The notes under the pieces: model-generated
The model's database searches: none
The model's input: only the letters and a program-made list of their open reading frames with translations
What the model was told of the DNA's origin: nothing
Shown: in pieces, positions 1-64,000 of the stretch
Layout: each line of letters begins with the position of its first letter
Numbering within the stretch: position 1 is the stretch's first letter
Translations under genes and position numbers: made by a program
Assembly: GCA_013298715.1 (NCBI GenBank)
Contig: JAAFIQ010000010.1
Span: 1 to 64,000 of the forward strand
Origin: Bacteroidota bacterium
GTDB taxonomy: Bacteria; Bacteroidota; Bacteroidia; B-17B0; Aurantibacillaceae
Direction: 5' to 3'
Length of the DNA: 64,000 bases

Positions 1-392
1 AATAAACTTCCTTTTCTGTTATTTACCTTATTAAAGGCTTGGGTATATGAATTAAATAAATGCGAAAATTGCTGACTTAATAGTTTGGAAATTGATTCTT
101 GCTTTGCCAACCCTTCAAGGGTTTTAAATTCTTGAAGAGTTTTGCTTGAAGATACCTTATTATTAAAAAATTGTTCTATTTCTTTTTCGCTTTTTATTTG
201 TACCAAAAAATGAAAATGATTGGGCATTAAGCAATAGCAGTATGTATTACAAATTGGTGAAATATAGTTGGTATATTTTTTCAAGAAAAATTCATAATTA
301 TCATTTAATAAAAAGAGTTTTTCGTTTCCATTTGCCCTATTGTAAATATGGTATAAGCAATCTGATTCTAAAATTTCGTATTTGTTTTGCAT
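1..392 (-). CDS. REP-associated tyrosine transposase (RAYT, Y1_Tnp family), C-terminus cut by window edge
   Basis: The minus-strand frame opens with ATG at 392-390 (MQNKYEILESDCLYHIYNRA) and stays open to base 1, about 130 codons. It carries the HUH motif as NHFH inside MPNHFHFLVQ, and further on SYTQAFNKVNNR, where the Tyr is the likely catalytic residue. This arrangement is typical of the Y1 transposase superfamily, and the short first half (LYHIYNRANGNEKLF) is typical of RAYT proteins. RAYTs are single-copy, REP-linked nucleases that cut single-stranded hairpin DNA. The gene lies about 100 bp downstream of cas1 in the same direction, and REP-like palindromes lie just upstream and inside it. 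The C-terminus is outside the window, so integrity cannot be judged. Confidence 0.85.
   Translation of the reverse strand, partial: MQNKYEILESDCLYHIYNRANGNEKLFLLNDNYEFFLKKYTNYISPICNTYCYCLMPNHFHFLVQIKSEKEIEQFFNNKVSSSKTLQEFKTLEGLAKQESISKLLSQQFSHLFNSYTQAFNKVNNRKGSL
109..123. repeat. REP-like palindrome inside the RAYT gene
   Basis: AACCCTTCAAGGGTT has the same AACCCT-NNN-AGGGTT arms as the two palindromes at 418-466, but here it is part of the transposase reading frame (it encodes ..TLEGLA..). It could be coincidental or a remnant of the element's own recognition motif. Confidence 0.5.
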
Positions 393-417
393 GATTTTTT
401 TAAATTTTTTATGGCAT

Positions 418-466
418 TAACCCTTCGAGGGTTATTCTAATCGCTTAGTAAACCCTCGAAGGGTTA
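418..466. repeat. Paired REP-like palindromes (inverted pair)
   Basis: TAACCCTTCGAGGGTTA (418-434) and AACCCTCGAAGGGTT (451-465) are reverse complements of each other, 16 bp apart, and each is itself a near-palindrome with arms AACCCT/AGGGTT. This is the layout of a BIME/REP doublet. They lie between cas1 and the 5' end of the RAYT gene, as expected for the substrate of the adjacent transposase. The 3' side could also act as a weak terminator for the cas operon. Confidence 0.65.
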
Positions 467-494
467 CTACCTATTTAAAATTTTTATTTCTTAT

Positions 495-1394
495 CTATAA
501 TTCCGGATACAACATTTTTCTTTGCTCTCCATTAAAACATTTTACCAAGCTCACTGCCGTCCTTTGCGTTGCAATCATTAAGGGACTTTTTTCTCCGTCT
601 ATTATTACATCAATTGCTGGAATTTTTAATAAAATCGTTTTGTGCTCTTTGGTCATTTCATTCGTTACATCCATTTCTTCCACCATTTGATGCACTATTT
701 GGTCAACATAGGGGCGGTAGGGTTCCATTAAATCATCTGCCAAACAATAAGCATTGTATCTGTTCTTATGAAAAATACCAAGGGTAGGGAGTAAGCCCGC
801 AGCCACAATACTGCGCGCCATGGTGGCTCGCAAAATGGCGTAACCGTAATTTAAATAATTATTAGGCGGCGGTCCTTCTCGATGCCGGACAAAACCATAA
901 ACATGCTTAAAAATGGTTTGCCAGTAATATACAGCAGCTGTGGCTTCACAATTATCGGCATCACCGCTTTTTACATTACGGTGCAAGGGTATTAAATAAT
1001 CCGGTACTAAAGATTTACTTTCTAGGGCAGCAGCCTGATTTTTAATTTTTTGAATAATGGTTTGTTGCCATAATTGTTTTTTTAAGGGCTCACTGGCATT
1101 TAATTGAGCTTCGTAACGTTCTTGTTGTATGCTATTACCTTCAAGCGGTAATAACAAACTTTGCGGCATGTGGCGGTAATCACAACTAATTACAGCCACA
1201 TTGTTTTCTTGCAAGGCTTGTAGTAAGCCGCTGGTTAATGTTATTTGCGGATTATCAATTATAACAATCCCAATATCTTCTACTGGAATTGCAGTTGTTT
1301 GCAATACACCATCCATTGTACGTTCAACCAATAATTGCTTATCTTTTAATTTAAGATAAGATGGATTGCCGAAATAAAGCGTGCGTTTAATCAT
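495..1394 (-). CDS. cas1: CRISPR-associated endonuclease Cas1 (type II)
   Basis: Integrase subunit for spacer acquisition; it normally works as a Cas1-Cas2 complex that inserts protospacers at the leader end of the array. The 299-aa length and opening MIKRTLYFGNPSYLKLKD are typical of type II Cas1. The three metal-binding residues are present: E150 (DNCEATAAVYYW), H209 (LGIFHKNRYN) and E224 (DDLMEPYRP). The start ATG is 14 bp past the stop of the upstream ATPase gene, so the two are probably cotranscribed. What is odd is that no cas2 follows; the next sequence is a REP doublet and a RAYT gene. Cas2 may lie beyond the left edge or be missing. Confidence 0.95.
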   Translation of the reverse strand: MIKRTLYFGNPSYLKLKDKQLLVERTMDGVLQTTAIPVEDIGIVIIDNPQITLTSGLLQALQENNVAVISCDYRHMPQSLLLPLEGNSIQQERYEAQLNASEPLKKQLWQQTIIQKIKNQAAALESKSLVPDYLIPLHRNVKSGDADNCEATAAVYYWQTIFKHVYGFVRHREGPPPNNYLNYGYAILRATMARSIVAAGLLPTLGIFHKNRYNAYCLADDLMEPYRPYVDQIVHQMVEEMDVTNEMTKEHKTILLKIPAIDVIIDGEKSPLMIATQRTAVSLVKCFNGEQRKMLYPEL

Positions 1395-1408
1395 TGTATT
1401 TTATTTAC

Positions 1409-2545
1409 TTATTTCATTTTTTGCAACCAGCGCATTAAATATTTATCGTAAACCTCGTAATAGGGTTTTTCTACACTGGCATTATAAAAAATAATTTCTT
1501 TGTTCATTAGGGCATCTATACCTCTTTTTACGAGTGCTGGCGTACCAAGTTGGTGTTTGCTAATAAAATTTTTTGCCTGTGGCTGAAATACGTTTTCTTC
1601 TACGGCAATTGCTTTTAGTAAATTCCATTGCGCTGGTGTAAGCATATTTTTGTACTGAAAAAATGTATTTTCGTTTAATTTTAGTAGTAATAATGCTGTT
1701 TGATGCGCTTCTTTTAATGTAAGATTTGTTACGTGTGTTGCAAATAGCGTTGAGCAAAAGTATTGCGTATAAAACGTATGCAATTTGGTCCAAGTACAAA
1801 TAAAGTCCAAGCATTCCTCAGTTATAGTTCGTTTGTGTTCTTTTAATTTTTGAATTATAAATTTTTTATAATCGGCTTGGCTGATGTAATCTAATTTTAA
1901 ATTGGTGCAACTAGCAAAAAAGGGGCGCTTTGCCGAGTTAAATAGTTCATGCATCATTTTTTGGTTACTGCCACAAAATATAAACGATGTGTTTTTTAAC
2001 TGTTGAATGTAGGTGCGTAAAATGGCTTCGGTGTTTTTCTCAGGGTATTCCAATATTTGCTGAAACTCATCAATTGCAAACACTACCTTAATGTTTTGTT
2101 TATCTAAAAAGTTAAAAATTTGCCCTATGGTATTTTCTTTCTGACTTTTGGTTTCAATGGTTAAGCTTAAGGAGGGTGTTCCGCTCAATTCATCAAAGGT
2201 AATTATGGGTCTGAAGCTTTGAAAAAGTTCTATTATTTTTTTTCCCAATGTTTTTTGAGGCGGAAACTTATTGTACACGGCCGTAGCTATTTGATTGGTG
2301 AAATCGGCTAAATTTTTTGTAGCCAAAATATCTAAATAAATACAGGTAATTTTTGAGTTATTTTGGTAAGGATAAAAAACATGATGAATAAGCCCTGTTT
2401 TACCCAAACGCCTGATGGCAAATAGGGTAACATTTACGCCATTAAGCATTAATTGGGTTAGTTGTTTTGTTTCTTCTTTTCGGTTACAAAAGTAGCTGGG
2501 GCTTTTGTAGCCCGATAGTAAAAAGGGGTTGGTTGATTTTTCCAT
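1409..2545 (-). CDS. ATPase_2/AAA-type ATP-binding protein between cas9 and cas1
   Basis: A 378-aa protein of the archaeal-type ATPase family (PF01637-like, STAND-related). Walker A is AIRRLGKT (about residues 43-50), with Ala in place of the usual first Gly but with Lys49 and Thr50 kept. Walker B is VVFAIDEFQQ (D159, E160). A sensor-like segment FIFCGSNQKMM follows, and the C-terminal third looks like a winged helix (LVKRGIDALMNKEIIFY then YEVYDKYLMRWL), as usual in this family. The gene lies between cas9 (97 bp upstream) and cas1 (14 bp downstream) in the same direction. ATPase_2 proteins occur widely in Bacteroidota as stand-alone genes of unknown role, so this could be a hitch-hiker or a working accessory of the locus. 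The palindromes directly upstream suggest its own regulated promoter. Confidence 0.85.
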   Translation of the reverse strand: MEKSTNPFLLSGYKSPSYFCNRKEETKQLTQLMLNGVNVTLFAIRRLGKTGLIHHVFYPYQNNSKITCIYLDILATKNLADFTNQIATAVYNKFPPQKTLGKKIIELFQSFRPIITFDELSGTPSLSLTIETKSQKENTIGQIFNFLDKQNIKVVFAIDEFQQILEYPEKNTEAILRTYIQQLKNTSFIFCGSNQKMMHELFNSAKRPFFASCTNLKLDYISQADYKKFIIQKLKEHKRTITEECLDFICTWTKLHTFYTQYFCSTLFATHVTNLTLKEAHQTALLLLKLNENTFFQYKNMLTPAQWNLLKAIAVEENVFQPQAKNFISKHQLGTPALVKRGIDALMNKEIIFYNASVEKPYYEVYDKYLMRWLQKMK

Positions 2546-2569
2546 ACATCAAATATATAAAACATTATG

Positions 2570-2604
2570 CATCATACAAAATGTATCATACATTATGTAT
2601 GATG
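2570..2604 (-). promoter_or_regulatory. Operator-like nested palindromes upstream of the ATPase gene
   Basis: CATCATACA (2570-2578) and TGTATGATG (2596-2604) are exact inverted repeats. Between them lies ATGTATCATACAT (2581-2593), an odd-length palindrome using the same half-site word (TGTAT/ATACA). The cluster is 25 bp upstream of the ATPase ATG, where an operator or a dimer-binding site would lie. No known regulator can be assigned. Confidence 0.55.
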
Positions 2605-2642
2605 TGAGTTTGCTTGATTGGTGAAATGGAGTGTGCGATTTA

Positions 2643-5600
2643 TCATTTTAAAACTGTTATAATATTACCTAATCTATCTAATTTTAATTTCCAACAAACA
2701 GCCTTTATTTGAATATCATCAAATGTTTTTTCACTTTTATTATTAGTTCCAATTTCATTTTTCATAATAGGCGAAGAATAATAATTTGGAACAAAATGAC
2801 CCTCACTACCAGTACAGCTTACAAATTTCATAATTCTATTTTGTTGTTCCTTAGATAATTTTTTGAAGTTAACTAAGCTCGGATTCTCAAATTCTTCATT
2901 TGTTGGCACGTACACTAAATCGTTAGGCGATAAATGAAATAATAAACTATCACCTTTTTCATTTTTGTTTGGTACTGAGCAAAATTCAGGTTTGATATTT
3001 TGTAAAGCACCTTGCTTTTGGTTTTCAATAACAATGTTTAAAGGAATTGTGTCATAATTACGTTTGCCTGTTTCGTCTTTGTAAATGGCGAAAAATAGAT
3101 TCGTTCCTTTTGCAGCCTCCACAAATTTATCTTTTTTATTACCAGTTACACCTACATTAAATTTATTACCTCTCGCTTCGTAGGTTCTTACTTTTTGTAT
3201 TGGATGATGAAACTTACCATTATTTAAATTGATAATGTTTTTGTTTAAATCATCAATACCATCTGCTGAAAATGCTAACTCTGGATGTTCAGTTATTTTA
3301 CTTCCATTAGCTTCATTATATTTTTCAAGATGCTTTAAAAGTATTTTTTGGATACCCGTATCTGTTACACTTTCTTTAATAAATTTTGATGTGAATGATT
3401 CATCTAATTTAGAACGAGAAGCTACATTGTCATTATCAAAATAATACATATCAACTTTTGTTACATCTTTTTCATTCCATTTATTATCTAAATTTTTAAA
3501 ATAGGCATGAATTTTCTTTTTATCGTACCTTTCTTTAATAAGTTGATTGATTTTTTTACTTAAAGATTTATCCACTATCATTTCAGGATCATCAATAGCA
3601 TTTGAAAGAGACACACCGTTTTTTATTTTCCTTAAGGAAACAGAACCAGAAACGGTTTCTTTATGCATAGGCTTTCTAATTGCCCAGTTATTACCTTCTT
3701 GCTTTACAATTTGTTTCTTTAAATCTCCATTTCTATCTGGAACCCATTTTTGGAAGTAGTTAACTGTTTTATTAATTACTCTTAAATTTTGTTTAAAGCT
3801 AATAACAGTATTTTCAAGTGATTCTTTTGCTTGAATTGTAAAGTTTTCCCAAGGTTTAAAAAACTCTTTAGCCACATTTATTTTTTTCTTTTCGCCAGTT
3901 TTTTTATCGGTAATTTCAATTAGTTCGTGTCTTCTTAATTTCTTTTGTAAATCGTAACGAGTAGTTTCTGATTTAGCATATTGATTGTTTAAATAGTTGA
4001 TATGATTTTTACTAGCACACGCAATTACTAAAGCATCTAATGCATGGTGGCGATGATCGATACGTTTTTTGTTAAATCCTTTTTGTAGTTCTAATGGTAC
4101 TTGTGTTTGAAAAACACGTTTACCATTTTTATTTGTCCATTCACCAAAATTTGTACTCTTAGTTAATTCATTTAAACGTTCAAATCGTGGTGAAATAATA
4201 TCATTCCATACATCATTCAATCCCCAATCTTGTTTTAACACACTTGTAATATTTCCATTACTCGAAATAACGTGTTTAGATGTACTTTCTTGTTCGTCAT
4301 TTTCTCGTACTATACTTGATAGTAGATTTTTTACGACTTTACTAATGTAACGACTGTCGTTTAGTTGACGTTGAATAAATGATTCAGGAATTTCTTCCAT
4401 CATCAATTTATTTAATTTACTTCTGTTTTTTGCATAATTTCTTTTTACAAAATCTTCATATTCTTTGGTTTCAAAAATGGTAACTACTTTCCCAAAGGAT
4501 AATTCGATTTTTTTACCGTGATTATCTCTTATATATTCGTATGCTGTGCTTTTATCTTTGTCTTTATTAACTTCTGCTTCACAAATTACTTTATTACTTA
4601 ATGAATCATCAAAGTATCTTGATTGAGGTATAACATGCTCTATTTCATAAGCAGGAGTAAATAATTTGTTTAAAGGAATTATTTCTCCCGTATATGGCGA
4701 GCGGTATTTTTGCTCTAACCATAATTTGTATTTATTGAGTTCAGATATCGAAGGTTGCGCCGTTTTACTAATTTTTAAAATATCTTCATTAATATCTGTT
4801 TCTGAGTTAAGAACTCCTTCCTCATATATTTTAAGTATTTCTTGTTGATTTGGCGAATAAGGTCTGACATTTTCGTAAGACGCATCATTTAGAAACTCTG
4901 ATAATAATGCTTTGATTCTAAGATTTGTATTTTCATTGGCACTCATTTTATTGGTCATATCCTTGCGCTTATCGGCAGGATTTTTCATCTCTCTTCCTAA
5001 TTCTATATGTATTTCGTTAAAGAAATTAGCCTCACTGTTACCATAAGTTTTCCAAATATCTTTTACAACTCGGAGTGTTTCGGTAATTACTTGTTCAACA
5101 ATAGGATTACGTAGTGAGTGTTGTTTAAATTCTTCTAGATAATTCTCAATATCTTCTGGTTTTTTCCATTGCATGGCATTACTATCTTCCGAATGCTTGT
5201 CATAAACAATATAAGAAGCAAGCCAAAGCGGTAAAGCTTTAAAATCATTGATGTTATTTAGATGAATAGCTTTTTCTCGAACTCTATCTCTTATTTTATC
5301 ATCAACCTCTCCATAAGTAATTTTTTCTATTCTGTTTTTTGTTTGTTGGTGTATATCTTCTTCATTCCAATATTTACCCCTTCTCATTAGTGGGAGTAAT
5401 TTTTTAATAGCTTTTTCAGAATACGAACCATAGTCTTTATCAAAAGGTTTTATTTTTTTGAAAACTTCCGAAAAATCTTCACTTAAATTGTTTTTAATAG
5501 CAAATGATTTAAGTGCTTGTTCTATTTCTATTTTATCTTCAACAGAGTAGAGTATATGCCATAAATTCTGTTCTTTTTCTTTCGTTAAAAAATTAGAGGG

Positions 5601-7238
5601 TACTTCTTGAACTTTAGACAATCGATTTACAATAGCATTGTGTGTTTCATTACATGGATATGATTTATCTTCTACATAATTCCAACGGTAATTTTCAGCA
5701 TTCTTTTTTAGGTTAAATGCAGGATATTTTAAAAATGCTTTTTGATCTATCTCTTTACGTTCGTTTAACCAATCAAAAAGTGTAGTGTAATCGTCTTCTG
5801 ATTTTAAAAACTCTGTTGTTACATTAACATCATTATATGTTTTTCCATCAATAGTTTTTTCTTTTTGATACATTTTAAGGTTATGGATAAATTGCCATAA
5901 TCTGAATTCTTGAAATAAAGGATTAGATTTTGATATACATTTTATAGACTGCATTTCTTTTTTACCATCTTTTAAATATGTTCTTTGCTCAAATGGGCAA
6001 TCACTAATTAATGATTTTTTACTTTTTAAAGGACGTTGATAAAACAGGATGTCATTAATAAATAGATGTACAAAACTTTTCTCTTTTATATTTTCTCTGT
6101 GTGCAGTATTGTTTTCGTAAAGTTCTTCTATACAAGCAGTGTAAAGCTTTCTGTCTTGTAATTCAGTGTGTTCTTGTACTTGTTTTTCTAGTATTTGTTT
6201 TAATTCTTCTTTATAAAATTTACGTTCAATAGTTCTAATTAGTTTGCCTTTGATTTTTTGATTAGGATTTTGGAGTAAAGTCTCATAAATATAGCAACCA
6301 ACTGTTTTTTTGCTTTTGTCAATTTTTTCTTCGGTACTTTTTTTAATAGCAATCCAGTCTAGCTCTGAGTCAACTGCTTTAAAACTTCTTTTCTCATTAC
6401 CGTCTTTATTTAATTTTATGCTTTTATCATCGCTAAGTTCTATGGTAACTATAAATTCTTGTGTTTTACCTTTCCAGTCAAATAAAGGCGTTTTACTTGA
6501 TCTTCTGTAAATCCAGCCATTTTCTAAAATTACATTATACCAAATATCAGTTTTTCCTTTTTGTTGTTCATCAGCTCTAACATCAACTACTTTTAATGCA
6601 TGAAACTCAACTAATTTATTTGGTGTTTCATCTTCTTCGCCTCTTAGTTGGTAGTACCCCCGTTTTTGATTGAAGTGTAATAATAACCAAGCTAATTCTT
6701 CTTTTTCTATTTTAGCAATTAATGCTTTTTTACGTAAATAATAAATTGTCCAATCATAAGGCACCTTTTTATCATTTAATAATAAATTTGGTTGATGTAT
6801 TTTGAAATCTTCCAACATTTCTTTAAATGCCTTTTTAAATATAAATTCATACTGTATTTTGTTTTCTGATATTCTAACCTCTTTGTATGCTATTTTTGGC
6901 TCACTATTCGGGATAAATTGACCTAATTTTTTTTCAAAATCAATTTTGTTTGAGTAGTGTTCAGGTAAATAACCTAAAATATTTAAAGTTCTATGAAGTC
7001 GTTCCCTTCTTAGTAAATTTCTTTCTAGTAATCTCCTCACACCCCTATATCCCGTTCTAGTAGCTGTTTGTGGAATAGATATACCTTTATTAAAATCATT
7101 TATTATTTCTTGTGACATGGGGATAATTCTACTTCCTAAACCAATAATTTCTCCCTTGTTATTTTCATAATCTTGTTTAACTAAAGCCCACCCAATAGAG
7201 TTAGTCCCTAAATCCAATCCTAAAATTTTTTTCGTCAT
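2643..7238 (-). CDS. cas9: CRISPR-associated endonuclease Cas9 (type II-C-like, 1531 aa)
   Basis: RNA-guided DNA endonuclease. RuvC-I opens the protein with GLDLGTNSIGWALV (D9 catalytic), followed by an arginine-rich bridge helix (RRLLERNLLRRERLHR, about residues 68-83). RuvC-II is EIHIELGREM (E746). The HNH motif is YEIEHVIPQSRYFDD (H868), with the Asn of SLSNKVIC after it. RuvC-III is HHALDALVIAC (1064-1074, D1068). All four nuclease signatures are intact, so the enzyme should cut both strands. A C-terminal region of about 460 aa should hold the wedge and PAM-interacting parts. The length fits the large Bacteroidota type II-C group. No csn2 or cas4 is seen, which supports II-C. The ATG at 7238 overlaps the -33 region of the divergent tracrRNA promoter. 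Confidence 0.97.
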   Translation of the reverse strand: MTKKILGLDLGTNSIGWALVKQDYENNKGEIIGLGSRIIPMSQEIINDFNKGISIPQTATRTGYRGVRRLLERNLLRRERLHRTLNILGYLPEHYSNKIDFEKKLGQFIPNSEPKIAYKEVRISENKIQYEFIFKKAFKEMLEDFKIHQPNLLLNDKKVPYDWTIYYLRKKALIAKIEKEELAWLLLHFNQKRGYYQLRGEEDETPNKLVEFHALKVVDVRADEQQKGKTDIWYNVILENGWIYRRSSKTPLFDWKGKTQEFIVTIELSDDKSIKLNKDGNEKRSFKAVDSELDWIAIKKSTEEKIDKSKKTVGCYIYETLLQNPNQKIKGKLIRTIERKFYKEELKQILEKQVQEHTELQDRKLYTACIEELYENNTAHRENIKEKSFVHLFINDILFYQRPLKSKKSLISDCPFEQRTYLKDGKKEMQSIKCISKSNPLFQEFRLWQFIHNLKMYQKEKTIDGKTYNDVNVTTEFLKSEDDYTTLFDWLNERKEIDQKAFLKYPAFNLKKNAENYRWNYVEDKSYPCNETHNAIVNRLSKVQEVPSNFLTKEKEQNLWHILYSVEDKIEIEQALKSFAIKNNLSEDFSEVFKKIKPFDKDYGSYSEKAIKKLLPLMRRGKYWNEEDIHQQTKNRIEKITYGEVDDKIRDRVREKAIHLNNINDFKALPLWLASYIVYDKHSEDSNAMQWKKPEDIENYLEEFKQHSLRNPIVEQVITETLRVVKDIWKTYGNSEANFFNEIHIELGREMKNPADKRKDMTNKMSANENTNLRIKALLSEFLNDASYENVRPYSPNQQEILKIYEEGVLNSETDINEDILKISKTAQPSISELNKYKLWLEQKYRSPYTGEIIPLNKLFTPAYEIEHVIPQSRYFDDSLSNKVICEAEVNKDKDKSTAYEYIRDNHGKKIELSFGKVVTIFETKEYEDFVKRNYAKNRSKLNKLMMEEIPESFIQRQLNDSRYISKVVKNLLSSIVRENDEQESTSKHVISSNGNITSVLKQDWGLNDVWNDIISPRFERLNELTKSTNFGEWTNKNGKRVFQTQVPLELQKGFNKKRIDHRHHALDALVIACASKNHINYLNNQYAKSETTRYDLQKKLRRHELIEITDKKTGEKKKINVAKEFFKPWENFTIQAKESLENTVISFKQNLRVINKTVNYFQKWVPDRNGDLKKQIVKQEGNNWAIRKPMHKETVSGSVSLRKIKNGVSLSNAIDDPEMIVDKSLSKKINQLIKERYDKKKIHAYFKNLDNKWNEKDVTKVDMYYFDNDNVASRSKLDESFTSKFIKESVTDTGIQKILLKHLEKYNEANGSKITEHPELAFSADGIDDLNKNIINLNNGKFHHPIQKVRTYEARGNKFNVGVTGNKKDKFVEAAKGTNLFFAIYKDETGKRNYDTIPLNIVIENQKQGALQNIKPEFCSVPNKNEKGDSLLFHLSPNDLVYVPTNEEFENPSLVNFKKLSKEQQNRIMKFVSCTGSEGHFVPNYYSSPIMKNEIGTNNKSEKTFDDIQIKAVCWKLKLDRLGNIITVLK

Positions 7239-7262
7239 TATATTAATTTTAATTTATATTTG
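7231..7262 (+). promoter_or_regulatory. Predicted Bacteroidota promoter of the tracrRNA
   Basis: TATATTTG (7255-7262) matches the Bacteroidota -7 consensus TAnnTTTG exactly. A TTC at 7231-7233, 21 bp upstream, is a near match to the -33 TTG. The -33 element touches the cas9 start codon (7236-7238) on the other strand, so cas9 and tracrRNA promoters are packed together. Confidence 0.55.
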
Positions 7263-7349
7263 TATCACATTTTGAAGCAAATCACAATAAGGATTATTCC
7301 GTTGTGAAAACATCTAAAGTGGTCCGCCGAAAGGTGGATCACTTTTTTT
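7263..7349 (+). ncRNA. tracrRNA (type II CRISPR)
   Basis: The segment has the tracrRNA order. First comes an anti-repeat, about 7263-7288, whose complement begins TTGTGATTTGCTTCAAAA and should match the 5' end of the missing CRISPR repeats. Next is a nexus-type hairpin with stem CACAA (7283-7287)/TTGTG (7302-7306) and inner GGA (7291-7293)/TCC (7298-7300). Last is a terminator hairpin AGTGGTCCGCC-GAAA-GGTGGATCACT plus T-run (7318-7349). It is divergent from cas9, as in many type II-C loci. The 5' end is uncertain, since the -7 box implies a start near 7269, inside the anti-repeat. Confidence 0.85.
7318..7349 (+). terminator. Rho-independent terminator of tracrRNA
   Basis: An 11-bp stem (7318-7328 with 7333-7343), two G-T wobbles, GAAA loop and a T-run at 7343-7349. 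Confidence 0.9.
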
Positions 7350-7415
7350 ATTACTAATTTATAAAATTAAATCCAGAATTTAGAGTAAAAAGCAAAAATT
7401 AAACCCTAAACAGAT

Positions 7416-7454
7416 GTTCGTCAATAAAATCGACCTCTATAGTCAATTGCGGTT
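7416..7454. repeat. Copy 1 of a short dispersed intergenic similarity
   Basis: This segment (GTTCGTCAATAAAATCGAC followed by CTCT...GTCAATTGCGGT) resembles the intergenic stretch at 33802-33842 over roughly 40 bp, with about three quarters of bases equal and two one-base gaps. It may be a degenerate small repeat. The rest of the interval 7350-7558 holds nothing recognisable. Confidence 0.3.
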
Positions 7455-7558
7455 AAAAAAATGTGCCTTTTTAAAAAGGAAACACGTAATGCTATTTGCG
7501 TTTTTAAATATTGAAATAAGTAAAAATGTTTAAGCTATTTTTAGCCCGATTAAATTAG

Positions 7559-7632
7559 TGACTCCGGCGGGATTCGAACCCACAACCAACAGAACCGGAA
7601 TCTGTCATTCTATCCAGTTGAACTACGGAGCC
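7559..7632 (-). tRNA. tRNA-Arg (anticodon CCG)
   Basis: The minus strand folds as a complete cloverleaf. The acceptor is GGCTCCG/CGGAGTC with a G-T pair; the anticodon arm is ACAGA-TTCCGGT-TCTGT, so the anticodon is CCG (reads CGG); the T arm is GTGGG-TTCGAAT-CCCGC. The discriminator is A and CCA is not encoded. Confidence 0.95.
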
Positions 7633-7710
7633 TAAATTTAAGGCAAATATAAGCACTTATTTATTTTAATCTTTAGCAATAATATGCTAATTTTATCGTT
7701 TAATTGAAGT

Positions 7711-10077
7711 ATGAAATCAGGTATAACAATACTATTAGTTTGGCTTACGGCAATTTGTATTGGTCAAAATATTCCACCTCGCACTTGGCGTGATCATACT
7801 AATATTAACACCGCCAATTCAGTTTGTAGATTTAATAATAAAGTTTACGTATCAAATTCTAACGGTATTGTTATAATTGATGGAGATTACGAAGCTTTAA
7901 CTATCAACCAAAGCAAAGCGAAATTTTCACAACTAAACAAAGCAAACGGTTTAAATGATGTTGGAGTTAAATTATTACGTGTAAACCCAAACAACAATAA
8001 GCTACTCGTTATTTATCAAAATTCCGCAATTGATATTATTAATTCAAGCGATGAAGTGCGCTACTTTGCCGATATTAAAAATAAAATTATAAACGGTAAA
8101 AAATTAATTAACGAAGTTTTTTTTAGAGGAAGCATGGCTTATTTAGCCTGTGGTTTTGGTATAGTTGTGTTTGACACGGATAAATTTGAAGTAAAAGACA
8201 CATACGTATTAGGATTAAATGGCACGAATACTGAAGTTTACCAAGTTGCTATGGATGATTCTTTAATTTTTGCTGCTACAGAGCGGGGTTTACTCAGATG
8301 TAATTACAAGTTAAAGAACCTAAATAATTTTAATAATTGGGTAAAGATAATATTCCCAAATAACCCTTTAAGCGCACCAGTAGGGGGAGTAATAAAAACA
8401 GGCAATAAGTTTTTAGCTACTTATAACCCTGCAAAAGTTAATACCAGTTTACCTCAGATTGATACTTTATATGAGAGCATAGATAATGCTAATTGGGCCA
8501 AATCTAACGCAGTGAGTTATCCAAGCAAATTATTTAAATTTAGCCATCATACCAATGAGTTTTTTACAATTTTTGATCAGTTTGGATTATTGGTAAGAAA
8601 CACGGCAAACTATGGTTTAAGAGATTATATAACTTCATTCAACGGTAAACAAATAAATTTAAGTGATAGTTATTTTATAATTAACGAAAGTTCGGGTCAG
8701 AAAGAGTATTGGATTACTGATTTAATAAATGGATTTTTTTATACCACCGGACAATTCCCATTTTTTAGGCAGTACAAAACCACAAATAATGGTTTGGCAT
8801 CCAGCCTCTCAAGCCAAGTAGATATTTTTGATGGCATAATCGCATCTGCTCCGTCACACCCAGATAAAGGTGGCGGAAGTATTTATACGCGCGCCAATAT
8901 TAGTTATTATGAGAACGACAAATGGGTTGATTTACCAAATAGAAATTTGGACAGTGGCGAAATTATTGACCTTAATGCTGTTTATATAGACAGAAAAGAT
9001 AAAAGTAGAATTTTCGGCTCATCGTTTAGTAGTGGGATTTATGAGTATAAAAACAATGTGTTGGTTGCTGTATACAATCAAAGTAATACAGCCATGCAGA
9101 GCAGTAGAATAATGGGAATGACCATGGATAAGGATGGCAATTTATGGACGCTTAACTCTGGTCAACAATATTATTTAAATGTGCTTAAAAAAAGCGGAGG
9201 GTACCAAACCTTTCAATTTAATGGACCTAAATTTACCAGAAGATTACTTATTGATAAGAACAATTTTATTTGGATGGTTCATGAAGATGAGGGTGGTATT
9301 ACGGTTTATAACCCAGGTAGTAATTTTAACCCACCACAACTAAATGTAAACTTAAAATATCTTAATCAAAATGCTGGAACAGGTAATCTAGGGACAGAAG
9401 GAATACACTGTATCGCCGAGGATAAGGACGGAAAACTTTGGATAGGAACTAGCGCAGGAATTAGGGTTGTTTATAACTCGAGTAGCGTGTTTAGTTCAAG
9501 TAAATTTGATGCAGAGCCAATAAAAATTGTTCAAGATGGTAATGTAGAATTACTGCTAGAAAAAGATATTGTAACAGCTATAACCATTGATGGGGCAAAT
9601 AATAAATGGGTTGGTACAGCCGATGGAGGATTATATTGCTTTAACCCAGATGGACAAAAGCAACTATTTCATTTCACCAAAGATAATAGCCCGCTTTATT
9701 CAAATAATATACTGGATGTTAATTACGATGAAAAAACAGGAGATGTTTATATTGCTACTGAAAATGGCCTACAATCATACAGAAGTACAGTTTTGGAGGG
9801 AGAAGAAGTTTTAACCAACGTGATAGCCTACCCTAACCCAGTTAGGCCAAATTACCAAGGTACTGTTTTAGTAAAAGGACTAATAGATAATGCTATTGTG
9901 AAAATTACCGATCAAAGTGGCAACATCGTTTGGGAAACAAAATCAAAAGGAGGCCAGATAGAGTGGAACTTAACAACATTTGCTAATGCGCGTGTAAAAA
10001 CTGGAGTTTATATAATTTATTCAACCAGTACTGATGGTCAACAACGCATAGCAACAAAGCTTTTAGTGATAAACTAA
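7711..10077 (+). CDS. porZ: Type IX secretion system PorZ-like propeller protein
   Basis: A 788-aa protein with an N-terminal signal peptide (ITILLVWLTAICIGQ). It consists mainly of repeated beta-propeller blades (for example KDGKLWIGTSAGIRVVYN and NNKWVGTADGGLYCFNPDG) and ends in a type IX-like C-terminal domain (IAYPNPVRP...GVYIIYSTS). PorZ is a surface component of the type IX attachment complex that supports processing and LPS attachment of cargo proteins. The start TWRDHTNINTANSVCRFNNK matches the usual PorZ opening (W-R-D-H ...). The gene is followed without a gap by recO (stop and start overlap in TAATG), a pairing seen in other Bacteroidota, which strengthens the call. It could also be a generic two-component-propeller protein. 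Confidence 0.85.
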   Translation: MKSGITILLVWLTAICIGQNIPPRTWRDHTNINTANSVCRFNNKVYVSNSNGIVIIDGDYEALTINQSKAKFSQLNKANGLNDVGVKLLRVNPNNNKLLVIYQNSAIDIINSSDEVRYFADIKNKIINGKKLINEVFFRGSMAYLACGFGIVVFDTDKFEVKDTYVLGLNGTNTEVYQVAMDDSLIFAATERGLLRCNYKLKNLNNFNNWVKIIFPNNPLSAPVGGVIKTGNKFLATYNPAKVNTSLPQIDTLYESIDNANWAKSNAVSYPSKLFKFSHHTNEFFTIFDQFGLLVRNTANYGLRDYITSFNGKQINLSDSYFIINESSGQKEYWITDLINGFFYTTGQFPFFRQYKTTNNGLASSLSSQVDIFDGIIASAPSHPDKGGGSIYTRANISYYENDKWVDLPNRNLDSGEIIDLNAVYIDRKDKSRIFGSSFSSGIYEYKNNVLVAVYNQSNTAMQSSRIMGMTMDKDGNLWTLNSGQQYYLNVLKKSGGYQTFQFNGPKFTRRLLIDKNNFIWMVHEDEGGITVYNPGSNFNPPQLNVNLKYLNQNAGTGNLGTEGIHCIAEDKDGKLWIGTSAGIRVVYNSSSVFSSSKFDAEPIKIVQDGNVELLLEKDIVTAITIDGANNKWVGTADGGLYCFNPDGQKQLFHFTKDNSPLYSNNILDVNYDEKTGDVYIATENGLQSYRSTVLEGEEVLTNVIAYPNPVRPNYQGTVLVKGLIDNAIVKITDQSGNIVWETKSKGGQIEWNLTTFANARVKTGVYIIYSTSTDGQQRIATKLLVIN

Positions 10078-10796
10078 TGTTGGTAAAAGATAAAGCCATT
10101 TTTTTACAGAACATAAAAACTGGTGATAAAAAAAGCATCGTAAAGCTGTACACACTAAGTAATGGATTGGTTTCTTGCTTTGCCGCAGTAAGTAAATCTC
10201 CAGGCTCTAAAATTAGAGCAAGTACGCTTTTACCTCTAAATTTATTGGAAGTGGAGTATATTATTCGCCAAAATAAAGATGTAGCTGTAATCACCGAGGC
10301 ACGAAGTTATTTTGTTGACAGCTTGCAAGGGAACAACTTTGCTTCGCTAGGTGTTTTACAATTTATAAATGAGGTATTAATAAAGATTTTAAAAGAACAA
10401 CAACAAAATACTTCCCTTTATAAGTTTATAGAGCAACAAATTATCCTATTAAAAAACCATGAATTTAATGCATCAACTTTTGTAGTCGAATTTTTAGTGG
10501 AGTTAACAAAATATCTTGGGATTGAGCCTCAAAATAATTATTCGATTCAAACCCCTTTTTTTAATTCAAGAGAAGGCGTATTTGAGGCGGTTGCACTAAC
10601 TTATCCTATGGGATTAGATAAAACCTGCTCACAACTTTTTTCTTCAGCACTTTCAGCAAACCCTACCACGGATAGATATACCAGTTATCAGCGTAAACTT
10701 TTAACAGACGCACTACTTGCCTACTATGGGTTTCACATTCCAAATTTTGGGAACATAAAAAGTTTAGAGGTGTTAAGAGAAATTGTGGTGGCTTAG
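10077..10796 (+). CDS. recO: DNA repair protein RecO
   Basis: RecO loads RecA onto SSB-coated single-stranded DNA with RecR and RecF. This 239-aa protein begins with the OB-fold segment LVKDKAIFLQNIKTGDKKSIVKLYT...GLVSCFAAVSKS and continues with the helical C-terminal part (LGVLQFINEVLIKILKEQQQN), which is typical of the family length in Bacteroidota. The ATG overlaps the porZ stop by one base, giving translational coupling. Confidence 0.9.
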   Translation: MLVKDKAIFLQNIKTGDKKSIVKLYTLSNGLVSCFAAVSKSPGSKIRASTLLPLNLLEVEYIIRQNKDVAVITEARSYFVDSLQGNNFASLGVLQFINEVLIKILKEQQQNTSLYKFIEQQIILLKNHEFNASTFVVEFLVELTKYLGIEPQNNYSIQTPFFNSREGVFEAVALTYPMGLDKTCSQLFSSALSANPTTDRYTSYQRKLLTDALLAYYGFHIPNFGNIKSLEVLREIVVA

Positions 10797-10823
10797 CAAA
10801 AAATATTTTACTACCTTTAAAGA

Positions 10824-11060
10824 ATGATTAAAAGCATAATAAATTGGTTTGAGCATAAAGCCTTTGGTGTATGCGAATGGTGGGGTAAAAAGCTTGGAAT
10901 AGATACAACAACAATACGAATGTATTTCATTTATTTGTCGTTTTTTACATTTGGAAGCCCAATAATTGCCTATTTTATTATGGTTTTTATTTTAGAGCAT
11001 AAAAATTATTTTAAACCATTTTATAAAAAAAAGCGACCAAGCGTTTGGGACCTTGATTAA
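10824..11060 (+). CDS. PspC-domain small membrane protein
   Basis: 78 aa with one hydrophobic segment (MYFIYLSFFTFGSPIIAYFIMVFILEH, about residues 33-59) and the PspC-type lead (WWGKKLGIDTTTIRMYFIYLS). Stand-alone PspC proteins are envelope-stress related in other bacteria; the role here is unknown. It is 27 bp after recO in the same direction and probably cotranscribed. Confidence 0.8.
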   Translation: MIKSIINWFEHKAFGVCEWWGKKLGIDTTTIRMYFIYLSFFTFGSPIIAYFIMVFILEHKNYFKPFYKKKRPSVWDLD

Positions 11061-11090
11061 TTAAAAACGAAGAATTAATAAAAATAAAGC

Positions 11091-11984
11091 ATGAAAAAAC
11101 TATCAATAATAATTGGATTAAACGGATTAGCAAATTTTTTAAATGCCCAGTCAATCAATGTTTCTGAGGGGAATGAAAATTTTTCAGTAGGCTCAAAAAA
11201 TTGTATTATAACAACCATTTATGAAAATAAAATGGCTGACGTGCTAGATGATTGGAAAAAAGTATTAAAAGATTACAAAAACGAATCGGTAAAAGATAAA
11301 AAGGGCGAAGTGTTTGCTGACAACCTACTTGTAAAGGAGTGGGGCAATAATACCGTAGATGTTTACTCGCGATTTTTTGAAAACAAAAAAGAAAAAACCG
11401 TACGTATGGTTACGGCAGTGGATATGGGCGGGGCATTTTTATCCTCTGGCACTGATAAAGAAAAATATACTTATTTTGAAAAGGTTATAAAAGAATTTGC
11501 AATTAAAACCACTAAAGGTCCGTTAGCCGATCAATTAAAAGATAACGAAAAAAAATTGGCTAACCTAGAAGACGATCAAAAAAGTTTGGAAAAGAAAAAC
11601 GAAAATCTTAAAAATGACATAAGCGACTACAAGTCAAAAATTTCGAAGAATGAATCAAACTTAGTTGTAAAAGAATCTGAACTTGTAAAAAAGAAAGGTG
11701 AGCTAGAAATTCAAAAAAAGGTTGTTGAAGCAAGTGCAGGCGCGGTAAGTGAGCAGGCAAAAGCATCGCAAAAAATTTATGATAAATTGGCTGGGCAACT
11801 TAAAGATTTAGAAAATGAGAAAAAAGATTTAAAAGAAGGAATTGAAAAAAACAACGAGCGCACTAAGGATGCTGAAAAAGACATTAAGAAAAACGAAGAG
11901 GAACAAGTAAAAAAGAAGGACGAAATCAAGAAACAAAAAGAAGTTGTAGAAGAGTTTAAAAAGCGATTAGAAAAAATTAATTGA
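11091..11984 (+). CDS. Secreted coiled-coil protein, unknown function
   Basis: 297 aa with a signal peptide (KLSIIIGLNGLANFLNA) and a small globular part to about residue 140. It then has a long charged coiled coil (about 150-297) rich in Lys, Glu and Asp, in which runs such as LEKKNENLKNDISDYKSK repeat. No enzyme motif is visible. It probably sits in the periplasm. The stop lies 25 bp before the convergent stop of the next gene. Confidence 0.75.
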   Translation: MKKLSIIIGLNGLANFLNAQSINVSEGNENFSVGSKNCIITTIYENKMADVLDDWKKVLKDYKNESVKDKKGEVFADNLLVKEWGNNTVDVYSRFFENKKEKTVRMVTAVDMGGAFLSSGTDKEKYTYFEKVIKEFAIKTTKGPLADQLKDNEKKLANLEDDQKSLEKKNENLKNDISDYKSKISKNESNLVVKESELVKKKGELEIQKKVVEASAGAVSEQAKASQKIYDKLAGQLKDLENEKKDLKEGIEKNNERTKDAEKDIKKNEEEQVKKKDEIKKQKEVVEEFKKRLEKIN

Positions 11985-12009
11985 TTTATATTTTCAAAGT
12001 ATAAAATTA

Positions 12010-13506
12010 TCAACTACGTCTCTTAAATAGAAACATACTACTTTCCTCTGCTACTAAAATCCAATCTCTTGATTTTTTTAGTTCTTCTATATACTCTTCT
12101 AACTGGGTTTTTGAAAGCGGCCAATCATTCCCCGTTGCCCCAACAAAAACATAATTCGCTTCTGATACATCAGGAATTAAAAAAATCCATTTACGAAATG
12201 CTAAATTTGCTCCAAAACAACTGTTGGTAGAAAGCCTCGCATTCTTAGGAATCATTTTAGTCAATTTTTCAAATGAACCCCTATTGAATTCACTTTTGAA
12301 ATGAGGCTTAATTAAGATATTTACATTCAAGTTATAATAAAGCTCGCCATTACGCTGAAACATGTTCAAAAAACTTGTTGAATATGATAGAAAACCTGCA
12401 AAGGCTGCAAGCCTAAGTTTCAATCGTAAAGAACTTATATACAATAGGGAAGTATAAACCGATATTACAATAATAGGAGCAAACTCTATCGAATAATGAA
12501 AATCTATTCCCCATTTTCCTTGGTCTATATTATACATCTTTTGAAATATAATTGGAATTATCATTACTAAAAATTCAGGTTTTATAAGTAAAGCAAGTCC
12601 GCCGCTTACAAAGAGGCAAACATAGGTTTCTTGTTTACACCAATCGTTATTGGGGTTGCCGCTATGATTTGTAAAAAGAGTTGTTAAGTAATATTTAGAT
12701 TTGAATAGCAAGTTTTCGATAATTTCTTTTGGCCCGCTACCCAAAATACCATAATAAGATAAATGATTACCAGAGTTATTATCTTTTAAAAAAATTGGCA
12801 TAACCAATTTGATTACAATTAGCATGTAAACAACACAAAAGAGTAACAGCGCTGTGAGTATTTTTACTTTTTTGAAATCATTTTTAAAAATCAAAATGTA
12901 ACCTATAATAACAAACGCCAAAATTAGAGGCATGTTTTCTTTTCCAATACAAATAAAAATGGTAACAATTGTAAGATTTTTGAAATTATCTAAGTATAAA
13001 TAATAGATAAACCAAGGAATAAGCATAGTTGCTACCACGTTATCATGATAGCCAAAGCCAAGCGCAGAATATAAACCATAAAAAGAAAAAAAATGAAATA
13101 GTGCAACTTCAGGCAACATTGTTGAAGGATGTAGAAGCTTAATAAGTTTATAAATGCCATAGCCACCAAACAAAATGGCTGCTATTTGAACAATAAGCAA
13201 AGTATACAAACCAAAAACGTAGTATAAAGGCGAAAAAATAATTGTGTATAAAGCGAAATGATCTCCAAGAAAGTTTGTGACGTTTGCATGACCGTATGGA
13301 TGAGGGTTGTTTATAAAATGGCTGTATTGATAAATGCTATTATTATAAATCCCTAAATCATAAGCGTGAGCATGAAAATTGTAAAGATTAGGAATCGAAA
13401 TAAGCGCAAAAATTATTGCGAATAACAAATAAATGTAAAATTTAATTTGCTTGAATTGATTTTCAAGCGTATAAAATAACGTGCCTCGATTAATTATTTT
13501 TAGCAT
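12010..13506 (-). CDS. DUF2079 multi-pass membrane protein
   Basis: 498 aa with about ten hydrophobic segments. The N-terminal loop NLYNFHAHAYDLGIYNNSI and the following DHFALYTIIFSPLYYVFG are the signature of DUF2079 membrane proteins, which resemble GT-C glycosyltransferases and often lie among sugar genes. Its start overlaps the end of the next upstream gene (13490-13506), so it belongs to the same operon. Its substrate is not known. Confidence 0.85.
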   Translation of the reverse strand: MLKIINRGTLFYTLENQFKQIKFYIYLLFAIIFALISIPNLYNFHAHAYDLGIYNNSIYQYSHFINNPHPYGHANVTNFLGDHFALYTIIFSPLYYVFGLYTLLIVQIAAILFGGYGIYKLIKLLHPSTMLPEVALFHFFSFYGLYSALGFGYHDNVVATMLIPWFIYYLYLDNFKNLTIVTIFICIGKENMPLILAFVIIGYILIFKNDFKKVKILTALLLFCVVYMLIVIKLVMPIFLKDNNSGNHLSYYGILGSGPKEIIENLLFKSKYYLTTLFTNHSGNPNNDWCKQETYVCLFVSGGLALLIKPEFLVMIIPIIFQKMYNIDQGKWGIDFHYSIEFAPIIVISVYTSLLYISSLRLKLRLAAFAGFLSYSTSFLNMFQRNGELYYNLNVNILIKPHFKSEFNRGSFEKLTKMIPKNARLSTNSCFGANLAFRKWIFLIPDVSEANYVFVGATGNDWPLSKTQLEEYIEELKKSRDWILVAEESSMFLFKRRS

Positions 13507-14932
13507 AGCTTTTTACGTAATAATTAGCGAAATAATAATTCATTTTTGTTTCATGATAGCCAAATTTCAAAAATTCATCCATCATTTTGGTATCGTTTTT
13601 TTCTTCATTAGCAATTAAAAAAAGAGTATCCTTAGAATTGCTTTTATTTTGAATAAGTTTAGTAAGCTCGTTAATAGAGTTAAAATAATAACTGCGAGCT
13701 TTAATTTGTGCTTGCTCATCAACACTTTTTGTTGTGTAATAAAATTTTATTGGCAAAGAGTCAGAACAAAAATAGTGGTTGTTTGGGCTACCATTTTGGA
13801 TTAATTTTAAAACACCTTTACTATGCCAACCGTGGTTTACACCTAGTTTAATAGAAGGTAAAAAAGTAAATAAATAAAGCATGGTAAGTAATATTTGGCT
13901 TTTTGCAGAGAATGTATTATGTCCAAAAATAACACTAAGAAGAATAATAAGAAACATACACAAGTATATTGCAGTTGAATTATACAAATGATTTTCCTTG
14001 CTTATACTACTTTTAAAGTAACAAACAAAAAGTAATACGAATAAATAAAACGAAAACTTAAAGAACTTAAAAGATTTAAGCGAATGATTTTTAACCAATC
14101 CTTTAAAGTAAGTATTCAGCGCTATAGCAAAAGTTAGCAAGAACAATAAATTAAAAAAGAAGTAATCAAAGGTAAGGTTGTAACAAAAAGATTTTATCCA
14201 GAACACTTCCATTCCTTTATTAAAAAAGAAAGCAAATATGTTAGTGTCAAAAATATAAGCAAATAAAAAATAATTAGTAAACAACACAAACAGTAAACCT
14301 ACTTTAATAATTTGTTTTTTTAAATTAGGAAAGTTAACAACAATAAAAAGAAATTGAAAAAGTACAAACCATAAATAACTATTTGATGTGTAAAAACCTA
14401 AAATACATATTACAGTGTATTTTATAATTAACTTGTTTTTATTCTCAGTTGCCAATTCGAATATATAATAAGCACTAAGTACAGAAAACAGAAGTAGCAA
14501 AGAACCGTGATGAATTAGTTGCGCATTAAAAGTAATTAAATTATTAGTAAAGAAAAATATACTTGCCCAAACAGCTACAAGATAATTGACATTATTATAA
14601 ATCAGTTTATAAAAGTATACAGCAGCAATACTTATAAACACTACACTTGGCAAACGCAAAAGAAAAACAGCAGTGCCAAAAGCTTTACCAAACGAAAAAG
14701 TAATTAAATAGAATAAAGCATTATTTGTAAACGAAACATTGCCAAAATTAAAACTTTTTGCCTCTTGTAAATTAGTGTACTCTACTAAACTAATATCATT
14801 CAAGTCAAGCAAATATAATTTGCATATAAAATTTACTAGAAAAATAAAAACAAGAGTGCTTTTAAAATTAGTTTTAAAGTATGCCGCTATTTTAAAAAAT
14901 GGCGCAAAAAATATGTCAATAATTTTATTCAA
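13490..14932 (-). CDS. GT39-like (ArnT/PMT-type) membrane glycosyltransferase
   Basis: 480 aa with about ten membrane spans and a C-terminal soluble tail. The first loop (DISLVEYTNLQEAKSFNFGNV) occupies the position where GT-C enzymes carry their acidic catalytic residue; the family is otherwise weakly conserved here. Neighbours at both sides are the same type, overlapping on the left and 23 bp apart on the right. It probably transfers a lipid-linked sugar to surface polysaccharide or protein. The specific activity cannot be read. Confidence 0.65.
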   Translation of the reverse strand: MNKIIDIFFAPFFKIAAYFKTNFKSTLVFIFLVNFICKLYLLDLNDISLVEYTNLQEAKSFNFGNVSFTNNALFYLITFSFGKAFGTAVFLLRLPSVVFISIAAVYFYKLIYNNVNYLVAVWASIFFFTNNLITFNAQLIHHGSLLLLFSVLSAYYIFELATENKNKLIIKYTVICILGFYTSNSYLWFVLFQFLFIVVNFPNLKKQIIKVGLLFVLFTNYFLFAYIFDTNIFAFFFNKGMEVFWIKSFCYNLTFDYFFFNLLFLLTFAIALNTYFKGLVKNHSLKSFKFFKFSFYLFVLLFVCYFKSSISKENHLYNSTAIYLCMFLIILLSVIFGHNTFSAKSQILLTMLYLFTFLPSIKLGVNHGWHSKGVLKLIQNGSPNNHYFCSDSLPIKFYYTTKSVDEQAQIKARSYYFNSINELTKLIQNKSNSKDTLFLIANEEKNDTKMMDEFLKFGYHETKMNYYFANYYVKSYAKNN

Positions 14933-14955
14933 CTAATAGGTAACTTTGCTTAAAT

Positions 14956-16560
14956 TCAATCTAAACTATAAATAGAAACAGCTTCTTTTTGATAAATTTT
15001 ATGAGTCAAAAATGATTTTAGTTTTTCGTTATTTAACCAATTTGGTTCAATAATAACAATGTACTTAAGACCAATTTTTTTCTTTTCTTTTATAAATAAA
15101 TCTATTGTTTCGCTTGCCACATTGTAGTCTGTGTACCCAGCTCTGTTAAGGGCAACCAAAGATCGGTTAATAGTATAATCGCCTAGGCAAAGAATTATAT
15201 CAGATTGTTTTATTCCCAAATAATCTAACTTAAAGGCAGGATTTTCAATCAAACTATAGCGATAAGCATTAGTCCATAAAAAGTACTCCGCCCGAGAGCT
15301 TTCAAATTCATTATAAATAAAAGTGTTTAAAAAACTATCGGGTTTATAGCGCCATTTAGACCAAGTTAAGGAACTGCTATATTGCGTATTTCCGACTAAA
15401 AGAAATAAGAAAATAATTATTGTAGATTTTGCCTTCAATAAATCAGCTTTTGTTTTTAGAAAAATTTTGAGCTGCATTATAAAAAATAGTAGTAGTACAC
15501 ATTGCATATTTATTAAATAATAATCGTGTTCAGAAAACACAAAGTAGAAAAGCAAAATATAAGCAATAAAGCAAATTAAGCTAACTATCATCACTGAGCT
15601 TTCAAATAAAAAGGCTTTAAACTTTGAAATAATCAAGTAAACTCCTGATATTAATAATGGCACAAGAAATAATAGTGGATACATTTTATCCAATTTGTTA
15701 TCAATTAAACTTCTTAAAATATTAAATTTTTCTTTAGTGGATTCAATTTCCCAAATAGGTAATATGCCAACTAGAAAAAATCCGGTTGGATGTTTTAAAT
15801 TATATCTATTTGCATACGAAAACCACAAATACCAAACCACTAATGGAAGTGCGAGTGAGCTTAGTGATAAAAGTACTTTTTTCGCACCAAGCGTTTTGTA
15901 ATTTGTTATTAAACAAAATAGAACCATAAATGCACAAATTGAATAAGAAAATGCAGCGGATGCCTTTAGTAAGCCAGCTAATGAAAAAACTGAGATAAAA
16001 ACAATTAAATTTTTATTTGAGAAATTGGAAAGAAAATTAAACAAAAAGTAAAGCGCAATTAAGCTAAGACTCAGCGCCTGTATGTCGCTAATAGTTGATA
16101 TTCCAAAATAGGATAAATTTGGCGATGTGTTAAACAATAGGGTTAAAATAATTGATAGGGTAATATTATTTTCAGTTATTTTAATAAAGAGCTTAAATAA
16201 ATAAAATAGCCCAAAAAATAAGAATAACATATTCGTAAATTTATAAATGCCTATATTTACTCCTGTAATTTTCCAAATATTTCCAATTATGTATTGAACT
16301 ATTGGAAAATCTGTTGCTGCTTTACCATCATTATTCTGACCTAGGTTATTTACCATGGGCTCTAGCAAATTAGCTTTGTCATTGTAAAAATTTAATGCAA
16401 ATGAAATGCAATCTGCCTGTCTCCAAGAATGATGTTGCATTATAGGAACTTGTAAAAAATGAGCATAATTATAAATCATAAATTGCCCAATTATTAAAAA
16501 CGTAATTGTGAATTGCGGAAAGCGTTTAATAAGACTTGATATTTTATGTATCATTTTCAT
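14956..16560 (-). CDS. GT39-family membrane glycosyltransferase
   Basis: 534 aa, about eleven membrane spans. The lead QVPIMQHHSWRQADCISFAL (about residues 37-56) is the characteristic H-x-W-R-q-a-D motif of GT39/ArnT-like enzymes, with the Asp of QAD as the expected catalytic acid. The next ATG is only two codons in (MKMIHK) and would not change the function. It is the first gene of the three-gene run (order 16560 to 12010), and its upstream gap of 208 bp probably carries the promoter. Confidence 0.8.
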   Translation of the reverse strand: MKMIHKISSLIKRFPQFTITFLIIGQFMIYNYAHFLQVPIMQHHSWRQADCISFALNFYNDKANLLEPMVNNLGQNNDGKAATDFPIVQYIIGNIWKITGVNIGIYKFTNMLFLFFGLFYLFKLFIKITENNITLSIILTLLFNTSPNLSYFGISTISDIQALSLSLIALYFLFNFLSNFSNKNLIVFISVFSLAGLLKASAAFSYSICAFMVLFCLITNYKTLGAKKVLLSLSSLALPLVVWYLWFSYANRYNLKHPTGFFLVGILPIWEIESTKEKFNILRSLIDNKLDKMYPLLFLVPLLISGVYLIISKFKAFLFESSVMIVSLICFIAYILLFYFVFSEHDYYLINMQCVLLLFFIMQLKIFLKTKADLLKAKSTIIIFLFLLVGNTQYSSSLTWSKWRYKPDSFLNTFIYNEFESSRAEYFLWTNAYRYSLIENPAFKLDYLGIKQSDIILCLGDYTINRSLVALNRAGYTDYNVASETIDLFIKEKKKIGLKYIVIIEPNWLNNEKLKSFLTHKIYQKEAVSIYSLD

Positions 16561-16735
16561 TTATAATTAACTCAAAAGAATACTCTTCTTCTTATATTTT
16601 AATCATGTGCAATTCAACGAATATACAAATAATGATTCTTACACCAATAATATTATGCAAATTTCAACTGCAACATTATTAAAGATAAAGTCTACAAGAT
16701 GATCATAAAAAATTTAGTTTTAATTTATAAAAGTA

Positions 16736-16767
16736 GCTTTGATTGTAGTTTGTTTAATATAATCAAA
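16736..16767. other. Imperfect inverted repeat after the dehydratase gene
   Basis: CTTTGATT (16736-16743) and AATCAAAG (16760-16767) are an 8-bp exact inverted repeat with a 16-bp loop, directly after the stop of the minus-strand dehydratase gene. The loop is long and no strong T-run follows, so it is only a weak terminator candidate. Confidence 0.3.
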
Positions 16768-16768
16768 G

Positions 16769-18655
16769 TTACCCATCAAGCCTTTCAAATACTGAGTTGT
16801 TACTCTTAAATTCGGGCACCAACTCTTTCATACGCTGCACAATATTTTCGTTGTTTTGTGAATTAAATGAAACAATTAATTCTTCAATAATTTTTTTAAC
16901 ATCGTTGTAGTCGTATTCTCTTACTTTACCAATTAATATTTGTGAGTGGTGCGTTGGTAAAGAATTTTCGTTATCTGCCAATAATTCTTCATAGAGTTTC
17001 TCCCCTGGCCGTAATCCTGTAAATTCAATTTTAATATCGCGCCCTTCTTTTAGTCCACTTAACGAAATCATTTTTTTTGCGAGATCTAAAATTTTCACAG
17101 ATTTGCCCATATCAAACACAAAAATTTCGCCGCCACTGCCCATGCTGGCAGCTTCTATAACTAATTGGCTTGCTTCAGGTATGGTCATAAAAAAACGTGT
17201 AATGTCAGGGTGGGTTATAGTAACAGGCCCGCCATTTTCTATTTGTTTTTTAAATCTTGGAATTACAGAACCGTTGCTTCCTAACACATTTCCAAAACGT
17301 GTGGTTATAAATTTTGTTTTGCTTTTTTTACCCAAACTCTGAATGTAAATTTCTGCAATACGTTTGCTTGCACCCATTACATTGGTCGGGTTTACAGCTT
17401 TATCTGTGCTTACAAAAACAAAACGTTGTGCGTTATGCAGCGTAGCTAAATCAGCCATGTTTTTTGTACCCAACACATTGGTTAAAATGGATTCTGACGG
17501 ATTATTCTCCATCATAGGCACGTGTTTGTAAGCAGCTGCATGAAAAACAATCTCTGGTTTAAAGGTGTTAAACACATTTGCCAGGCGTTCGTAGTTCCTA
17601 ACATCACCCATTATTGTTTCAAAAGCAATATCTTTAAAGGCATCACTAAATTCTAACTCTAGTTCGTGTAGTGGACTCTCGGCCTGATCTAACAAATAAA
17701 TTTTTTTAGGCGAAAATTTTGTACACTGTCTTGCTAATTCACTACCAATACTACCCGCAGCGCCAGTAATTAAAATAACTTTATTTTTTAACTGAGAATT
17801 TATTTGTTCATGGTTTAATTGTATAGCTTCTCTTTCTAACAAATCTTCAATATTTAAACTCCGTATTTGATTAAAACTTAATTCCCCATTAATCCACTTT
17901 TTTGCTGGAGGCACATTCAATACTCTTACATTGTTTTGCAAACACACATCGGTAATTTCATTTTTACGAGTTGACGAAATTTGTTGTATAGAAATAATTA
18001 GCAATTCAATATCGTTTTCGGAGATTAATTTTACCAACTCATCTTTGGTATAAATAAAAACACCCTCTAAACTGCGGCCTTTCTTTTTCTCATCATCATC
18101 AATAAATCCTACAACTTTGTACTTAATAGCAGCATCCCTGTCTAATGTTCTTTTTGTGATCATACCCGCTTCACCAGCGCCATAAATTAAAACATTAATT
18201 TTTTCCTTTGATGGATTTTTAGTCTCAAAGTACAAGGCCTTTACGGCTAATCGCGAACTTATCATTACAAAAAGAGTAACCAAAGCATCAATAATAATTA
18301 CAGAGTTTGGAATAAAGTAAGCGCCTGAAATAAGTTTATACGAAATTAAATTTGCTAAAAAAATACAGATACTCCCAATTATAATTACTGCAAAAATACG
18401 AACTGTATCGCGGGAACTGGTGTAGCGCACCACACCTTTGTAAGTTTTAGAAATAAAAAAAGATAAAAACCGAATGGCTAATACAACTGTAAAATCAATT
18501 GGTAAATTATTGGCATCGGCTTCTGGTATAGAGTCGAAATTAAAACGTAATAAAAAAGCAATGGTTAAAGCAAAAGCACATATAAATGTGTCAATAAATA
18601 AAATTGACCATCGGGGTAAATTATACGTCCAAAATAATTTAAATAACCTATACAT
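16769..18655 (-). CDS. WbpM/PglF-type nucleoside-diphosphate sugar 4,6-dehydratase
   Basis: 628 aa. It has four N-terminal membrane segments (up to about residue 130), then a CoA-binding-like Rossmann part (VLIYGAGEAGMITKR) and a second Rossmann fold (ILITGAAGSIGSELARQ). The active-site stretch STDKAVNPTNVMGASKRIAE has the PglF-type residues T-D-K and Met-x-x-x-Lys in place of the usual Tyr-x-x-x-Lys. This class converts UDP-GlcNAc to the 4-keto-6-deoxy sugar, the first step to bacillosamine and similar amino sugars in capsule, O-antigen or glycoprotein glycans. It lies upstream of the GT-C gene block. Both Rossmann parts look complete. Confidence 0.93.
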   Translation of the reverse strand: MYRLFKLFWTYNLPRWSILFIDTFICAFALTIAFLLRFNFDSIPEADANNLPIDFTVVLAIRFLSFFISKTYKGVVRYTSSRDTVRIFAVIIIGSICIFLANLISYKLISGAYFIPNSVIIIDALVTLFVMISSRLAVKALYFETKNPSKEKINVLIYGAGEAGMITKRTLDRDAAIKYKVVGFIDDDEKKKGRSLEGVFIYTKDELVKLISENDIELLIISIQQISSTRKNEITDVCLQNNVRVLNVPPAKKWINGELSFNQIRSLNIEDLLEREAIQLNHEQINSQLKNKVILITGAAGSIGSELARQCTKFSPKKIYLLDQAESPLHELELEFSDAFKDIAFETIMGDVRNYERLANVFNTFKPEIVFHAAAYKHVPMMENNPSESILTNVLGTKNMADLATLHNAQRFVFVSTDKAVNPTNVMGASKRIAEIYIQSLGKKSKTKFITTRFGNVLGSNGSVIPRFKKQIENGGPVTITHPDITRFFMTIPEASQLVIEAASMGSGGEIFVFDMGKSVKILDLAKKMISLSGLKEGRDIKIEFTGLRPGEKLYEELLADNENSLPTHHSQILIGKVREYDYNDVKKIIEELIVSFNSQNNENIVQRMKELVPEFKSNNSVFERLDG

Positions 18656-18673
18656 GCCTTGCTATAAAAATAC

Positions 18674-19447
18674 TTATTTTTTTTGAGGCGATGCAGTTTT
18701 AGTTGGCACTGCAGTTGGGGTAGGGCTTGGCTGAGCTGTGTTTGTTTTTATTGGAGTTACTGTTGAAGTTTTTGAAGGCATCGTAGTTGGCGTTCTTGTA
18801 GCTTCTATAGGAGGTGTCAGTTTAATTGCTGGTTTAAAAGGTTTATCACTTGCAGCAATTTCGCATGAGGTACAAATTTCTTTCCACTTTAATTCCATGC
18901 GGCAATCTGTTGGTTGAACGTAAATTTTTTTCTTAGTGCTATCTGGCATAGTAAATTCCATGTCAGTAGCCATTGTTTTTGGGCCTTCAAAAGCAAAGGG
19001 TTCTTTAAAATAATCTTCTAAATGAATATCTTTTATGTGAATTTTTTTATCGAATATCATGGTGTATAATTCAAAAACAGCGCGTGTAATTTTTATATAA
19101 ATTAAATTTTTTGCGTTGTCGTAATTTATTTTAACATCGCCAACCACTTGTGTTTTGTAATCAAAAGGGCCACACTTAACAATGGCATCGCACAAAAAAT
19201 TACTGCTATCAGGCCTCACGTTTATTTTAGGATTTTTAATTGTCCAGTGGTACTTGCCTTTAATAAGCATAACCTCGTAATCGTTGGTGCCACTAATATC
19301 GCCAACAGCGGCAATTACTTTGTTAATAGCCTCTTCGTGCAAACTCACAGCAAAATCATTAATTGCTGCAAGGGTTGAGGTTTTTTGAGCCTGAGCAACA
19401 ACAGTGGTTAAAGGAAAAATTAAAAGCAATAAAAAACGCTTAAACAT
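18674..19447 (-). CDS. Secreted protein with Thr/Pro-rich tail, DUF-type
   Basis: 257 aa with a clear signal peptide (FKRFLLLLIFPLTTVVAQA). The middle (about residues 30-205) resembles the DUF4468-type fold seen in Bacteroidota secreted proteins: SNFLCDAIVKCGPFDYKT, IYIKITRAVFELYTM. The last 40 residues are a low-complexity Thr/Pro/Ser tail (TPTTMPSKTSTVTPIKTN), which looks like a linker or a glycosylated stretch. Its stop lies 18 bp from the start of the dehydratase. Function unknown. Confidence 0.65.
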   Translation of the reverse strand: MFKRFLLLLIFPLTTVVAQAQKTSTLAAINDFAVSLHEEAINKVIAAVGDISGTNDYEVMLIKGKYHWTIKNPKINVRPDSSNFLCDAIVKCGPFDYKTQVVGDVKINYDNAKNLIYIKITRAVFELYTMIFDKKIHIKDIHLEDYFKEPFAFEGPKTMATDMEFTMPDSTKKKIYVQPTDCRMELKWKEICTSCEIAASDKPFKPAIKLTPPIEATRTPTTMPSKTSTVTPIKTNTAQPSPTPTAVPTKTASPQKK

Positions 19448-19492
19448 AATTATAAAAAAATTGTTTTAATAGTGTACAAAAATACACAAACT

Positions 19493-19966
19493 ATGGCAAA
19501 AGCAAGTTACATTTTAAGCAAAGCCTTAAATAAAGCAGCACAAAATCTAAAACAAGGAAAACCCTACGAATGGGGTCACATGGGCAGCTGCAACTGTGGA
19601 CACTTAGCACAAGTGTTGTTAAATATGCCTAAAGGAGATATACATAAATTGGCAATGGAAAAGCCAGGCGATTGGAACGAACAATTAAATGATTATTGCC
19701 CAACAAGTGGTTTTAAAATAGATACATTGATATTTAAGTTATTAGAATTTGGTTTAAGCGAAAAAGATTTAATGGACTTAGAATATTTAAGAGATGAAGC
19801 CATACTTTCAAAAATTAGTAACACACATAAACCTTTACAAAATAACAACCGAGAGCATGTAATTTTGTATTTAGAAACTTGGGCAGCATTAATGGAAGAA
19901 GAGTTGATAAGTGAGATTATGATTGATAAAGGGTTTCAAACTTTAACAAAATTTCAGATTCATTAA
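19493..19966 (+). CDS. Conserved hypothetical protein with GHMGSCNCGHLAQ motif
   Basis: 157 aa if the ATG at 19493 is used. A GTG at 19472 would add seven residues (MYKNTQT), but the ATG gives the more usual opening MAKASYILSKALNKAA. A Cys-rich motif, GHMGSCNCGHLAQVLL, could bind metal or a cofactor. The rest is helical and acidic. The gene is divergent from 18674-19447 with only 45 bp between the starts, so the promoters must be tightly packed. Function unknown. Confidence 0.7.
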   Translation: MAKASYILSKALNKAAQNLKQGKPYEWGHMGSCNCGHLAQVLLNMPKGDIHKLAMEKPGDWNEQLNDYCPTSGFKIDTLIFKLLEFGLSEKDLMDLEYLRDEAILSKISNTHKPLQNNNREHVILYLETWAALMEEELISEIMIDKGFQTLTKFQIH

Positions 19967-19996
19967 TAAATTAAATTTTTTGAATGGCTTAGTATT

Positions 19997-21001
19997 CTAT
20001 TTCCCTACCTTACTGCCATCGTAAGCCCATTTTAACCAAATAGAGCCCCAGGTAAAGCCTCCGCCAAAGGCAGAAATAATAAGATTATCGCCTTTTTTTA
20101 ATTGTTTTTCATAATCCCACAATAGTAATGGTATTGTGCCTGCGGTGGTGTTGCCATATTTTTCAATATTCATCATCACCTTATCTGACCCAATGTTTAC
20201 GCGCGATGCAGTGGCATCAATAATACGTTTATTAGCTTGGTGTGGCACCAACCATGCAATATCTTCCCCTTTTAAATTGTTGCGCTCCAATATTTCAGCG
20301 CTAACATCGGCCATTTCTTTTACAGCAAATTTAAAAACGGTTTGCCCTTCTTGAACTACATAATGTTCGTTATTTTCCACAGTGCTTTTAGATGCTGGTT
20401 TTAAAGAACCACCAGCGGGCATGTATAAATAATTTCTTCCTGAACCATCTGATTTTAAAAGAAAATCTTTTATACCAACATCTTCTGTGCTGGGTTCTAA
20501 TAATACAGCGCCAGCCCCATCTCCAAAAATAATACAAGTTGCTCTATCCTCATAATTAATAATAGAACTCATTTTATCGGCACCTATTACTAAAACTTTT
20601 TTGTATCTACCGGTTTCAATAAACTGTGCGCCCGTTGCCAACGAATAAATAAATCCGCTACACGCTGCCGATAAGTCGTATCCCCACGCATTTTTTGCAC
20701 CTATTTTATCACAAATAACATTAGCTGCCGATGGAAATCCGTAATCGCCAGTAATCGTTCCAACAATCACCAAATCTAATTCCGATGCTGAAATACCGCG
20801 CTTTTTCAATAACTCTTCAACTGCTGGCACACACATATCTGAGAGTCCTTTTTCTCCTTTTAAAATGCGTCGTTCCTTAATACCGGTTCTGCTAGTTATC
20901 CATTCATCGTTTGTATCTACCAAGGTAGAAAGCTCCTCGTTAGTTAACACATACTCTGGCAAATAGCCGCCTACTGCGGTAATGGCTGCATTTATTTTCA
21001 T
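19997..21001 (-). CDS. fabH: 3-oxoacyl-ACP synthase III (FabH)
   Basis: 334 aa. FabH condenses acetyl-CoA with malonyl-ACP to start fatty-acid elongation. The triad is visible: C114 in LSAACSGFIY, H254 in VPHQANKR and N284 in EKYGNTTAG. The opening INAAITAVGGYLPEYVLTN fits the family. It follows plsX after 2 bp. Confidence 0.96.
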   Translation of the reverse strand: MKINAAITAVGGYLPEYVLTNEELSTLVDTNDEWITSRTGIKERRILKGEKGLSDMCVPAVEELLKKRGISASELDLVIVGTITGDYGFPSAANVICDKIGAKNAWGYDLSAACSGFIYSLATGAQFIETGRYKKVLVIGADKMSSIINYEDRATCIIFGDGAGAVLLEPSTEDVGIKDFLLKSDGSGRNYLYMPAGGSLKPASKSTVENNEHYVVQEGQTVFKFAVKEMADVSAEILERNNLKGEDIAWLVPHQANKRIIDATASRVNIGSDKVMMNIEKYGNTTAGTIPLLLWDYEKQLKKGDNLIISAFGGGFTWGSIWLKWAYDGSKVGK

Positions 21002-21003
21002 TA

Positions 21004-21945
21004 TTATTGAAATACTGTTTTTATTTTTTCATCAAGTTTTACTTCGGCAATGTCTTTAGCAGAAAGTAACATATTTTTAAAGGCTAAGGCGCTCGATATC
21101 CCATGCCCTATTATAACATTAGAATTTACACCAAGTACAGGGGTTCCGCCATATAATTCATAATTAAATCTATCAAAATACGCATCACTGCGTTTGCGTG
21201 TTTTTATTAGTTTGTAAAATGCTTCGGCACTTTTTAGTACAATGTTACCAACAAAACCTTCACAAACTATAACATCCACCATATCGCTAAATAAATCGCG
21301 TCCCTCAACATTACCAATAAAGTTAAAGTCCTTACTGTCTTTCATTAAATTATAAGTTGCTTGCGATACAAGGTTGCCTTTCTCTGGTTCTTCGCCTATA
21401 TTCAAAAGTCCAACTTTTGGGTTAGAAATTTTATAAACTTCTTTTGCAAAAATAGAACCTAGAATAGCAAATTGATAGAGTACATCCGGTTTGCAATCGG
21501 CGTTGGTCCCAACATCTAAAATAATTCCAAAACCACCACTCTCTTTTGGCAAAATACTTGTAATACATGGTCTGATTACACCTGGAATGGCTTTTACAGT
21601 AAACATTGAACCTACCAACATTGCACCAGTGTTGCCAGCACTTGCAAAAGCTTGGATATTCCCTTCTTTTAAATGTTTAAAGCCTAAAAATACGCTACTA
21701 TTCGGTTTTTGCGAAAATGCTTTAGTTGGATGCTCACCCATATCAATAACTTCAGTGGTATGCACATATTCAAAGCTATCTGGATTTATATTACTTTCCG
21801 AAAAATATTTTTTTGCGTTGTCTGCGTTTCCAAAAAGTACAAGCTTGGCTGCGTCTTTTAATTCAGTTAATGCGAGTATGGCGCCATCTAAACAGTTCTT
21901 CGGAGCAAAATCTCCACCTTCAATATCAAATCCTATTTTTATCAT
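21004..21945 (-). CDS. plsX: Phosphate acyltransferase PlsX
   Basis: 313 aa. PlsX makes acyl-phosphate from acyl-ACP, feeding PlsY in phospholipid synthesis. The opening IKIGFDIEGGDFAPKNCLDGA and the motif ASAGNTGAMLVGSMF are diagnostic. It is the first gene of the plsX-fabH operon. The rpmF gene that often precedes plsX in other genomes is not found in the upstream 195 bp. Confidence 0.95.
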   Translation of the reverse strand: MIKIGFDIEGGDFAPKNCLDGAILALTELKDAAKLVLFGNADNAKKYFSESNINPDSFEYVHTTEVIDMGEHPTKAFSQKPNSSVFLGFKHLKEGNIQAFASAGNTGAMLVGSMFTVKAIPGVIRPCITSILPKESGGFGIILDVGTNADCKPDVLYQFAILGSIFAKEVYKISNPKVGLLNIGEEPEKGNLVSQATYNLMKDSKDFNFIGNVEGRDLFSDMVDVIVCEGFVGNIVLKSAEAFYKLIKTRKRSDAYFDRFNYELYGGTPVLGVNSNVIIGHGISSALAFKNMLLSAKDIAEVKLDEKIKTVFQ

Positions 21946-22058
21946 GTTTTAAAACAGAATACAATTATACTATTTTTTAGCATAAAACCAATCCGTTTTT
22001 TGTAAACTTAATTAGGAGATAATACGAGCGTAAAAATACGTTAAATGCTATGGTTAGC

Positions 22059-22081
22059 AAAAAAGCTGGTCTAAAACCAGC
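22059..22081 (-). terminator. Rho-independent terminator after the CBS-domain gene
   Basis: Read on the minus strand: GCTGGT-TTTAG-ACCAGC followed by a run of six T (complement of A 22059-22064). It lies 60 bp past the stop of the CBS gene and about 110 bp before plsX starts. Confidence 0.8.
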
Positions 22082-22142
22082 ATAATGCACTGTCATTAAG
22101 AGTGGTAACAATGAACACCACCTTGAACAGGATTTGCCTGAA

Positions 22143-22805
22143 TCAAATATTCAGAAAATGTAAAAACTCGCTTAACTTATCTTTTAAGGCACTATCATAA
22201 TCTCCTACGTGAAATGAGGCTTTAACTGTGTAATTATAACGATTAAAGGTTTGTAGTAGGCCAGATAAATCCTCGCGATTTACTTTTAAGGTAACTTCCA
22301 TTCGTGTACTATCTGGTATTGACGAAACGTGTAAGCTTAAAAGTTTGGCGTCATTTCCTTCAACAATACTTCCTATTTGTGTTATTGAATAATCATTTTG
22401 ATTAAGCTCTAAAACTATTACTCCTCCGGGGTTTTGTACCGCCGTCATAATACTTAGGTTTTGCACAATTCCTTTCAGTGTAATGCAGCCTTTGTACATT
22501 TCTTTTTCGTCGAGTACCGGAATTAAGGTTAGATTAAAATTGGCCATTAATTTAATTAAATCGTAGGTGTGTTGGTAATGGTGCAGTACCGGGCGCATAA
22601 AATGTATTTTACTTTTGCTTAGCTCTTCTTCTGGATGCTCGTAATCCATTAAATCTGTTTCACTTACTAAGCCAATAAGTTCTTTATTATTTACAACCGC
22701 TAAATGCGATACTTTAAATTGCTCCATCCAATCCAATGCCACCTCAACGGTATCAGTCATTTTTAAGGGTGGAATTTCATCGGTAATTAAATCTCCTGCT
22801 AACAT
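22143..22805 (-). CDS. CBS-domain protein
   Basis: 220 aa with two CBS repeats (VEVALDWMEQFKVSHLAVVNN and the second near LIPVLDEKEMYKGCITLKG), and an ACT-like C-terminal segment (GGVIVLELNQNDYSITQIGS). CBS pairs usually bind adenosyl nucleotides and sense energy state. The partner is not apparent. It is divergent from pdxJ with a 73-bp gap. Confidence 0.85.
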   Translation of the reverse strand: MLAGDLITDEIPPLKMTDTVEVALDWMEQFKVSHLAVVNNKELIGLVSETDLMDYEHPEEELSKSKIHFMRPVLHHYQHTYDLIKLMANFNLTLIPVLDEKEMYKGCITLKGIVQNLSIMTAVQNPGGVIVLELNQNDYSITQIGSIVEGNDAKLLSLHVSSIPDSTRMEVTLKVNREDLSGLLQTFNRYNYTVKASFHVGDYDSALKDKLSEFLHFLNI

Positions 22806-22878
22806 AATTCTTTAAACCAAAAGTAGTAAATATTTACTTAGTTTTGTTTTAAGTTTACTTTATTAACGAAAATTAAAT

Positions 22879-23595
22879 ATGACAAAATTAAGCGTGAACA
22901 TAAATAAAATTGCTACACTTCGCAATGCGCGTGGGGGCAATGTTCCAAATTTAATTCAAGCAGCTTTAGATATTGAACGCTTTGGAGCGCAAGGAATAAC
23001 GGTTCATCCACGCCCCGATGAAAGGCATATAACGTATAAAGATGTTTACGAATTAAAACCACATTTAAAAACAGAGTTTAATATTGAAGGAAATCCAAAA
23101 GAAAAAAAGTTTGTTGATTTGGTAACTGAGATAAAACCACAACAAGTAACCTTAGTGCCTGATGTAACTGGCCAGTTAACAAGCGATCATGGTTGGGATA
23201 CTATTGAGAATAAAGCGTATTTAACGGAGATGATTGCTTATTTTAAATCGCTAAATATTCGTACTTCTATTTTTGTGGATGCAAATTTAAAAATGATAGA
23301 AGGTGCTAAAGCAACAGGCACTGATAGAATTGAACTTTATACAGAGGGTTACGCAAAGAATTTTAATGCAAACAAAGAAATTGCAGTAAAACCCTTCACT
23401 GAAGCCGCCAAACTTGCCAATAGCTTGGGTTTAGGCATTAATGCTGGTCACGATATGAATAAAGAAAATTTAAAATTTTTTAAACAACATGTGCCAAATT
23501 TATTAGAGGTTAGTATTGGGCATGCATTAATTAGTGATGCGTTATACTTAGGTTTGGAAAACACAGTGCAAATTTATTTAAGGCAGTTGGTATAA
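22879..23595 (+). CDS. pdxJ: Pyridoxine 5'-phosphate synthase PdxJ
   Basis: 238 aa, typical length. PdxJ joins 1-deoxy-D-xylulose 5-phosphate with 3-amino-1-hydroxyacetone 1-phosphate to give pyridoxine 5'-phosphate. The motifs [29 protein letters not shown] and GINAGHDMN are the family's conserved active-site segments. Its substrate DXP comes from Dxs, whose gene is also in this window (61391-63349). Confidence 0.95.
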
Positions 23596-23636
23596 TAAGA
23601 AAAATATTGTTTTTTATTTTTAAAATTACTGGAATT

Positions 23637-24041
23637 TTATTTACTCAACACAACTCCCTTATACCTTAATTTTATTGGCTTTGCGCTTCCATTAGTATTA
23701 ATCAAAACTGTTCTATCTTGCCGGTCATAAACTGTTTTGGTATCAAAAATAATTGTTATGGTGTTAATTACATTTGGTAAAATTGGTTCTTTTGGAAAAT
23801 CAACAGTAGTGCACGAACAACCAATTTCAACGCCACTTATTATTAACGGAGCATTGCCACTATTTTTAAACTCGTAGTTTAATTTTACTACCTCACCTTT
23901 TTTTACAAATCCAAAATTTTGTTTTGTGTCTTTTAACTCTAGTTTTGCTTGTGCCCTTACAAACGAGCTCAGTAATAACAAACAAAAAATCCCACAAAAT
24001 TTTGTGGGATTTTTTAAAATTATAAAAGTACTATTTCTCAT
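23637..24041 (-). CDS. DUF1573 protein, copy 3 of the tandem set
   Basis: 134 aa with a signal peptide (KFCGIFCLLLLSSFVRAQ) and a DUF1573 fold with the conserved core GVEIGCSCTTVDFPKEPILPN. DUF1573 proteins are ASPM/SPD-2-Hydin-like Ig domains in secreted Bacteroidota proteins; function unknown. The ATG is 11 bp inside the end of the previous gene. The first 19 codons contain a perfect 32-bp palindrome (see the terminator entry). If that hairpin acts, expression of this gene would be limited. Confidence 0.85.
   Translation of the reverse strand: MRNSTFIILKNPTKFCGIFCLLLLSSFVRAQAKLELKDTKQNFGFVKKGEVVKLNYEFKNSGNAPLIISGVEIGCSCTTVDFPKEPILPNVINTITIIFDTKTVYDRQDRTVLINTNGSAKPIKLRYKGVVLSK
23984..24015. 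terminator. Perfect palindromic (bidirectional) terminator hairpin within the 5' coding end of a DUF1573 gene
   Basis: A6-TCCCACAAAA (23984-23999) and TTTTGTGGGA-T6 (24000-24015) are exact complements. The stem ends in T-runs on both strands. It lies 16 bp past the stop of the 24031-24468 gene and inside the frame of the 23637-24041 gene (encoding part of ..KNPTKFCG..). Confidence 0.75.
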
Positions 24042-24468
24042 CCTGTAAAGGTTTTGCTTTTATTTCGCCTTTAATCCGAATTTTCATCGATGGCTCTTTT
24101 GCGTTTGAGGTAACCGTTACATTTTTTTCAAATCTACCTTCGCGCTTGGTGTCGTATTTCACTTTAATTACGCCACTTTTACCAGGCAAAATAGGTTCCT
24201 GCGGCCAACCTGGTTTGCCATCAATTGTTGTTGCCGTACAACCACACTCTCCAGTTACTGCAGTAATTGTTAAAGGAGTTTTACCAACATTTGTAAACTT
24301 AAATTCTCTAATCCCGTTAGCTTCAAATTCAATACTTCCGTAATCAATAACTGGATTTTCAAATTTAATTTCTGGTGCATTTGGGTCAACACTAGGCACG
24401 GCAGTTTGAGCGGTTAACGACAAGCTTAAACCTAAAATTGCTACAAAAACTGATAAGAACTTTTTCAT
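24031..24468 (-). CDS. DUF1573 protein, copy 2 of the tandem set
   Basis: 145 aa with a signal peptide (KKFLSVFVAILGLSLSLTA) and a DUF1573 core with VTGECGCTATTIDGKPGWPQ. Its neighbours are two paralogs, separated by an 84-bp gap upstream and an 11-bp overlap downstream. The last part KAKPLQDEK is a short charged tail. Confidence 0.9.
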   Translation of the reverse strand: MKKFLSVFVAILGLSLSLTAQTAVPSVDPNAPEIKFENPVIDYGSIEFEANGIREFKFTNVGKTPLTITAVTGECGCTATTIDGKPGWPQEPILPGKSGVIKVKYDTKREGRFEKNVTVTSNAKEPSMKIRIKGEIKAKPLQDEK

Positions 24469-24552
24469 TTTTTACTTTTATTTAAAATTAAATCTTAAAC
24501 CCATTTTTTGTTAGAAGAAAAAAACCAGCTAACAAATTTATTTGAAGTTTAA

Positions 24553-25059
24553 TTATGATTTTTTCTCAACTGGAGCCCCTTGAGCACCTTTGTTTTCAGG
24601 AAAAGCAATATCAGCTGGTTTTGCTTCAACATTACCTGTAATTGTTAAAATCATAGCGCCACTTTTAGCGTTTGAATTTACTGTAACAGTTTTATGAATA
24701 CCACCAACGCGGTTAGTATCATATTTTACTTTTATCTCTCCAACTTTGCCTGGTAAAACTGGTGCAGTAGGGCATTGAGGAACTGTACAACCACAGCTAC
24801 CCATACAACTTGTAATTACTAAAGGCTCTTTACCATTATTTGTAAATTTGAAAACACACTCACCATTATCACCTTGTTTAATATTCCCATAATCATGCGT
24901 TGTTTTGTCAAACTTCATGTCTGCTAAACTTGTTGGAGCAGCAGATGGAGTTGGAGCAGCGCCATGGTTATGACCATCGTTTGCACTGTGCACTTCTTGA
25001 GCAATACTTAAGGTAGCTAATCCTGCTACTAAACCTAATGTAAAAATTAATTTTTTCAT
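24553..25059 (-). CDS. DUF1573 protein, copy 1 of the tandem set
   Basis: 168 aa with a signal peptide (KLIFTLGLVAGLATLSIAQ), a His/Ala-rich linker (HSANDGHNHGAAPTP) and a DUF1573 core with CMGSCGCTVPQCP, one more Cys than the paralogs. The C-terminus has a charged tail (KPADIAFPENKGAQG). The upstream 127 bp hold the divergent promoter region shared with valS. Confidence 0.9.
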   Translation of the reverse strand: MKKLIFTLGLVAGLATLSIAQEVHSANDGHNHGAAPTPSAAPTSLADMKFDKTTHDYGNIKQGDNGECVFKFTNNGKEPLVITSCMGSCGCTVPQCPTAPVLPGKVGEIKVKYDTNRVGGIHKTVTVNSNAKSGAMILTITGNVEAKPADIAFPENKGAQGAPVEKKS

Positions 25060-25119
25060 GTTTTGTTATTTTTGTTTTTAATGTTTAAATATATTACTAA
25101 TATCGTGCCATAAAGATAG

Positions 25120-25149
25120 TTCACACCTGCTAATCTTTATGTATTTTTG
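25120..25149 (+). promoter_or_regulatory. Predicted valS promoter
   Basis: TATTTTTG (25142-25149) fits TAnnTTTG, with TTC at 25120-25122, 19 bp upstream. It ends 37 bp before the valS start. Confidence 0.5.
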
Positions 25150-25186
25150 CGAAATTTAACAAAATAATTAGCCGAATTTAACAAAC

Positions 25187-27835
25187 ATGGAAATCGCTAA
25201 AACATACAACCCTAAAGAAGCCGAGGCCAAATGGTACCCACATTGGTTAAAGCATAAATTTTTTAAATCAACACCAGATGCCCGCCAACCCTATACTATT
25301 GTTATTCCGCCGCCCAATGTAACAGGAGTGTTGCACATGGGGCACATGCTTAACAATACAATACAAGATGTGTTAATTCGTCGAGCGCGTATGTTAGGTT
25401 ATAATGCTTGTTGGGTGCCAGGTACCGACCACGCAAGTATTGCAACAGAAGCAAAAGTAGTTGCATTATTAAAAGAACAAGGCATACTTAAAAAAGATTT
25501 ATCGCGCGATGAATTTTTAAAACATGCCTGGGATTGGAAAGAAAAATATGGTGGGATTATTTTAGAACAACTTAAAAAGCTTGGCGCTAGTTGCGATTGG
25601 GACAGAACAAAATTTACCATGGACCATGAGATGAGTGATGCGGTGATAGATGTGTTTATTGATTTATATAATAAAGGTCAAATATACCGTGGTGTGCGTA
25701 TGGTGAATTGGGATCCTCAAAGCCAAACAGCAGTGAGTGATGAAGAGGTTATTCATAAAGAAAAAGATGGGCAATTAGTTTATATTAATTATAAAATTGA
25801 AAATGAAGAAGGTTTTGTAACAATAGCTACTACGCGTCCTGAAACCATTATGGCTGATACTGCCGTGTGCGTTAATCCAAGCGATGAACGTTACACAAAT
25901 TTAAAAGGAAAAAAGGTAATCATCCCTTTAATTAATAAAGCCATACCAATTATTTATGATGAGTATGTTGATGCCTCTTTTGGTACAGGAGCTTTAAAAG
26001 TTACGCCAGCACACGATATTAACGATTTTAATTTAGGACAAAAACATAAATTACCAACTATTGATGGTTTAACAGCAGAGGGTAAAATAAGTGAGGCTGC
26101 ACAAATTTATGTTGGCATGGATAGGTTTGCTTGTCGTAAACAAATTGTAAAAGATTTACAAGAGCAAGGTTTTGTTTTGAAAATAGAAACTATTAAAAAT
26201 AAAGTAGGGCATAGCGAACGCACCGATGCGGTAATAGAGCCACGCTTAAGTATGCAGTGGTTTTTAAAAATGCAAGATGTAAGCAAGCCAGCTTTAGACT
26301 CAGTTTTAAGTAATGATGTAAAATTAATTCCTGAAAAATTTGTAAACACATACAAGCATTGGATGGAAAATGTGCACGATTGGTGCATTAGTCGACAGTT
26401 ATGGTGGGGACAAAGAATCCCAGCTTGGTACGATGGGCAAGGAAATACAGTTGTTGCAAAAACGAAAGAACAAGCAATTGAATTATTTAAAACTAAAAAC
26501 TCATCATTAAAAGCTGATGAGGTGAAACAAGACGAAGACGTTCTCGATACTTGGTTTTCTTCTTGGTTGTGGCCTCTAACGGTGTTTGATGCAAACGTTA
26601 TTAAAAACGGATTTGATAAAGCAAACGACGATTTAAAATATTATTACCCAACAAAGGATTTAGTTACTGCGCCTGAAATTTTATTTTTTTGGGTGGCACG
26701 TATGATTATTGCAGGTAAAGAATATACTGGCTTAAAACCATTTACAAATGTTTATTTAACGGGCATTGTGCGTGATAAACTCGGACGTAAAATGAGTAAA
26801 CAGTTGGGTAATTCGCCTGATCCTTTAGACTTAATTGCAAAATACGGAGCAGATGGTGTACGTGTAGGTATGTTATTATGTTCGCCAGCTGGTAACGATT
26901 TAATGTTTGATGAAAGCTATTGCGAGCAAGGAAGAAATTTTGCCAATAAAGTTTGGAATGCATTTCGCTTAATAAAAGGATTTACTTTGGGGGCTGAGGC
27001 TCTCGAAGCCCCAGATTCATTAAAAGCAGCCATCACGTGGTTTCAAAATAAATTATCAGAACAATTAGAAATTATTAACGACCATTATAGCAAGTACCGC
27101 ATGAGTGATGCCTTAATGGCAACTTATAAATTAGTTTGGGATGATTTTTGCGCATGGTATTTAGAGGCTATTAAGCCTGAGTTTATTGATGGTGTAGCAA
27201 AACCAATTGATAAAGCAACATACGATGCCACTATTAATTTCTTAGAACAATTATTAAAAATTATGCATCCTTGGATGCCTTTTATTACCGAAGAAATTTG
27301 GCACTTACTAAAAGACCGTTCAGATAAAGATTGTATTATTGTTGCCGAGTGGCCAAAACAAACAGCGATAAACAATCAACAATTAGCCGAGTTTGAAGTA
27401 GTAAAAGAATTGGTTGCTACGGTTCGTAATTTGCGCGCACAAAAACAATTATCGCCAAAAGAAAAATTAGAAGTAATTGAAAAATCGGATGCAACAAAAA
27501 GCTATTTTGATGAGGTAGTTATCAAATTGGCAAACCTTTCTACTTTTAAATACACTAAAGAAAAAGTTGAAGGCGCTTTCTCATTTCAAATAAAAACGAC
27601 TGAATTTTTTATTCCACTTTCAACCAACATTAACGTTGAAGAAGAAAAATTGCGTTTGCAAAAAGATTTAGATTACAACAAAGGCTTTTTAGAAAGCGTT
27701 ATGAAAAAATTAAGTAACGAAAAATTTGTTACAAACGCCAAACCTGAAATTTTAGCAGCCGAACAAAAAAAGAAAGAGGACGCGGAAAGCAAGATAAAAG
27801 GAATTGAAGAACAATTAAAAAGTTTAACCAATTAA
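25187..27835 (+). CDS. valS: Valyl-tRNA synthetase
   Basis: 882 aa, class I aminoacyl-tRNA synthetase charging tRNA-Val. The HIGH motif is PPNVTGVLHMGHML (about residues 42-55) and the KMSKS-type motif is GRKMSKQLGNSPDP. The editing domain lies between these, with TTRPETIMADTA. A C-terminal coiled coil (NVEEEKLRLQKDLDYNKG...) is typical of ValS. Confidence 0.98.
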   Translation: MEIAKTYNPKEAEAKWYPHWLKHKFFKSTPDARQPYTIVIPPPNVTGVLHMGHMLNNTIQDVLIRRARMLGYNACWVPGTDHASIATEAKVVALLKEQGILKKDLSRDEFLKHAWDWKEKYGGIILEQLKKLGASCDWDRTKFTMDHEMSDAVIDVFIDLYNKGQIYRGVRMVNWDPQSQTAVSDEEVIHKEKDGQLVYINYKIENEEGFVTIATTRPETIMADTAVCVNPSDERYTNLKGKKVIIPLINKAIPIIYDEYVDASFGTGALKVTPAHDINDFNLGQKHKLPTIDGLTAEGKISEAAQIYVGMDRFACRKQIVKDLQEQGFVLKIETIKNKVGHSERTDAVIEPRLSMQWFLKMQDVSKPALDSVLSNDVKLIPEKFVNTYKHWMENVHDWCISRQLWWGQRIPAWYDGQGNTVVAKTKEQAIELFKTKNSSLKADEVKQDEDVLDTWFSSWLWPLTVFDANVIKNGFDKANDDLKYYYPTKDLVTAPEILFFWVARMIIAGKEYTGLKPFTNVYLTGIVRDKLGRKMSKQLGNSPDPLDLIAKYGADGVRVGMLLCSPAGNDLMFDESYCEQGRNFANKVWNAFRLIKGFTLGAEALEAPDSLKAAITWFQNKLSEQLEIINDHYSKYRMSDALMATYKLVWDDFCAWYLEAIKPEFIDGVAKPIDKATYDATINFLEQLLKIMHPWMPFITEEIWHLLKDRSDKDCIIVAEWPKQTAINNQQLAEFEVVKELVATVRNLRAQKQLSPKEKLEVIEKSDATKSYFDEVVIKLANLSTFKYTKEKVEGAFSFQIKTTEFFIPLSTNINVEEEKLRLQKDLDYNKGFLESVMKKLSNEKFVTNAKPEILAAEQKKKEDAESKIKGIEEQLKSLTN

Positions 27836-27845
27836 AAATATAACT

Positions 27846-28298
27846 ATGAAAAACGTATTTAACCAAACCGATGTTGCAGAATTTGTAAATCGTGTAAACA
27901 ATTTAACCCCTTCAACAAAACCAAATTGGGGTAAAATGAATGTTAACCAAATGCTGGCGCATTGCAACGTTACTTATGAATTTGTTTACGACAACATTCA
28001 TCCAAAACCAAATAGGTTTCAAAAGTTTTTGATTAAATTATTTGCCAAAAGTATTGTTGTTGGCGATAAACCGTATCCAAAAAATTCGCGAACAGCACCA
28101 GAATTTATTATTAAAGATGAACGGGCTTTTGAAAAGGAAAAACAACGTTTAATAGATTATTTAAATAAGACCCTACAACTTGGAGAAGCACACTTTGATG
28201 GCAAAGAATCGCATGCAATGGGTAATTTGAGCAAGAAAGAATGGAATACTATGTTTTCAAAACATCTTGATCATCACCTAACACAATTTGGGGTTTAA
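27846..28298 (+). CDS. DUF1569 (DinB-like) protein
   Basis: 150 aa with the DUF1569 pattern: WGKMNVNQMLAHCNVTYEFVYD in the first third and a C-terminal WNTMFSKHLDHHLTQFGV. His residues in both places (LAHC, KHLDHH) form the likely metal site of the DinB-like four-helix fold. Ten bp after valS, so probably cotranscribed. Function unknown. Confidence 0.85.
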   Translation: MKNVFNQTDVAEFVNRVNNLTPSTKPNWGKMNVNQMLAHCNVTYEFVYDNIHPKPNRFQKFLIKLFAKSIVVGDKPYPKNSRTAPEFIIKDERAFEKEKQRLIDYLNKTLQLGEAHFDGKESHAMGNLSKKEWNTMFSKHLDHHLTQFGV

Positions 28299-28317
28299 GA
28301 AATAGTTTAATTTTATA

Positions 28318-29400
28318 ATGGAACCCCTAAAAGAACTTTTTAATCAGGCCTATTTTTTAAAATTGGCAACTGAAGTCAAAAAAGCACACCAACTTTTTGA
28401 CGAAAAGAACTTTTTAAAAGAAGTTACAAATAATTTATCCGAACGTGAGTTAAATGAGCGGCTTCGGCATACAAGCATTACATTAAAAGATTTTTTACCC
28501 AACAATTTTCAAGAAGCTGTAAACATTTTAAAACAAGTTGTACCAAATTTAAAAACGGGGTATACCACACTTGTATTTCCTGATTTTGTTGGACTTTATG
28601 GTATACAGCATTTTAAATTTTCTTTAGAAGCCTTGAGTTACTTTACTCAATTTGGTTCGTCAGAGTTTGCAATTCGTATTTTTTTAAAGCACGATTTTAA
28701 AGCTACTTTAAACGTTATGCAAGGTTGGGCAAAAAGTGATAACGTGCATATCCGTCGTTTAGCTAGCGAGGGGTGTCGTCCTCGTTTACCATGGTCGTTT
28801 AAGTTAGATGAGGTTGTTAAAAACCCAGAACTAACATTACCCATTTTAACTTCATTAAAAGAGGACACAGAATTATATGTAAAAAAATCTGTTGCCAATC
28901 ATATTAATGATTACTCAAAAGAACATCCAGAATTAGTTATAAAAATTTTAAAAGATTGGAAGTCTAATAACCCACACACCACCTGGATTTTAAAACATGC
29001 CTCCAGAACCTTGTTAAAACAGGGTAATACAAAGGCCTTAGCTTTTTTTGGCATAAAAGAAAATTCAGATTTAAACTTGGTTAGCTTCAACTTAAAAAAA
29101 CAAAAAATAAAAATCGGAGATAATTTACAATACAGCTTTTTAATTCAAAACACGTCCAAAAAATCAATTTCTATACGGCTTGAGTATGCTATATATTTTA
29201 AAATTGCGAATGACAAACTAAGTAAAAAAGTTTTTAAAATAAGCGAAAAAGAAATTACCAATAGTCAAACACTAAGTTTTGAAAAACATCACAGCTTTAA
29301 ATTGCTTAGTACACGCAAGTATTATAGCGGTAGCCACTATATAGCAATAATCATAAATGGAAAAGAGATAGAAAAAACTAAGTTTAATTTAACAGAATAA
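28318..29400 (+). CDS. AlkC-like DNA alkylation repair glycosylase with C-terminal Ig-like domain
   Basis: 360 aa. The N-terminal two thirds are HEAT-like helical repeats carrying the AlkC/AlkD signature NVHIRRLASEGCRPRLPWSF and VKKSVANHINDYSKEHPELV. Residues about 245-360 are beta-rich (KIKIGDNLQYSFLIQNTSKK, YYSGSHYIAIIINGKEI) like the Ig domain of the AlkC class. AlkC enzymes remove 3-methyladenine and 3-methylcytosine from DNA. It follows the DUF1569 gene by 19 bp. Confidence 0.85.
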   Translation: MEPLKELFNQAYFLKLATEVKKAHQLFDEKNFLKEVTNNLSERELNERLRHTSITLKDFLPNNFQEAVNILKQVVPNLKTGYTTLVFPDFVGLYGIQHFKFSLEALSYFTQFGSSEFAIRIFLKHDFKATLNVMQGWAKSDNVHIRRLASEGCRPRLPWSFKLDEVVKNPELTLPILTSLKEDTELYVKKSVANHINDYSKEHPELVIKILKDWKSNNPHTTWILKHASRTLLKQGNTKALAFFGIKENSDLNLVSFNLKKQKIKIGDNLQYSFLIQNTSKKSISIRLEYAIYFKIANDKLSKKVFKISEKEITNSQTLSFEKHHSFKLLSTRKYYSGSHYIAIIINGKEIEKTKFNLTE

Positions 29401-29434
29401 ACATTTATTCAAATTTTCTGTATATTTATCCTAA

Positions 29435-29803
29435 ATGAACATTATCTGTAAACAGACCGACAATTCACCACTTGTATCATTTAATTCTCAAAATGGTGAG
29501 CTTTCTATAATTGGAATTTCAGCATCCGAAGATCCAATAAAATTATACGAAAAAATACAAAATGAGGTAGCAAAGTTTTGTAGAATCAATGCCCTTAAAA
29601 AAATTATCATTTACCTTCAGTACTTTAATACAAGTTCTTATAAATCATTACTCGAACTATTAATTGAAATAAAAAGTAAGCATAACCCACATATTATTGT
29701 TGAGTGGCAAACTCTGGTTGATGATGAAGATCTTATTGAGGCAGGTGAAGAGCTTGCCGCGCTTTGCGGATTTGAGTTTCAGTACGTAACAGTTAACGAG
29801 TAA
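29435..29803 (+). CDS. SiaC-like (DUF1987) regulatory protein
   Basis: 122 aa of the DUF1987/SiaC type: FNSQNGELSIIGISASEDP then FNTSSYKSLLELLIEIKSK and VEWQTLVDDEDLIEAGEE. In Pseudomonas, SiaC is a small protein phosphorylated on the Ser/Thr of the STSS-like site and dephosphorylated by the SpoIIE-type phosphatase SiaA. Here the matching site is about NTSSYKS. The next gene encodes a large SpoIIE-type phosphatase (110 bp on), so a SiaC/SiaA-like pair is likely; a kinase partner is not obvious. Confidence 0.8.
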   Translation: MNIICKQTDNSPLVSFNSQNGELSIIGISASEDPIKLYEKIQNEVAKFCRINALKKIIIYLQYFNTSSYKSLLELLIEIKSKHNPHIIVEWQTLVDDEDLIEAGEELAALCGFEFQYVTVNE

Positions 29804-29913
29804 TTTAAGTTTTATAAATTAAAACATCAATTTAATATACAGTTCATTTGTGGTTATTGTAGCTTTTAAGTTCACAATTTTTATGTTATCTTTATCTTTT
29901 AACCTTAAATTGC

Positions 29914-32900
29914 ATGAACGTTTTATTTCGCGTTTTATTTCTAGTAATAATCTTTTGTTTTTCTTGCAAAAATAACTCTTCAGATAGCAAAAAAACTTCA
30001 GAAACCGAAACTGTTTCAAAACCAGTTATCGTAATTCATAGAGCCAAGCAACACTATAAACCTGCTGGTAGCCCTCAAATAACTAAAGCATTAGTACCCA
30101 AAACTTTTCAAACAAATAGTAATACCATTTTTGTTGATGAGCTTACCACAATAACTGCTGAAACTGATTTATTTACCGCCACTCCAGGTAAAGACACATT
30201 ATTAAACATAAAATCAATTGCTGTTTCTCCTAAAGTAGAATTATGCAAACAACCTATTCCAACCAAAGCAATGCCTCCACGCTTTAAAGATGCCGCCATT
30301 TCAGACATTCAGTATTTAGATGTGGACCAAGGCTTAATGTCATCTATGCTTAAAAGTGTAATTGTAGATAAAAAAGGTAATATATGGATTGGCTCAAATA
30401 ATGCAGGAGTTAGTAAATATGACGGAGAAAGTTTTATCAACTACACACAAAAAAACGGATTAAGTAATAACACAGTTCTAACTATTTTTGAAGATAGTAA
30501 AGGAACTATTTGGTTTGGTACTGAGGGTGGCGGCGTTTGCTGGTTTGATGGAAGAAATTTTTATTCCTTAACAACAAACGAAGGCTTGGGCAATAACACC
30601 GTATTAGCAATTTACGAAGACAAAATTGGTAATATGTGGTTTGGCACCAATGGTGGCGGCGCTTTTTGTTATGATGGAAAATCTTTAACCGCTTATACCG
30701 AAAAGGAAGGCCTAAGCAACAATATGGTACGTTGCATTTTGCAAGACAAAAATGGAAATATGTGGTTTGGCACAACAGGTTCTGGTGCATGTAAATTTAA
30801 TGGCGAATCATTTACTTATTTTGGAGAGAGAGCTGGGCTTAATAGCACAATTATTCATGCTATGACACAAGATACAAATGGTAATATCTATTTTGCAACA
30901 GAAGATGGGGGAGTAAATGTGTATGATGGTAAAGAAATAAAATACATTACGAAAAAGCGTGGATTAAGCAGTGATTGTGTTGTTTCATTGCAAGCCGATT
31001 CTGATGATGTTTTATGGATAGGAACCTACGATAAAGGATTATGTAAATTTTCAAATAAGCAAATTACTTGCTATTCAACAGAGCAAGGCTTAACAAACAA
31101 TTATATATTAGGCTTGGCCAAAGATGTTTCAGGAAGTATTTGGATGGCAACCTATGGAGGTGGCTTGTGTAAATTCAACACATCATCTTTTGCTCACTAT
31201 ACCGCCAACGAGGGCATAGGAAATAACACTATTAGAAGCATGGCTATCGATAATTCGGGTAATTTGGTATTTGGTACATTTGGCGATGGTATAATTTTTT
31301 ATAGTGGTAATTCTTTTAACCATTATACAGAAAAAGAAGGTTTAGCCAGTAATCGCATACTTACTATAATAAACAGCGGAACAAACTTATGGTTTGGCAC
31401 TGAACAAAATGGAGTAGTAAAATATGACGGTAAAAATTTTGAAACTTATACCACAGAACAAGGCCTAACAAGTGATTATATAAAATGCGCATTTAAAGAT
31501 AAAGATGGCACAATTTGGTTTGGTACTGATGAAGGTGGAGTCTGTGGCTTTGATGGGAAGCAGTTTATTAGTTTTGTTGAAGAGGAAGGTTTAAGCGAAG
31601 GGGTCATTTCTTCTATTACACAAGATAACAATGGTAATTTATGGTTTGCTACTGAGGGTTCTGGTGCATGCTGTTACGACGGAAAATTTTTAAAATGGTT
31701 TACTACTAAAACAGGTTTGTGCGATAATACAATAAATTGTATTGTAAAAGATAAGGATGGAAATATTTGGCTTGGTGGTAATAGTAAGGGCCTTAGCATG
31801 ATTAGCGCCAACTCAATAAACAGTGCCACCCCAGTAATTAAAAATTTTGATATAAAAGATGGATTAAGCAACCTATCTATAAAATCAATTGCACAAGATA
31901 AAATTGGTAATATATGGATAGCAACTGAATTTGGCTTGAATTACATTGTTAAACAGAACACTACTTTTAAAACCATTGTATACACAACTGCAGATGGCTT
32001 AAAAGCAAATAACTTTATGAAAAACAGTGTAATTATAGATAATGACAATGTTGTTTGGTGGGGAAATGGGAAAGCGCTTACTAATTTGAATTTGAACAAA
32101 TATCAACTCCCAATTACTAAACCTGTTTTGCAATTAACAAGTATTGAATTAGAAAAAACATTTGTTGATTTTTTTGCATTAAAGGATAGTTCACAAAAAA
32201 ATAAAGAAGTAATTGTTGGCGTAAAAGACAAAAAAAATCTTCGCAAAGTTGAGTTTGATGATGCGGTGAGTTTTTATAATTATCCTAAAAATTTAAGTCT
32301 ACCTCATAATATTAATCAACTTGATTTTATGTTTAGTGCTATTGATTGGGGCGCAACCGATAAAATTCGTTACCAATACATGCTTGCTGGGGCAGATGCT
32401 GATTGGAGCCCACTCACTAAAGAAAACAAAGCGCTTTACAATAATTTACCAAATGGCGATTATGTTTTTAAGTTAAAAGCTATAGGAATAGCAAATAATT
32501 GGAGTGAAGTAATTGAGTACCCTTTTACCATAAGAGCACCATGGTATAAAACTATATGGGCTTATTTGCTTTACATAGTTGCATTTTTTGGAATTGTAAT
32601 GGGTTTTAATAATATTCGTACTCGGCAATTAAAAGCCCGCCAAGAAGAACTTGAAACGCTTGTTACCGAGCGCACTGCCGAGGTTGTTGAGCAAAAGGAA
32701 TTAATTGAAGAAAAACAAAAAGAAATTGTTGATAGTATTAATTATGCCAAACGTATTCAAAGCGCCTTATTGGCAAGCAATACTACTTTTGAAAAAGCAT
32801 TCAAAGCTAATTTTTTTATTTTTTATCAACCTAAAGATATTGTGAGTGGCGATTTTTATTGGGCATCTAATTCTATTAGCGAAGGCGCATCTTTACCAAG

Positions 32901-33567
32901 CGTGTTTACCTTGGTAACCGGCGATTGCACAGGGCACGGGGTTCCTGGGGCATTTATGAGTTTACTAAATATTAGTTATTTAACCGAAGCGCTAAACGAG
33001 CGCAAGTACACGGAGCCAGCCCAAATATTAGATTACATTCGTAAACGAATCATAAATTCATTATCAACCGATGGAAGCATAGAGGGCGGCAAAGATGGCA
33101 TGGATTGCAGTTTGGTAAGATTTGATTTACAACAAAAAACGATTACCCTCTCTGCGGCAAACAACCCAGTATGGATTATTAGAACAATTCACGAAACTAA
33201 CGGTGAGCAGAGTTCAGCTGGCAAAATTACTATAAGTGAGGTTAATCCTAATCTTGCCTTAATAGAATTTAAAGGAGATAAAATGCCTGTAGGCCGACAC
33301 ATAAAACAAACAGAGCCATTTACTACACAAACATTTACATTAAAAGCTGGCGACATAGTTTACACACTTACCGACGGTGTTATAGATCAGTTTGGCGGAC
33401 CACACAATAAAAAAATAACCTCAAAAGGATTAAAAAACTTCTTGTTCGAGATTTATCATTTACCAATTAAAGAACAAAAAACCAAGATAGATACATTTAT
33501 TACCAATTGGAAAGGCAAACAAAAACAGATTGATGATATGTTGTTGATTGGGATTAAAATTGAATAA
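29914..33567 (+). CDS. Two-component propeller sensor with SpoIIE/PP2C phosphatase
   Basis: 1217 aa. A lipoprotein-like start (LFLVIIFCFSC) is followed by about fourteen Reg_prop blades with W-F/I-G-T-x-G-G-G repeats (about residues 135-700), enough for two seven-bladed propellers. A Y_Y_Y-like domain comes next (RYQMLAGADADWSPL) and then a membrane span (TIWAYLLYIVAFFGIVMGF). After a short coiled coil the SpoIIE phosphatase has its metal-binding segments: VSGDFYW, VTGDCTGHGVPGAFMS, LTDGVIDQ and IDDMLLIG. It should sense a periplasmic ligand and dephosphorylate a cytoplasmic partner, probably the SiaC-like protein encoded just upstream. Confidence 0.9.
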   Translation: MNVLFRVLFLVIIFCFSCKNNSSDSKKTSETETVSKPVIVIHRAKQHYKPAGSPQITKALVPKTFQTNSNTIFVDELTTITAETDLFTATPGKDTLLNIKSIAVSPKVELCKQPIPTKAMPPRFKDAAISDIQYLDVDQGLMSSMLKSVIVDKKGNIWIGSNNAGVSKYDGESFINYTQKNGLSNNTVLTIFEDSKGTIWFGTEGGGVCWFDGRNFYSLTTNEGLGNNTVLAIYEDKIGNMWFGTNGGGAFCYDGKSLTAYTEKEGLSNNMVRCILQDKNGNMWFGTTGSGACKFNGESFTYFGERAGLNSTIIHAMTQDTNGNIYFATEDGGVNVYDGKEIKYITKKRGLSSDCVVSLQADSDDVLWIGTYDKGLCKFSNKQITCYSTEQGLTNNYILGLAKDVSGSIWMATYGGGLCKFNTSSFAHYTANEGIGNNTIRSMAIDNSGNLVFGTFGDGIIFYSGNSFNHYTEKEGLASNRILTIINSGTNLWFGTEQNGVVKYDGKNFETYTTEQGLTSDYIKCAFKDKDGTIWFGTDEGGVCGFDGKQFISFVEEEGLSEGVISSITQDNNGNLWFATEGSGACCYDGKFLKWFTTKTGLCDNTINCIVKDKDGNIWLGGNSKGLSMISANSINSATPVIKNFDIKDGLSNLSIKSIAQDKIGNIWIATEFGLNYIVKQNTTFKTIVYTTADGLKANNFMKNSVIIDNDNVVWWGNGKALTNLNLNKYQLPITKPVLQLTSIELEKTFVDFFALKDSSQKNKEVIVGVKDKKNLRKVEFDDAVSFYNYPKNLSLPHNINQLDFMFSAIDWGATDKIRYQYMLAGADADWSPLTKENKALYNNLPNGDYVFKLKAIGIANNWSEVIEYPFTIRAPWYKTIWAYLLYIVAFFGIVMGFNNIRTRQLKARQEELETLVTERTAEVVEQKELIEEKQKEIVDSINYAKRIQSALLASNTTFEKAFKANFFIFYQPKDIVSGDFYWASNSISEGASLPSVFTLVTGDCTGHGVPGAFMSLLNISYLTEALNERKYTEPAQILDYIRKRIINSLSTDGSIEGGKDGMDCSLVRFDLQQKTITLSAANNPVWIIRTIHETNGEQSSAGKITISEVNPNLALIEFKGDKMPVGRHIKQTEPFTTQTFTLKAGDIVYTLTDGVIDQFGGPHNKKITSKGLKNFLFEIYHLPIKEQKTKIDTFITNWKGKQKQIDDMLLIGIKIE

Positions 33568-33912
33568 GTACTTTAAAGAACCTTCAATTTTTAGAATCTA
33601 AAATTCTTCCCCCCGTATTAATGAATTCGGGTTTTAAACCTTGAACAGCCAGTTCAAAAAGAGAACTGCCTACCATTAAGCAACAGTAAGGATTTCTTTA
33701 TTAACTTCTGTCAAGAAATCCTAACAGTTCCTAAATCGGAGCCTGCCCCGACTTTATGTTGGGAATTACCCGCAATAAGTCCGAAGGCTAAAGGAAAGAT
33801 AGTTCGGCGATAAAAATCGACTTCTTCCGTCTAATTGCCGTAACATTATTTCATCTAACAAATCAACTTTCGGTTTCGCATTACTGTTTTTCTAATTTCA
33901 GTAGAAAAAAAA
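33568..33912. other. 345-bp intergenic region with several inverted repeats, no gene seen
   Basis: No open frame of useful length. It has an exact IR AGGATTTCTT (33689-33698)/AAGAAATCCT (33713-33722), a nearby TTGAAC/GTTCAA pair, CAGTTC/GAACTG, and CCCGAC/GTTGGG. The clustering suggests a structured transcript or the remains of a mobile element. It also contains the dispersed similarity at 33802-33842. Confidence 0.4.
33802..33842. repeat. Copy 2 of a short dispersed intergenic similarity
   Basis: Resembles 7416-7454 over about 40 bp (shared GTTCG, ATAAAA, TCGAC, TCT, GTC, AATTGC). The similarity is moderate. Confidence 0.3.
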
Positions 33913-33932
33913 AGCCACAATTTTTTGTGGCT
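33913..33932. terminator. Terminator after the tonB operon (also usable on the plus strand)
   Basis: AGCCACAA (33913-33920)/TTGTGGCT (33925-33932), loop TTTT. On the minus strand it ends in a long T-run (A at 33904-33912), just past the tonB stop. Confidence 0.85.
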
Positions 33933-33952
33933 CTTTAAAAAATTAATTTTAA

Positions 33953-34810
33953 TTATTGAATTTTAAAGCTGATAGGTAAGTTAAAATAACATTTTACGGC
34001 TTTACCAGTCATTTTAGCGGCTTTCCATTTTGGCATTGAGTTTACAACACGTTTTGCTTCTTTATCGCAATCGCTGCAACCTGGAACACCTTTTAATACT
34101 TCAACATTACTAATGTCGCCGTTTTCATTTACAATAAACTTTAAAAAACATTTTCCGCTAATTCCTGCATCGCGTGCCATAGCTGGGTATTGTAAAGTTT
34201 TTTGAATGTACTTAGCCATTTCAGCTATTCCACCTGGGAACTCAGCTTGCTCTTCTACAATTGTAAAAATTTCTGGAGCGGCTTCTGTTGGTGCTGCTTT
34301 TTCTTCTACGGGTGGTGCAACAAGATCTTTATCACCTTCTTGATCTTTTACACCAACTTGTGTTTCTTTTACCTCTTCTTGTAATTTTTGAGGCTCTTCT
34401 TCAACAGCGTCATCTTTAATTACTGGAGGCGTAAACTTCACCATTTCTACCATTGGTGGCGGTGGCGGTGGTGGAGGAGGTGGTGGTAATTCCTCTGCTG
34501 GTGGCGGAGGCGTTAAATCTATTTGTTCCACTTTTAAGGTTTCAACTACTTCTACTGGCTTTGGTCTATCCATAAATTTTTTCACACCAAATAGCAGAAA
34601 TGAAAAACCAATCATACCAATCAGCACAAACATAACGCGCTTGTTATAGTTTTCACGCAATTCGTATGCACCGTATTTTTGATTTCTTTCGGCAAAAACC
34701 ACATTGTTTCTGCTTCCATAGGTTTCACCATTCCAACCAGTTTTCATGTCTAATAATAACATTGTAACTGATATGGCGGCAAAAATTCCTAATAACACTA
34801 ATAATATCAT
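33953..34810 (-). CDS. tonB: Energy transducer TonB
   Basis: 285 aa. TonB couples the proton motive force to outer-membrane receptors. It has two hydrophobic N-terminal segments (ILLVLLGIFAAISVTMLLL, then VMFVLIGMIGFSFLLFG), the Bacteroidota TonB signature NQKYGAYELRENYNKR between them, a Pro-rich stretch (EELPPPPPPPPPPP) and a C-terminal TonB fold (MAKYIQKTLQYPAMARDAG, then GKCFLKFIVNENGDISNVEV). It is the last gene of the exbB-exbD-exbD-tonB operon, 67 bp after exbD2. Confidence 0.95.
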   Translation of the reverse strand: MILLVLLGIFAAISVTMLLLDMKTGWNGETYGSRNNVVFAERNQKYGAYELRENYNKRVMFVLIGMIGFSFLLFGVKKFMDRPKPVEVVETLKVEQIDLTPPPPAEELPPPPPPPPPPPMVEMVKFTPPVIKDDAVEEEPQKLQEEVKETQVGVKDQEGDKDLVAPPVEEKAAPTEAAPEIFTIVEEQAEFPGGIAEMAKYIQKTLQYPAMARDAGISGKCFLKFIVNENGDISNVEVLKGVPGCSDCDKEAKRVVNSMPKWKAAKMTGKAVKCYFNLPISFKIQ

Positions 34811-34877
34811 TTTTTCTCCTTTCTTTTTAATTTAGATGAATTAGTATAACCAATTCCATAAATTATTTTTATTTTTT

Positions 34878-35522
34878 TTAAGGTCCAACTTTTGCAATTA
34901 ATAAATCGTACTCTGGTTTAATTAAATCAACTACCACATATTTGCCAACAGCGTTGTAGTTTAATTCATCTACAACATCAATTACATTGCGGTAAGTAGC
35001 TTTATCATCAGTTTTAATTAAATAAGTGAATGATGCTTTGTCTGCTTTGGCTTCTCTTACCATTCTTTTGTAAGTCGTATCTGCCATTTGTTTTGCCTCA
35101 AAACGCTTTTTTAGAGCCAAAATTTGATCTTGCATAGCCTTACTTTTGTCTAATACATATTTTTTTAGACTGTTTGCACCCGTTTGTGAAAAAGATAATT
35201 CTTTCAAATCTGTTTTTGGCCCTTTTACTGGATCGTCAACATCTTTAAATTCACCTTCATAATAAAAAATACGGTCATCTTTGGTTAATAAGAAGGTAAT
35301 ACCATTTTTAATAGGTGGTTGGTCTATAATATTCTCAGGCGGAGCAGGAAACGTTAGCTCCATTGATTTTGGTTTGTTAAAAGTTGCGGTAAGTACGAAA
35401 AAGGTTAATAATAAAAACGCTAAATCCACCATGGGCGTCATATCTATACGCGTACTTTGTTTCTTGGCCCTCTTCTTGCCACCCTTCTGGCCACCGCCGC
35501 CACTATCTGAAATTTCTGCCAT
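34878..35522 (-). CDS. exbD: ExbD/TolR-type proton channel subunit, second copy
   Basis: 214 aa. One membrane helix near the start (IDMTPMVDLAFLLLTFFVLT) with the essential Asp of the proton path, then a long periplasmic region, longer than in the usual 140-aa ExbD. The start has a basic poly-Gly/Lys leader (GGGGQKGGKKRAKK). It is 27 bp after the first exbD. Confidence 0.93.
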   Translation of the reverse strand: MAEISDSGGGGQKGGKKRAKKQSTRIDMTPMVDLAFLLLTFFVLTATFNKPKSMELTFPAPPENIIDQPPIKNGITFLLTKDDRIFYYEGEFKDVDDPVKGPKTDLKELSFSQTGANSLKKYVLDKSKAMQDQILALKKRFEAKQMADTTYKRMVREAKADKASFTYLIKTDDKATYRNVIDVVDELNYNAVGKYVVVDLIKPEYDLLIAKVGP

Positions 35523-35549
35523 TGTTTAATTTTTTATTGGTTCAACAAA

Positions 35550-36248
35550 TTATTTTTTTGGTTCAATTACTGTGCCACCGCCTTCAAGCGAGGTAATTAA
35601 ATTGAACTGGAATATTTTTAAATCTGTAAAGGTTTTAATTACATTTTTTACATAAATGTATTTGGTTTTGCTATCGCATTTAATTGCATAACGTGGCTTT
35701 TCTGCTTTAAATTCTTTGTTAGAACCTGCAGCTTCTTGTTTAGCTTCATTATACATTTTAATTGCTTCAGCACCACCAATTGCAATCCAATCTTTTAATT
35801 GATTGTTTGGTGTAATGGTATCAATTGGTATACCCGCTTGTCCGTTTTTATTGATCCCCTTAAAATTTTTACGTTGTTCTTCTTTAGCATCAATATACGC
35901 AGGTAGGTCTTTCAAATCAACGCCAAAACTTGGTAAGCCAGTAAATTCTACCATTTGCTTTTCTGTAAAAGCAACGTTGTATTTTTTACTCATAGCCTCT
36001 AAAGCATTTCTTTTTGCTGTACTATTACTAATTCCAAAATACACACGACCGTTGTTTTCAATAGTTACCATAATGTGGTTATCTGGTAAAGCTACTTCAC
36101 CAATAGATGAAGGCGGATCTACCACCACAGGTTCTGCCATGCGGAAAGAAGCTGTCAACATAAAAAAGGTAACCAATAGGAATGCTAAATCCACCATGGG
36201 CGTCATATCTAACGCTGGTGCTCCTCCTTTTGATGGTTTTTTTGACAT
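35550..36248 (-). CDS. exbD: ExbD/TolR-type proton channel subunit, first copy
   Basis: 232 aa with the same N-terminal motif (LDMTPMVDLAFLLVTFFMLT) and an enlarged periplasmic part. The two ExbDs share little outside the helix and the C-terminal YVKNVIKTFTDLKIF-like segment. Bacteroidota operons often carry two exbDs beside exbB. Confidence 0.93.
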   Translation of the reverse strand: MSKKPSKGGAPALDMTPMVDLAFLLVTFFMLTASFRMAEPVVVDPPSSIGEVALPDNHIMVTIENNGRVYFGISNSTAKRNALEAMSKKYNVAFTEKQMVEFTGLPSFGVDLKDLPAYIDAKEEQRKNFKGINKNGQAGIPIDTITPNNQLKDWIAIGGAEAIKMYNEAKQEAAGSNKEFKAEKPRYAIKCDSKTKYIYVKNVIKTFTDLKIFQFNLITSLEGGGTVIEPKK

Positions 36249-36380
36249 AACTTTTTGTTGTTAAATTTTTATTGTTTTAATTTAATTGATGGCTAAGCCA
36301 AATGCGTAACCATTTTATTTATAGAATGAGCAAAGCCGAATTTACAAAATGTGTTTTCGGTTATGCACAACCATTAGTTT

Positions 36381-37187
36381 TTATTTACCGCTTGATTGGA
36401 ACTCGTGAATGATTGAGAAACCTGCCTCATCCATTGCATAAGTGATTTGATCAATACGGTTGCTGAATAAGTTATAAAAAATAATTGCTAAAGCAGAAGT
36501 TAAGATACCAACTAAGGTATTTACAAGAGCTTCAGAGATACCTGTTGCAAGAGCTCCAGTATCAGGTGCGCCAGCCGCAGATAAAGCCGCAAACGCACGA
36601 ATCATCCCTACAACCGTTCCAATTAGTCCGGCTAAGGTACCAATAGAAGCCATTGTTGAAATAACCACCATGTTTTTAGAAAGCATTGGTAATTCTAGTG
36701 CTGTAGCTTCTTCAACTGCTTTTTGAATAGCAGCTACTTTAGCTTCTTTGTCCATTGATGCATCGTCTTTTACGAATTGGTATTTTACAATTCCTTCGTA
36801 AACCACGTTTGCTAAAGAACCTTTTTGTTTGTTACACTCAGCCAAAGCACCATCAAAATCGTGGCTACCTACTAAACTTTTAATACGAGAAACAAATTTA
36901 TCAGTTTTACCGCTACCGCTAGCTTTCATAATTGTAATAAAACGCTCAATAGCAAAAGTTAATACGGTTAATAAAAATCCGATTAGAATTGGCACGATGA
37001 AACCACCCATGTACATGGTTCCTAAAATGTTTATAGGTTTTGGATGCTCGCTATTGCCACCCGCTTCAAAGTTTGAGGGAGCTCCTAATACGCCTTTGTA
37101 AATACCCCAACCAATTGCTAAGCAAATAACGATTGCTAATGCTGAAATTACTAGTGGGAATCCTCCCGATGTTTTTTTTGTGCTCAT
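36381..37187 (-). CDS. exbB: ExbB/MotA/TolQ proton channel
   Basis: 268 aa with an N-terminal helix and then the three ExbB helices: GTMYMGGFIVPILIGFLLTV, MLSKNMVVISTMASIGTLAG, and SEALVNTLVGILTSALAIIF. It forms the pentameric motor channel with ExbD. It is the first gene of the operon; its upstream region has a TAAGTTTG -7 box. Confidence 0.95.
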   Translation of the reverse strand: MSTKKTSGGFPLVISALAIVICLAIGWGIYKGVLGAPSNFEAGGNSEHPKPINILGTMYMGGFIVPILIGFLLTVLTFAIERFITIMKASGSGKTDKFVSRIKSLVGSHDFDGALAECNKQKGSLANVVYEGIVKYQFVKDDASMDKEAKVAAIQKAVEEATALELPMLSKNMVVISTMASIGTLAGLIGTVVGMIRAFAALSAAGAPDTGALATGISEALVNTLVGILTSALAIIFYNLFSNRIDQITYAMDEAGFSIIHEFQSSGK

Positions 37188-37230
37188 ACGTGTTTTATTT
37201 TTTTATTTGAATTTTTAAATTAATAATTGC

Positions 37231-37238
37231 CAAACTTA
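37231..37238 (-). promoter_or_regulatory. Predicted -7 box of the exbB-exbD-exbD-tonB operon
   Basis: TAAGTTTG on the minus strand matches TAnnTTTG. No clear TTG is seen at 19-21 bp upstream. It lies 43 bp before the exbB start. Confidence 0.45.
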
Positions 37239-37477
37239 GTAAAATGTTTTTATACTTTTAAATTAAGTTGCTGTTATTTTTTTCGTTAAACCTTAAATAG
37301 ATTAAATTTATTATTATAGCCTTTAATTTATCTTATAATTTACTCGGATGATAATTATTTGTATACAAAGGTTTTAAATTTATTTGGGATAAAGTAAGGT
37401 ATTTTAATAAGTGGTAGATTATTTACGATATTTGGACAAATTAAGCATGAATTATATTAATCATAGGTAATTTTAAA

Positions 37478-37840
37478 ATGAATATTGAAGAAATAAGAGC
37501 GTATTGTTTAAGTAAAAAGGGAGTAGAAGAAGGGTTCCCGTTTGAGGATGAGACTTTGGTATTTAAAGTAGGAGGGAAAATGTTTTTGTTGTGCGGCTTG
37601 GAAAACTACCCAATTAGATTTAACGCCAAATGCGAACCGCAAAAGGCAATTGAGTTAAGAGAAAAATATAGCTGTGTGTTGCCAGGGTATCACATGAATA
37701 AAGCCCATTGGAACACAGTTATTTGTGATGGCAGTGTTAAAAAAGCCTTGCTTTATGAATGGATTGATGAATCTTATGAATTGATTTTAGGGGGGTTGCC
37801 AAAAAAAATTCAAGAGCAAATTCTAGGCTTGGGGGTTTAG
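37478..37840 (+). CDS. MmcQ/YjbR family protein
   Basis: 120 aa with the YjbR pattern: IEEIRAYCLSKKGVEEGFPF, then KMFLLCGLENYPIRFNAKCE, and GYHMNKAHWNTVICDGSV. The family is related to DNA-binding folds, function poorly known. It stands alone between the tonB operon and the sorting-domain protein. Confidence 0.88.
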   Translation: MNIEEIRAYCLSKKGVEEGFPFEDETLVFKVGGKMFLLCGLENYPIRFNAKCEPQKAIELREKYSCVLPGYHMNKAHWNTVICDGSVKKALLYEWIDESYELILGGLPKKIQEQILGLGV

Positions 37841-37964
37841 GAATGGGAATGTTAATTAAACTTTAAATTTAAATCGGTTTTGGTGGGTTTTCTGTTAAAA
37901 ATTTAACAAAAAGATAACCAAATTTGTTTTATCTTCGTTGCCTTAACAAAATAAAAACATACAA

Positions 37965-39560
37965 ATGAAAAGAAAAATTACATTATTTTTTGCTGCGGTA
38001 GCAGGTTGTTTTGCCGCTAATGCACAATTTGCATTAAATGAAAGCTTTAATGCTCCCTGGACTGCTGCTGGTGCAGGTTGGTCAGCAATCAATTTATCCG
38101 CTCCTGCGAGTACCAACACTCCTTGGTTTCAAGGTAATCCTGCTGCCTTCGCCGCTTTTGTAGGGGGTACTAATAACTATATTGCAAATAACTTTCAACA
38201 AATTCCAGCAAATACAGCTGGAGGCATTAGTAGCTGGTTAATTACACCAACATTAAATTTAGTGAATGGAGCTGTTTTAAGTTTTGCTACCCGAGCTCCC
38301 GGAACAGCAACCGTTTATGCAGATAGAATGCAAGTTCGCATGAGCCAAGCAGGAACTAACACTGTTATACCTACTGGTACAACTTCTGTTGGTACTTTCA
38401 CCACTTTAATGTTAGATATTAATCCTTTACTTAACACAATTACAACCAATAGTGCAGTAAACAATGGGACTGTTAATGGTTATCCAGCAGTTTGGACAGT
38501 TTATAACTTAACTGTTACAGGTGTAACTGGAACGGTAAGTGGCAGATTTGCGTTCAGGTATTTTGTTGATGATGGTGGACAAAATGGTGCGAATTCTGAT
38601 TATATTGGTTTGGATGAGGTTAAATATTCTATTCCTTGTGTTGGAACTGTTTCAAGCTTTACAACATGTCCTAGTACTTCTGTAACACTTATGGCTAATG
38701 GCGTAAACCCAGGAACTACTTATACTTGGAATCCAGGTGGTTCAAATGCTTCCTCTATAACAGTGGGCCCTGCGGTTACAACAGTTTATTCTTTAACACT
38801 TAACGATAACGGAACACAATGTCCTGTTAAAACTGGAACTGTTACAGTTGGAACAAATTTAAGTGTTAACGTTATGGCTAGTTCATCTACAGTTTGTGTT
38901 GGCAAATCAACTACCCTTACTGCAATGGGTGGAGCTACAAGCTACACTTGGAGTACTTTAGCCAGTGGGTCATCAATAGTTGTAACACCTACCGCAAATA
39001 CTACTTATACAGTTGTAGGTTCTGCTGGAGCATGTTTTGGTACAAACAGTATTACTATTAATACAAATCCTTTACCTACTATTACATCTACAACTTCTGC
39101 AACTTTAGCTTGTACAGGAACTACTGTGTTTCTTGGTGGTCAAGGTGGTACTTCTTATGTTTGGGCTTTAGGTAGTCAAACTACAGTTGCTAATCCAGTA
39201 TCTTTAACTACTGGTACTACATCTGGCGTAGTTACACTTACATTAACTGGCACAAATGCTGCGGGTTGTTCAGCTTCAATAGCTGTAACACAAAGTGTTA
39301 GTTTGTGTACTGGTATTAACGAATCTTCTTTAGCTACTAATTTATCAGTTTATCCTAATCCATTTGCAAATGAAATCAACGTATCTGGAGTTAAAGGTTC
39401 AATTGAAGTAATTAATATGTTAGGTCAAGTTGTATTAACAACTTCAGTTAACGAAAATGAAAAAATTAACACAACTAATTTTGCTAAAGGCGTTTACTTT
39501 GTAAAAGTGCGCAACGAGCAAGGTGTTGAAGTTAAAACAACAAAATTAGTTAAAAACTAA
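37965..39560 (+). CDS. Type IX cargo protein: choice-of-anchor-like, Ig-like repeats, sorting domain
   Basis: 531 aa with a signal peptide (ITLFFAAVAGCFAANA). The first domain (about 22-220) resembles the choice-of-anchor J fold (FNAPWTAAGAGWSAINLS, ISSWLITPTLNLVNGAVLSF). Two Thr-rich Ig/PKD-like repeats follow (SVTLMANGVNPGTTYTWNPG; KSTTLTAMGGATSYTWSTL). The C-terminal type A sorting domain (LSVYPNPFANEINV through GVYFVKVRNEQG) sends it out via the type IX system, whose PorZ-like component is encoded at 7711. The terminator follows directly. Confidence 0.9.
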   Translation: MKRKITLFFAAVAGCFAANAQFALNESFNAPWTAAGAGWSAINLSAPASTNTPWFQGNPAAFAAFVGGTNNYIANNFQQIPANTAGGISSWLITPTLNLVNGAVLSFATRAPGTATVYADRMQVRMSQAGTNTVIPTGTTSVGTFTTLMLDINPLLNTITTNSAVNNGTVNGYPAVWTVYNLTVTGVTGTVSGRFAFRYFVDDGGQNGANSDYIGLDEVKYSIPCVGTVSSFTTCPSTSVTLMANGVNPGTTYTWNPGGSNASSITVGPAVTTVYSLTLNDNGTQCPVKTGTVTVGTNLSVNVMASSSTVCVGKSTTLTAMGGATSYTWSTLASGSSIVVTPTANTTYTVVGSAGACFGTNSITINTNPLPTITSTTSATLACTGTTVFLGGQGGTSYVWALGSQTTVANPVSLTTGTTSGVVTLTLTGTNAAGCSASIAVTQSVSLCTGINESSLATNLSVYPNPFANEINVSGVKGSIEVINMLGQVVLTTSVNENEKINTTNFAKGVYFVKVRNEQGVEVKTTKLVKN

Positions 39561-39582
39561 TTTAATTTATAACCAATAAAAA

Positions 39583-39607
39583 AGCCTCGCATTTGCGGGG
39601 CTTTTTT
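39583..39607. terminator. Bidirectional terminator between the cargo protein and queE
   Basis: AGCCTCGC (39583-39590) pairs with GCGGGGCT (39595-39602) with one T-G wobble; T-runs on both strands (39602-39607 and A 39578-39583). Confidence 0.85.
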
Positions 39608-39644
39608 ATTTATAGGAATAAGTTGGTAATTCTAAAAAATTCCT

Positions 39645-40322
39645 TTACGGAATATTCATATACTTGTGTGTTTGCAGACTTATCATCCATTTTGGATTTG
39701 TTTTTACAAACTCGATTATTTCGGGCAATAACTCTTTATGCTTGCTCCATTCAGGTTGTAAGTACAAATAACATGTTGCGTCTACTTTTTGAGCCTGTTG
39801 TTGCGCCCAAACAAAATCATGTTTGTTAAATACAATTATTTTGAGTTCGTGTGCTTTTTTATAAATATCTTCAAGAGGCAACATTGTTTTTTTTGGGGAT
39901 AGACATATCCAATCCCAATTACCACTTAGTTTGTATGCACCACTTGTTTCAATAAATGTTTCTATCCCTTCTTTTTTTAAAAGTGAGGTGAGTGTTTCTA
40001 AATTATAAATTAATGGTTCACCGCCAGTAATAACAACGCTTTTGGCATTGTATGATTTTACATTTTTAATTACTTTAGTTACGTCTACTAATGGATGTAG
40101 GTTTGCATCCCAACTCTCTTTTACATCACACCAGTGGCAACCAACATCGCAACCGCCAATGCGTATAAAATATGCCGCTTTCCCGGTGTTATAACCTTCG
40201 CCTTGTATAGTGTAAAATTCTTCCATTATAGGAAGGACTTTCCCTTCATCCAATTGCGTTTTTTGATCAGCCGTTAAACTATGTAATTTGTAATTCAAAT
40301 TAATTTTGATTTTAAATTTCAA
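39645..40322 (-). CDS. queE: 7-carboxy-7-deazaguanine synthase QueE
   Basis: 225 aa radical-SAM enzyme that rearranges carboxytetrahydropterin to carboxydeazaguanine in queuosine synthesis. Opening MEEFYTIQGEGYNTGKAA, then RIGGCDVGCHWCDVKESW, which gives the CX3CX2C iron-sulfur motif. VVITGGEPLIY is the GGE motif. Queuosine genes other than queE are not in the window. Confidence 0.95.
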   Translation of the reverse strand: MKFKIKINLNYKLHSLTADQKTQLDEGKVLPIMEEFYTIQGEGYNTGKAAYFIRIGGCDVGCHWCDVKESWDANLHPLVDVTKVIKNVKSYNAKSVVITGGEPLIYNLETLTSLLKKEGIETFIETSGAYKLSGNWDWICLSPKKTMLPLEDIYKKAHELKIIVFNKHDFVWAQQQAQKVDATCYLYLQPEWSKHKELLPEIIEFVKTNPKWMISLQTHKYMNIP

Positions 40323-40377
40323 TTTTTTTCAAAGCCCTTTGTAGTGATTACAATAACTTTTTAAGGAAAAAGAAATT

Positions 40378-41574
40378 TTACTTCAAAGCATCTAGTGCAA
40401 CTTTCATGCGTTTTAATGCTTCTCTTAAAACATCTTCGCTAGTAGCATAACTAAAACGTATGTAATTATCTTCGCCAAATGCAGCGCCTGGCACTAAGGC
40501 AACATGGGCAACATCTAACAAATACATACTTAAATCGGTACCGCTTGTTATTTTATAGTCGCCATTACTTTTCCCAAAATAGTAGCTTATTTCTGGGTAT
40601 ACATAAAATGCGCCTTGTGGAATATTTGTTTTTAATCCAACAATATCTTTCATTAAACTTAAAACTAAATCCCTACGTTTTAAAAATTGATCGCGCATAG
40701 GTTTAATGTAAGTGTTGTAATCTAATTGCATGGCTTTGTGCATGGCTTTTTGTGTAATGCTACAAGTGGCCGATGTAAATTGTCCTTGCATTTTATCACA
40801 CGCTTGCGCAATCCATTTTGGTGCGGCCAAAATTCCTCCGCGCCAGCCTGTCATTGCAAAGCCTTTACTAACGCCATTTATAGTTATTACCCTATCTTTT
40901 ATAAAATCAAATTGCGCAAAGCTTTCATGGCCACCAACAAAATTAATATGTTCATAAATTTCATCGCTTAAAATATAAAGTTCAGGATATTGAACAATTA
41001 CTTCAGCCAAAGCGTTTAACTCAGCTTTACTATAAACACTGCCAGTTGGGTTGCAAGGTGTGCTAATCATTAACAATCGTGTTTTTGGCGTGATTGCTTT
41101 TTTTAATTGTTCAGGAGTAATTTTAAAATCACTCTCAATCCCAGTGTTTACAATTATTGGCGTACCTCCGGCTAATTTTAAAATTTCTAAATAACTTACC
41201 CAAAATGGTGCAGGTACAATTACCTCATCCCCTTCATTAATTAAACATAGCACAGCATTGGCAATGCTTTGTTTAGCGCCAGTACTTACTACAATTTCAT
41301 CAGCGGTGTAAGTTAAATTATTGTCGCGTTTAAATTTTTCACAAATGGCCTCGCGTAATTCAACATAACCACTTACGTGTGTATAATAACTGTAGTTATC
41401 GTCAATTGCCTTTTTAGCAAATTCTTTTATTACGTCTGGTGTAGCAAAATCGGGTTCTCCTAAACTTAAACTTATTATATCTACCCCTTTTGCTTTTAAC
41501 TCACGACTTTTACGTGCCATAGCAATTGTTTGCGATTCGGAAAGAGAGTTAACCCTGTTTGATAAGTGTGCCAT
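40378..41574 (-). CDS. Aspartate aminotransferase-type class I aminotransferase
   Basis: 398 aa, PLP-dependent. The start is VNSLSESQTIAMARKSRELK; DIISLSLGEPDFATPDV is the class I signature. The catalytic Lys lies in GVSKGFAMTGWRGG. Substrate could be aspartate or an aromatic amino acid; the subgroup is not settled from the sequence. Confidence 0.93.
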   Translation of the reverse strand: MAHLSNRVNSLSESQTIAMARKSRELKAKGVDIISLSLGEPDFATPDVIKEFAKKAIDDNYSYYTHVSGYVELREAICEKFKRDNNLTYTADEIVVSTGAKQSIANAVLCLINEGDEVIVPAPFWVSYLEILKLAGGTPIIVNTGIESDFKITPEQLKKAITPKTRLLMISTPCNPTGSVYSKAELNALAEVIVQYPELYILSDEIYEHINFVGGHESFAQFDFIKDRVITINGVSKGFAMTGWRGGILAAPKWIAQACDKMQGQFTSATCSITQKAMHKAMQLDYNTYIKPMRDQFLKRRDLVLSLMKDIVGLKTNIPQGAFYVYPEISYYFGKSNGDYKITSGTDLSMYLLDVAHVALVPGAAFGEDNYIRFSYATSEDVLREALKRMKVALDALK

Positions 41575-41747
41575 AATTTATGTGTAATGCCAAATGTAGT
41601 AAGAAAATTACATTTCACATAAAACTAAATTTTGAACTATTTATATCCTGAACTTATTAAAAGCCTGATATTAATAAGTTTACAATTCGACACAGCACAC
41701 TATTAATTTTTATTATAAAATTTGATAGAATAATTTAATTGTAAAAA

Positions 41748-43796
41748 ATGGCAAAATCTATTTTTATAAAATGGGCTTTGGTGTTGTTATTTATCGCAAC
41801 CCAAGTCGTGCAACTTACTGCCCAAACTAAAGATGAGCTAGAAACTAAAGCCTATGGTTTTTTAAATGATGGCGCTTATGCTGATGCTTATACCGCGTTT
41901 GATGCATTGGTTACAAAATATCCTAAAGAACTCGATTACAAACAAAAGCTGGGTATTTGCTGTTTAAAATATCCAGAAAAAAAAGAAAGAGCCATTGATA
42001 TTTTTTTAAAATATAAAGAGTCGAAGATTTTTGATGCAGATTACTATTTAGGAAAGGCCTACCATGTTAATTCAAAATTTAATGAAGCAAAACCATTTTT
42101 AAATGCCTTTATACAACAAGAATCAAAAAACAATAAAAAGGAAGTAAAAGAATTAGTTGATGATGCTGAATTAGTTTTAAAAAATTGCGATAACGGTATC
42201 ATGCTCATAAATAATAAAGTAATTGCTAACATTAAAAACATGGGGCCAACTATTAATACCGATGCTAATGAATATGTGCCAGCCATTAGTACCGATGAGG
42301 CGTTAATGATTTTTACGTATAGCGGTAAAAAAAGTATGGGTGGAAAATTAAATACAAGTTTACAACCCGACGCTATTGAAGGAAAATACCTAGAAGACAT
42401 TTATATTACCCGCCAGTCTGCTGACTCAGTTTGGGGAGACCCTGCTAGTGTTAGCGCCGTAAATACAAATGGAAATGAAAGTGCGGTTTCAGTTTCGGCG
42501 GATGGAAGAACGTTATTTACTTTTTTTAGCACGGATAAAAATGAAGGTGATATTTATGTGAGCGTATTAGATGGACAGTTTAGTAAACCAAAAGCGTTAA
42601 ATAAAAACATTAATAGTGAGTTTTGGGAAGGCTCTTGTTCAATTTCGGCAGATGGTAAATACTTGTATTTTGCTAGCGAGCGCCCAGGAGGTTTTGGTGG
42701 AAGAGATTTATATATTTCTGAAAAAATAAATGGAGATTGGGGACCTGCAAAAAATATGGGACCTGAAATTAATACAAAGTACGACGACGATGCACCTTTT
42801 ATTCATCCTGACGGAATAACCTTGTTTTTTAGTAGCAAAGGCCACCAAAGCATAGGTGGATACGATATCATGTTTTCGGTAAAAAAAGAAAATACTTGGT
42901 TAGCTCCAAAAAGTATGGGTTTACCATTAAATACAACTGAAGATGATAGGTATTATGTAATTAATTCGAGAGGTGATAAAGGCTACTTTAGTAGTAATAG
43001 GGTAGGGGGTTTTGGAGGTCAAGATATATACTCTGTGGCGCCAGGAATATTAGGCGACAAACCAGTTATAGCCTTATTAAAAGGTGTTGTTTATGGCGAT
43101 GATAAACCAATAGAAGCAAAAATTGAAGTTATTAAAACAGCACAAAAAGAAGCCATTGGACCATTTGAAAGTAATAAAGAAAATGGTAAATATTTAATGG
43201 CGTTAAGTCCAGGATTCATATACAGAATTAAAGTTAACGCCGAAGGTTTTGAACCAGTAGAAGAGGATTTAGATATTGAAAACTTGAATAAATATATGGA
43301 GACGAACAAAGATTTTTATTTGTACAAAGCAGGTTCAACAAAAATAGATACAACAAAAACAAATCCTATTAAAACAGCCACCACAAGCATTGTAAACAAT
43401 AGCCCATGCGGCACACAAGCCTTACCAGATTTTAGTCAACTTAAAGGGAAGTCATTAAATAATTCTGAAGTATATAAACAATTACTTAGTACAGCAGGAA
43501 ATTACTGTGCGAAGAATTTGATTTTTAGTGTTCAAATTGCTGCTTATCGTAAGCCTGAAAATTATAAGTATAACCATTTAAAACAGTATGGCGAACCTAA
43601 GGTTGTAAATTATCCGGATGGTATAACGCGCTTTACACAACTTGAGTTTACTACGATAAAAGATGCCGAAGCACAACGCCAAAAAACAATAGCAAAAGGC
43701 CAAACCGATGCTTGGATTGTAGGTTTTGTTGATGGTAAACGCTATACACTAGAAGAGTTAATTATGCAAGATTTTTTTGGTAAAGCAATAAATTAA
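41748..43796 (+). CDS. PD40-propeller envelope protein with TPR start and SPOR-like end
   Basis: 682 aa with a signal peptide (ALVLLFIATQVVQLTA). TPR-like helices open the mature part (DELETKAYGFLNDGAYADAY). PD40/WD40-like blades lie in the middle (SVSADGRTLFTFFSTDK, SISADGKYLYFASERPGG), with GFGGRDLYIS and GFGGQDIYSV repeats. Then comes a carboxypeptidase-regulatory-like domain (GVVYGDDKPIEAKIEVIKT), and last a SPOR-like domain (FSVQIAAYRKPENYKYN). It resembles PorE-type peptidoglycan-anchored proteins but lacks the OmpA domain. Probably envelope-associated. Confidence 0.8.
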   Translation: MAKSIFIKWALVLLFIATQVVQLTAQTKDELETKAYGFLNDGAYADAYTAFDALVTKYPKELDYKQKLGICCLKYPEKKERAIDIFLKYKESKIFDADYYLGKAYHVNSKFNEAKPFLNAFIQQESKNNKKEVKELVDDAELVLKNCDNGIMLINNKVIANIKNMGPTINTDANEYVPAISTDEALMIFTYSGKKSMGGKLNTSLQPDAIEGKYLEDIYITRQSADSVWGDPASVSAVNTNGNESAVSVSADGRTLFTFFSTDKNEGDIYVSVLDGQFSKPKALNKNINSEFWEGSCSISADGKYLYFASERPGGFGGRDLYISEKINGDWGPAKNMGPEINTKYDDDAPFIHPDGITLFFSSKGHQSIGGYDIMFSVKKENTWLAPKSMGLPLNTTEDDRYYVINSRGDKGYFSSNRVGGFGGQDIYSVAPGILGDKPVIALLKGVVYGDDKPIEAKIEVIKTAQKEAIGPFESNKENGKYLMALSPGFIYRIKVNAEGFEPVEEDLDIENLNKYMETNKDFYLYKAGSTKIDTTKTNPIKTATTSIVNNSPCGTQALPDFSQLKGKSLNNSEVYKQLLSTAGNYCAKNLIFSVQIAAYRKPENYKYNHLKQYGEPKVVNYPDGITRFTQLEFTTIKDAEAQRQKTIAKGQTDAWIVGFVDGKRYTLEELIMQDFFGKAIN

Positions 43797-43893
43797 AAAA
43801 GTTAACGATACTTTCAGCATTATTAAACTGCCTTTGTTCACAATCTAAGTAACCAAAACAAAAACTAATGTTATAACACTATAAATTTATAAC

Positions 43894-45654
43894 ATGTTTT
43901 TAAAACGCTTTCACCTTCCTAACAAATATTTTCTATTAGCTTGTACTTTATTTTTAGTTAGTATATCTTACGCTCAACTTAAACAAGAGTTTTATGATAG
44001 CAAACAAACACAACTTAAAAGTGAGGTTGATTATTACAAAGGTATTCCACATGGCTTGGCTTTAGAGTTTTACAAAACGGGTAACGTTAGCAGAAAAGGT
44101 TATTATAATTACGGTAAAGAAGATAGCACGTGGACATTTTACTTTGAGGATGGCTCGGTAAAAGCCATAGAACGTTGGTTTAGAGGAAAAAAGGATGGAA
44201 GAAATACTTACTATTTTAAATCAGGAAAAATCGCGCAGATAACAAAATACCACAATGATTTAGCAGATAGTACTTGGACATCTTTTTATGAAAGCGGAAA
44301 TATAAAAAGCCAAGAGCCATTTATAAATGGAAAAAAGGAAGGAGAGTGGATTTATTTTCACGAAAACAAACAAATTGAAAGCAAAGGTGCTTTTGAAAAG
44401 GATAAACGAAATGGTTTAGTAGAAACTTTTTTTAAAGATGGAAGTTTGTTATCTTCTCAAAACTATTGTAATGGAAAACCTTGCGGCAAATGGATTGAGT
44501 ATTATAACAACAAGAAAATTAAATTTGAAAAAGAATACAAAGACACTATTTTGTATTTGAATAATTTGTGGGATACAAAAGGCCGACAACTTGTATCAAC
44601 CGGAAATGGCAGTATTACAGCCACCTACGACAATGGTGTAATTCGCGCTATGGGTAGTTATAAAAACGGTTTGCAAGATAGTACTTGGCGTTTTTTTCAT
44701 CCAAATGGAGAATTAGATTACGAAGCTAATTACAGGGATGGCTTGCTTAACGGCTACTATTCATCCTTCTTTGCAAACCATAATGTAAAAAGTGAAGGCA
44801 GTTTTTTAAGCAATAAAAAAGATGGTATTTGGAAATTTTATAATAAAGATGGTAAGCCAGAAATGATAGGAACGTTTAAAGAAAACGTAAAACAAGACAA
44901 ATGGACCTACTATTACAGCAATGGAAAATTAGAAAGCGAAGGCTATTTTTTGAATGATAAAAAAACAGCTACTTGGCAATTTTATTACAAAACTGGCGAA
45001 AAGTGGAGACAAGGGAATTATGAGCAAGATGTAAAAACGGGCACCTGGACCACTTGGTGGGAAAACGGAAAGAAATTGCAAGAGGGTGATTACAATGCTG
45101 GTAAGGCAAATGGCAAATGGACAAGTTGGTGCGAAAATGGCACAAAAAAAGATGAAGGATTTTACACGAATGAATTAATTACAGGTAATTGGCAAGGTTG
45201 GTATTGCAATGGTAAACTTAATTATTCTGGAAAGTATAACGATAAAGGAAAAAAAGCAGGTAAGTGGTTGTATTATTTCGAAAGTGGGCAACCTCGTGAG
45301 GTATGTAGTTATATTAACGGCGTTAAACATGGCAAGTACACTCAGTGGTTTGAGCGTGGAAATTTTATAGACACCAAAGGAAAATACAGAAAAGGTCATC
45401 AGCAAGGCAAGTGGACGTATTTTTACGAAACGGGAGGAATAAGCAAGGTACAGAATTTTAAAAAGGGGAAATTAAAAGGCAAATGTATTAGTTACTACAC
45501 AAACGCTAAAACACAAAGTGTTACAAGTTATAAATTAGTAAAAGAAAGGCGTAAAGGCAAGGTACAAAGTGTGCCTCATGGCGAATGGATTTTTTATGAT
45601 AAAAATGGTAAAGAAATGAGCCGAATTTCTTATAACAAAGGCGTAAAAAATTAG
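43894..45654 (+). CDS. MORN-type (YwqK) repeat protein
   Basis: 586 aa with a signal peptide (YFLLACTLFLVSISYA) and more than twenty tandem repeats of about 23 residues of the MORN_2 form: NGKKEGEWIYFHENKQIESKG, DGIWKFYNKDGKPEMIGTF, NGKWTSWCENGTKKDEGF. This family is annotated as YwqK in toxin-antitoxin clusters, but no toxin lies next to it. Probably an extracytoplasmic scaffold; function unknown. Confidence 0.88.
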   Translation: MFLKRFHLPNKYFLLACTLFLVSISYAQLKQEFYDSKQTQLKSEVDYYKGIPHGLALEFYKTGNVSRKGYYNYGKEDSTWTFYFEDGSVKAIERWFRGKKDGRNTYYFKSGKIAQITKYHNDLADSTWTSFYESGNIKSQEPFINGKKEGEWIYFHENKQIESKGAFEKDKRNGLVETFFKDGSLLSSQNYCNGKPCGKWIEYYNNKKIKFEKEYKDTILYLNNLWDTKGRQLVSTGNGSITATYDNGVIRAMGSYKNGLQDSTWRFFHPNGELDYEANYRDGLLNGYYSSFFANHNVKSEGSFLSNKKDGIWKFYNKDGKPEMIGTFKENVKQDKWTYYYSNGKLESEGYFLNDKKTATWQFYYKTGEKWRQGNYEQDVKTGTWTTWWENGKKLQEGDYNAGKANGKWTSWCENGTKKDEGFYTNELITGNWQGWYCNGKLNYSGKYNDKGKKAGKWLYYFESGQPREVCSYINGVKHGKYTQWFERGNFIDTKGKYRKGHQQGKWTYFYETGGISKVQNFKKGKLKGKCISYYTNAKTQSVTSYKLVKERRKGKVQSVPHGEWIFYDKNGKEMSRISYNKGVKN

Positions 45655-45655
45655 T

Positions 45656-45663
45656 TATATTTG
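45656..45663 (+). promoter_or_regulatory. Predicted -7 box of the lipoprotein gene
   Basis: TATATTTG matches TAnnTTTG; it starts one base after the stop codon of the MORN gene and ends 10 bp before the next ATG. No clear -33 TTG. It would give a nearly leaderless transcript. Confidence 0.35.
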
Positions 45664-45673
45664 CTTAATAATT

Positions 45674-46501
45674 ATGCTTAACAAGGTTTACATCAGTTTT
45701 TTAAGTCTGCTTTTAATAGTTGCTGTGAGTTGCAAATCTGAACCAAAAGAGGATGATTCGCTTATAGCTGACATAGACCCAAGCACTAAAAAAGCGGTTG
45801 AGGAGGCCAAATTAAACGCACAAAATGTTTTTAACTCAGTGCCTGATAGAGGAAAAATAATAAAATTAATAGAAGAAAATAAAATCGAGTACAATGCGGA
45901 TTACCTTAATAATCCAATGAGTGTAAACAAATATAGCACAGAGTTTTATAAAGGAATTAATTTAGGGATTTATGGTTCCGATTTAAACATTGCAAATATA
46001 TTTGAACAAACCCAAGAAAGCTTAACATTTTTATCATGTGTAAATAATTTGGCCTCTAAGTTAGGAGTAAGTAGAGCATTTGACCAAACTATGTTTGATA
46101 GAATGGATTTAAACAAAAACAATAAAGATTCCACTTTAGAGATTGTAACTGGCGCTTTTAAAAAATCAGATGAGATTTTAAAAAATGATGGCCGCTCTTC
46201 AACCTCAGCTGTAATCCTTGCTGGATGTTGGATTGAAGGCATGTACGTTGGTTGCCAAATGGCTAATCAAGTTAAAGCTGAAAATCTATACAAAACAATT
46301 ATTGACCAACAAGAGTCGTTAAAAAACCTAGTTATTATGCTTGAAGCCTGCAGTCTTAGCCAAACAGAGCAGTTTTTAGTCGTTGAATTAAAATCAATAC
46401 AAGCTAAAATTAAAATACAAACAGAAGCAAAAACTAATGATATAAAAGATATAGAAAAGGACGTTACTCAACTCCGTAACAAGTTAATTGCTGGTGGCTA
46501 A
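45674..46501 (+). CDS. Lipoprotein, unknown
   Basis: 275 aa with a lipobox VAVSCKSE after a hydrophobic stretch (ISFLSLLLIVAVSC). The mature part is acidic and helical, with two halves: VNKYSTEFYKGINLGIYGSD and AGCWIEGMYVGCQMANQVK, and a C-terminal helical stretch ending KDVTQLRNKLIAGG. No known fold. 19 bp after the MORN gene. Confidence 0.75.
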   Translation: MLNKVYISFLSLLLIVAVSCKSEPKEDDSLIADIDPSTKKAVEEAKLNAQNVFNSVPDRGKIIKLIEENKIEYNADYLNNPMSVNKYSTEFYKGINLGIYGSDLNIANIFEQTQESLTFLSCVNNLASKLGVSRAFDQTMFDRMDLNKNNKDSTLEIVTGAFKKSDEILKNDGRSSTSAVILAGCWIEGMYVGCQMANQVKAENLYKTIIDQQESLKNLVIMLEACSLSQTEQFLVVELKSIQAKIKIQTEAKTNDIKDIEKDVTQLRNKLIAGG

Positions 46502-46556
46502 GAACACATTTTTTTAAATCGATTAAAATAGTAGTTAACTTTTATATAATTTTAAC

Positions 46557-47441
46557 TTAGGTTAACACAATACTTGTCATCGTTAACGAGCCGCCCAGTG
46601 CCTTGTCATTAAAAAATGTTAGCTCGTCACTTTTTTCTCGTAAAGCCATTGCATATAAAATTGGCAAATAATGTTCTGGTGTAGGAATCGCTAATTTAAA
46701 CTCTTTGTCTTTATTCGGAATTTTTATAAGCTCTGCACTATTGTTTTCTGTTATTGCTTTTTTAATTTCTTGATTCACTTTTATAGCCCAGTCATAGCCA
46801 TAATCAGGTTGGTTTAATTTATCCCAAGCTACTAGGCCTAAATTGTGCACCAAATTTCCACTACCAACAATTAGTACGCCTTTGTATCGCAAACTGTTCA
46901 GTTGTTTTGCCAAATCTGCATGTTGTTGAGGTGTGTATTTATAATTTAAACTTAATTGCAAAACAGGAATATTTGCCAACGGATAAAGGTGCTTTATAAC
47001 TGACCATGTGCCATGATCTAATCCCCAATTAGTATCTAATAAAATTTTTTGTGAAGTTGGGAGTTCAGAAATTTCTTTGGCTAATTCTGGTTTTCCCGGA
47101 GCAGGATACTCAACAGCAAATAATTCTTTGGGAAATCCACCAAAATCATGAATTGTTTTTGGTTGTTTCATGGCAGTAATCATTGTGCCATTGGTTTCCC
47201 AATGTGCAGATACGCAGAGAATGGCTGTTGGAGTTGGTAGTTTAGTAGCAATGTTTTTAAAGCCTGTTACAAATTCATTCTCTTCAATTGCGTTCATTGG
47301 GCTGCCGTGTCCAAGAAATAGGGCTGGCATTTTTTTGCTAGGAGGCAAAACGGTTTCTAATTGTTTTAATGCATTTGTACTCATAATTTTATTTATGAAA
47401 GGCGTTATTAAAATTGTTTTAAGAAAATCTAATCGCAACAT
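46557..47441 (-). CDS. Extradiol-type dioxygenase, YgiD/LigB family
   Basis: 294 aa. The family is a 4,5-DOPA dioxygenase-like set with a metal site made by His/Glu. Seen here: ALFLGHGSPMNAIEEN, SAHWETNGTMI, VEYPAPGKPELAKEISE, WGLDHGTWSVIKHLYP and GSGNLVHNLGLVAWD. The first 19 residues (LRLDFLKTILITPFINKI) form a short leader, as in other Bacteroidota YgiD homologs. Start chosen at 47441, one base after the preceding gene's stop; an internal ATG at 47384 is the alternative. Confidence 0.9.
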   Translation of the reverse strand: MLRLDFLKTILITPFINKIMSTNALKQLETVLPPSKKMPALFLGHGSPMNAIEENEFVTGFKNIATKLPTPTAILCVSAHWETNGTMITAMKQPKTIHDFGGFPKELFAVEYPAPGKPELAKEISELPTSQKILLDTNWGLDHGTWSVIKHLYPLANIPVLQLSLNYKYTPQQHADLAKQLNSLRYKGVLIVGSGNLVHNLGLVAWDKLNQPDYGYDWAIKVNQEIKKAITENNSAELIKIPNKDKEFKLAIPTPEHYLPILYAMALREKSDELTFFNDKALGGSLTMTSIVLT

Positions 47442-47442
47442 A

Positions 47443-48258
47443 TTAATTTGATTTATAAAACATAAAGTGTTTTGTCATACTTACTTTAAATGCTTCTTTA
47501 CAAGATTTTGCTTTTTTGTTTTTTCGTTTCAAGGCACGTTTATCAAATTCTTTTCGAGTAAGTTTTACTTGCCCACTATATAATTTTAAACCCAAGCCCA
47601 TTGTCCACGAAAGAGCATTTACATATAAATTATATTGCGTTAATTGATAAACGCCATAAGCTAGAGAGCCTAGCAGAGCCATACTGGTTAAGCCTTTAAC
47701 GGGTTTACCTAAAATAATTAAGCCACTACCAGGTAATACCAATGCTGATGTGGCGTAAAGCGGTTTGCCTTTATTTTTTTGATGAAGGAGTTTATAAAAA
47801 CAATTAAGACAGGCTAAACTTGTATCGGCAGTTTTTAATTTGTAGAAATAATTTTTTGCTTGTAATGAATCGTAATTAATAAAGGTTAAATAGGCTAAAA
47901 AATTTGATTGAATACTTATACTATCAAAATTTAAGCGATAAAGATCTAAGTTTTTTTTAGCTAATGCGAAATTATTATTATCGGTGCAGAGTAAGGTATT
48001 ATTCCAATAATAATTTTTATTGTAATATTTTACATTTGCTCTTTCGAGGCGAAGGTAAGTTTTGTAAGCATCAACCAATAAATTCGTAGCTAAGCAATAA
48101 TTGTATTTTTTAAATAGTATTGAATCTTTAGAAGAATTTGATTTGGCATTAAAAAATAATTCTTCAAACAACAAAAGGCTATCGTTAGTTGCGGTTTGAC
48201 AAAAACAAACCCTGCTATTTAAAACTAAAATAATCGCTATAAAACGTGTTAGCCTCAT
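47443..48258 (-). CDS. Duplicated-module protein 3, copy A: secreted membrane-associated protein
   Basis: 271 aa with a signal peptide (TRFIAIILVLNSRVCFC). The first half is TPR-like helices (YKTYLRLERANVKYYNKNYYW). The second half is hydrophobic (ALVLPGSGLIILGKPVKGL; YGVYQLTQYNLYVNALSWTM). Its paralog at 51516-52328 shares NYDSLQAKNYF, CLNCFYKLL, and GKPVKGLTSM. Its start overlaps the preceding gene by 44 nt. Function unknown. Confidence 0.75.
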   Translation of the reverse strand: MRLTRFIAIILVLNSRVCFCQTATNDSLLLFEELFFNAKSNSSKDSILFKKYNYCLATNLLVDAYKTYLRLERANVKYYNKNYYWNNTLLCTDNNNFALAKKNLDLYRLNFDSISIQSNFLAYLTFINYDSLQAKNYFYKLKTADTSLACLNCFYKLLHQKNKGKPLYATSALVLPGSGLIILGKPVKGLTSMALLGSLAYGVYQLTQYNLYVNALSWTMGLGLKLYSGQVKLTRKEFDKRALKRKNKKAKSCKEAFKVSMTKHFMFYKSN

Positions 48259-49015
48259 GTAAATAAATTTTCTTTTTTTCTAAACGATTAATTTTTGCAT
48301 CGTTATAACTGCCATAAATATTTGAAATATAAAATACCGACCCAAAACCCAAAATAAAATAGGTGTAATTGGCTTTAAAGCCTAATTTCCTTATTGCCTC
48401 GTACGATTGTGAAGCATAAGCAAAATGTGCCAAAAAGTTAAGTAAAAACACCTTGGGCTTTCCTATATACCATTTGCCCAATCCTGGCACAAGCGCTGAT
48501 AACCCGGCGGCTACAAGTGGTTTTTTATTGTATGCTTTTTGTAAATCTTTATATGAATTAAAATACGAATCCATTAACAGGGGTTGTTTATTAGCTTTTT
48601 GATTAGCCCTCTCAAATGCTTCTTCTATTAACTTACTACAATTACAATTTGGGTTTTTGTTTAAAGTATCAAACCAAAAATAAGCTTGTTTACTATCCAA
48701 AGTACTTAACCAATACTTACTTAATTCGCAATTAATGAGCGAATCACTTAAGGCGATTTTTGAATTAGCTTTTAAAGAAAAATAAAGTGAATCGTTATTC
48801 TTTTGGCTTAGGTAAAAATCTTGAAATAAAAAAAACAAACTATCTGTATTGATTTCAGATTTATTCTTTTGCTGATTCAAATAAGTAAGATGTTCTCTAA
48901 CTAAGTTATTAGATTTTAAATGATAAATAAATTTTAAATTGAATTGAGCAATTGCCACAAAGCTCAAACAAAAAAAGAAAATAAACACACGTTTAGCGTT
49001 TGAGGTAATGTTCAT
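48215..49015 (-). CDS. Duplicated-module protein 2, copy A: DUF5683-like membrane protein
   Basis: 266 aa with a signal-like N-terminus (VFIFFFCLSFVAIA). The second half has the core VAAGLSALVPGLGKWYIGKPKV and ends in IYLHEANTFYSDYFSF, conserved in the paralog at 52285. DUF5683-type proteins have this PGLGxxYxGKxxK segment. Overlaps the YidD-like gene by 23 nt and the next gene by 44 nt, so all three are translationally coupled. Confidence 0.75.
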   Translation of the reverse strand: MNITSNAKRVFIFFFCLSFVAIAQFNLKFIYHLKSNNLVREHLTYLNQQKNKSEINTDSLFFLFQDFYLSQKNNDSLYFSLKANSKIALSDSLINCELSKYWLSTLDSKQAYFWFDTLNKNPNCNCSKLIEEAFERANQKANKQPLLMDSYFNSYKDLQKAYNKKPLVAAGLSALVPGLGKWYIGKPKVFLLNFLAHFAYASQSYEAIRKLGFKANYTYFILGFGSVFYISNIYGSYNDAKINRLEKKKIYLHEANTFYSDYFSFK

Positions 49016-49535
49016 TTTTTATAAGCGCGGTTGGTGTTAAAAAAATCGGATGTACCTCGTATTGAAGCGCTGGCATACACGCTAATATTTGATTGATGCC
49101 CATTAAAGCTCCTTTAATAAACCCATAATCGCGAATACATAATTTTGTAAATTCGCTGCAACTATGCTGATAGCTGCATGTTGCTTGAATTTGCTCAGAA
49201 ACAACATTTTGATAAATGAATAAAGCAGAAGATCCCAAATAAGCCAAAGGATTGTACTTGGATTTTGGTTTTAAAAATTTCCGAATTTTTTTTTCGCTAT
49301 TATCTGTGTAAAACAAACTATCTATAATTGGTAAATTCTGACTCCTCAACTTGAGTGAACCTGAAACCAGAAATACTACTATTAAAGTGTATTTTAGTCC
49401 AAAATTCTTTTTATATGCATTTTGTATAAAAGTAATTACACTTAAAAACAAATTAATTTTACTAACACAATCCTTAGCAATGAAATATTTGCTAGAGCAC
49501 TTTACATCTTTTAAAAGAAGTTCCATAACCATCAA
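48993..49535 (-). CDS. YidD-like (membrane protein insertion efficiency factor) with N-terminal extension, copy A
   Basis: The PF01809-type core is visible: IYQNVVSEQIQATCSYQHSC followed by SEFTKLCIRDYGFIKGALMG and ILACMP. YidD is normally a short cytoplasmic peptide near the insertase; here it is preceded by a hydrophobic stretch (YTLIVVFLVSGSLKLRSQ) like a signal peptide. The longest frame begins MMVMELLLKDVKC (ATG 49535). No ATG lies nearer the hydrophobic stretch, so the true start is uncertain. The paralog at 53045 also lacks an ATG there. Confidence 0.7.
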   Translation of the reverse strand: MMVMELLLKDVKCSSKYFIAKDCVSKINLFLSVITFIQNAYKKNFGLKYTLIVVFLVSGSLKLRSQNLPIIDSLFYTDNSEKKIRKFLKPKSKYNPLAYLGSSALFIYQNVVSEQIQATCSYQHSCSEFTKLCIRDYGFIKGALMGINQILACMPALQYEVHPIFLTPTALIKNEHYLKR

Positions 49536-49722
49536 ATTTAAGCAAATAGCTTGAATTTTTTAAGCCCTTTTAAAAAGAAAACTTTATAGCAAGATTAAGA
49601 TAATATGATTACTGATTCTAGATAACGATAGACATTTCATCCTCTTCAAATTAAGTATAAGACAACAATCTCAACCTTAGTAAAATTTGGTATATTAGTC
49701 AAAATTTTTAATCCTTTTTTGT

Positions 49723-51513
49723 ATGAAGAAATTATTTTTATTTCTGTTTTTAACAAAACTTGTTTTCTCAAATAAGTTAAGTTCACAAAACTTTAATTTA
49801 ACTTGGAGCGAAAAATACCGCTACAGTAAAAAAGTTGGCTATTATGATAAAATAGTTGGCGAAAACAGCTCTTTTCTATATGTGCGTTTAATTTCTAATA
49901 AAGGCATTCTTAAATCAAAAAAATTCAAAATTGCTTTAAAAGCTTTAGATAAAAATACGTTTAAAGAAAAATATACGCGCTATGTTTATGATAGAAAAGA
50001 AGAAAGTTCTAAAAAATATAAGGAACTTGATTATTTCACAACCTTGGTTGTAAACGATTTTATATATGATTTTTGGACGTTGAAAGAAAAGGACAGAGTA
50101 GAATTACATGTTGCTACATTTGATTCAAAATTAAAACCTATAAAAAAATTAACTAAAGTTTACACGTTGAACAAGGGCGAATCAAAAAAAGCAAGTAAGC
50201 CAGATTATTTTGTTATTTCAAATGATAAAACTAATAGTTACGCTTTAATTTGTGCTGAACCAAGCGCTGAACCTGGCGCAACTTACAAGTTAGAATACAA
50301 ATTAATAAATGCAGAGTTAACAGCCATCAATCAAGGTAAAGTTAATTTACCAGTAAGTTCTAAAGGTGAGAGCAGAAGAGATTATGGCAGCATTAAGGAT
50401 TTTGAATATGCCAAAAATGGAGTTTTATACTTACAAAACTCTATTTCTCCAACACGTGATGAATATAGGGAGTTAAAAAAAGACCCGCGATTGTATGAAA
50501 AATACTACACCATTTTATCTGCAATCGATATTCAAAGTGGTGCTATGAATTCTTATCCAATTAAATTTCCGGGCATGTATGCGCAATCTTGTAAAGTTAT
50601 TCAAACTAAAGATATGGTGGAGGTTATTGGTTTTTATACAGACTTGAGTAAAGACCCCAAAGGTAATGATAAGCATGGACTCTATTTTATAAATTTAGAC
50701 GCTGAAACGCTTAAAGAAAAAACAAAAAAAGTAAACACCTTTACAAAAAATCAATTAGATATATTGTTTGCAAAAGATAAAGAAGACAGAAAAGATAGGG
50801 CTGGGATTTTTGCTTCAAAAAAGAAAAAAGTATCAGAAGAAGAATCTTTACCATCAAACTATATAATTGAACAAGCATTATATACAGGCGATGGTGATAT
50901 AGTAATTTTTTCTAGCATTATGCGAAATTATACCGTTAGGTTATGTACAACATCAGGAACGGGTGCAAGCGCTACTACCAACTGTAGAGATGTTCCATAT
51001 TGCGACAAAAGTAACATTACAGCATTTAGATTAAGTCCTAATGGAGATATTAAATGGGTATCTAACTTAGATAGGTTTGTAACATATTCAGGTTGGTATA
51101 GATATGATTTAAAGGTTACTGAAAAAAACAATAAATTTTATGCAATTTATGGTTCTGCTTACCAGACTACTGCCGAAAAGAAAAACAGAAGAAGTAGAAA
51201 GTCAAGAAAACAGATGTCTGATAAATTCGAATATGGTGTTTTTGAAGCATCAAATGGCTCTTATAAAAAATTAGAAGAAACAATTAATCCAATAAATGCA
51301 AGCAAAAGCGAAAAAAAATACGTATCGGCGTTGGAGATTGAAGTTTATAATAATACATTTTATACTGGCTACTATAAACTTAAATACGATCCATTAAAAA
51401 CCGCCGGACTCTGCTTATTAAATTTAGTTTGTTTACCAACCGCTTTCCTTACATTTGGTTCAGATATAAATAGATATGGTGTTGGCTATATTGGTAAAAT
51501 TGTACCAAAATAA
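49723..51513 (+). CDS. Secreted protein, unknown, between two copies of the YidD module
   Basis: 596 aa with a signal peptide (KLFLFLFLTKLVFSNKLSS). Segments like NKLSSQNFNLTWSEKYRYSK and YGVFEASNGSYKKLEETINP suggest a beta-propeller-like extracytoplasmic protein. A C-terminal hydrophobic stretch (GLCLLNLVCLPTAFLTFG) is unusual. There is no Cys lipobox or sorting domain. The gene is on the plus strand between the two minus-strand modules, with no equivalent elsewhere in the window. Confidence 0.7.
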   Translation: MKKLFLFLFLTKLVFSNKLSSQNFNLTWSEKYRYSKKVGYYDKIVGENSSFLYVRLISNKGILKSKKFKIALKALDKNTFKEKYTRYVYDRKEESSKKYKELDYFTTLVVNDFIYDFWTLKEKDRVELHVATFDSKLKPIKKLTKVYTLNKGESKKASKPDYFVISNDKTNSYALICAEPSAEPGATYKLEYKLINAELTAINQGKVNLPVSSKGESRRDYGSIKDFEYAKNGVLYLQNSISPTRDEYRELKKDPRLYEKYYTILSAIDIQSGAMNSYPIKFPGMYAQSCKVIQTKDMVEVIGFYTDLSKDPKGNDKHGLYFINLDAETLKEKTKKVNTFTKNQLDILFAKDKEDRKDRAGIFASKKKKVSEEESLPSNYIIEQALYTGDGDIVIFSSIMRNYTVRLCTTSGTGASATTNCRDVPYCDKSNITAFRLSPNGDIKWVSNLDRFVTYSGWYRYDLKVTEKNNKFYAIYGSAYQTTAEKKNRRSRKSRKQMSDKFEYGVFEASNGSYKKLEETINPINASKSEKKYVSALEIEVYNNTFYTGYYKLKYDPLKTAGLCLLNLVCLPTAFLTFGSDINRYGVGYIGKIVPK

Positions 51514-51515
51514 AT

Positions 51516-52328
51516 TTATCGATAACTAATTTGGTGTTTAAACATGATGCTTTGATAGTTTGCTTTGCATTTTTTTTGAATTTTATTTTTTTGTTTTTGC
51601 TGTTTTTTATTAAACTCTTTTGAAGTAAGTTTTATTTGACCTAAATAAAATTTACTGCCAAAAGTAAAACCCCAGCTTATTGCATTTAAATACATGTTGT
51701 GGTGTAACAATTGATAAACGCCATATCCCAAACCGCCTAATAAACCCATACTTGTTAATCCTTTAATAGGTTTGCCAACTGCAATTAATCCACTTCCTGG
51801 CACAATACCCGAAGCTAACATATACCCACGCCCCTTTTTAGTTTTACTAGTTAATAATTTGTAAAAACAATCGAGGCAAGTCAAACTTGAATCCTGTAAA
51901 AGAATTTTTGAATAATAGTTTTTGGCAGCTAACGAATCTAAGTTTACATATACTAAATAACCTAATATATTTGATTGCAAACTTGTACTATCAAAATCAA
52001 GACGGTACGTATTAAAATTAGCCGCAGCACTCGATAAATTAAAATTATCCAAACACAATAAAGTTGAATTCCAAAAGTACTTTTTGTTATGTGGCTTAAA
52101 ATAATTTTTTTCTAACCGCAAATAACTTTGGTAAGCTGTTTTATTTTTATTAATCCGGAGAGCATAATTAAGCTTTTGGAATAAAATAGAATCTTTTTCG
52201 TTTCTAGAATTACTTGAAAAAATTTGTTGTTCGAATAAAAGCAAACTATCTTTTTGATAAGCGCTTTGACTCAAACATTGCAATCTAATTAAAACTAAAA
52301 TAATCGCTATAAAAAACGTTTGCTTCAT
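51516..52328 (-). CDS. Duplicated-module protein 3, copy B
   Basis: 270 aa, paralog of 47443-48258, with a signal peptide (QTFFIAIILVLIRLQCLS). The two share a TPR-like first half (YQSYLRLEKNYFKPHNKKYF) and the second-half core SGIVPGSGLIAVGKPIKGL. Overlaps the upstream gene by 44 nt, as copy A does. Its stop lies 2 bp from the stop of the plus-strand 596-aa gene. Confidence 0.75.
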   Translation of the reverse strand: MKQTFFIAIILVLIRLQCLSQSAYQKDSLLLFEQQIFSSNSRNEKDSILFQKLNYALRINKNKTAYQSYLRLEKNYFKPHNKKYFWNSTLLCLDNFNLSSAAANFNTYRLDFDSTSLQSNILGYLVYVNLDSLAAKNYYSKILLQDSSLTCLDCFYKLLTSKTKKGRGYMLASGIVPGSGLIAVGKPIKGLTSMGLLGGLGYGVYQLLHHNMYLNAISWGFTFGSKFYLGQIKLTSKEFNKKQQKQKNKIQKKCKANYQSIMFKHQISYR

Positions 52329-53067
52329 GTAAATAAATATGTTTTTTTTCTTTTTTCAAAATTTTCGTATCATTATAACTACCATAAATGTTAGATAAAT
52401 AAAAAATACTTCCAAAACTCGCCATAAAAATAGTGTAAGCATTTCTCCATCCCACTTTTCGTCCAGACTCGAATGTTTGAAGAAAATAAGTGCTTATACC
52501 AATAAAATTTATTAAAAAAACTTTTGGTTTTCCTATGTACCATTTACCTAACCCAGGCACAATAGCTGAAAGTGTTGCCGCAACCAACGGTTTTTTGTTG
52601 TGCGCTTTTTTGTATTGATTGTATGAATCAAAATATGAATCCATTTTTGCACTTTCCTTACTTATCTGCTTTGTTCTGTTTATTGAAAACAAAATCTCAT
52701 TATCGCAAACACATTTAGGTTTTATCAATATACTATCAAACCAAACCTGAAAATTTTTATTCTCATCATGTTTCAACCAAAATTTATTTATTTCGCAAGT
52801 AATTAAAGTATCGTTTAATGTTAGCGAATTTCTAGTTTTTAACAGTTTAATTAAAGAGTCTGGTTGATTAGTAATCATAAAATAATCTGTTCGTAGAAAA
52901 CTAATACTATCTAAAGAAGTATTTATAGAATTTATATAACTATAATACTCTGAACTTAGATTGTTTTGTTTTAAATACTTAGTAAATTGTAGGTTTATTT
53001 GTGCAGGCAAAAAATTAAAACAACCCAACAACAACATAACTATATTACTTTTTAAGATAGTGTTCAT
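52285..53067 (-). CDS. Duplicated-module protein 2, copy B: DUF5683-like membrane protein
   Basis: 260 aa, paralog of 48215-49015, with the same core LSAIVPGLGKWYIGKPKVF and the same C-terminus IYLHEANVFYSDYFSF. The signal sequence is shorter (IVMLLLGCFNFLPA). Overlaps of 23 nt (upstream) and 44 nt (downstream) equal those of copy A. Confidence 0.75.
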   Translation of the reverse strand: MNTILKSNIVMLLLGCFNFLPAQINLQFTKYLKQNNLSSEYYSYINSINTSLDSISFLRTDYFMITNQPDSLIKLLKTRNSLTLNDTLITCEINKFWLKHDENKNFQVWFDSILIKPKCVCDNEILFSINRTKQISKESAKMDSYFDSYNQYKKAHNKKPLVAATLSAIVPGLGKWYIGKPKVFLINFIGISTYFLQTFESGRKVGWRNAYTIFMASFGSIFYLSNIYGSYNDTKILKKEKKHIYLHEANVFYSDYFSFN

Positions 53068-53449
53068 TAATAATTAAATCATTATTTGTTAAGTATAGCG
53101 TATGTGTTTGGAACTTTAAAGAGGGAAGACAACTAAGTAATTGATTTAAACCTATAAACGTTCCTTTTAAAAAGCCGTAATCATGTATGGCTAGTTTGGT
53201 AAACTCACTACAGCTTTTTTGATACGTACACTGTGCTTGTATTTGCTCAGAAACTACGTTTTGATAAATAAATAAGGCTGCTGTGCTTAAATATCCTATT
53301 GGATTATATTTATTTTTTGGTGTTACAAAAGGACGCGACTTTACTTCTGCTTCACTCGAAAATAAACTATCCAAAAAAGTCGTGTTTTGAGCATTTAATT
53401 TTTGGGCGAAACCAACAATCAAAATAAATATGTAAAGTAAATTTTTAAT
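53045..53449 (-). CDS. YidD-like, copy B, with possible ATT start
   Basis: YidD-type core (IYQNVVSEQIQAQCTYQKSC, then SEFTKLAIHDYGFLKGTFIG). The conventional start would be the TTG at 53422 (MIVGFAQKLNAQ), but this leaves too short a signal peptide. Starting from ATT at 53449 gives KNLLYIFILIVGFAQKLNAQ, a proper signal-like N-terminus. The stop of the radical-SAM gene lies in the same frame just upstream, which limits further extension. Paralog of 48993-49535. Confidence 0.7.
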   Translation of the reverse strand: MKNLLYIFILIVGFAQKLNAQNTTFLDSLFSSEAEVKSRPFVTPKNKYNPIGYLSTAALFIYQNVVSEQIQAQCTYQKSCSEFTKLAIHDYGFLKGTFIGLNQLLSCLPSLKFQTHTLYLTNNDLIINEHYLKK

Positions 53450-53470
53450 ACTGTTTTTAAAGAAGTGTAA

Positions 53471-54484
53471 TTAATTAGCCCATACTTTTGTTCCTTCAGT
53501 ACAATTGGTGCAAATATCAATTTTCTTTCGGTTGGTTAAAATTAAGTTTCTAAACTTATTATATTCTTCTGAAAACCAAATTTCTTTAAACGAATTGTTT
53601 TTTAAATTTCCTAAGGTGTATTTGGCGTCTTTATCAAAACAACATGGCACAATTTTTCCATCCCAAGTAATTACGCATCCCTGCCACATCCGCCAACACT
53701 CGTTTAATAATTTATTTTTAATTTGATAAACACCATTTACCAATTTGTATCTCGAATAGGTTTGATTTGTAGGTATTAAATGTTCGCTCGTTTCAAAATC
53801 GTAAATTTGTGCTGTTTTAATTACCAATTTATCCACGCTAATATCTTTTGCCATTTTTTTTATGGCCGCAATTTCATGTTCGTTGTTTTTAAAAACAACA
53901 AATTGCCAAACTACATACGGACTTTTGCTTTTCAAATCTTTTTTGGCATTCAAAATTGCTTTTGTACCTGCTAAAACTTTCTCAATACTACCGCCTACCC
54001 TATAATTCTCATACGTTTGCTGCGATGCGCCATCAATGCTTATAATTAACTTGTCTAATTTACTATCTACAATTGCTTTTGCAACTTCTACATTAATATA
54101 ATGAGCATTAGTACTTGTAATTGTATATATATTATGTCCGTTTGCAATTTTTACCAATTTTAAAAAATTAGGGTTTAAAAAGGGTTCTCCTTGAAAATAG
54201 AACAAAATATTGTGCAAATGCTTTTTAAACGATGAAATATAGGTTTCAAAAAATAAAGGGTCTAACATACCTATATCCCTTGTAAACGAGCGTAAGCCGC
54301 TTGGGCACTGAGGGCAACGCAAATTGCAACTAGTAGTCGGTTCTATACTAATTGAAAAAGGCATTGCGCTTACAATTGCTTTTTGCTTTAACTTAGAGAT
54401 ACGAAAACTATAAACCAATTTAAGGTAATTTATTACTTTAATAAGGGTTAATTTTTTGAGTATACCAGCGTAATAATGAAACAT
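53471..54484 (-). CDS. Radical SAM/SPASM protein
   Basis: 337 aa. The CX3CX2C motif is EPTTSCNLRCPQCPSG, and a C-terminal SPASM domain with CVITWDGKIVPCCFDKDA and CTNCTEG binds further clusters. SPASM enzymes modify peptides or proteins. The first 40 residues (LTLIKVINYLKLVYSFRIS) are basic and hydrophobic. 48 bp upstream of the YidD-like copy B in the same direction, so it might belong to that module; the copy A module has no such partner. Confidence 0.9.
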   Translation of the reverse strand: MFHYYAGILKKLTLIKVINYLKLVYSFRISKLKQKAIVSAMPFSISIEPTTSCNLRCPQCPSGLRSFTRDIGMLDPLFFETYISSFKKHLHNILFYFQGEPFLNPNFLKLVKIANGHNIYTITSTNAHYINVEVAKAIVDSKLDKLIISIDGASQQTYENYRVGGSIEKVLAGTKAILNAKKDLKSKSPYVVWQFVVFKNNEHEIAAIKKMAKDISVDKLVIKTAQIYDFETSEHLIPTNQTYSRYKLVNGVYQIKNKLLNECWRMWQGCVITWDGKIVPCCFDKDAKYTLGNLKNNSFKEIWFSEEYNKFRNLILTNRKKIDICTNCTEGTKVWAN

Positions 54485-54526
54485 GATTACTTTGTATAAA
54501 GATAGGATTAAATAAAATAATCTGCC

Positions 54527-54534
54527 TATTTTTG
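54527..54534 (+). promoter_or_regulatory. Predicted -7 box of the Ig-like lipoprotein gene
   Basis: TATTTTTG matches TAnnTTTG and ends 7 bp before the start, so the transcript would be almost leaderless. No -33 TTG at the proper distance. Confidence 0.35.
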
Positions 54535-54541
54535 CCCAACA

Positions 54542-56173
54542 ATGTTTAAGTATTTCAAAATAACACTCTATTTACTTGCGGTTTTATTTTTTTATCAATG
54601 TGCTCAAGTGGGTGCATTGGGCGGAGGAAAGCGCGATGAATTACCACCAAAACTCATTAACTCAATTCCCACAAACAACACAACTAATTTTAATGCAAAC
54701 GAAATTGTTTTGCAGTTTGATGAGTTTGTACAAGTAAAAAATGTTTCTGCCTCAGTATATATCAATCCAAAGTTAAAAACCAAACCCGAGGTTAGCGCTG
54801 AAGGAAAAAAAGTAAAAATTAAATTGGCTTTAAATGAGTTAGAAGCAAATACAACATATAATATAAATTTTGGAGATTGCATTAGCGATATGCATGAAGG
54901 CAACAAATTAAAAAACTTTAATTATGTGTTTAGCACAGGCCCAGCAATAGATACACTGAGTTTAAAAGGAATAATAACAAGTGCGTTTAATAACGCTATT
55001 TCAGAAAATTTGGTGGTTGCACTTTATAGTAAAGAAAATAAAAATGATAGTACAATTTACAAAAACACACCTAATTACTATACCTATACAAGTGCAAATG
55101 GCAACTACGTATTTGATTATTTACCAAAAAAAGAATTTGTTGTTGTTGCATTTAAAGATAAAAACAAAAACTTGCTCTACGATGGTGAATCTGAGGAAGT
55201 GGCATTTAGTAATGAAAACATGGCATTAGAGACCGATAGTGTGTTAGATTTAAAACTGTTTCAAGAATTACCAACCAAAAACTATATAAAGAAAACGCAA
55301 TCACCTTATCGTGGTTATAGCTATTTGGTGCTTAACAAAAAATCGAAAGTGAGTTTAACTTCTTTAACACTTGCAAAAAGCGATTTTGTATTAACAACCA
55401 CCGCCTCAACCTACGACACCCTAAACATTTACTACAAGGGAAATATAGACACACTGCGCTTTATAGCCAAATTAGAAGACAAAGCGGTAAGCGACACTAT
55501 TCAAATTAATGCTCCTAAATTGAATAAGAAGAACAAAAAAAGTTTAAACGTAATATCAAACTTTAACACAAACTTACCTAAATGTAATTTTATTTCGCTT
55601 GTATTTAATAATTGGATTGATACAACAAAGTTCACTTCGAAAGGTATTTTACTTTACGAAAAAGTAGATAGTTTAAAACAAGCAATAAAAACCAAACTCC
55701 TTTGGAAAGCGCCAAATATAGCGCATTTGGAGTATAAGTACGAATTAGGAAAAGAGTACACTTTAAAGATAGATACAGGTGTATTTGTTACTCAATTTGG
55801 AAATTATAACGACAGCATTAAACTTAATTTTAAAAAACAAGATATTACAAGTTTTGGAAAGTTAACCTTAAATACATTGTTGAATACAAAAATGCCATAC
55901 ATTATTCAATTAATAAATAGTAAAAACAAAATTACCGATGAGCGATATGTTGAATCCTCTCTATCGAGCAGTAACAGTAAGGTTTCGCAGTTCGACTATT
56001 TAGAGCCAGATACATATACAGTAAAAATTATTTTTGATGAGAATAAAAATAAAACATGGGATACAGGAAATTATTTGATGCATATTCAACCTGAAAGAGT
56101 TGAAATGATAACCAAACAAGTTAAAATTGTGAGTGATTGGGAAATTGAAGAAGAAATAATTTTGAAAAAATAA
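54542..56173 (+). CDS. Big_5/Ig-like lipoprotein
   Basis: 543 aa with a lipobox-like FFYQCAQ after a hydrophobic stretch (ITLYLLAVLFFYQ). An Ig-like first domain (Big_5 type, LPPKLINSIPTNNTTNFNAN, then EIVLQFDEFVQVKNVSAS) is typical of the Bacteroidota Ig-like lipoproteins. Further beta-rich repeats follow (GNYVFDYLPKKEFVVVAFKD; DYLEPDTYTVKIIFDENKN). Ligand unknown. Confidence 0.85.
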   Translation: MFKYFKITLYLLAVLFFYQCAQVGALGGGKRDELPPKLINSIPTNNTTNFNANEIVLQFDEFVQVKNVSASVYINPKLKTKPEVSAEGKKVKIKLALNELEANTTYNINFGDCISDMHEGNKLKNFNYVFSTGPAIDTLSLKGIITSAFNNAISENLVVALYSKENKNDSTIYKNTPNYYTYTSANGNYVFDYLPKKEFVVVAFKDKNKNLLYDGESEEVAFSNENMALETDSVLDLKLFQELPTKNYIKKTQSPYRGYSYLVLNKKSKVSLTSLTLAKSDFVLTTTASTYDTLNIYYKGNIDTLRFIAKLEDKAVSDTIQINAPKLNKKNKKSLNVISNFNTNLPKCNFISLVFNNWIDTTKFTSKGILLYEKVDSLKQAIKTKLLWKAPNIAHLEYKYELGKEYTLKIDTGVFVTQFGNYNDSIKLNFKKQDITSFGKLTLNTLLNTKMPYIIQLINSKNKITDERYVESSLSSSNSKVSQFDYLEPDTYTVKIIFDENKNKTWDTGNYLMHIQPERVEMITKQVKIVSDWEIEEEIILKK

Positions 56174-56314
56174 TTTCTTTTAAAAATAAATTTTATCACC
56201 ACTCTTTTTTCTGTTTCTCCGAAATCCCTATGAATAAAGCGTTACGGGGCATCTGTATAATTATTTTGCAGTAACGTAATTTTTAAAATTAATTAAAGCG
56301 TGTGCTATTAACAA

Positions 56315-56336
56315 TTTCAACAATTTGTTGTTGAAA
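56315..56336. other. Hairpin upstream of the H1-like gene
   Basis: TTTCAACAA (56315-56323) and TTGTTGAAA (56328-56336), an exact 9-bp inverted repeat with a 4-base loop. It lies 76 bp before the H1-like start. Role unknown. Confidence 0.4.
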
Positions 56337-56412
56337 AAATAAATACTTAATAATAAGATAACACTAAAAAATTTATTTACTTCGTATCAACAAATCTCAA
56401 AAAACAAAAAAC

Positions 56413-56550
56413 ATGGCAAAAAAAGCAACAGCTAAAAAAGCTACAGCAAAAAAAGCAGCTCCTAAAAAAGCAGCGAAAAAAGCAGTAAAAAAAGCAGTAA
56501 AAAAAGCAGCTCCTAAAAAAGCAGCTAAAAAAGCAGCTAAAAAGAAGTAA
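56413..56550 (+). CDS. Histone H1-like Lys/Ala/Pro peptide (45 aa)
   Basis: ATG at 56413 to TAA at 56548-56550. The sequence MAKKATAKKATAKKAAPKKA continues as KAAKKA/KAVKKA repeats to KKK, so nearly the whole peptide is Lys, Ala, Pro, Thr and Val. It is like the C-terminal tail of bacterial H1-like and HctB-type proteins that bind DNA by charge. Two tandem terminators directly follow, which argues for a real transcript. The gene stands alone, with no homolog nearby. Confidence 0.75.
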   Translation: MAKKATAKKATAKKAAPKKAAKKAVKKAVKKAAPKKAAKKAAKKK

Positions 56551-56556
56551 TAAAAG

Positions 56557-56579
56557 CCCCCGTTAATCGGGGGTTTTTT
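56557..56579 (+). terminator. First terminator after the H1-like gene
   Basis: CCCCCG-TTAAT-CGGGGG followed by six T. Confidence 0.9.
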
Positions 56580-56589
56580 GTTTATAAAA

Positions 56590-56614
56590 GCCTCAACCTT
56601 GTTGGGGCTTTTTT
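56590..56614 (+). terminator. Second terminator after the H1-like gene
   Basis: GCCTCAAC-CTT-GTTGGGGC (one T-G wobble) followed by six T. It is only 11 bp after the first and would also stop read-through. Confidence 0.85.
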
Positions 56615-56780
56615 ATTAAAAATAACGTGTTGAATATTTTTTTATAGGATGGCAGGTATTTCAATAAACAAGCACTGCATTGATTTTAATAGGTACAATA
56701 AGTATACCCATCCAACGATAAAAATTCTTTAATTAGTTTTAAAAAACTCTATCAGTAAATCTTAAGAAATTTTAAAACCT

Positions 56781-58022
56781 TTAAGCCACAAGCAACTGAT
56801 TTAATTTTGCGTGCTTTAATTTTTCCATGGCGTAATCTAAAGTTACAGTAAATTGTTTTGTGCCTTTCTCATCGCTTGGTATATCAAACATAATGTCTAA
56901 CATTATTGCTTCACAAATACCTCTTAGTCCGCGAGCACCTAATTTAAACTCCACAGCTTTATCTATAATCAAATTATAAACCTCTTCATCAAACTGTAAT
57001 TTGCATCCATCCATTTTAAATAAATGAATGTATTGTTTAATTAAAGCATTTTTAGGATCTGTTAAAATATTACGTAAGGCTTGTCTGTCTAATGGCTTTA
57101 AATAAGTTAATACAGGCAAACGCCCAATTAACTCGGGTATTAAACCATAACTTTTTAAATCTTGCGGATTAATGTATTGTAACAAATTATCTTTATCAAT
57201 TTCTGCTTCCTTTACGCTAGCGCTGTAACCAACGGCTTGTGTATTTAATCTGTTTGCAATTTTTTTATCAATGCCATCAAAAGCACCACCACAAATAAAT
57301 AAAATGTTTTTTGTGTTTACTTGTATCATTTTTGCATCAGGATGTTTGCGGCCTCCTTGTGGTGGAACGTTTGCAACTGTTCCCTCTAACAATTTTAAAA
57401 AAGCATGTTGTGTTCCTTCTTTCAAATCTCTGGTAATAGAAGGGTTATCGCCTTTACGAGAAATTTTATCAATTTCATCTATAAATACAATTCCTCTTTC
57501 CGCAGCAGCAACATCATAATCCGAAGCTTGTAGTAAGCGCGTGATAACACTTTCAACGTCTTCGCCAACGTAACCTGCTTCTGTAAATATAGTGGCATCG
57601 GCAATGCAAAACGGCACATTTAATAATTTTGCAATTGTGCGTGCTAATAACGTTTTGCCTGTTCCTGTTTCTCCAACTAAAATAACGTTGCTCTTGTCAA
57701 TATCAATATCTTCTGCATTTCCTTTTGCAACATGATTTATTCGCTTAAAGTGATTGTATACAGCAACACTCAATACTTTTTTTGCATCATCTTGTCCAAT
57801 AACATACTCATCAAGCTTTTCTTTAATTGCCGCTGGCTTTAATAATGTAAGCGCTTGTTGCAATTGTTGTTTTTGTGTCCCCGCATTTTCCTCTTTAATT
57901 AAATTGTGAGCTTGTGTTATACACGTTTCACAAATATGCCCATTGAGTCCAGCAATCAAAATTTTTACTTCTTTTTTTTCGCGCCCACACATAGTACAGC
58001 GCAATAGTGTTTCTTTAGCCAT
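56781..58022 (-). CDS. clpX: ATP-dependent Clp protease ATP-binding subunit ClpX
   Basis: 413 aa. It unfolds substrates for ClpP. The N-terminal zinc-binding domain has CTMCGREKK and HICETC; Walker A is GETGTGKT; Walker B VFIDEIDKI; and the GYVGEDVE pore loop is kept. clpP is not in the window. The stretch 56615-56780 contains no gene. Confidence 0.97.
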   Translation of the reverse strand: MAKETLLRCTMCGREKKEVKILIAGLNGHICETCITQAHNLIKEENAGTQKQQLQQALTLLKPAAIKEKLDEYVIGQDDAKKVLSVAVYNHFKRINHVAKGNAEDIDIDKSNVILVGETGTGKTLLARTIAKLLNVPFCIADATIFTEAGYVGEDVESVITRLLQASDYDVAAAERGIVFIDEIDKISRKGDNPSITRDLKEGTQHAFLKLLEGTVANVPPQGGRKHPDAKMIQVNTKNILFICGGAFDGIDKKIANRLNTQAVGYSASVKEAEIDKDNLLQYINPQDLKSYGLIPELIGRLPVLTYLKPLDRQALRNILTDPKNALIKQYIHLFKMDGCKLQFDEEVYNLIIDKAVEFKLGARGLRGICEAIMLDIMFDIPSDEKGTKQFTVTLDYAMEKLKHAKLNQLLVA

Positions 58023-58246
58023 TTTTAATAATTTATAAAGATAACTATTATTTGTACGACTAAAAAAGCCTCTTTACGTTCTTTAAGAAAAGAATGAATT
58101 GAATTAAGCAAGTCTTACTTATCTATCTTCTAAACAAAGAAACCTAAGGATAATTTTAGACATATAGATATTTGTAACTACTTTTATAATAGTTTGTTAT
58201 ATAATAGAAAGTAAGCGTATTATGTAAAATTTTTAACCAACTATTT

Positions 58247-59881
58247 ATGACAAAACTCAAACTAAACTTTACTCACAGCCTGTTGTTACTTTCATTATTG
58301 TTATTAATTTCTTGCAGTGAAACCAAGGTAGAAAAAGATTCTTCGGTTAAAGTCGATATAGATTCAACGGACATCAACACAATAGCTAGTGCAGTTGGAG
58401 GCGATAAAGAGAATCAAACCAAATTAACTACTGATACAATTTTAAATGATGAGCGCGAAAATTTTAGTTCAGTTGCCCAAGTTTATAAACGATTAAAAAA
58501 GAAGGCAAACCTTTTTGTGGTTAAAACAAATCGTGATACAGTAATAAAATGTGCCGAGGGTACTTTATTATCAATACCTGCCAACGCTTTTATAAATCCA
58601 GTAACTAAAAAGGAAATTGTCGGAGATTTAAAAATTTCAGTGAAAGAATTTTATTCAATATCTGATATGATTAGTGCCAACTTAACTACCACAAGTAACA
58701 AGCAATTAATTGAAACTGGCGGCATGCTTAATATTAAGGTAGTTGCATTAAAAGATAGTTGTGTTTTAAAGCCAGGTAAAAACATATCCATTGCTATACC
58801 AACTTCAACTTCAAGTAGTACAGATAGAATGCAGTTGTTTTATGGCACACATGATACCGCTAACATAAACTGGAAAGCCGAAAACAGCCGAGCCGGATTG
58901 GCGCTAAGATGGCGTTTTTCAAGAGATTTATACCCGCCTGAGTTATCCGAATTAGGCAAAGGATTTATTTTTCATGATAATTACCCAAGCAAATCTCCAC
59001 GACTAATGAATGATATTTCTAGCAATTACACTGTAGATATAAAGGTGCCCTTGCGCGATTTTAACGCATTGGATATTGCTTACACAAAAAATGGGAGCGG
59101 CTATATTGATACAAGTGGTAGTTTGGTTGGTTACAAAGTTGGCAACACTTCTCAAACTATTTTGTTCGAGGAAATTTTTAACCCTACTATTTACAAAAAT
59201 TTAAAAGTAAATGTGCCAGTAGAGTTTAAGTTGAGTTATAAATCAGATGTAAATGTCAATTACTATCAAAAGCTATTCAAAATGGGTAAAGGAAACCCAG
59301 ATAGTTTGATTACTGTAACGGCATGTCTTAATAAACCTTTGAAAATAGCGAGTTATGAAAAAATAAAAATACGCTATAAAAATGCAATTACAGTAAGTGA
59401 CTATTTAAAAAAGCAAAAACACTTAGAGCAATTAAAAATGGCTTTCGAATCAAAAATAAAAAATTTGAAATTAGATAGAGAAAAGAATTTCAAAGAAATG
59501 GAAGTTGATAATTACGTTAATAGTAAAAGCGCTCAAGATTATTTGTTGATGAGCACCTCGAATTTGGGTTGGATAAATTGTGATAGATTTTATAACCAAC
59601 CAAACACTGTAGATTTTTTTGTAAAACTGAAAGAGTCCGCAAACCTTCTTATTGTTTTTAAAAATATAAAATCAATTATACCAAGTGATAGAGAAGGCGG
59701 ATTTAGAAACGTGCCGCTAAATGAGCCAATTACAATAGTTGGGTTAAAAACTGAAAAAGGAAAATTAATGATGGCGTTTCACGAAACTAAAATAACTAAA
59801 GTAGCATTTGAAAAACTAGAATTTAAACCTATAACTTTTGCAGAATACAAATCTAATCTTCAAAAATTAAACCGGTTGTAA
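58247..59881 (+). CDS. Lipoprotein, unknown, beta-rich
   Basis: 544 aa with a lipobox LISCSETK after a hydrophobic stretch (SLLLLSLLLLISC). The mature part resembles the ZU5/carboxypeptidase-like pattern (KCAEGTLLSIPANAFINPVT; VVALKDSCVLKPGKNISIAI), followed by mixed segments. A helical stretch (SDYLKKQKHLEQLKMAFESK) lies near residue 390. Function unknown. Confidence 0.75.
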   Translation: MTKLKLNFTHSLLLLSLLLLISCSETKVEKDSSVKVDIDSTDINTIASAVGGDKENQTKLTTDTILNDERENFSSVAQVYKRLKKKANLFVVKTNRDTVIKCAEGTLLSIPANAFINPVTKKEIVGDLKISVKEFYSISDMISANLTTTSNKQLIETGGMLNIKVVALKDSCVLKPGKNISIAIPTSTSSSTDRMQLFYGTHDTANINWKAENSRAGLALRWRFSRDLYPPELSELGKGFIFHDNYPSKSPRLMNDISSNYTVDIKVPLRDFNALDIAYTKNGSGYIDTSGSLVGYKVGNTSQTILFEEIFNPTIYKNLKVNVPVEFKLSYKSDVNVNYYQKLFKMGKGNPDSLITVTACLNKPLKIASYEKIKIRYKNAITVSDYLKKQKHLEQLKMAFESKIKNLKLDREKNFKEMEVDNYVNSKSAQDYLLMSTSNLGWINCDRFYNQPNTVDFFVKLKESANLLIVFKNIKSIIPSDREGGFRNVPLNEPITIVGLKTEKGKLMMAFHETKITKVAFEKLEFKPITFAEYKSNLQKLNRL

Positions 59882-60004
59882 AGTACTTTTGTGAACACGT
59901 TTAAAAGGATTAAGTCAAAAACGAATTATTATTAAAAAAGCAAATACTAGATAAAGTGTTGGTTAAAATTATATTTTTGTGTTTAAAGTTATAACTCAAA
60001 AAAA

Positions 60005-60919
60005 TTGAAGATAAAGATACAAAATAGGTTTTCTTATAATTTTGGCGAGCCATTAAATTACGTATTTAATGTGCTTATACAAATTAATGCGGTAAATCCC
60101 ACAGCAGTATCTTTTGATTTTTCGGAATCTAAATTTATTTCCCCCTTTGTAATTGTTGGTATCACTGCGGTAGCTAACTCTTTAAAAACGCAAGGTAAAA
60201 GAGTGGAGTTGATTTTTAATAAAAGTATTCCAGTTCCAAGTTATTTCAATGCGATTCATTTTCCTGGAGGATATAATTTTGAAGGAATGACATCCGCCGA
60301 AATGAATTCTAAATTAGAAGACTACACCTCAAAAACATTTATTCCTTTGGTTCTTTTCCCTACTTCACTAATAGATAGAGAATCGACCTTGCGAGAAAAT
60401 ATTATATCAGCAATAGGTTCAATATTAAAAAAACAATTAAAATTAACTGGTAATTTATTACAGGCAATTTACTATTTGATTGATGAGTTAACCAATAATG
60501 TTACGGACCATTCTGAATCGGAAAAAGGAATATTATTTGCGCAATTTTATCCATCAAAAAATTATATGGATGTTTGTATCGCTGATTTTGGAAGGGGAAT
60601 TAAACAAACGTATTTGGATAGCGGTAAAGCAAATCCAACTTCACACGAAGAAGCTATCGAACTTGCTATTAAAGGCAGGTCAACAAAAAATCAAACTGTG
60701 AGTCGCGGCTTTGGTATTTCAACAAGTAGAAGAATGCTCACTGAAGGCTTAAGAGGAAAGTTTTTCTTGTTTTCTGGTAATGCTATGTTTTATCAAAACA
60801 CCGAAAAACAAGCCATTATCGAATTGCCTGAAGGCGCTCATTTTAAGGGTTGCATGGTTGCACTAAGAATACCAACTATACCTAATACAGCTTTTGATTT
60901 TTATAAATATACTGAGTAA
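60005..60919 (+). CDS. STAS-like plus HATPase protein (anti-sigma-type regulator)
   Basis: 304 aa with a TTG start (KIKIQNRFSYNFGEP). The first part is STAS-like (VSFDFSESKFISPFVIVGIT), then a GHKL ATPase: N box IYYLIDELTNNVTDHS, G1 box DVCIADFGRGI and G2 box SRGFGISTSRRM. Such proteins behave like anti-sigma or partner-switching kinases. It is followed (55 bp) by a STAS-like protein. The long ATG-free N-terminus supports the TTG. Confidence 0.8.
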   Translation: MKIKIQNRFSYNFGEPLNYVFNVLIQINAVNPTAVSFDFSESKFISPFVIVGITAVANSLKTQGKRVELIFNKSIPVPSYFNAIHFPGGYNFEGMTSAEMNSKLEDYTSKTFIPLVLFPTSLIDRESTLRENIISAIGSILKKQLKLTGNLLQAIYYLIDELTNNVTDHSESEKGILFAQFYPSKNYMDVCIADFGRGIKQTYLDSGKANPTSHEEAIELAIKGRSTKNQTVSRGFGISTSRRMLTEGLRGKFFLFSGNAMFYQNTEKQAIIELPEGAHFKGCMVALRIPTIPNTAFDFYKYTE

Positions 60920-60974
60920 CCGCTATGCCCAATTTGCTTAAGTCCTATTTAATTAATAACTTTGATGAAGAGAA

Positions 60975-61331
60975 ATGAGTTTAATTAAAAAAATAATAGT
61001 TTCTGATAGTGCTAAAAATTCTTTAATAAGCAGAGAAATAGCTGTTGCTTTGTTTAAGAAAATAATAGGAAGTGAAAGTAATATTGAATTCGATTTCACA
61101 AATATTGAATTTATATCTCGGTCTTTTGCCGACCAATTCTACAAATTGAAGATTGAATATGAACAAAATCAGAATTCAAAAATTCAAATAGTGAATGCAA
61201 ATGAAAATGTAATTAATATGCTTGACATAGTATCTCAAACGCAAAACTCAACTAACCGTGAATTTCAGCCAGTTCCCATTATCAAATTTTCTAACTCAGA
61301 AATGCTTTCTGATTACCTTTTTTCGATATAA
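60975..61331 (+). CDS. STAS-like (DUF4325) protein
   Basis: 118 aa of the DUF4325 type: IEFDFTNIEFISRSFADQFYK, a STAS fold with a Ser in the position of the phosphorylated residue (FISRSF). It would pair with the HATPase protein just upstream, as an anti-sigma-factor antagonist. No sigma factor is nearby. Confidence 0.8.
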   Translation: MSLIKKIIVSDSAKNSLISREIAVALFKKIIGSESNIEFDFTNIEFISRSFADQFYKLKIEYEQNQNSKIQIVNANENVINMLDIVSQTQNSTNREFQPVPIIKFSNSEMLSDYLFSI

Positions 61332-61390
61332 TGTTCAGATAAGAGAAACTGCAATAGCATTAATGTAATTGTTTTAGGATTAAATTGGTA

Positions 61391-63349
61391 TTATAAATTT
61401 ACAGCGTTTTTATGAATAGTTTTTTCCATTAAAACATTTAAAGTTGCCTTAGCAATTTGCTTAGCCGAAAAACCGCACTCTTCATACAACTCAGCTTGTT
61501 CGCCATGTTCTATCCATTTATCAGGAATACCCAAACGAATAACTTTTGCTTGGTATTGATTATCGGCCATAAATTCTAAAACTGCACTACCCATGCCGCC
61601 CATGATGCAACCATCTTCTACTGTAATTACTTTATCGTATTTAGAAAACACTTCGTGCAACAAAGCTTCATCAATTGGTTTTGCAAAACGCATATCGTAG
61701 TGTGCAGGATTTATTCCTTCTTGTTGCAATTCTTCAATTGCTTTAGTAACAAGGTTTCCAGGATGACCAATAGAAAGTATTGCTACCTTTTCGCCATCTT
61801 TAATTTTTCTTCCTTTACCAATTTCTATTTTTTGAAAAGGCGTTTTCCAATCTACCATTACACCATTACCACGCGGATAACGAATACTAAACACACCTTT
61901 AGTTTCTTCTAATTGTGCGGTGTACATTAAGTTGCGCAATTCCTCTTCATTCATAGGCGCACTCACAATCATGTTTGGTACACATCTAAAATAGGCTATA
62001 TCAAATGCTCCGTGGTGTGTAGGTCCGTCGGCACCTGCTAATCCACCTCTATCCAAACATAAAATAACTTTTAAATTTTGCAAAGCTACATCGTGCAATA
62101 CTTGATCATAGGCCCGTTGCATAAACGATGAGTAAATATTACAAAATGGCACCATGCCTTGTGTTGCCAAACCAGCACTAAATGTTACAGCATGTTGTTC
62201 TGCAATGCCCACATCAAAAGCTCTATCTGGCATAGCTTTCATCATTATGTTTAATGAACAACCCGTTGGCATTGCCGGTGTAACACCCATTATTTTTGGG
62301 TTTTTCTCAGCCAACTCTACAATGGTATGTCCAAATACATCTTGGTATTTTGGTGGTTGTGGGTTTTTAGGAACAACTTTAATTATCTCCCCTGTATCTT
62401 TATTAAACAAGCCTGGCGCATGCCACACCGTTTCATTTCCCTCTTCACTAAATTTAAACCCTTTTCCTTTTTTTGTAAGAACGTGTAATAATTTCGGCCC
62501 TGGTATATCTTTTAAATCGGCTAATACTTTTGTTAGTCGCACAACATCGTGCCCATCAATAGGACCAAAGTAACGAAACTTTAAACTCTCAAATAAATTA
62601 CTTTGTTTTAATAGACTTGTTTTTACAGCATTTTCAACCTTACTAGCAATTTCTTGTGCATTAGGGCCAAACTTACTTATTTTGCCCAGTAGTTCCCAAA
62701 CTTTATCTTTTGCTTTATTGTAAGTATGTGATGTTGTAATATCTGTAAGGTATTCGCGCAAAGCACCCACGTTAGGGTCAATGCTCATACAGTTATCATT
62801 TAATACAACTAATAAATTAGCGTTTTCAACGCCTGCGTGGTTAAGGGCCTCAAACGCCATACCAGCCGTCATACTACCATCACCAATTACTGCAATATGT
62901 TGTTTATCTTTTAATTTTTGATACTTGCTTGCCACAGCCATTCCCAATGCTGCACCAATACTGGTGCTTGAATGACCTACGCCAAACGTATCGTATTCGC
63001 TTTCGCTGCGTTTTGGAAAGCCACTTATGCCTTTGTAAATACGATTTGTATGAAAAACATCTCTTCTGCCAGTTAAAATTTTATGGCCGTATGCTTGATG
63101 ACCTACATCCCATACTAATTGGTCGTAAGGTGTATTGAATATGTAATGTAAAGCTACTGTAAGTTCTACCACACCTAATGAAGCGCCAAAATGCCCGCCC
63201 TTAACTGAAACTAAGTCTATGATATATTGGCGCAATTCTGAACAAATTTGCTCCAAATCACTTTCTTTAAATTTTTTTAAATCGGCCGGAGAATTAATCT
63301 TCGCAAGCAACTCTCCTGGGATGAAGCCAGAGCCTTTTACAATTTCCAT
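61391..63349 (-). CDS. dxs: 1-deoxy-D-xylulose-5-phosphate synthase
   Basis: 652 aa. It makes DXP from pyruvate and glyceraldehyde 3-phosphate with thiamine diphosphate, for isoprenoid, pyridoxal (see pdxJ) and thiamine synthesis. ThDP-binding motif GDGSMTAGMAFEALNHAG; transketolase C-terminal parts GIAEQHAVTFSAGLA. The ATG at 63349 is preferred over a TTG at 63358 three codons earlier. Confidence 0.97.
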   Translation of the reverse strand: MEIVKGSGFIPGELLAKINSPADLKKFKESDLEQICSELRQYIIDLVSVKGGHFGASLGVVELTVALHYIFNTPYDQLVWDVGHQAYGHKILTGRRDVFHTNRIYKGISGFPKRSESEYDTFGVGHSSTSIGAALGMAVASKYQKLKDKQHIAVIGDGSMTAGMAFEALNHAGVENANLLVVLNDNCMSIDPNVGALREYLTDITTSHTYNKAKDKVWELLGKISKFGPNAQEIASKVENAVKTSLLKQSNLFESLKFRYFGPIDGHDVVRLTKVLADLKDIPGPKLLHVLTKKGKGFKFSEEGNETVWHAPGLFNKDTGEIIKVVPKNPQPPKYQDVFGHTIVELAEKNPKIMGVTPAMPTGCSLNIMMKAMPDRAFDVGIAEQHAVTFSAGLATQGMVPFCNIYSSFMQRAYDQVLHDVALQNLKVILCLDRGGLAGADGPTHHGAFDIAYFRCVPNMIVSAPMNEEELRNLMYTAQLEETKGVFSIRYPRGNGVMVDWKTPFQKIEIGKGRKIKDGEKVAILSIGHPGNLVTKAIEELQQEGINPAHYDMRFAKPIDEALLHEVFSKYDKVITVEDGCIMGGMGSAVLEFMADNQYQAKVIRLGIPDKWIEHGEQAELYEECGFSAKQIAKATLNVLMEKTIHKNAVNL

Positions 63350-63524
63350 GGTAAACAAATATAGTAAATTTTAAGCTATAACGTTTTAAAAGTTAGGGAA
63401 TTATATAGCGGATTTACAATAATTGTTAAACAACTAAAGATTGAAATAGTTTAGGTTTTTACAAGATTAGCTTTTTAAAATGTAATAAAAAGCGCAATTG
63501 TTTTTCTTCAATTTTAATATAAAC

Positions 63525-63551
63525 AAAAAAGGAGGCTTAAGACCTCCTTTT
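63525..63551. terminator. Terminator of the peroxiredoxin gene (works on both strands)
   Basis: AAAAGGAGG (63527-63535) with CCTCCTTTT (63543-63551). On the minus strand it ends in T6 (A at 63525-63530). Confidence 0.8.
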
Positions 63552-63568
63552 CTTAATACTAAACAATA

Positions 63569-64000
63569 TTAATGTTTGCCTAAATAGGCTGCTACACCGC
63601 TATGGTCAGCTACCATTCCTTCTTTGCCTTTGCTCCAGTTTGCCGGGCAAACCTCGCCATTTTCTTCAAAAAATTGCAAAGCATCCACCATACGCAAGGC
63701 TTCATTTACATTACGCCCTAATGGTAAATCGTTAATTAATTGATGACGTACAACGCCGTTTTTATCAATTAAATATAATCCTCTAAACGCTATCATTGGT
63801 CCTGTTGCCACTAAATTTCCTGCATCATCCACATCATAATCACCAAATAAAGTACCGTAGTTTAACGAAATTGTTTTTGTTGTATCTGCTACAATTGGGT
63901 AAGTTACACCTTTAATACCGCCTGCTTTTTTGTCCATTTGTAACCAACCCCAGTGGCTCTCTTCAGTATCGGTACTGCACCCAACTACTGCACATCCACG
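63569..64000 (-). CDS. 2-Cys peroxiredoxin, N-terminus outside the window
   Basis: The minus-strand frame is open from 63569 to the right edge at 64000, so the gene continues outside; an internal ATG at 63937 is not the start. The visible part has AVVGCSTDTEESHWGWLQ, the family motif after the peroxidatic Cys, and the resolving Cys region NGEVCPANWSKGKEGM. The peroxidatic Cys is to the right of 64000. It reduces H2O2 or alkyl peroxides. A terminator follows 18 bp past its stop. Confidence 0.9.
   Translation of the reverse strand, partial: RGCAVVGCSTDTEESHWGWLQMDKKAGGIKGVTYPIVADTTKTISLNYGTLFGDYDVDDAGNLVATGPMIAFRGLYLIDKNGVVRHQLINDLPLGRNVNEALRMVDALQFFEENGEVCPANWSKGKEGMVADHSGVAAYLGKH

Follow-up and report, generated by a model that had tools for sequence, protein, structure and literature searches.

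YidD (PF01809/TIGR00278), the membrane protein insertion efficiency factor, is a small helper of inner-membrane insertion, and in Escherichia coli it acts on Sec/YidC clients at that membrane. The stretch of Bacteroidota DNA analyzed here, a window of 64,000 nucleotides (contig JAAFIQ010000010.1), carries two copies of a three-gene module that encodes a different form of this protein. We use Y for the exported-type YidD, D for a protein with a TPR region and a helical hairpin, and T for a paralogue of D. The module Y has the same core domain as described YidD proteins and keeps the C-x5-C motif; however, it has a hydrophobic, signal-like N-terminus and is encoded together with D and T in a conserved operon, whereas the canonical copy is short and without an export signal. 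As the function described in E. coli belongs to the inner membrane, the exported copy may no longer have it. Two other described groups resemble proteins linked to the module elsewhere. The family c2 shares its predicted fold with the LolA/LolB superfamily, but its identity is 6-17% among the 50 matches listed and it is operonic with YidD. The family c4 belongs with the TM2 domain proteins (PF05154), from which it differs by a signal-like start, a Y-x-I-D-D-like N-terminal motif (47 of 60 proteins) and an FFMW-like end (56 of 60). We found no description of an exported-YidD module in the open literature searched, and the module is widespread in Bacteroidota and apparently undescribed. A conserved operon that joins an exported YidD to TPR-hairpin scaffolds, a carrier of the LolA type and dedicated exported hairpin proteins suggests an envelope pathway absent from that literature. 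The novelty is the system as a whole; several parts, taken singly, fall into known folds.

An earlier note, made from the window alone, had described a duplicated three-gene module, and all six reading frames were recovered at its coordinates (Table 1), with the exception of both Y gene starts. The gene overlaps are the same in the two copies, exactly 23 nt between Y and D and 44 nt between D and T, as had been noted. Identity between the copies was 57% for Y (77/134), 51% for D (132/258) and 54% for T (145/269), with alignment E values of 5e-54 to 1e-100, which indicates an old duplication rather than chance similarity. Neither Y gene has a clear ATG start: no in-frame ATG lies directly 5' of the hydrophobic stretch of Y1, and the first standard start listed for Y2 is a TTG at 53422. 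The radical SAM/SPASM gene that precedes copy 2 is probably a neighbour and not part of the module.

Table 1. Module genes and adjoining genes in the window.
Feature	Coordinates	Strand	Remarks
Y1, YidD core, hydrophobic signal-like N-terminus, copy 1	48993..49535	-	PF01809 44.7 bits; C-x5-C kept
D1, TPR-like region and C-terminal helical hairpins, copy 1	48215..49015	-	D profile 180.8 bits (profile includes D1)
T1, D paralogue, copy 1	47443..48258	-	Sequence and profile comparison
Y2, YidD core, signal-like N-terminus, copy 2	53045..53449	-	PF01809 45 bits; codon at the 53449 start is ATT
D2, copy 2	52285..53067	-	Predicted structure; N-terminal half aligns with TPR folds
T2, copy 2	51516..52328	-	Sequence and profile comparison
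c37, 596 aa, signal-like start, short C-terminal hydrophobic segment	49723..51513	+	Convergent with T2; genus-level partner
Radical SAM/SPASM gene preceding copy 2	53471..54484	-	Similar gene precedes Y in locus L080

The YidD identity of both Y proteins was clear, with PF01809 scores of 44.7 (Y1) and 45.0 (Y2) bits against a curated cut-off of 27 and TIGR00278 scores of 49.9 and 46.4 bits against 40. A separate canonical YidD of 70 aa is encoded elsewhere in the window genome. Among the module relatives, the C-x5-C motif was present in all 111 Y proteins for which it was scored, and 107 of 114 had a hydrophobic N-terminus, followed in 99 by [ASG]Q, as scored by a simple script rather than a trained predictor. 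With the Y profile, two PDB chains were retrieved (E = 0.006, rat RAP, and E = 0.27), neither of them credible as a structural match.

D and T are paralogous, as the T profile matched 128 of 130 D proteins and the D profile 120 of 125 T proteins. D had been called DUF5683-like. A distant resemblance does exist, since the PG-x-G-K-x-Y-x-G hairpin of D and T relatives is weakly similar to DUF5683 (PF18935), and 4 of 72 D proteins matched that family at E ≤ 0.01; however, neither window D nor either window T did so at E ≤ 1. TM2 likewise gave no match to the window D and T proteins at E ≤ 1, and matched 9 of the 72 D proteins at E ≤ 0.01. The AlphaFold2 model of D2 had a mean pLDDT of 80.9, with low values at residues 81-140. 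The N-terminal half of D gave generic TPR matches (VIA-align, best Z 9.2 over 78 residues) and the rest matched helix bundles; the best Foldseek match in the PDB reached E = 0.47, so no known fold was assigned, and we do not read this as a new fold. The best 19-residue Kyte-Doolittle windows had medians of 1.38 (D) and 1.46 (T), with 1.23 and 1.25 for the window D proteins and 1.46 and 1.30 for the window T proteins. At such marginal hydrophobicity, insertion of the hairpins into a membrane is not certain.

The proposal that an exported-like YidD is linked to envelope proteins held across the phylum. In 24 other phylum genomes, 23 of the 24 non-self loci had the order Y-D-T, the exception (L012) having Y-D with T not found; the final profiles include many of these loci, and with the initial, crude profiles T was recovered in 18 of the 24. 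In 395 genomes of the class, 85 of 95 places with a strong exported Y were within 2.5 kb of D or T, where the bit lines for a strong match (Y 81, D 60, c4 95) were chosen after the lists were seen. This linkage runs against the condition that the earlier note had set for dropping its proposal, namely that D and T homologues occur alone and YidD has no linkage away from rnpA/yidC. Of the 10 Y places not linked in this way, two (in G452 and G280) were in genomes that lacked a strong D, and 15 of 104 D places lacked a strong Y at this distance. Among 327 named relatives, the best 80 comprised 78 with Y, 80 with D, 79 with T, 70 with c2 and 60 with c4 (at least 80 bits for c4). In two genomes (G575, G540) the module was split, c2, Y and T being together and D elsewhere, with all parts retained. 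Y, D and T probably function together as a single unit in the cell envelope, a reading much better supported than the insertion mechanism discussed below. Named cultured hosts (Runella, Flectobacillus, Spirosoma, Arcicella) make the function of a YidD testable away from YidC.

Modules were of three types. Type I modules lie downstream of a small exported protein, c3 (13 of 21 have it upstream in the same orientation), and type II modules adjoin c4, the nearest such gene in 65 of 88 (Fisher 6e-9). In seven modules of type I, 22 of type II and all five of type III, neither c3 nor c4 was found within 2.5 kb, and c2 was upstream of 15 of the 21 type I, 74 of the 88 type II and none of the five type III modules. 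The predicted c2 model (pLDDT 95.2) had a LolA fold (Foldseek E = 2.4e-12 to Pseudomonas aeruginosa LolA; TM 0.60 to Porphyromonas gingivalis LolB). The predicted fold was used since c2 was weak against the PDB by sequence alone. PF17131 matched 20 of 62 c2 proteins at E ≤ 0.01 (best 7e-7), and three c2 proteins scanned singly against Pfam LolA_like gave 24.5 bits, 16 bits and no match (cut-off 30). The c4 of locus L060 scored 40.2 bits for TM2 (cut-off 27.9). Mean charges in c4 were +1.4 for the loop, -5.2 for the N-terminal region and -0.5 for the last 18 residues, a pattern that fits the positive-inside rule. The N-terminal motif, which was written after the sequences were inspected, also occurred in 8 of 16 c3 proteins and in none of 208 other neighbours. 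Twenty-five of the 395 genomes had c4 at 95 bits or more, a line drawn after the list was seen, and all of them belonged to the 83 genomes in which D reached at least 60 bits; lowering the line to 86 bits adds G317, G386 and G342, none with D at 60 bits, and gives 25 of 28. For c4 genomes outside profile building the figure was 12 of 12 (P = 6e-10, uncorrected for phylogeny). Eight c4 genes at this 95-bit level, in seven genomes, were on contigs without a module.

The window copies represent the third, stripped module type, and no LolA-like, c3 or c4 genes were found nearby. The gene between the copies had been considered unrelated, but it is linked to the window-type module: c37 and the window-type T each occur in 10 of 40 genomes of the genus, nine in common (P = 3.6e-7), so that nine of the ten genomes with this T have c37, and c37 abuts T in eight of the nine genomes with both. 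Its hydrophobic stretch starts at residue 562, and the C-terminal segment had a hydrophobicity of 1.56-2.27 in 9 of 10 proteins, not far above the median of 1.45 in 121 neighbours with hydrophobic starts. From these data c37 looks like a partner of the window-type module rather than a bystander, but simple common inheritance in a single genus may also account for the pairing. The window genome had no match to the c2 profile, and a search with the c3/c4 N-terminal region returned generic signal peptides only, so c37 is the single protein on which the client idea stands there. The sole TM2 protein over threshold in that genome (G000:C43, 74 bits) was rejected as cargo, being without the N-terminal motif. 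A LolA-like and a TM2 partner accompany most related modules. Another family, c16 (530-559 aa), some proteins of which have a Cys-rich segment, lies directly beside a module in three of five cases; hhalign did not relate it to c37 (probability 8.7%), and we retain it as a lead only.

On sequence grounds, we tentatively propose, as a possibility somewhat short of even, a periplasmic-side module that helps exported proteins with a hydrophobic segment to insert or assemble. Y would cross the inner membrane by a Sec-type signal, and D and T would carry signal peptides, place their TPR-like regions in the periplasm and have helical hairpins of weak hydrophobicity akin to the TM2/DUF5683 type. In most lineages c2 would join them as a hydrophobic-groove carrier. 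Y, D and T, perhaps as a complex, would act from the periplasmic side on candidate clients, namely c3 in type I, c4 in type II and c37 in the window type, the window being a reduced form, type III, whose two copies enclose a putative partner of their own. A wider version, which we think unlikely, would be a hitherto unknown, phylum-wide sorting and insertion pathway that acts from the periplasmic side. In it, the exported YidD, both TPR-hairpin scaffolds and the LolA-like carrier would recognize exported clients by a hydrophobic segment or by a common N-terminal motif (Y/F-x-I-D-D/E...V...F) and put them into the envelope, each of the three types having its own client class.

The module may instead serve only itself, Y inserting the hairpin proteins of its own operon (D, T, TM2) and the resulting complex performing transport, envelope stress sensing or another task. 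This is rather unlikely in our judgement, although D, T and c4 are all of the hairpin type and encoded near Y, and the D/T paralogy and the TM2 matches among D proteins agree with it. Against it stand the c4 genes away from modules, which would be expected of clients and subunits alike, and c37, large and of a secreted type, which is no obvious subunit. We also consider quite unlikely a dedicated Lol-like lipid or lipoprotein route, with D, T and TM2 loading c2, which would take a lipid or lipidated cargo to the outer membrane. The predicted c2 fold and its position upstream of most type I and II modules favour it, and a specialised LolA/LolB was proposed for a flexirubin locus (PMC11885536); against it, no consistently linked lipoprotein was noticed in the neighbour clusters, and c2 is missing upstream of every type III module.

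That the window copies are functionless remnants of a once complete module in decay appears improbable. The missing c2, c3 and c4, none of the right kind being found in the window genome, would fit decay, as would the long branch and the lack of a clear ATG in Y1 and Y2, but six frames remain open, overlaps and core motifs are kept at 51-57% identity, and the window-type T persists in a quarter of the genus genomes, nearly always with c37. The hairpin proteins are small, variable and at times multiple, and the accessory module next to them is patchy, which could also suggest antagonism or peptide export with these proteins as effectors. We regard this as very improbable, given that no immunity-like gene was noticed, that TM2 is a general domain and that the module proteins had no PADLOC match. 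A known anti-phage defence was likewise discarded on the PADLOC results for D1, D2, T1, T2, Y2, c37 and one c2, c4 and c3. The sole PADLOC match was the radical SAM neighbour, to pVip at 47.4 bits.

All six genes of the two trios were found where an earlier note had placed them, with the overlaps it had described (Y and D share 23 nt, D and T 44 nt) identical in copies 1 and 2. Since the two copies are only 57% (Y), 51% (D) and 54% (T) identical, the duplication is old. Both Y1 and Y2 exceed the two curated YidD cut-offs (Pfam and NCBIfam), and a canonical 70-aa YidD is encoded on a separate contig of the same genome. The window D and T proteins had no Pfam match above cut-off; the two are paralogous, the T profile matching 128 of 130 D proteins and the D profile 120 of 125 T proteins.

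Features of the two module copies and their neighbors
Feature	Positions	Strand	Description
Repeat protein	43894-45654		586 aa
T1	47443-48258		D paralogue
D1	48215-49015		TPR and helical hairpin protein
Y1	48993-49535		exported-type YidD
Y1 start region	49330-49560
c37	49723-51513	+	gene between both copies
T2	51516-52328		D paralogue
D2	52285-53067		TPR and helical hairpin protein
Y2	53045-53449		exported-type YidD
Y2 start region	53380-53475
Radical SAM/SPASM gene	53471-54484		upstream of copy 2

Computation gives good support for Y, D and T being one functional unit, to which a LolA-like protein (c2) and an exported hairpin protein of the module's own usually belong. Across 395 class genomes, the exported-Y profile scored above 81 bits at 95 places, 85 of them at most 2.5 kb from a D/T match. 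Among the ten others, G575, G540, G437 and G332 have a D without Y elsewhere; in G575 and G540 the module is split, with the LolA-like gene, Y and T together and D alone elsewhere (L198 and L199 versus L200 and L085). D lies on a different contig in G551, G389, G314 and G344, and no strong D was detected in G452 and G280. In the reverse direction, 15 of 104 D places had no strong Y within 2.5 kb.

At the phylum level, a profile built from D1 and D2 matched 25 of 247 genomes, including that of the window. At the 24 non-window loci, crude first profiles recovered Y at all 24 but T at only 18; improved profiles, built partly from those same loci, recovered Y in 24, D in 24 and T in 23, in the order Y-D-T at 23 (locus L012 has Y-D only within its 3-kb stretch). 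A contig scan covering 84,980 species yielded 327 relatives, and the best 80 of these were kept. Before a gene-overlap filter, the best 80 of 327 contained Y in 78, D in 80, T in 79, c2 in 70 and c4, a small exported-type TM2 protein, in 60 (at least 80 bits); after it, Y was retained in 77, D in 77 and c3 in 3. Hosts include Runella, Flectobacillus, Arcicella, Spirosoma, Filimonas, Ancylomarina, Anaerophaga and Balneolales MAGs. The module was also seen in MAGs assigned to Williamsia sp. (L119) and Candidatus Cloacimonadota (L168), possibly mis-binned.

A tree of 114 operons, built by a quick method and with long branches flagged, separated 21 type I modules, five of type III (the window type) and the remaining 88 as type II. 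The c2, c3 and c4 profiles derive from loci within this same set. With them, c2 was found upstream of Y in 15/21 type I, 74/88 type II and 0/5 type III modules. Within 2.5 kb, the nearest small partner of type II modules was c4 in 65 cases and c3, also small and exported-type but from a different hairpin family, in a single case, with neither present in 22. Type I modules had c3 nearest in ten, c4 in four and neither in seven; each of those four c4 genes faces another module within its locus. Thirteen of the 21 type I modules have c3 upstream on the same strand. Neither c3 nor c4 was found within 2.5 kb of the five type III modules. Types I and II stand side by side, convergent or divergent, at L061, L062, L144, L181, L063/L152 and L064; most of these modules possess a separate LolA-like gene and a small exported protein to themselves. 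A family of 530-559-aa proteins (c16), some with Cys-rich segments, adjoins modules or lone D genes without c3 or c4 (L073, L124, L092, L069, L085).

With c4 required to score at least 95 bits, a line chosen after the list was seen, 25 of 395 genomes have it, and every one belongs to the 83 in which D scores at least 60 bits; 12 of the 25 were unused in building the c4 profile. Lowering the line to 86 bits added G317, G386 and G342, all without D at 60 bits (25/28). These co-occurrence tests ignore shared ancestry. Eight c4 genes, spread over seven genomes, are on a different contig from the module, with no module gene in the stretches inspected (about 4 kb each side). TM2-type matches (E ≤ 1e-5) are present in 207 of 395 genomes, and the two low-scoring ones inspected, in G317 and the window genome, lack the N-terminal motif.

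In the D2 model (pLDDT 80.9 overall), helical repeats occupy residues about 26-132, with poor definition from 81 to 140. The helices at 161-230 are predicted with confidence (pLDDT about 98). The D/T hairpins are weakly hydrophobic. Clear transmembrane segments in c4 (median 2.26), together with its positive loop, would place both marked ends on the periplasmic side, a topology that would fit Sec-exported membrane proteins. YidD is described as a SecYEG-interacting putative insertion factor in PMC8082313. Our favored reading, still tentative, is that the module may assist, from the periplasmic side, in inserting or assembling exported proteins that have a hydrophobic segment. That Y instead serves the module's own subunits ranks below this and seems rather unlikely.

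For c2, the predicted model (pLDDT 95.2) has Pseudomonas aeruginosa LolA as its top Foldseek match (E 2.4e-12) and a TM of 0.60 to Porphyromonas gingivalis LolB, and structural prediction identifies it as a LolA-like protein. A lipid or lipoprotein route appears improbable as the module's role. In both Y1 and Y2, an in-frame ATG is absent directly before the signal-like stretch; Y2 would start at ATT or TTG and Y1 at a more distant codon. Decay of the window copies is a still weaker candidate, and an antagonism system the least credible of all. Among the open-licence papers listed on YidD, bacterial TM2, Bacteroidota LolA, combinations of YidD, TM2, LolA and DUF5683, or YidD with YidC, none showed such a module in the opening of its abstract. 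Bacteroidota LolA1-3 and LolB are covered in PMC11885536 and PMC13103446, whose main texts contain neither "YidD" nor "TM2", and TM2 function is unknown according to PMC3861447.

The type III clade (support 100) comprises both window copies, L080 (G448), the second copy of L074 (G491) and L082 (G549). Copy 2 is sister to L080 (support 92), with a radical SAM gene upstream in both. Among 40 genomes of the genus, D reached at least 90 bits in 20 and c2 was present in seven; window-type T (profile A2, E ≤ 1e-10; tree placement for four genomes only) and c37 each occur in ten. The gene between the copies had been called unrelated, a description that does not hold: c37 and window-type T occur together in nine of the 40 genomes (P 3.6e-7, shared ancestry ignored) and abut convergently in eight (G000, the window genome, G599, G600, G491, G549, G623, G618 and G606). 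Therefore, c37 behaves as a partner of the type III module, not a bystander. The two genes lie on separate contigs in G605, G448 has window-type T without c37, and the c37 of G622, a genome lacking window-type T, is more divergent (30% identity). Nine of the ten c37 proteins combine a signal-like start with a short hydrophobic segment close to the end.

The window radical SAM/SPASM gene, similar to the one upstream of Y in L080, scored under the cut-off of all 25 NCBIfam models listed (top W_rSAM_matur, 117 versus 380 bits) and had a PADLOC match to pVip (viperin) at 47.4 bits. On the other side of the duplication, the 586-aa protein begins with a signal-like stretch and consists of numerous short, MORN-like repeats of the YxxGxxxxxGxW type.
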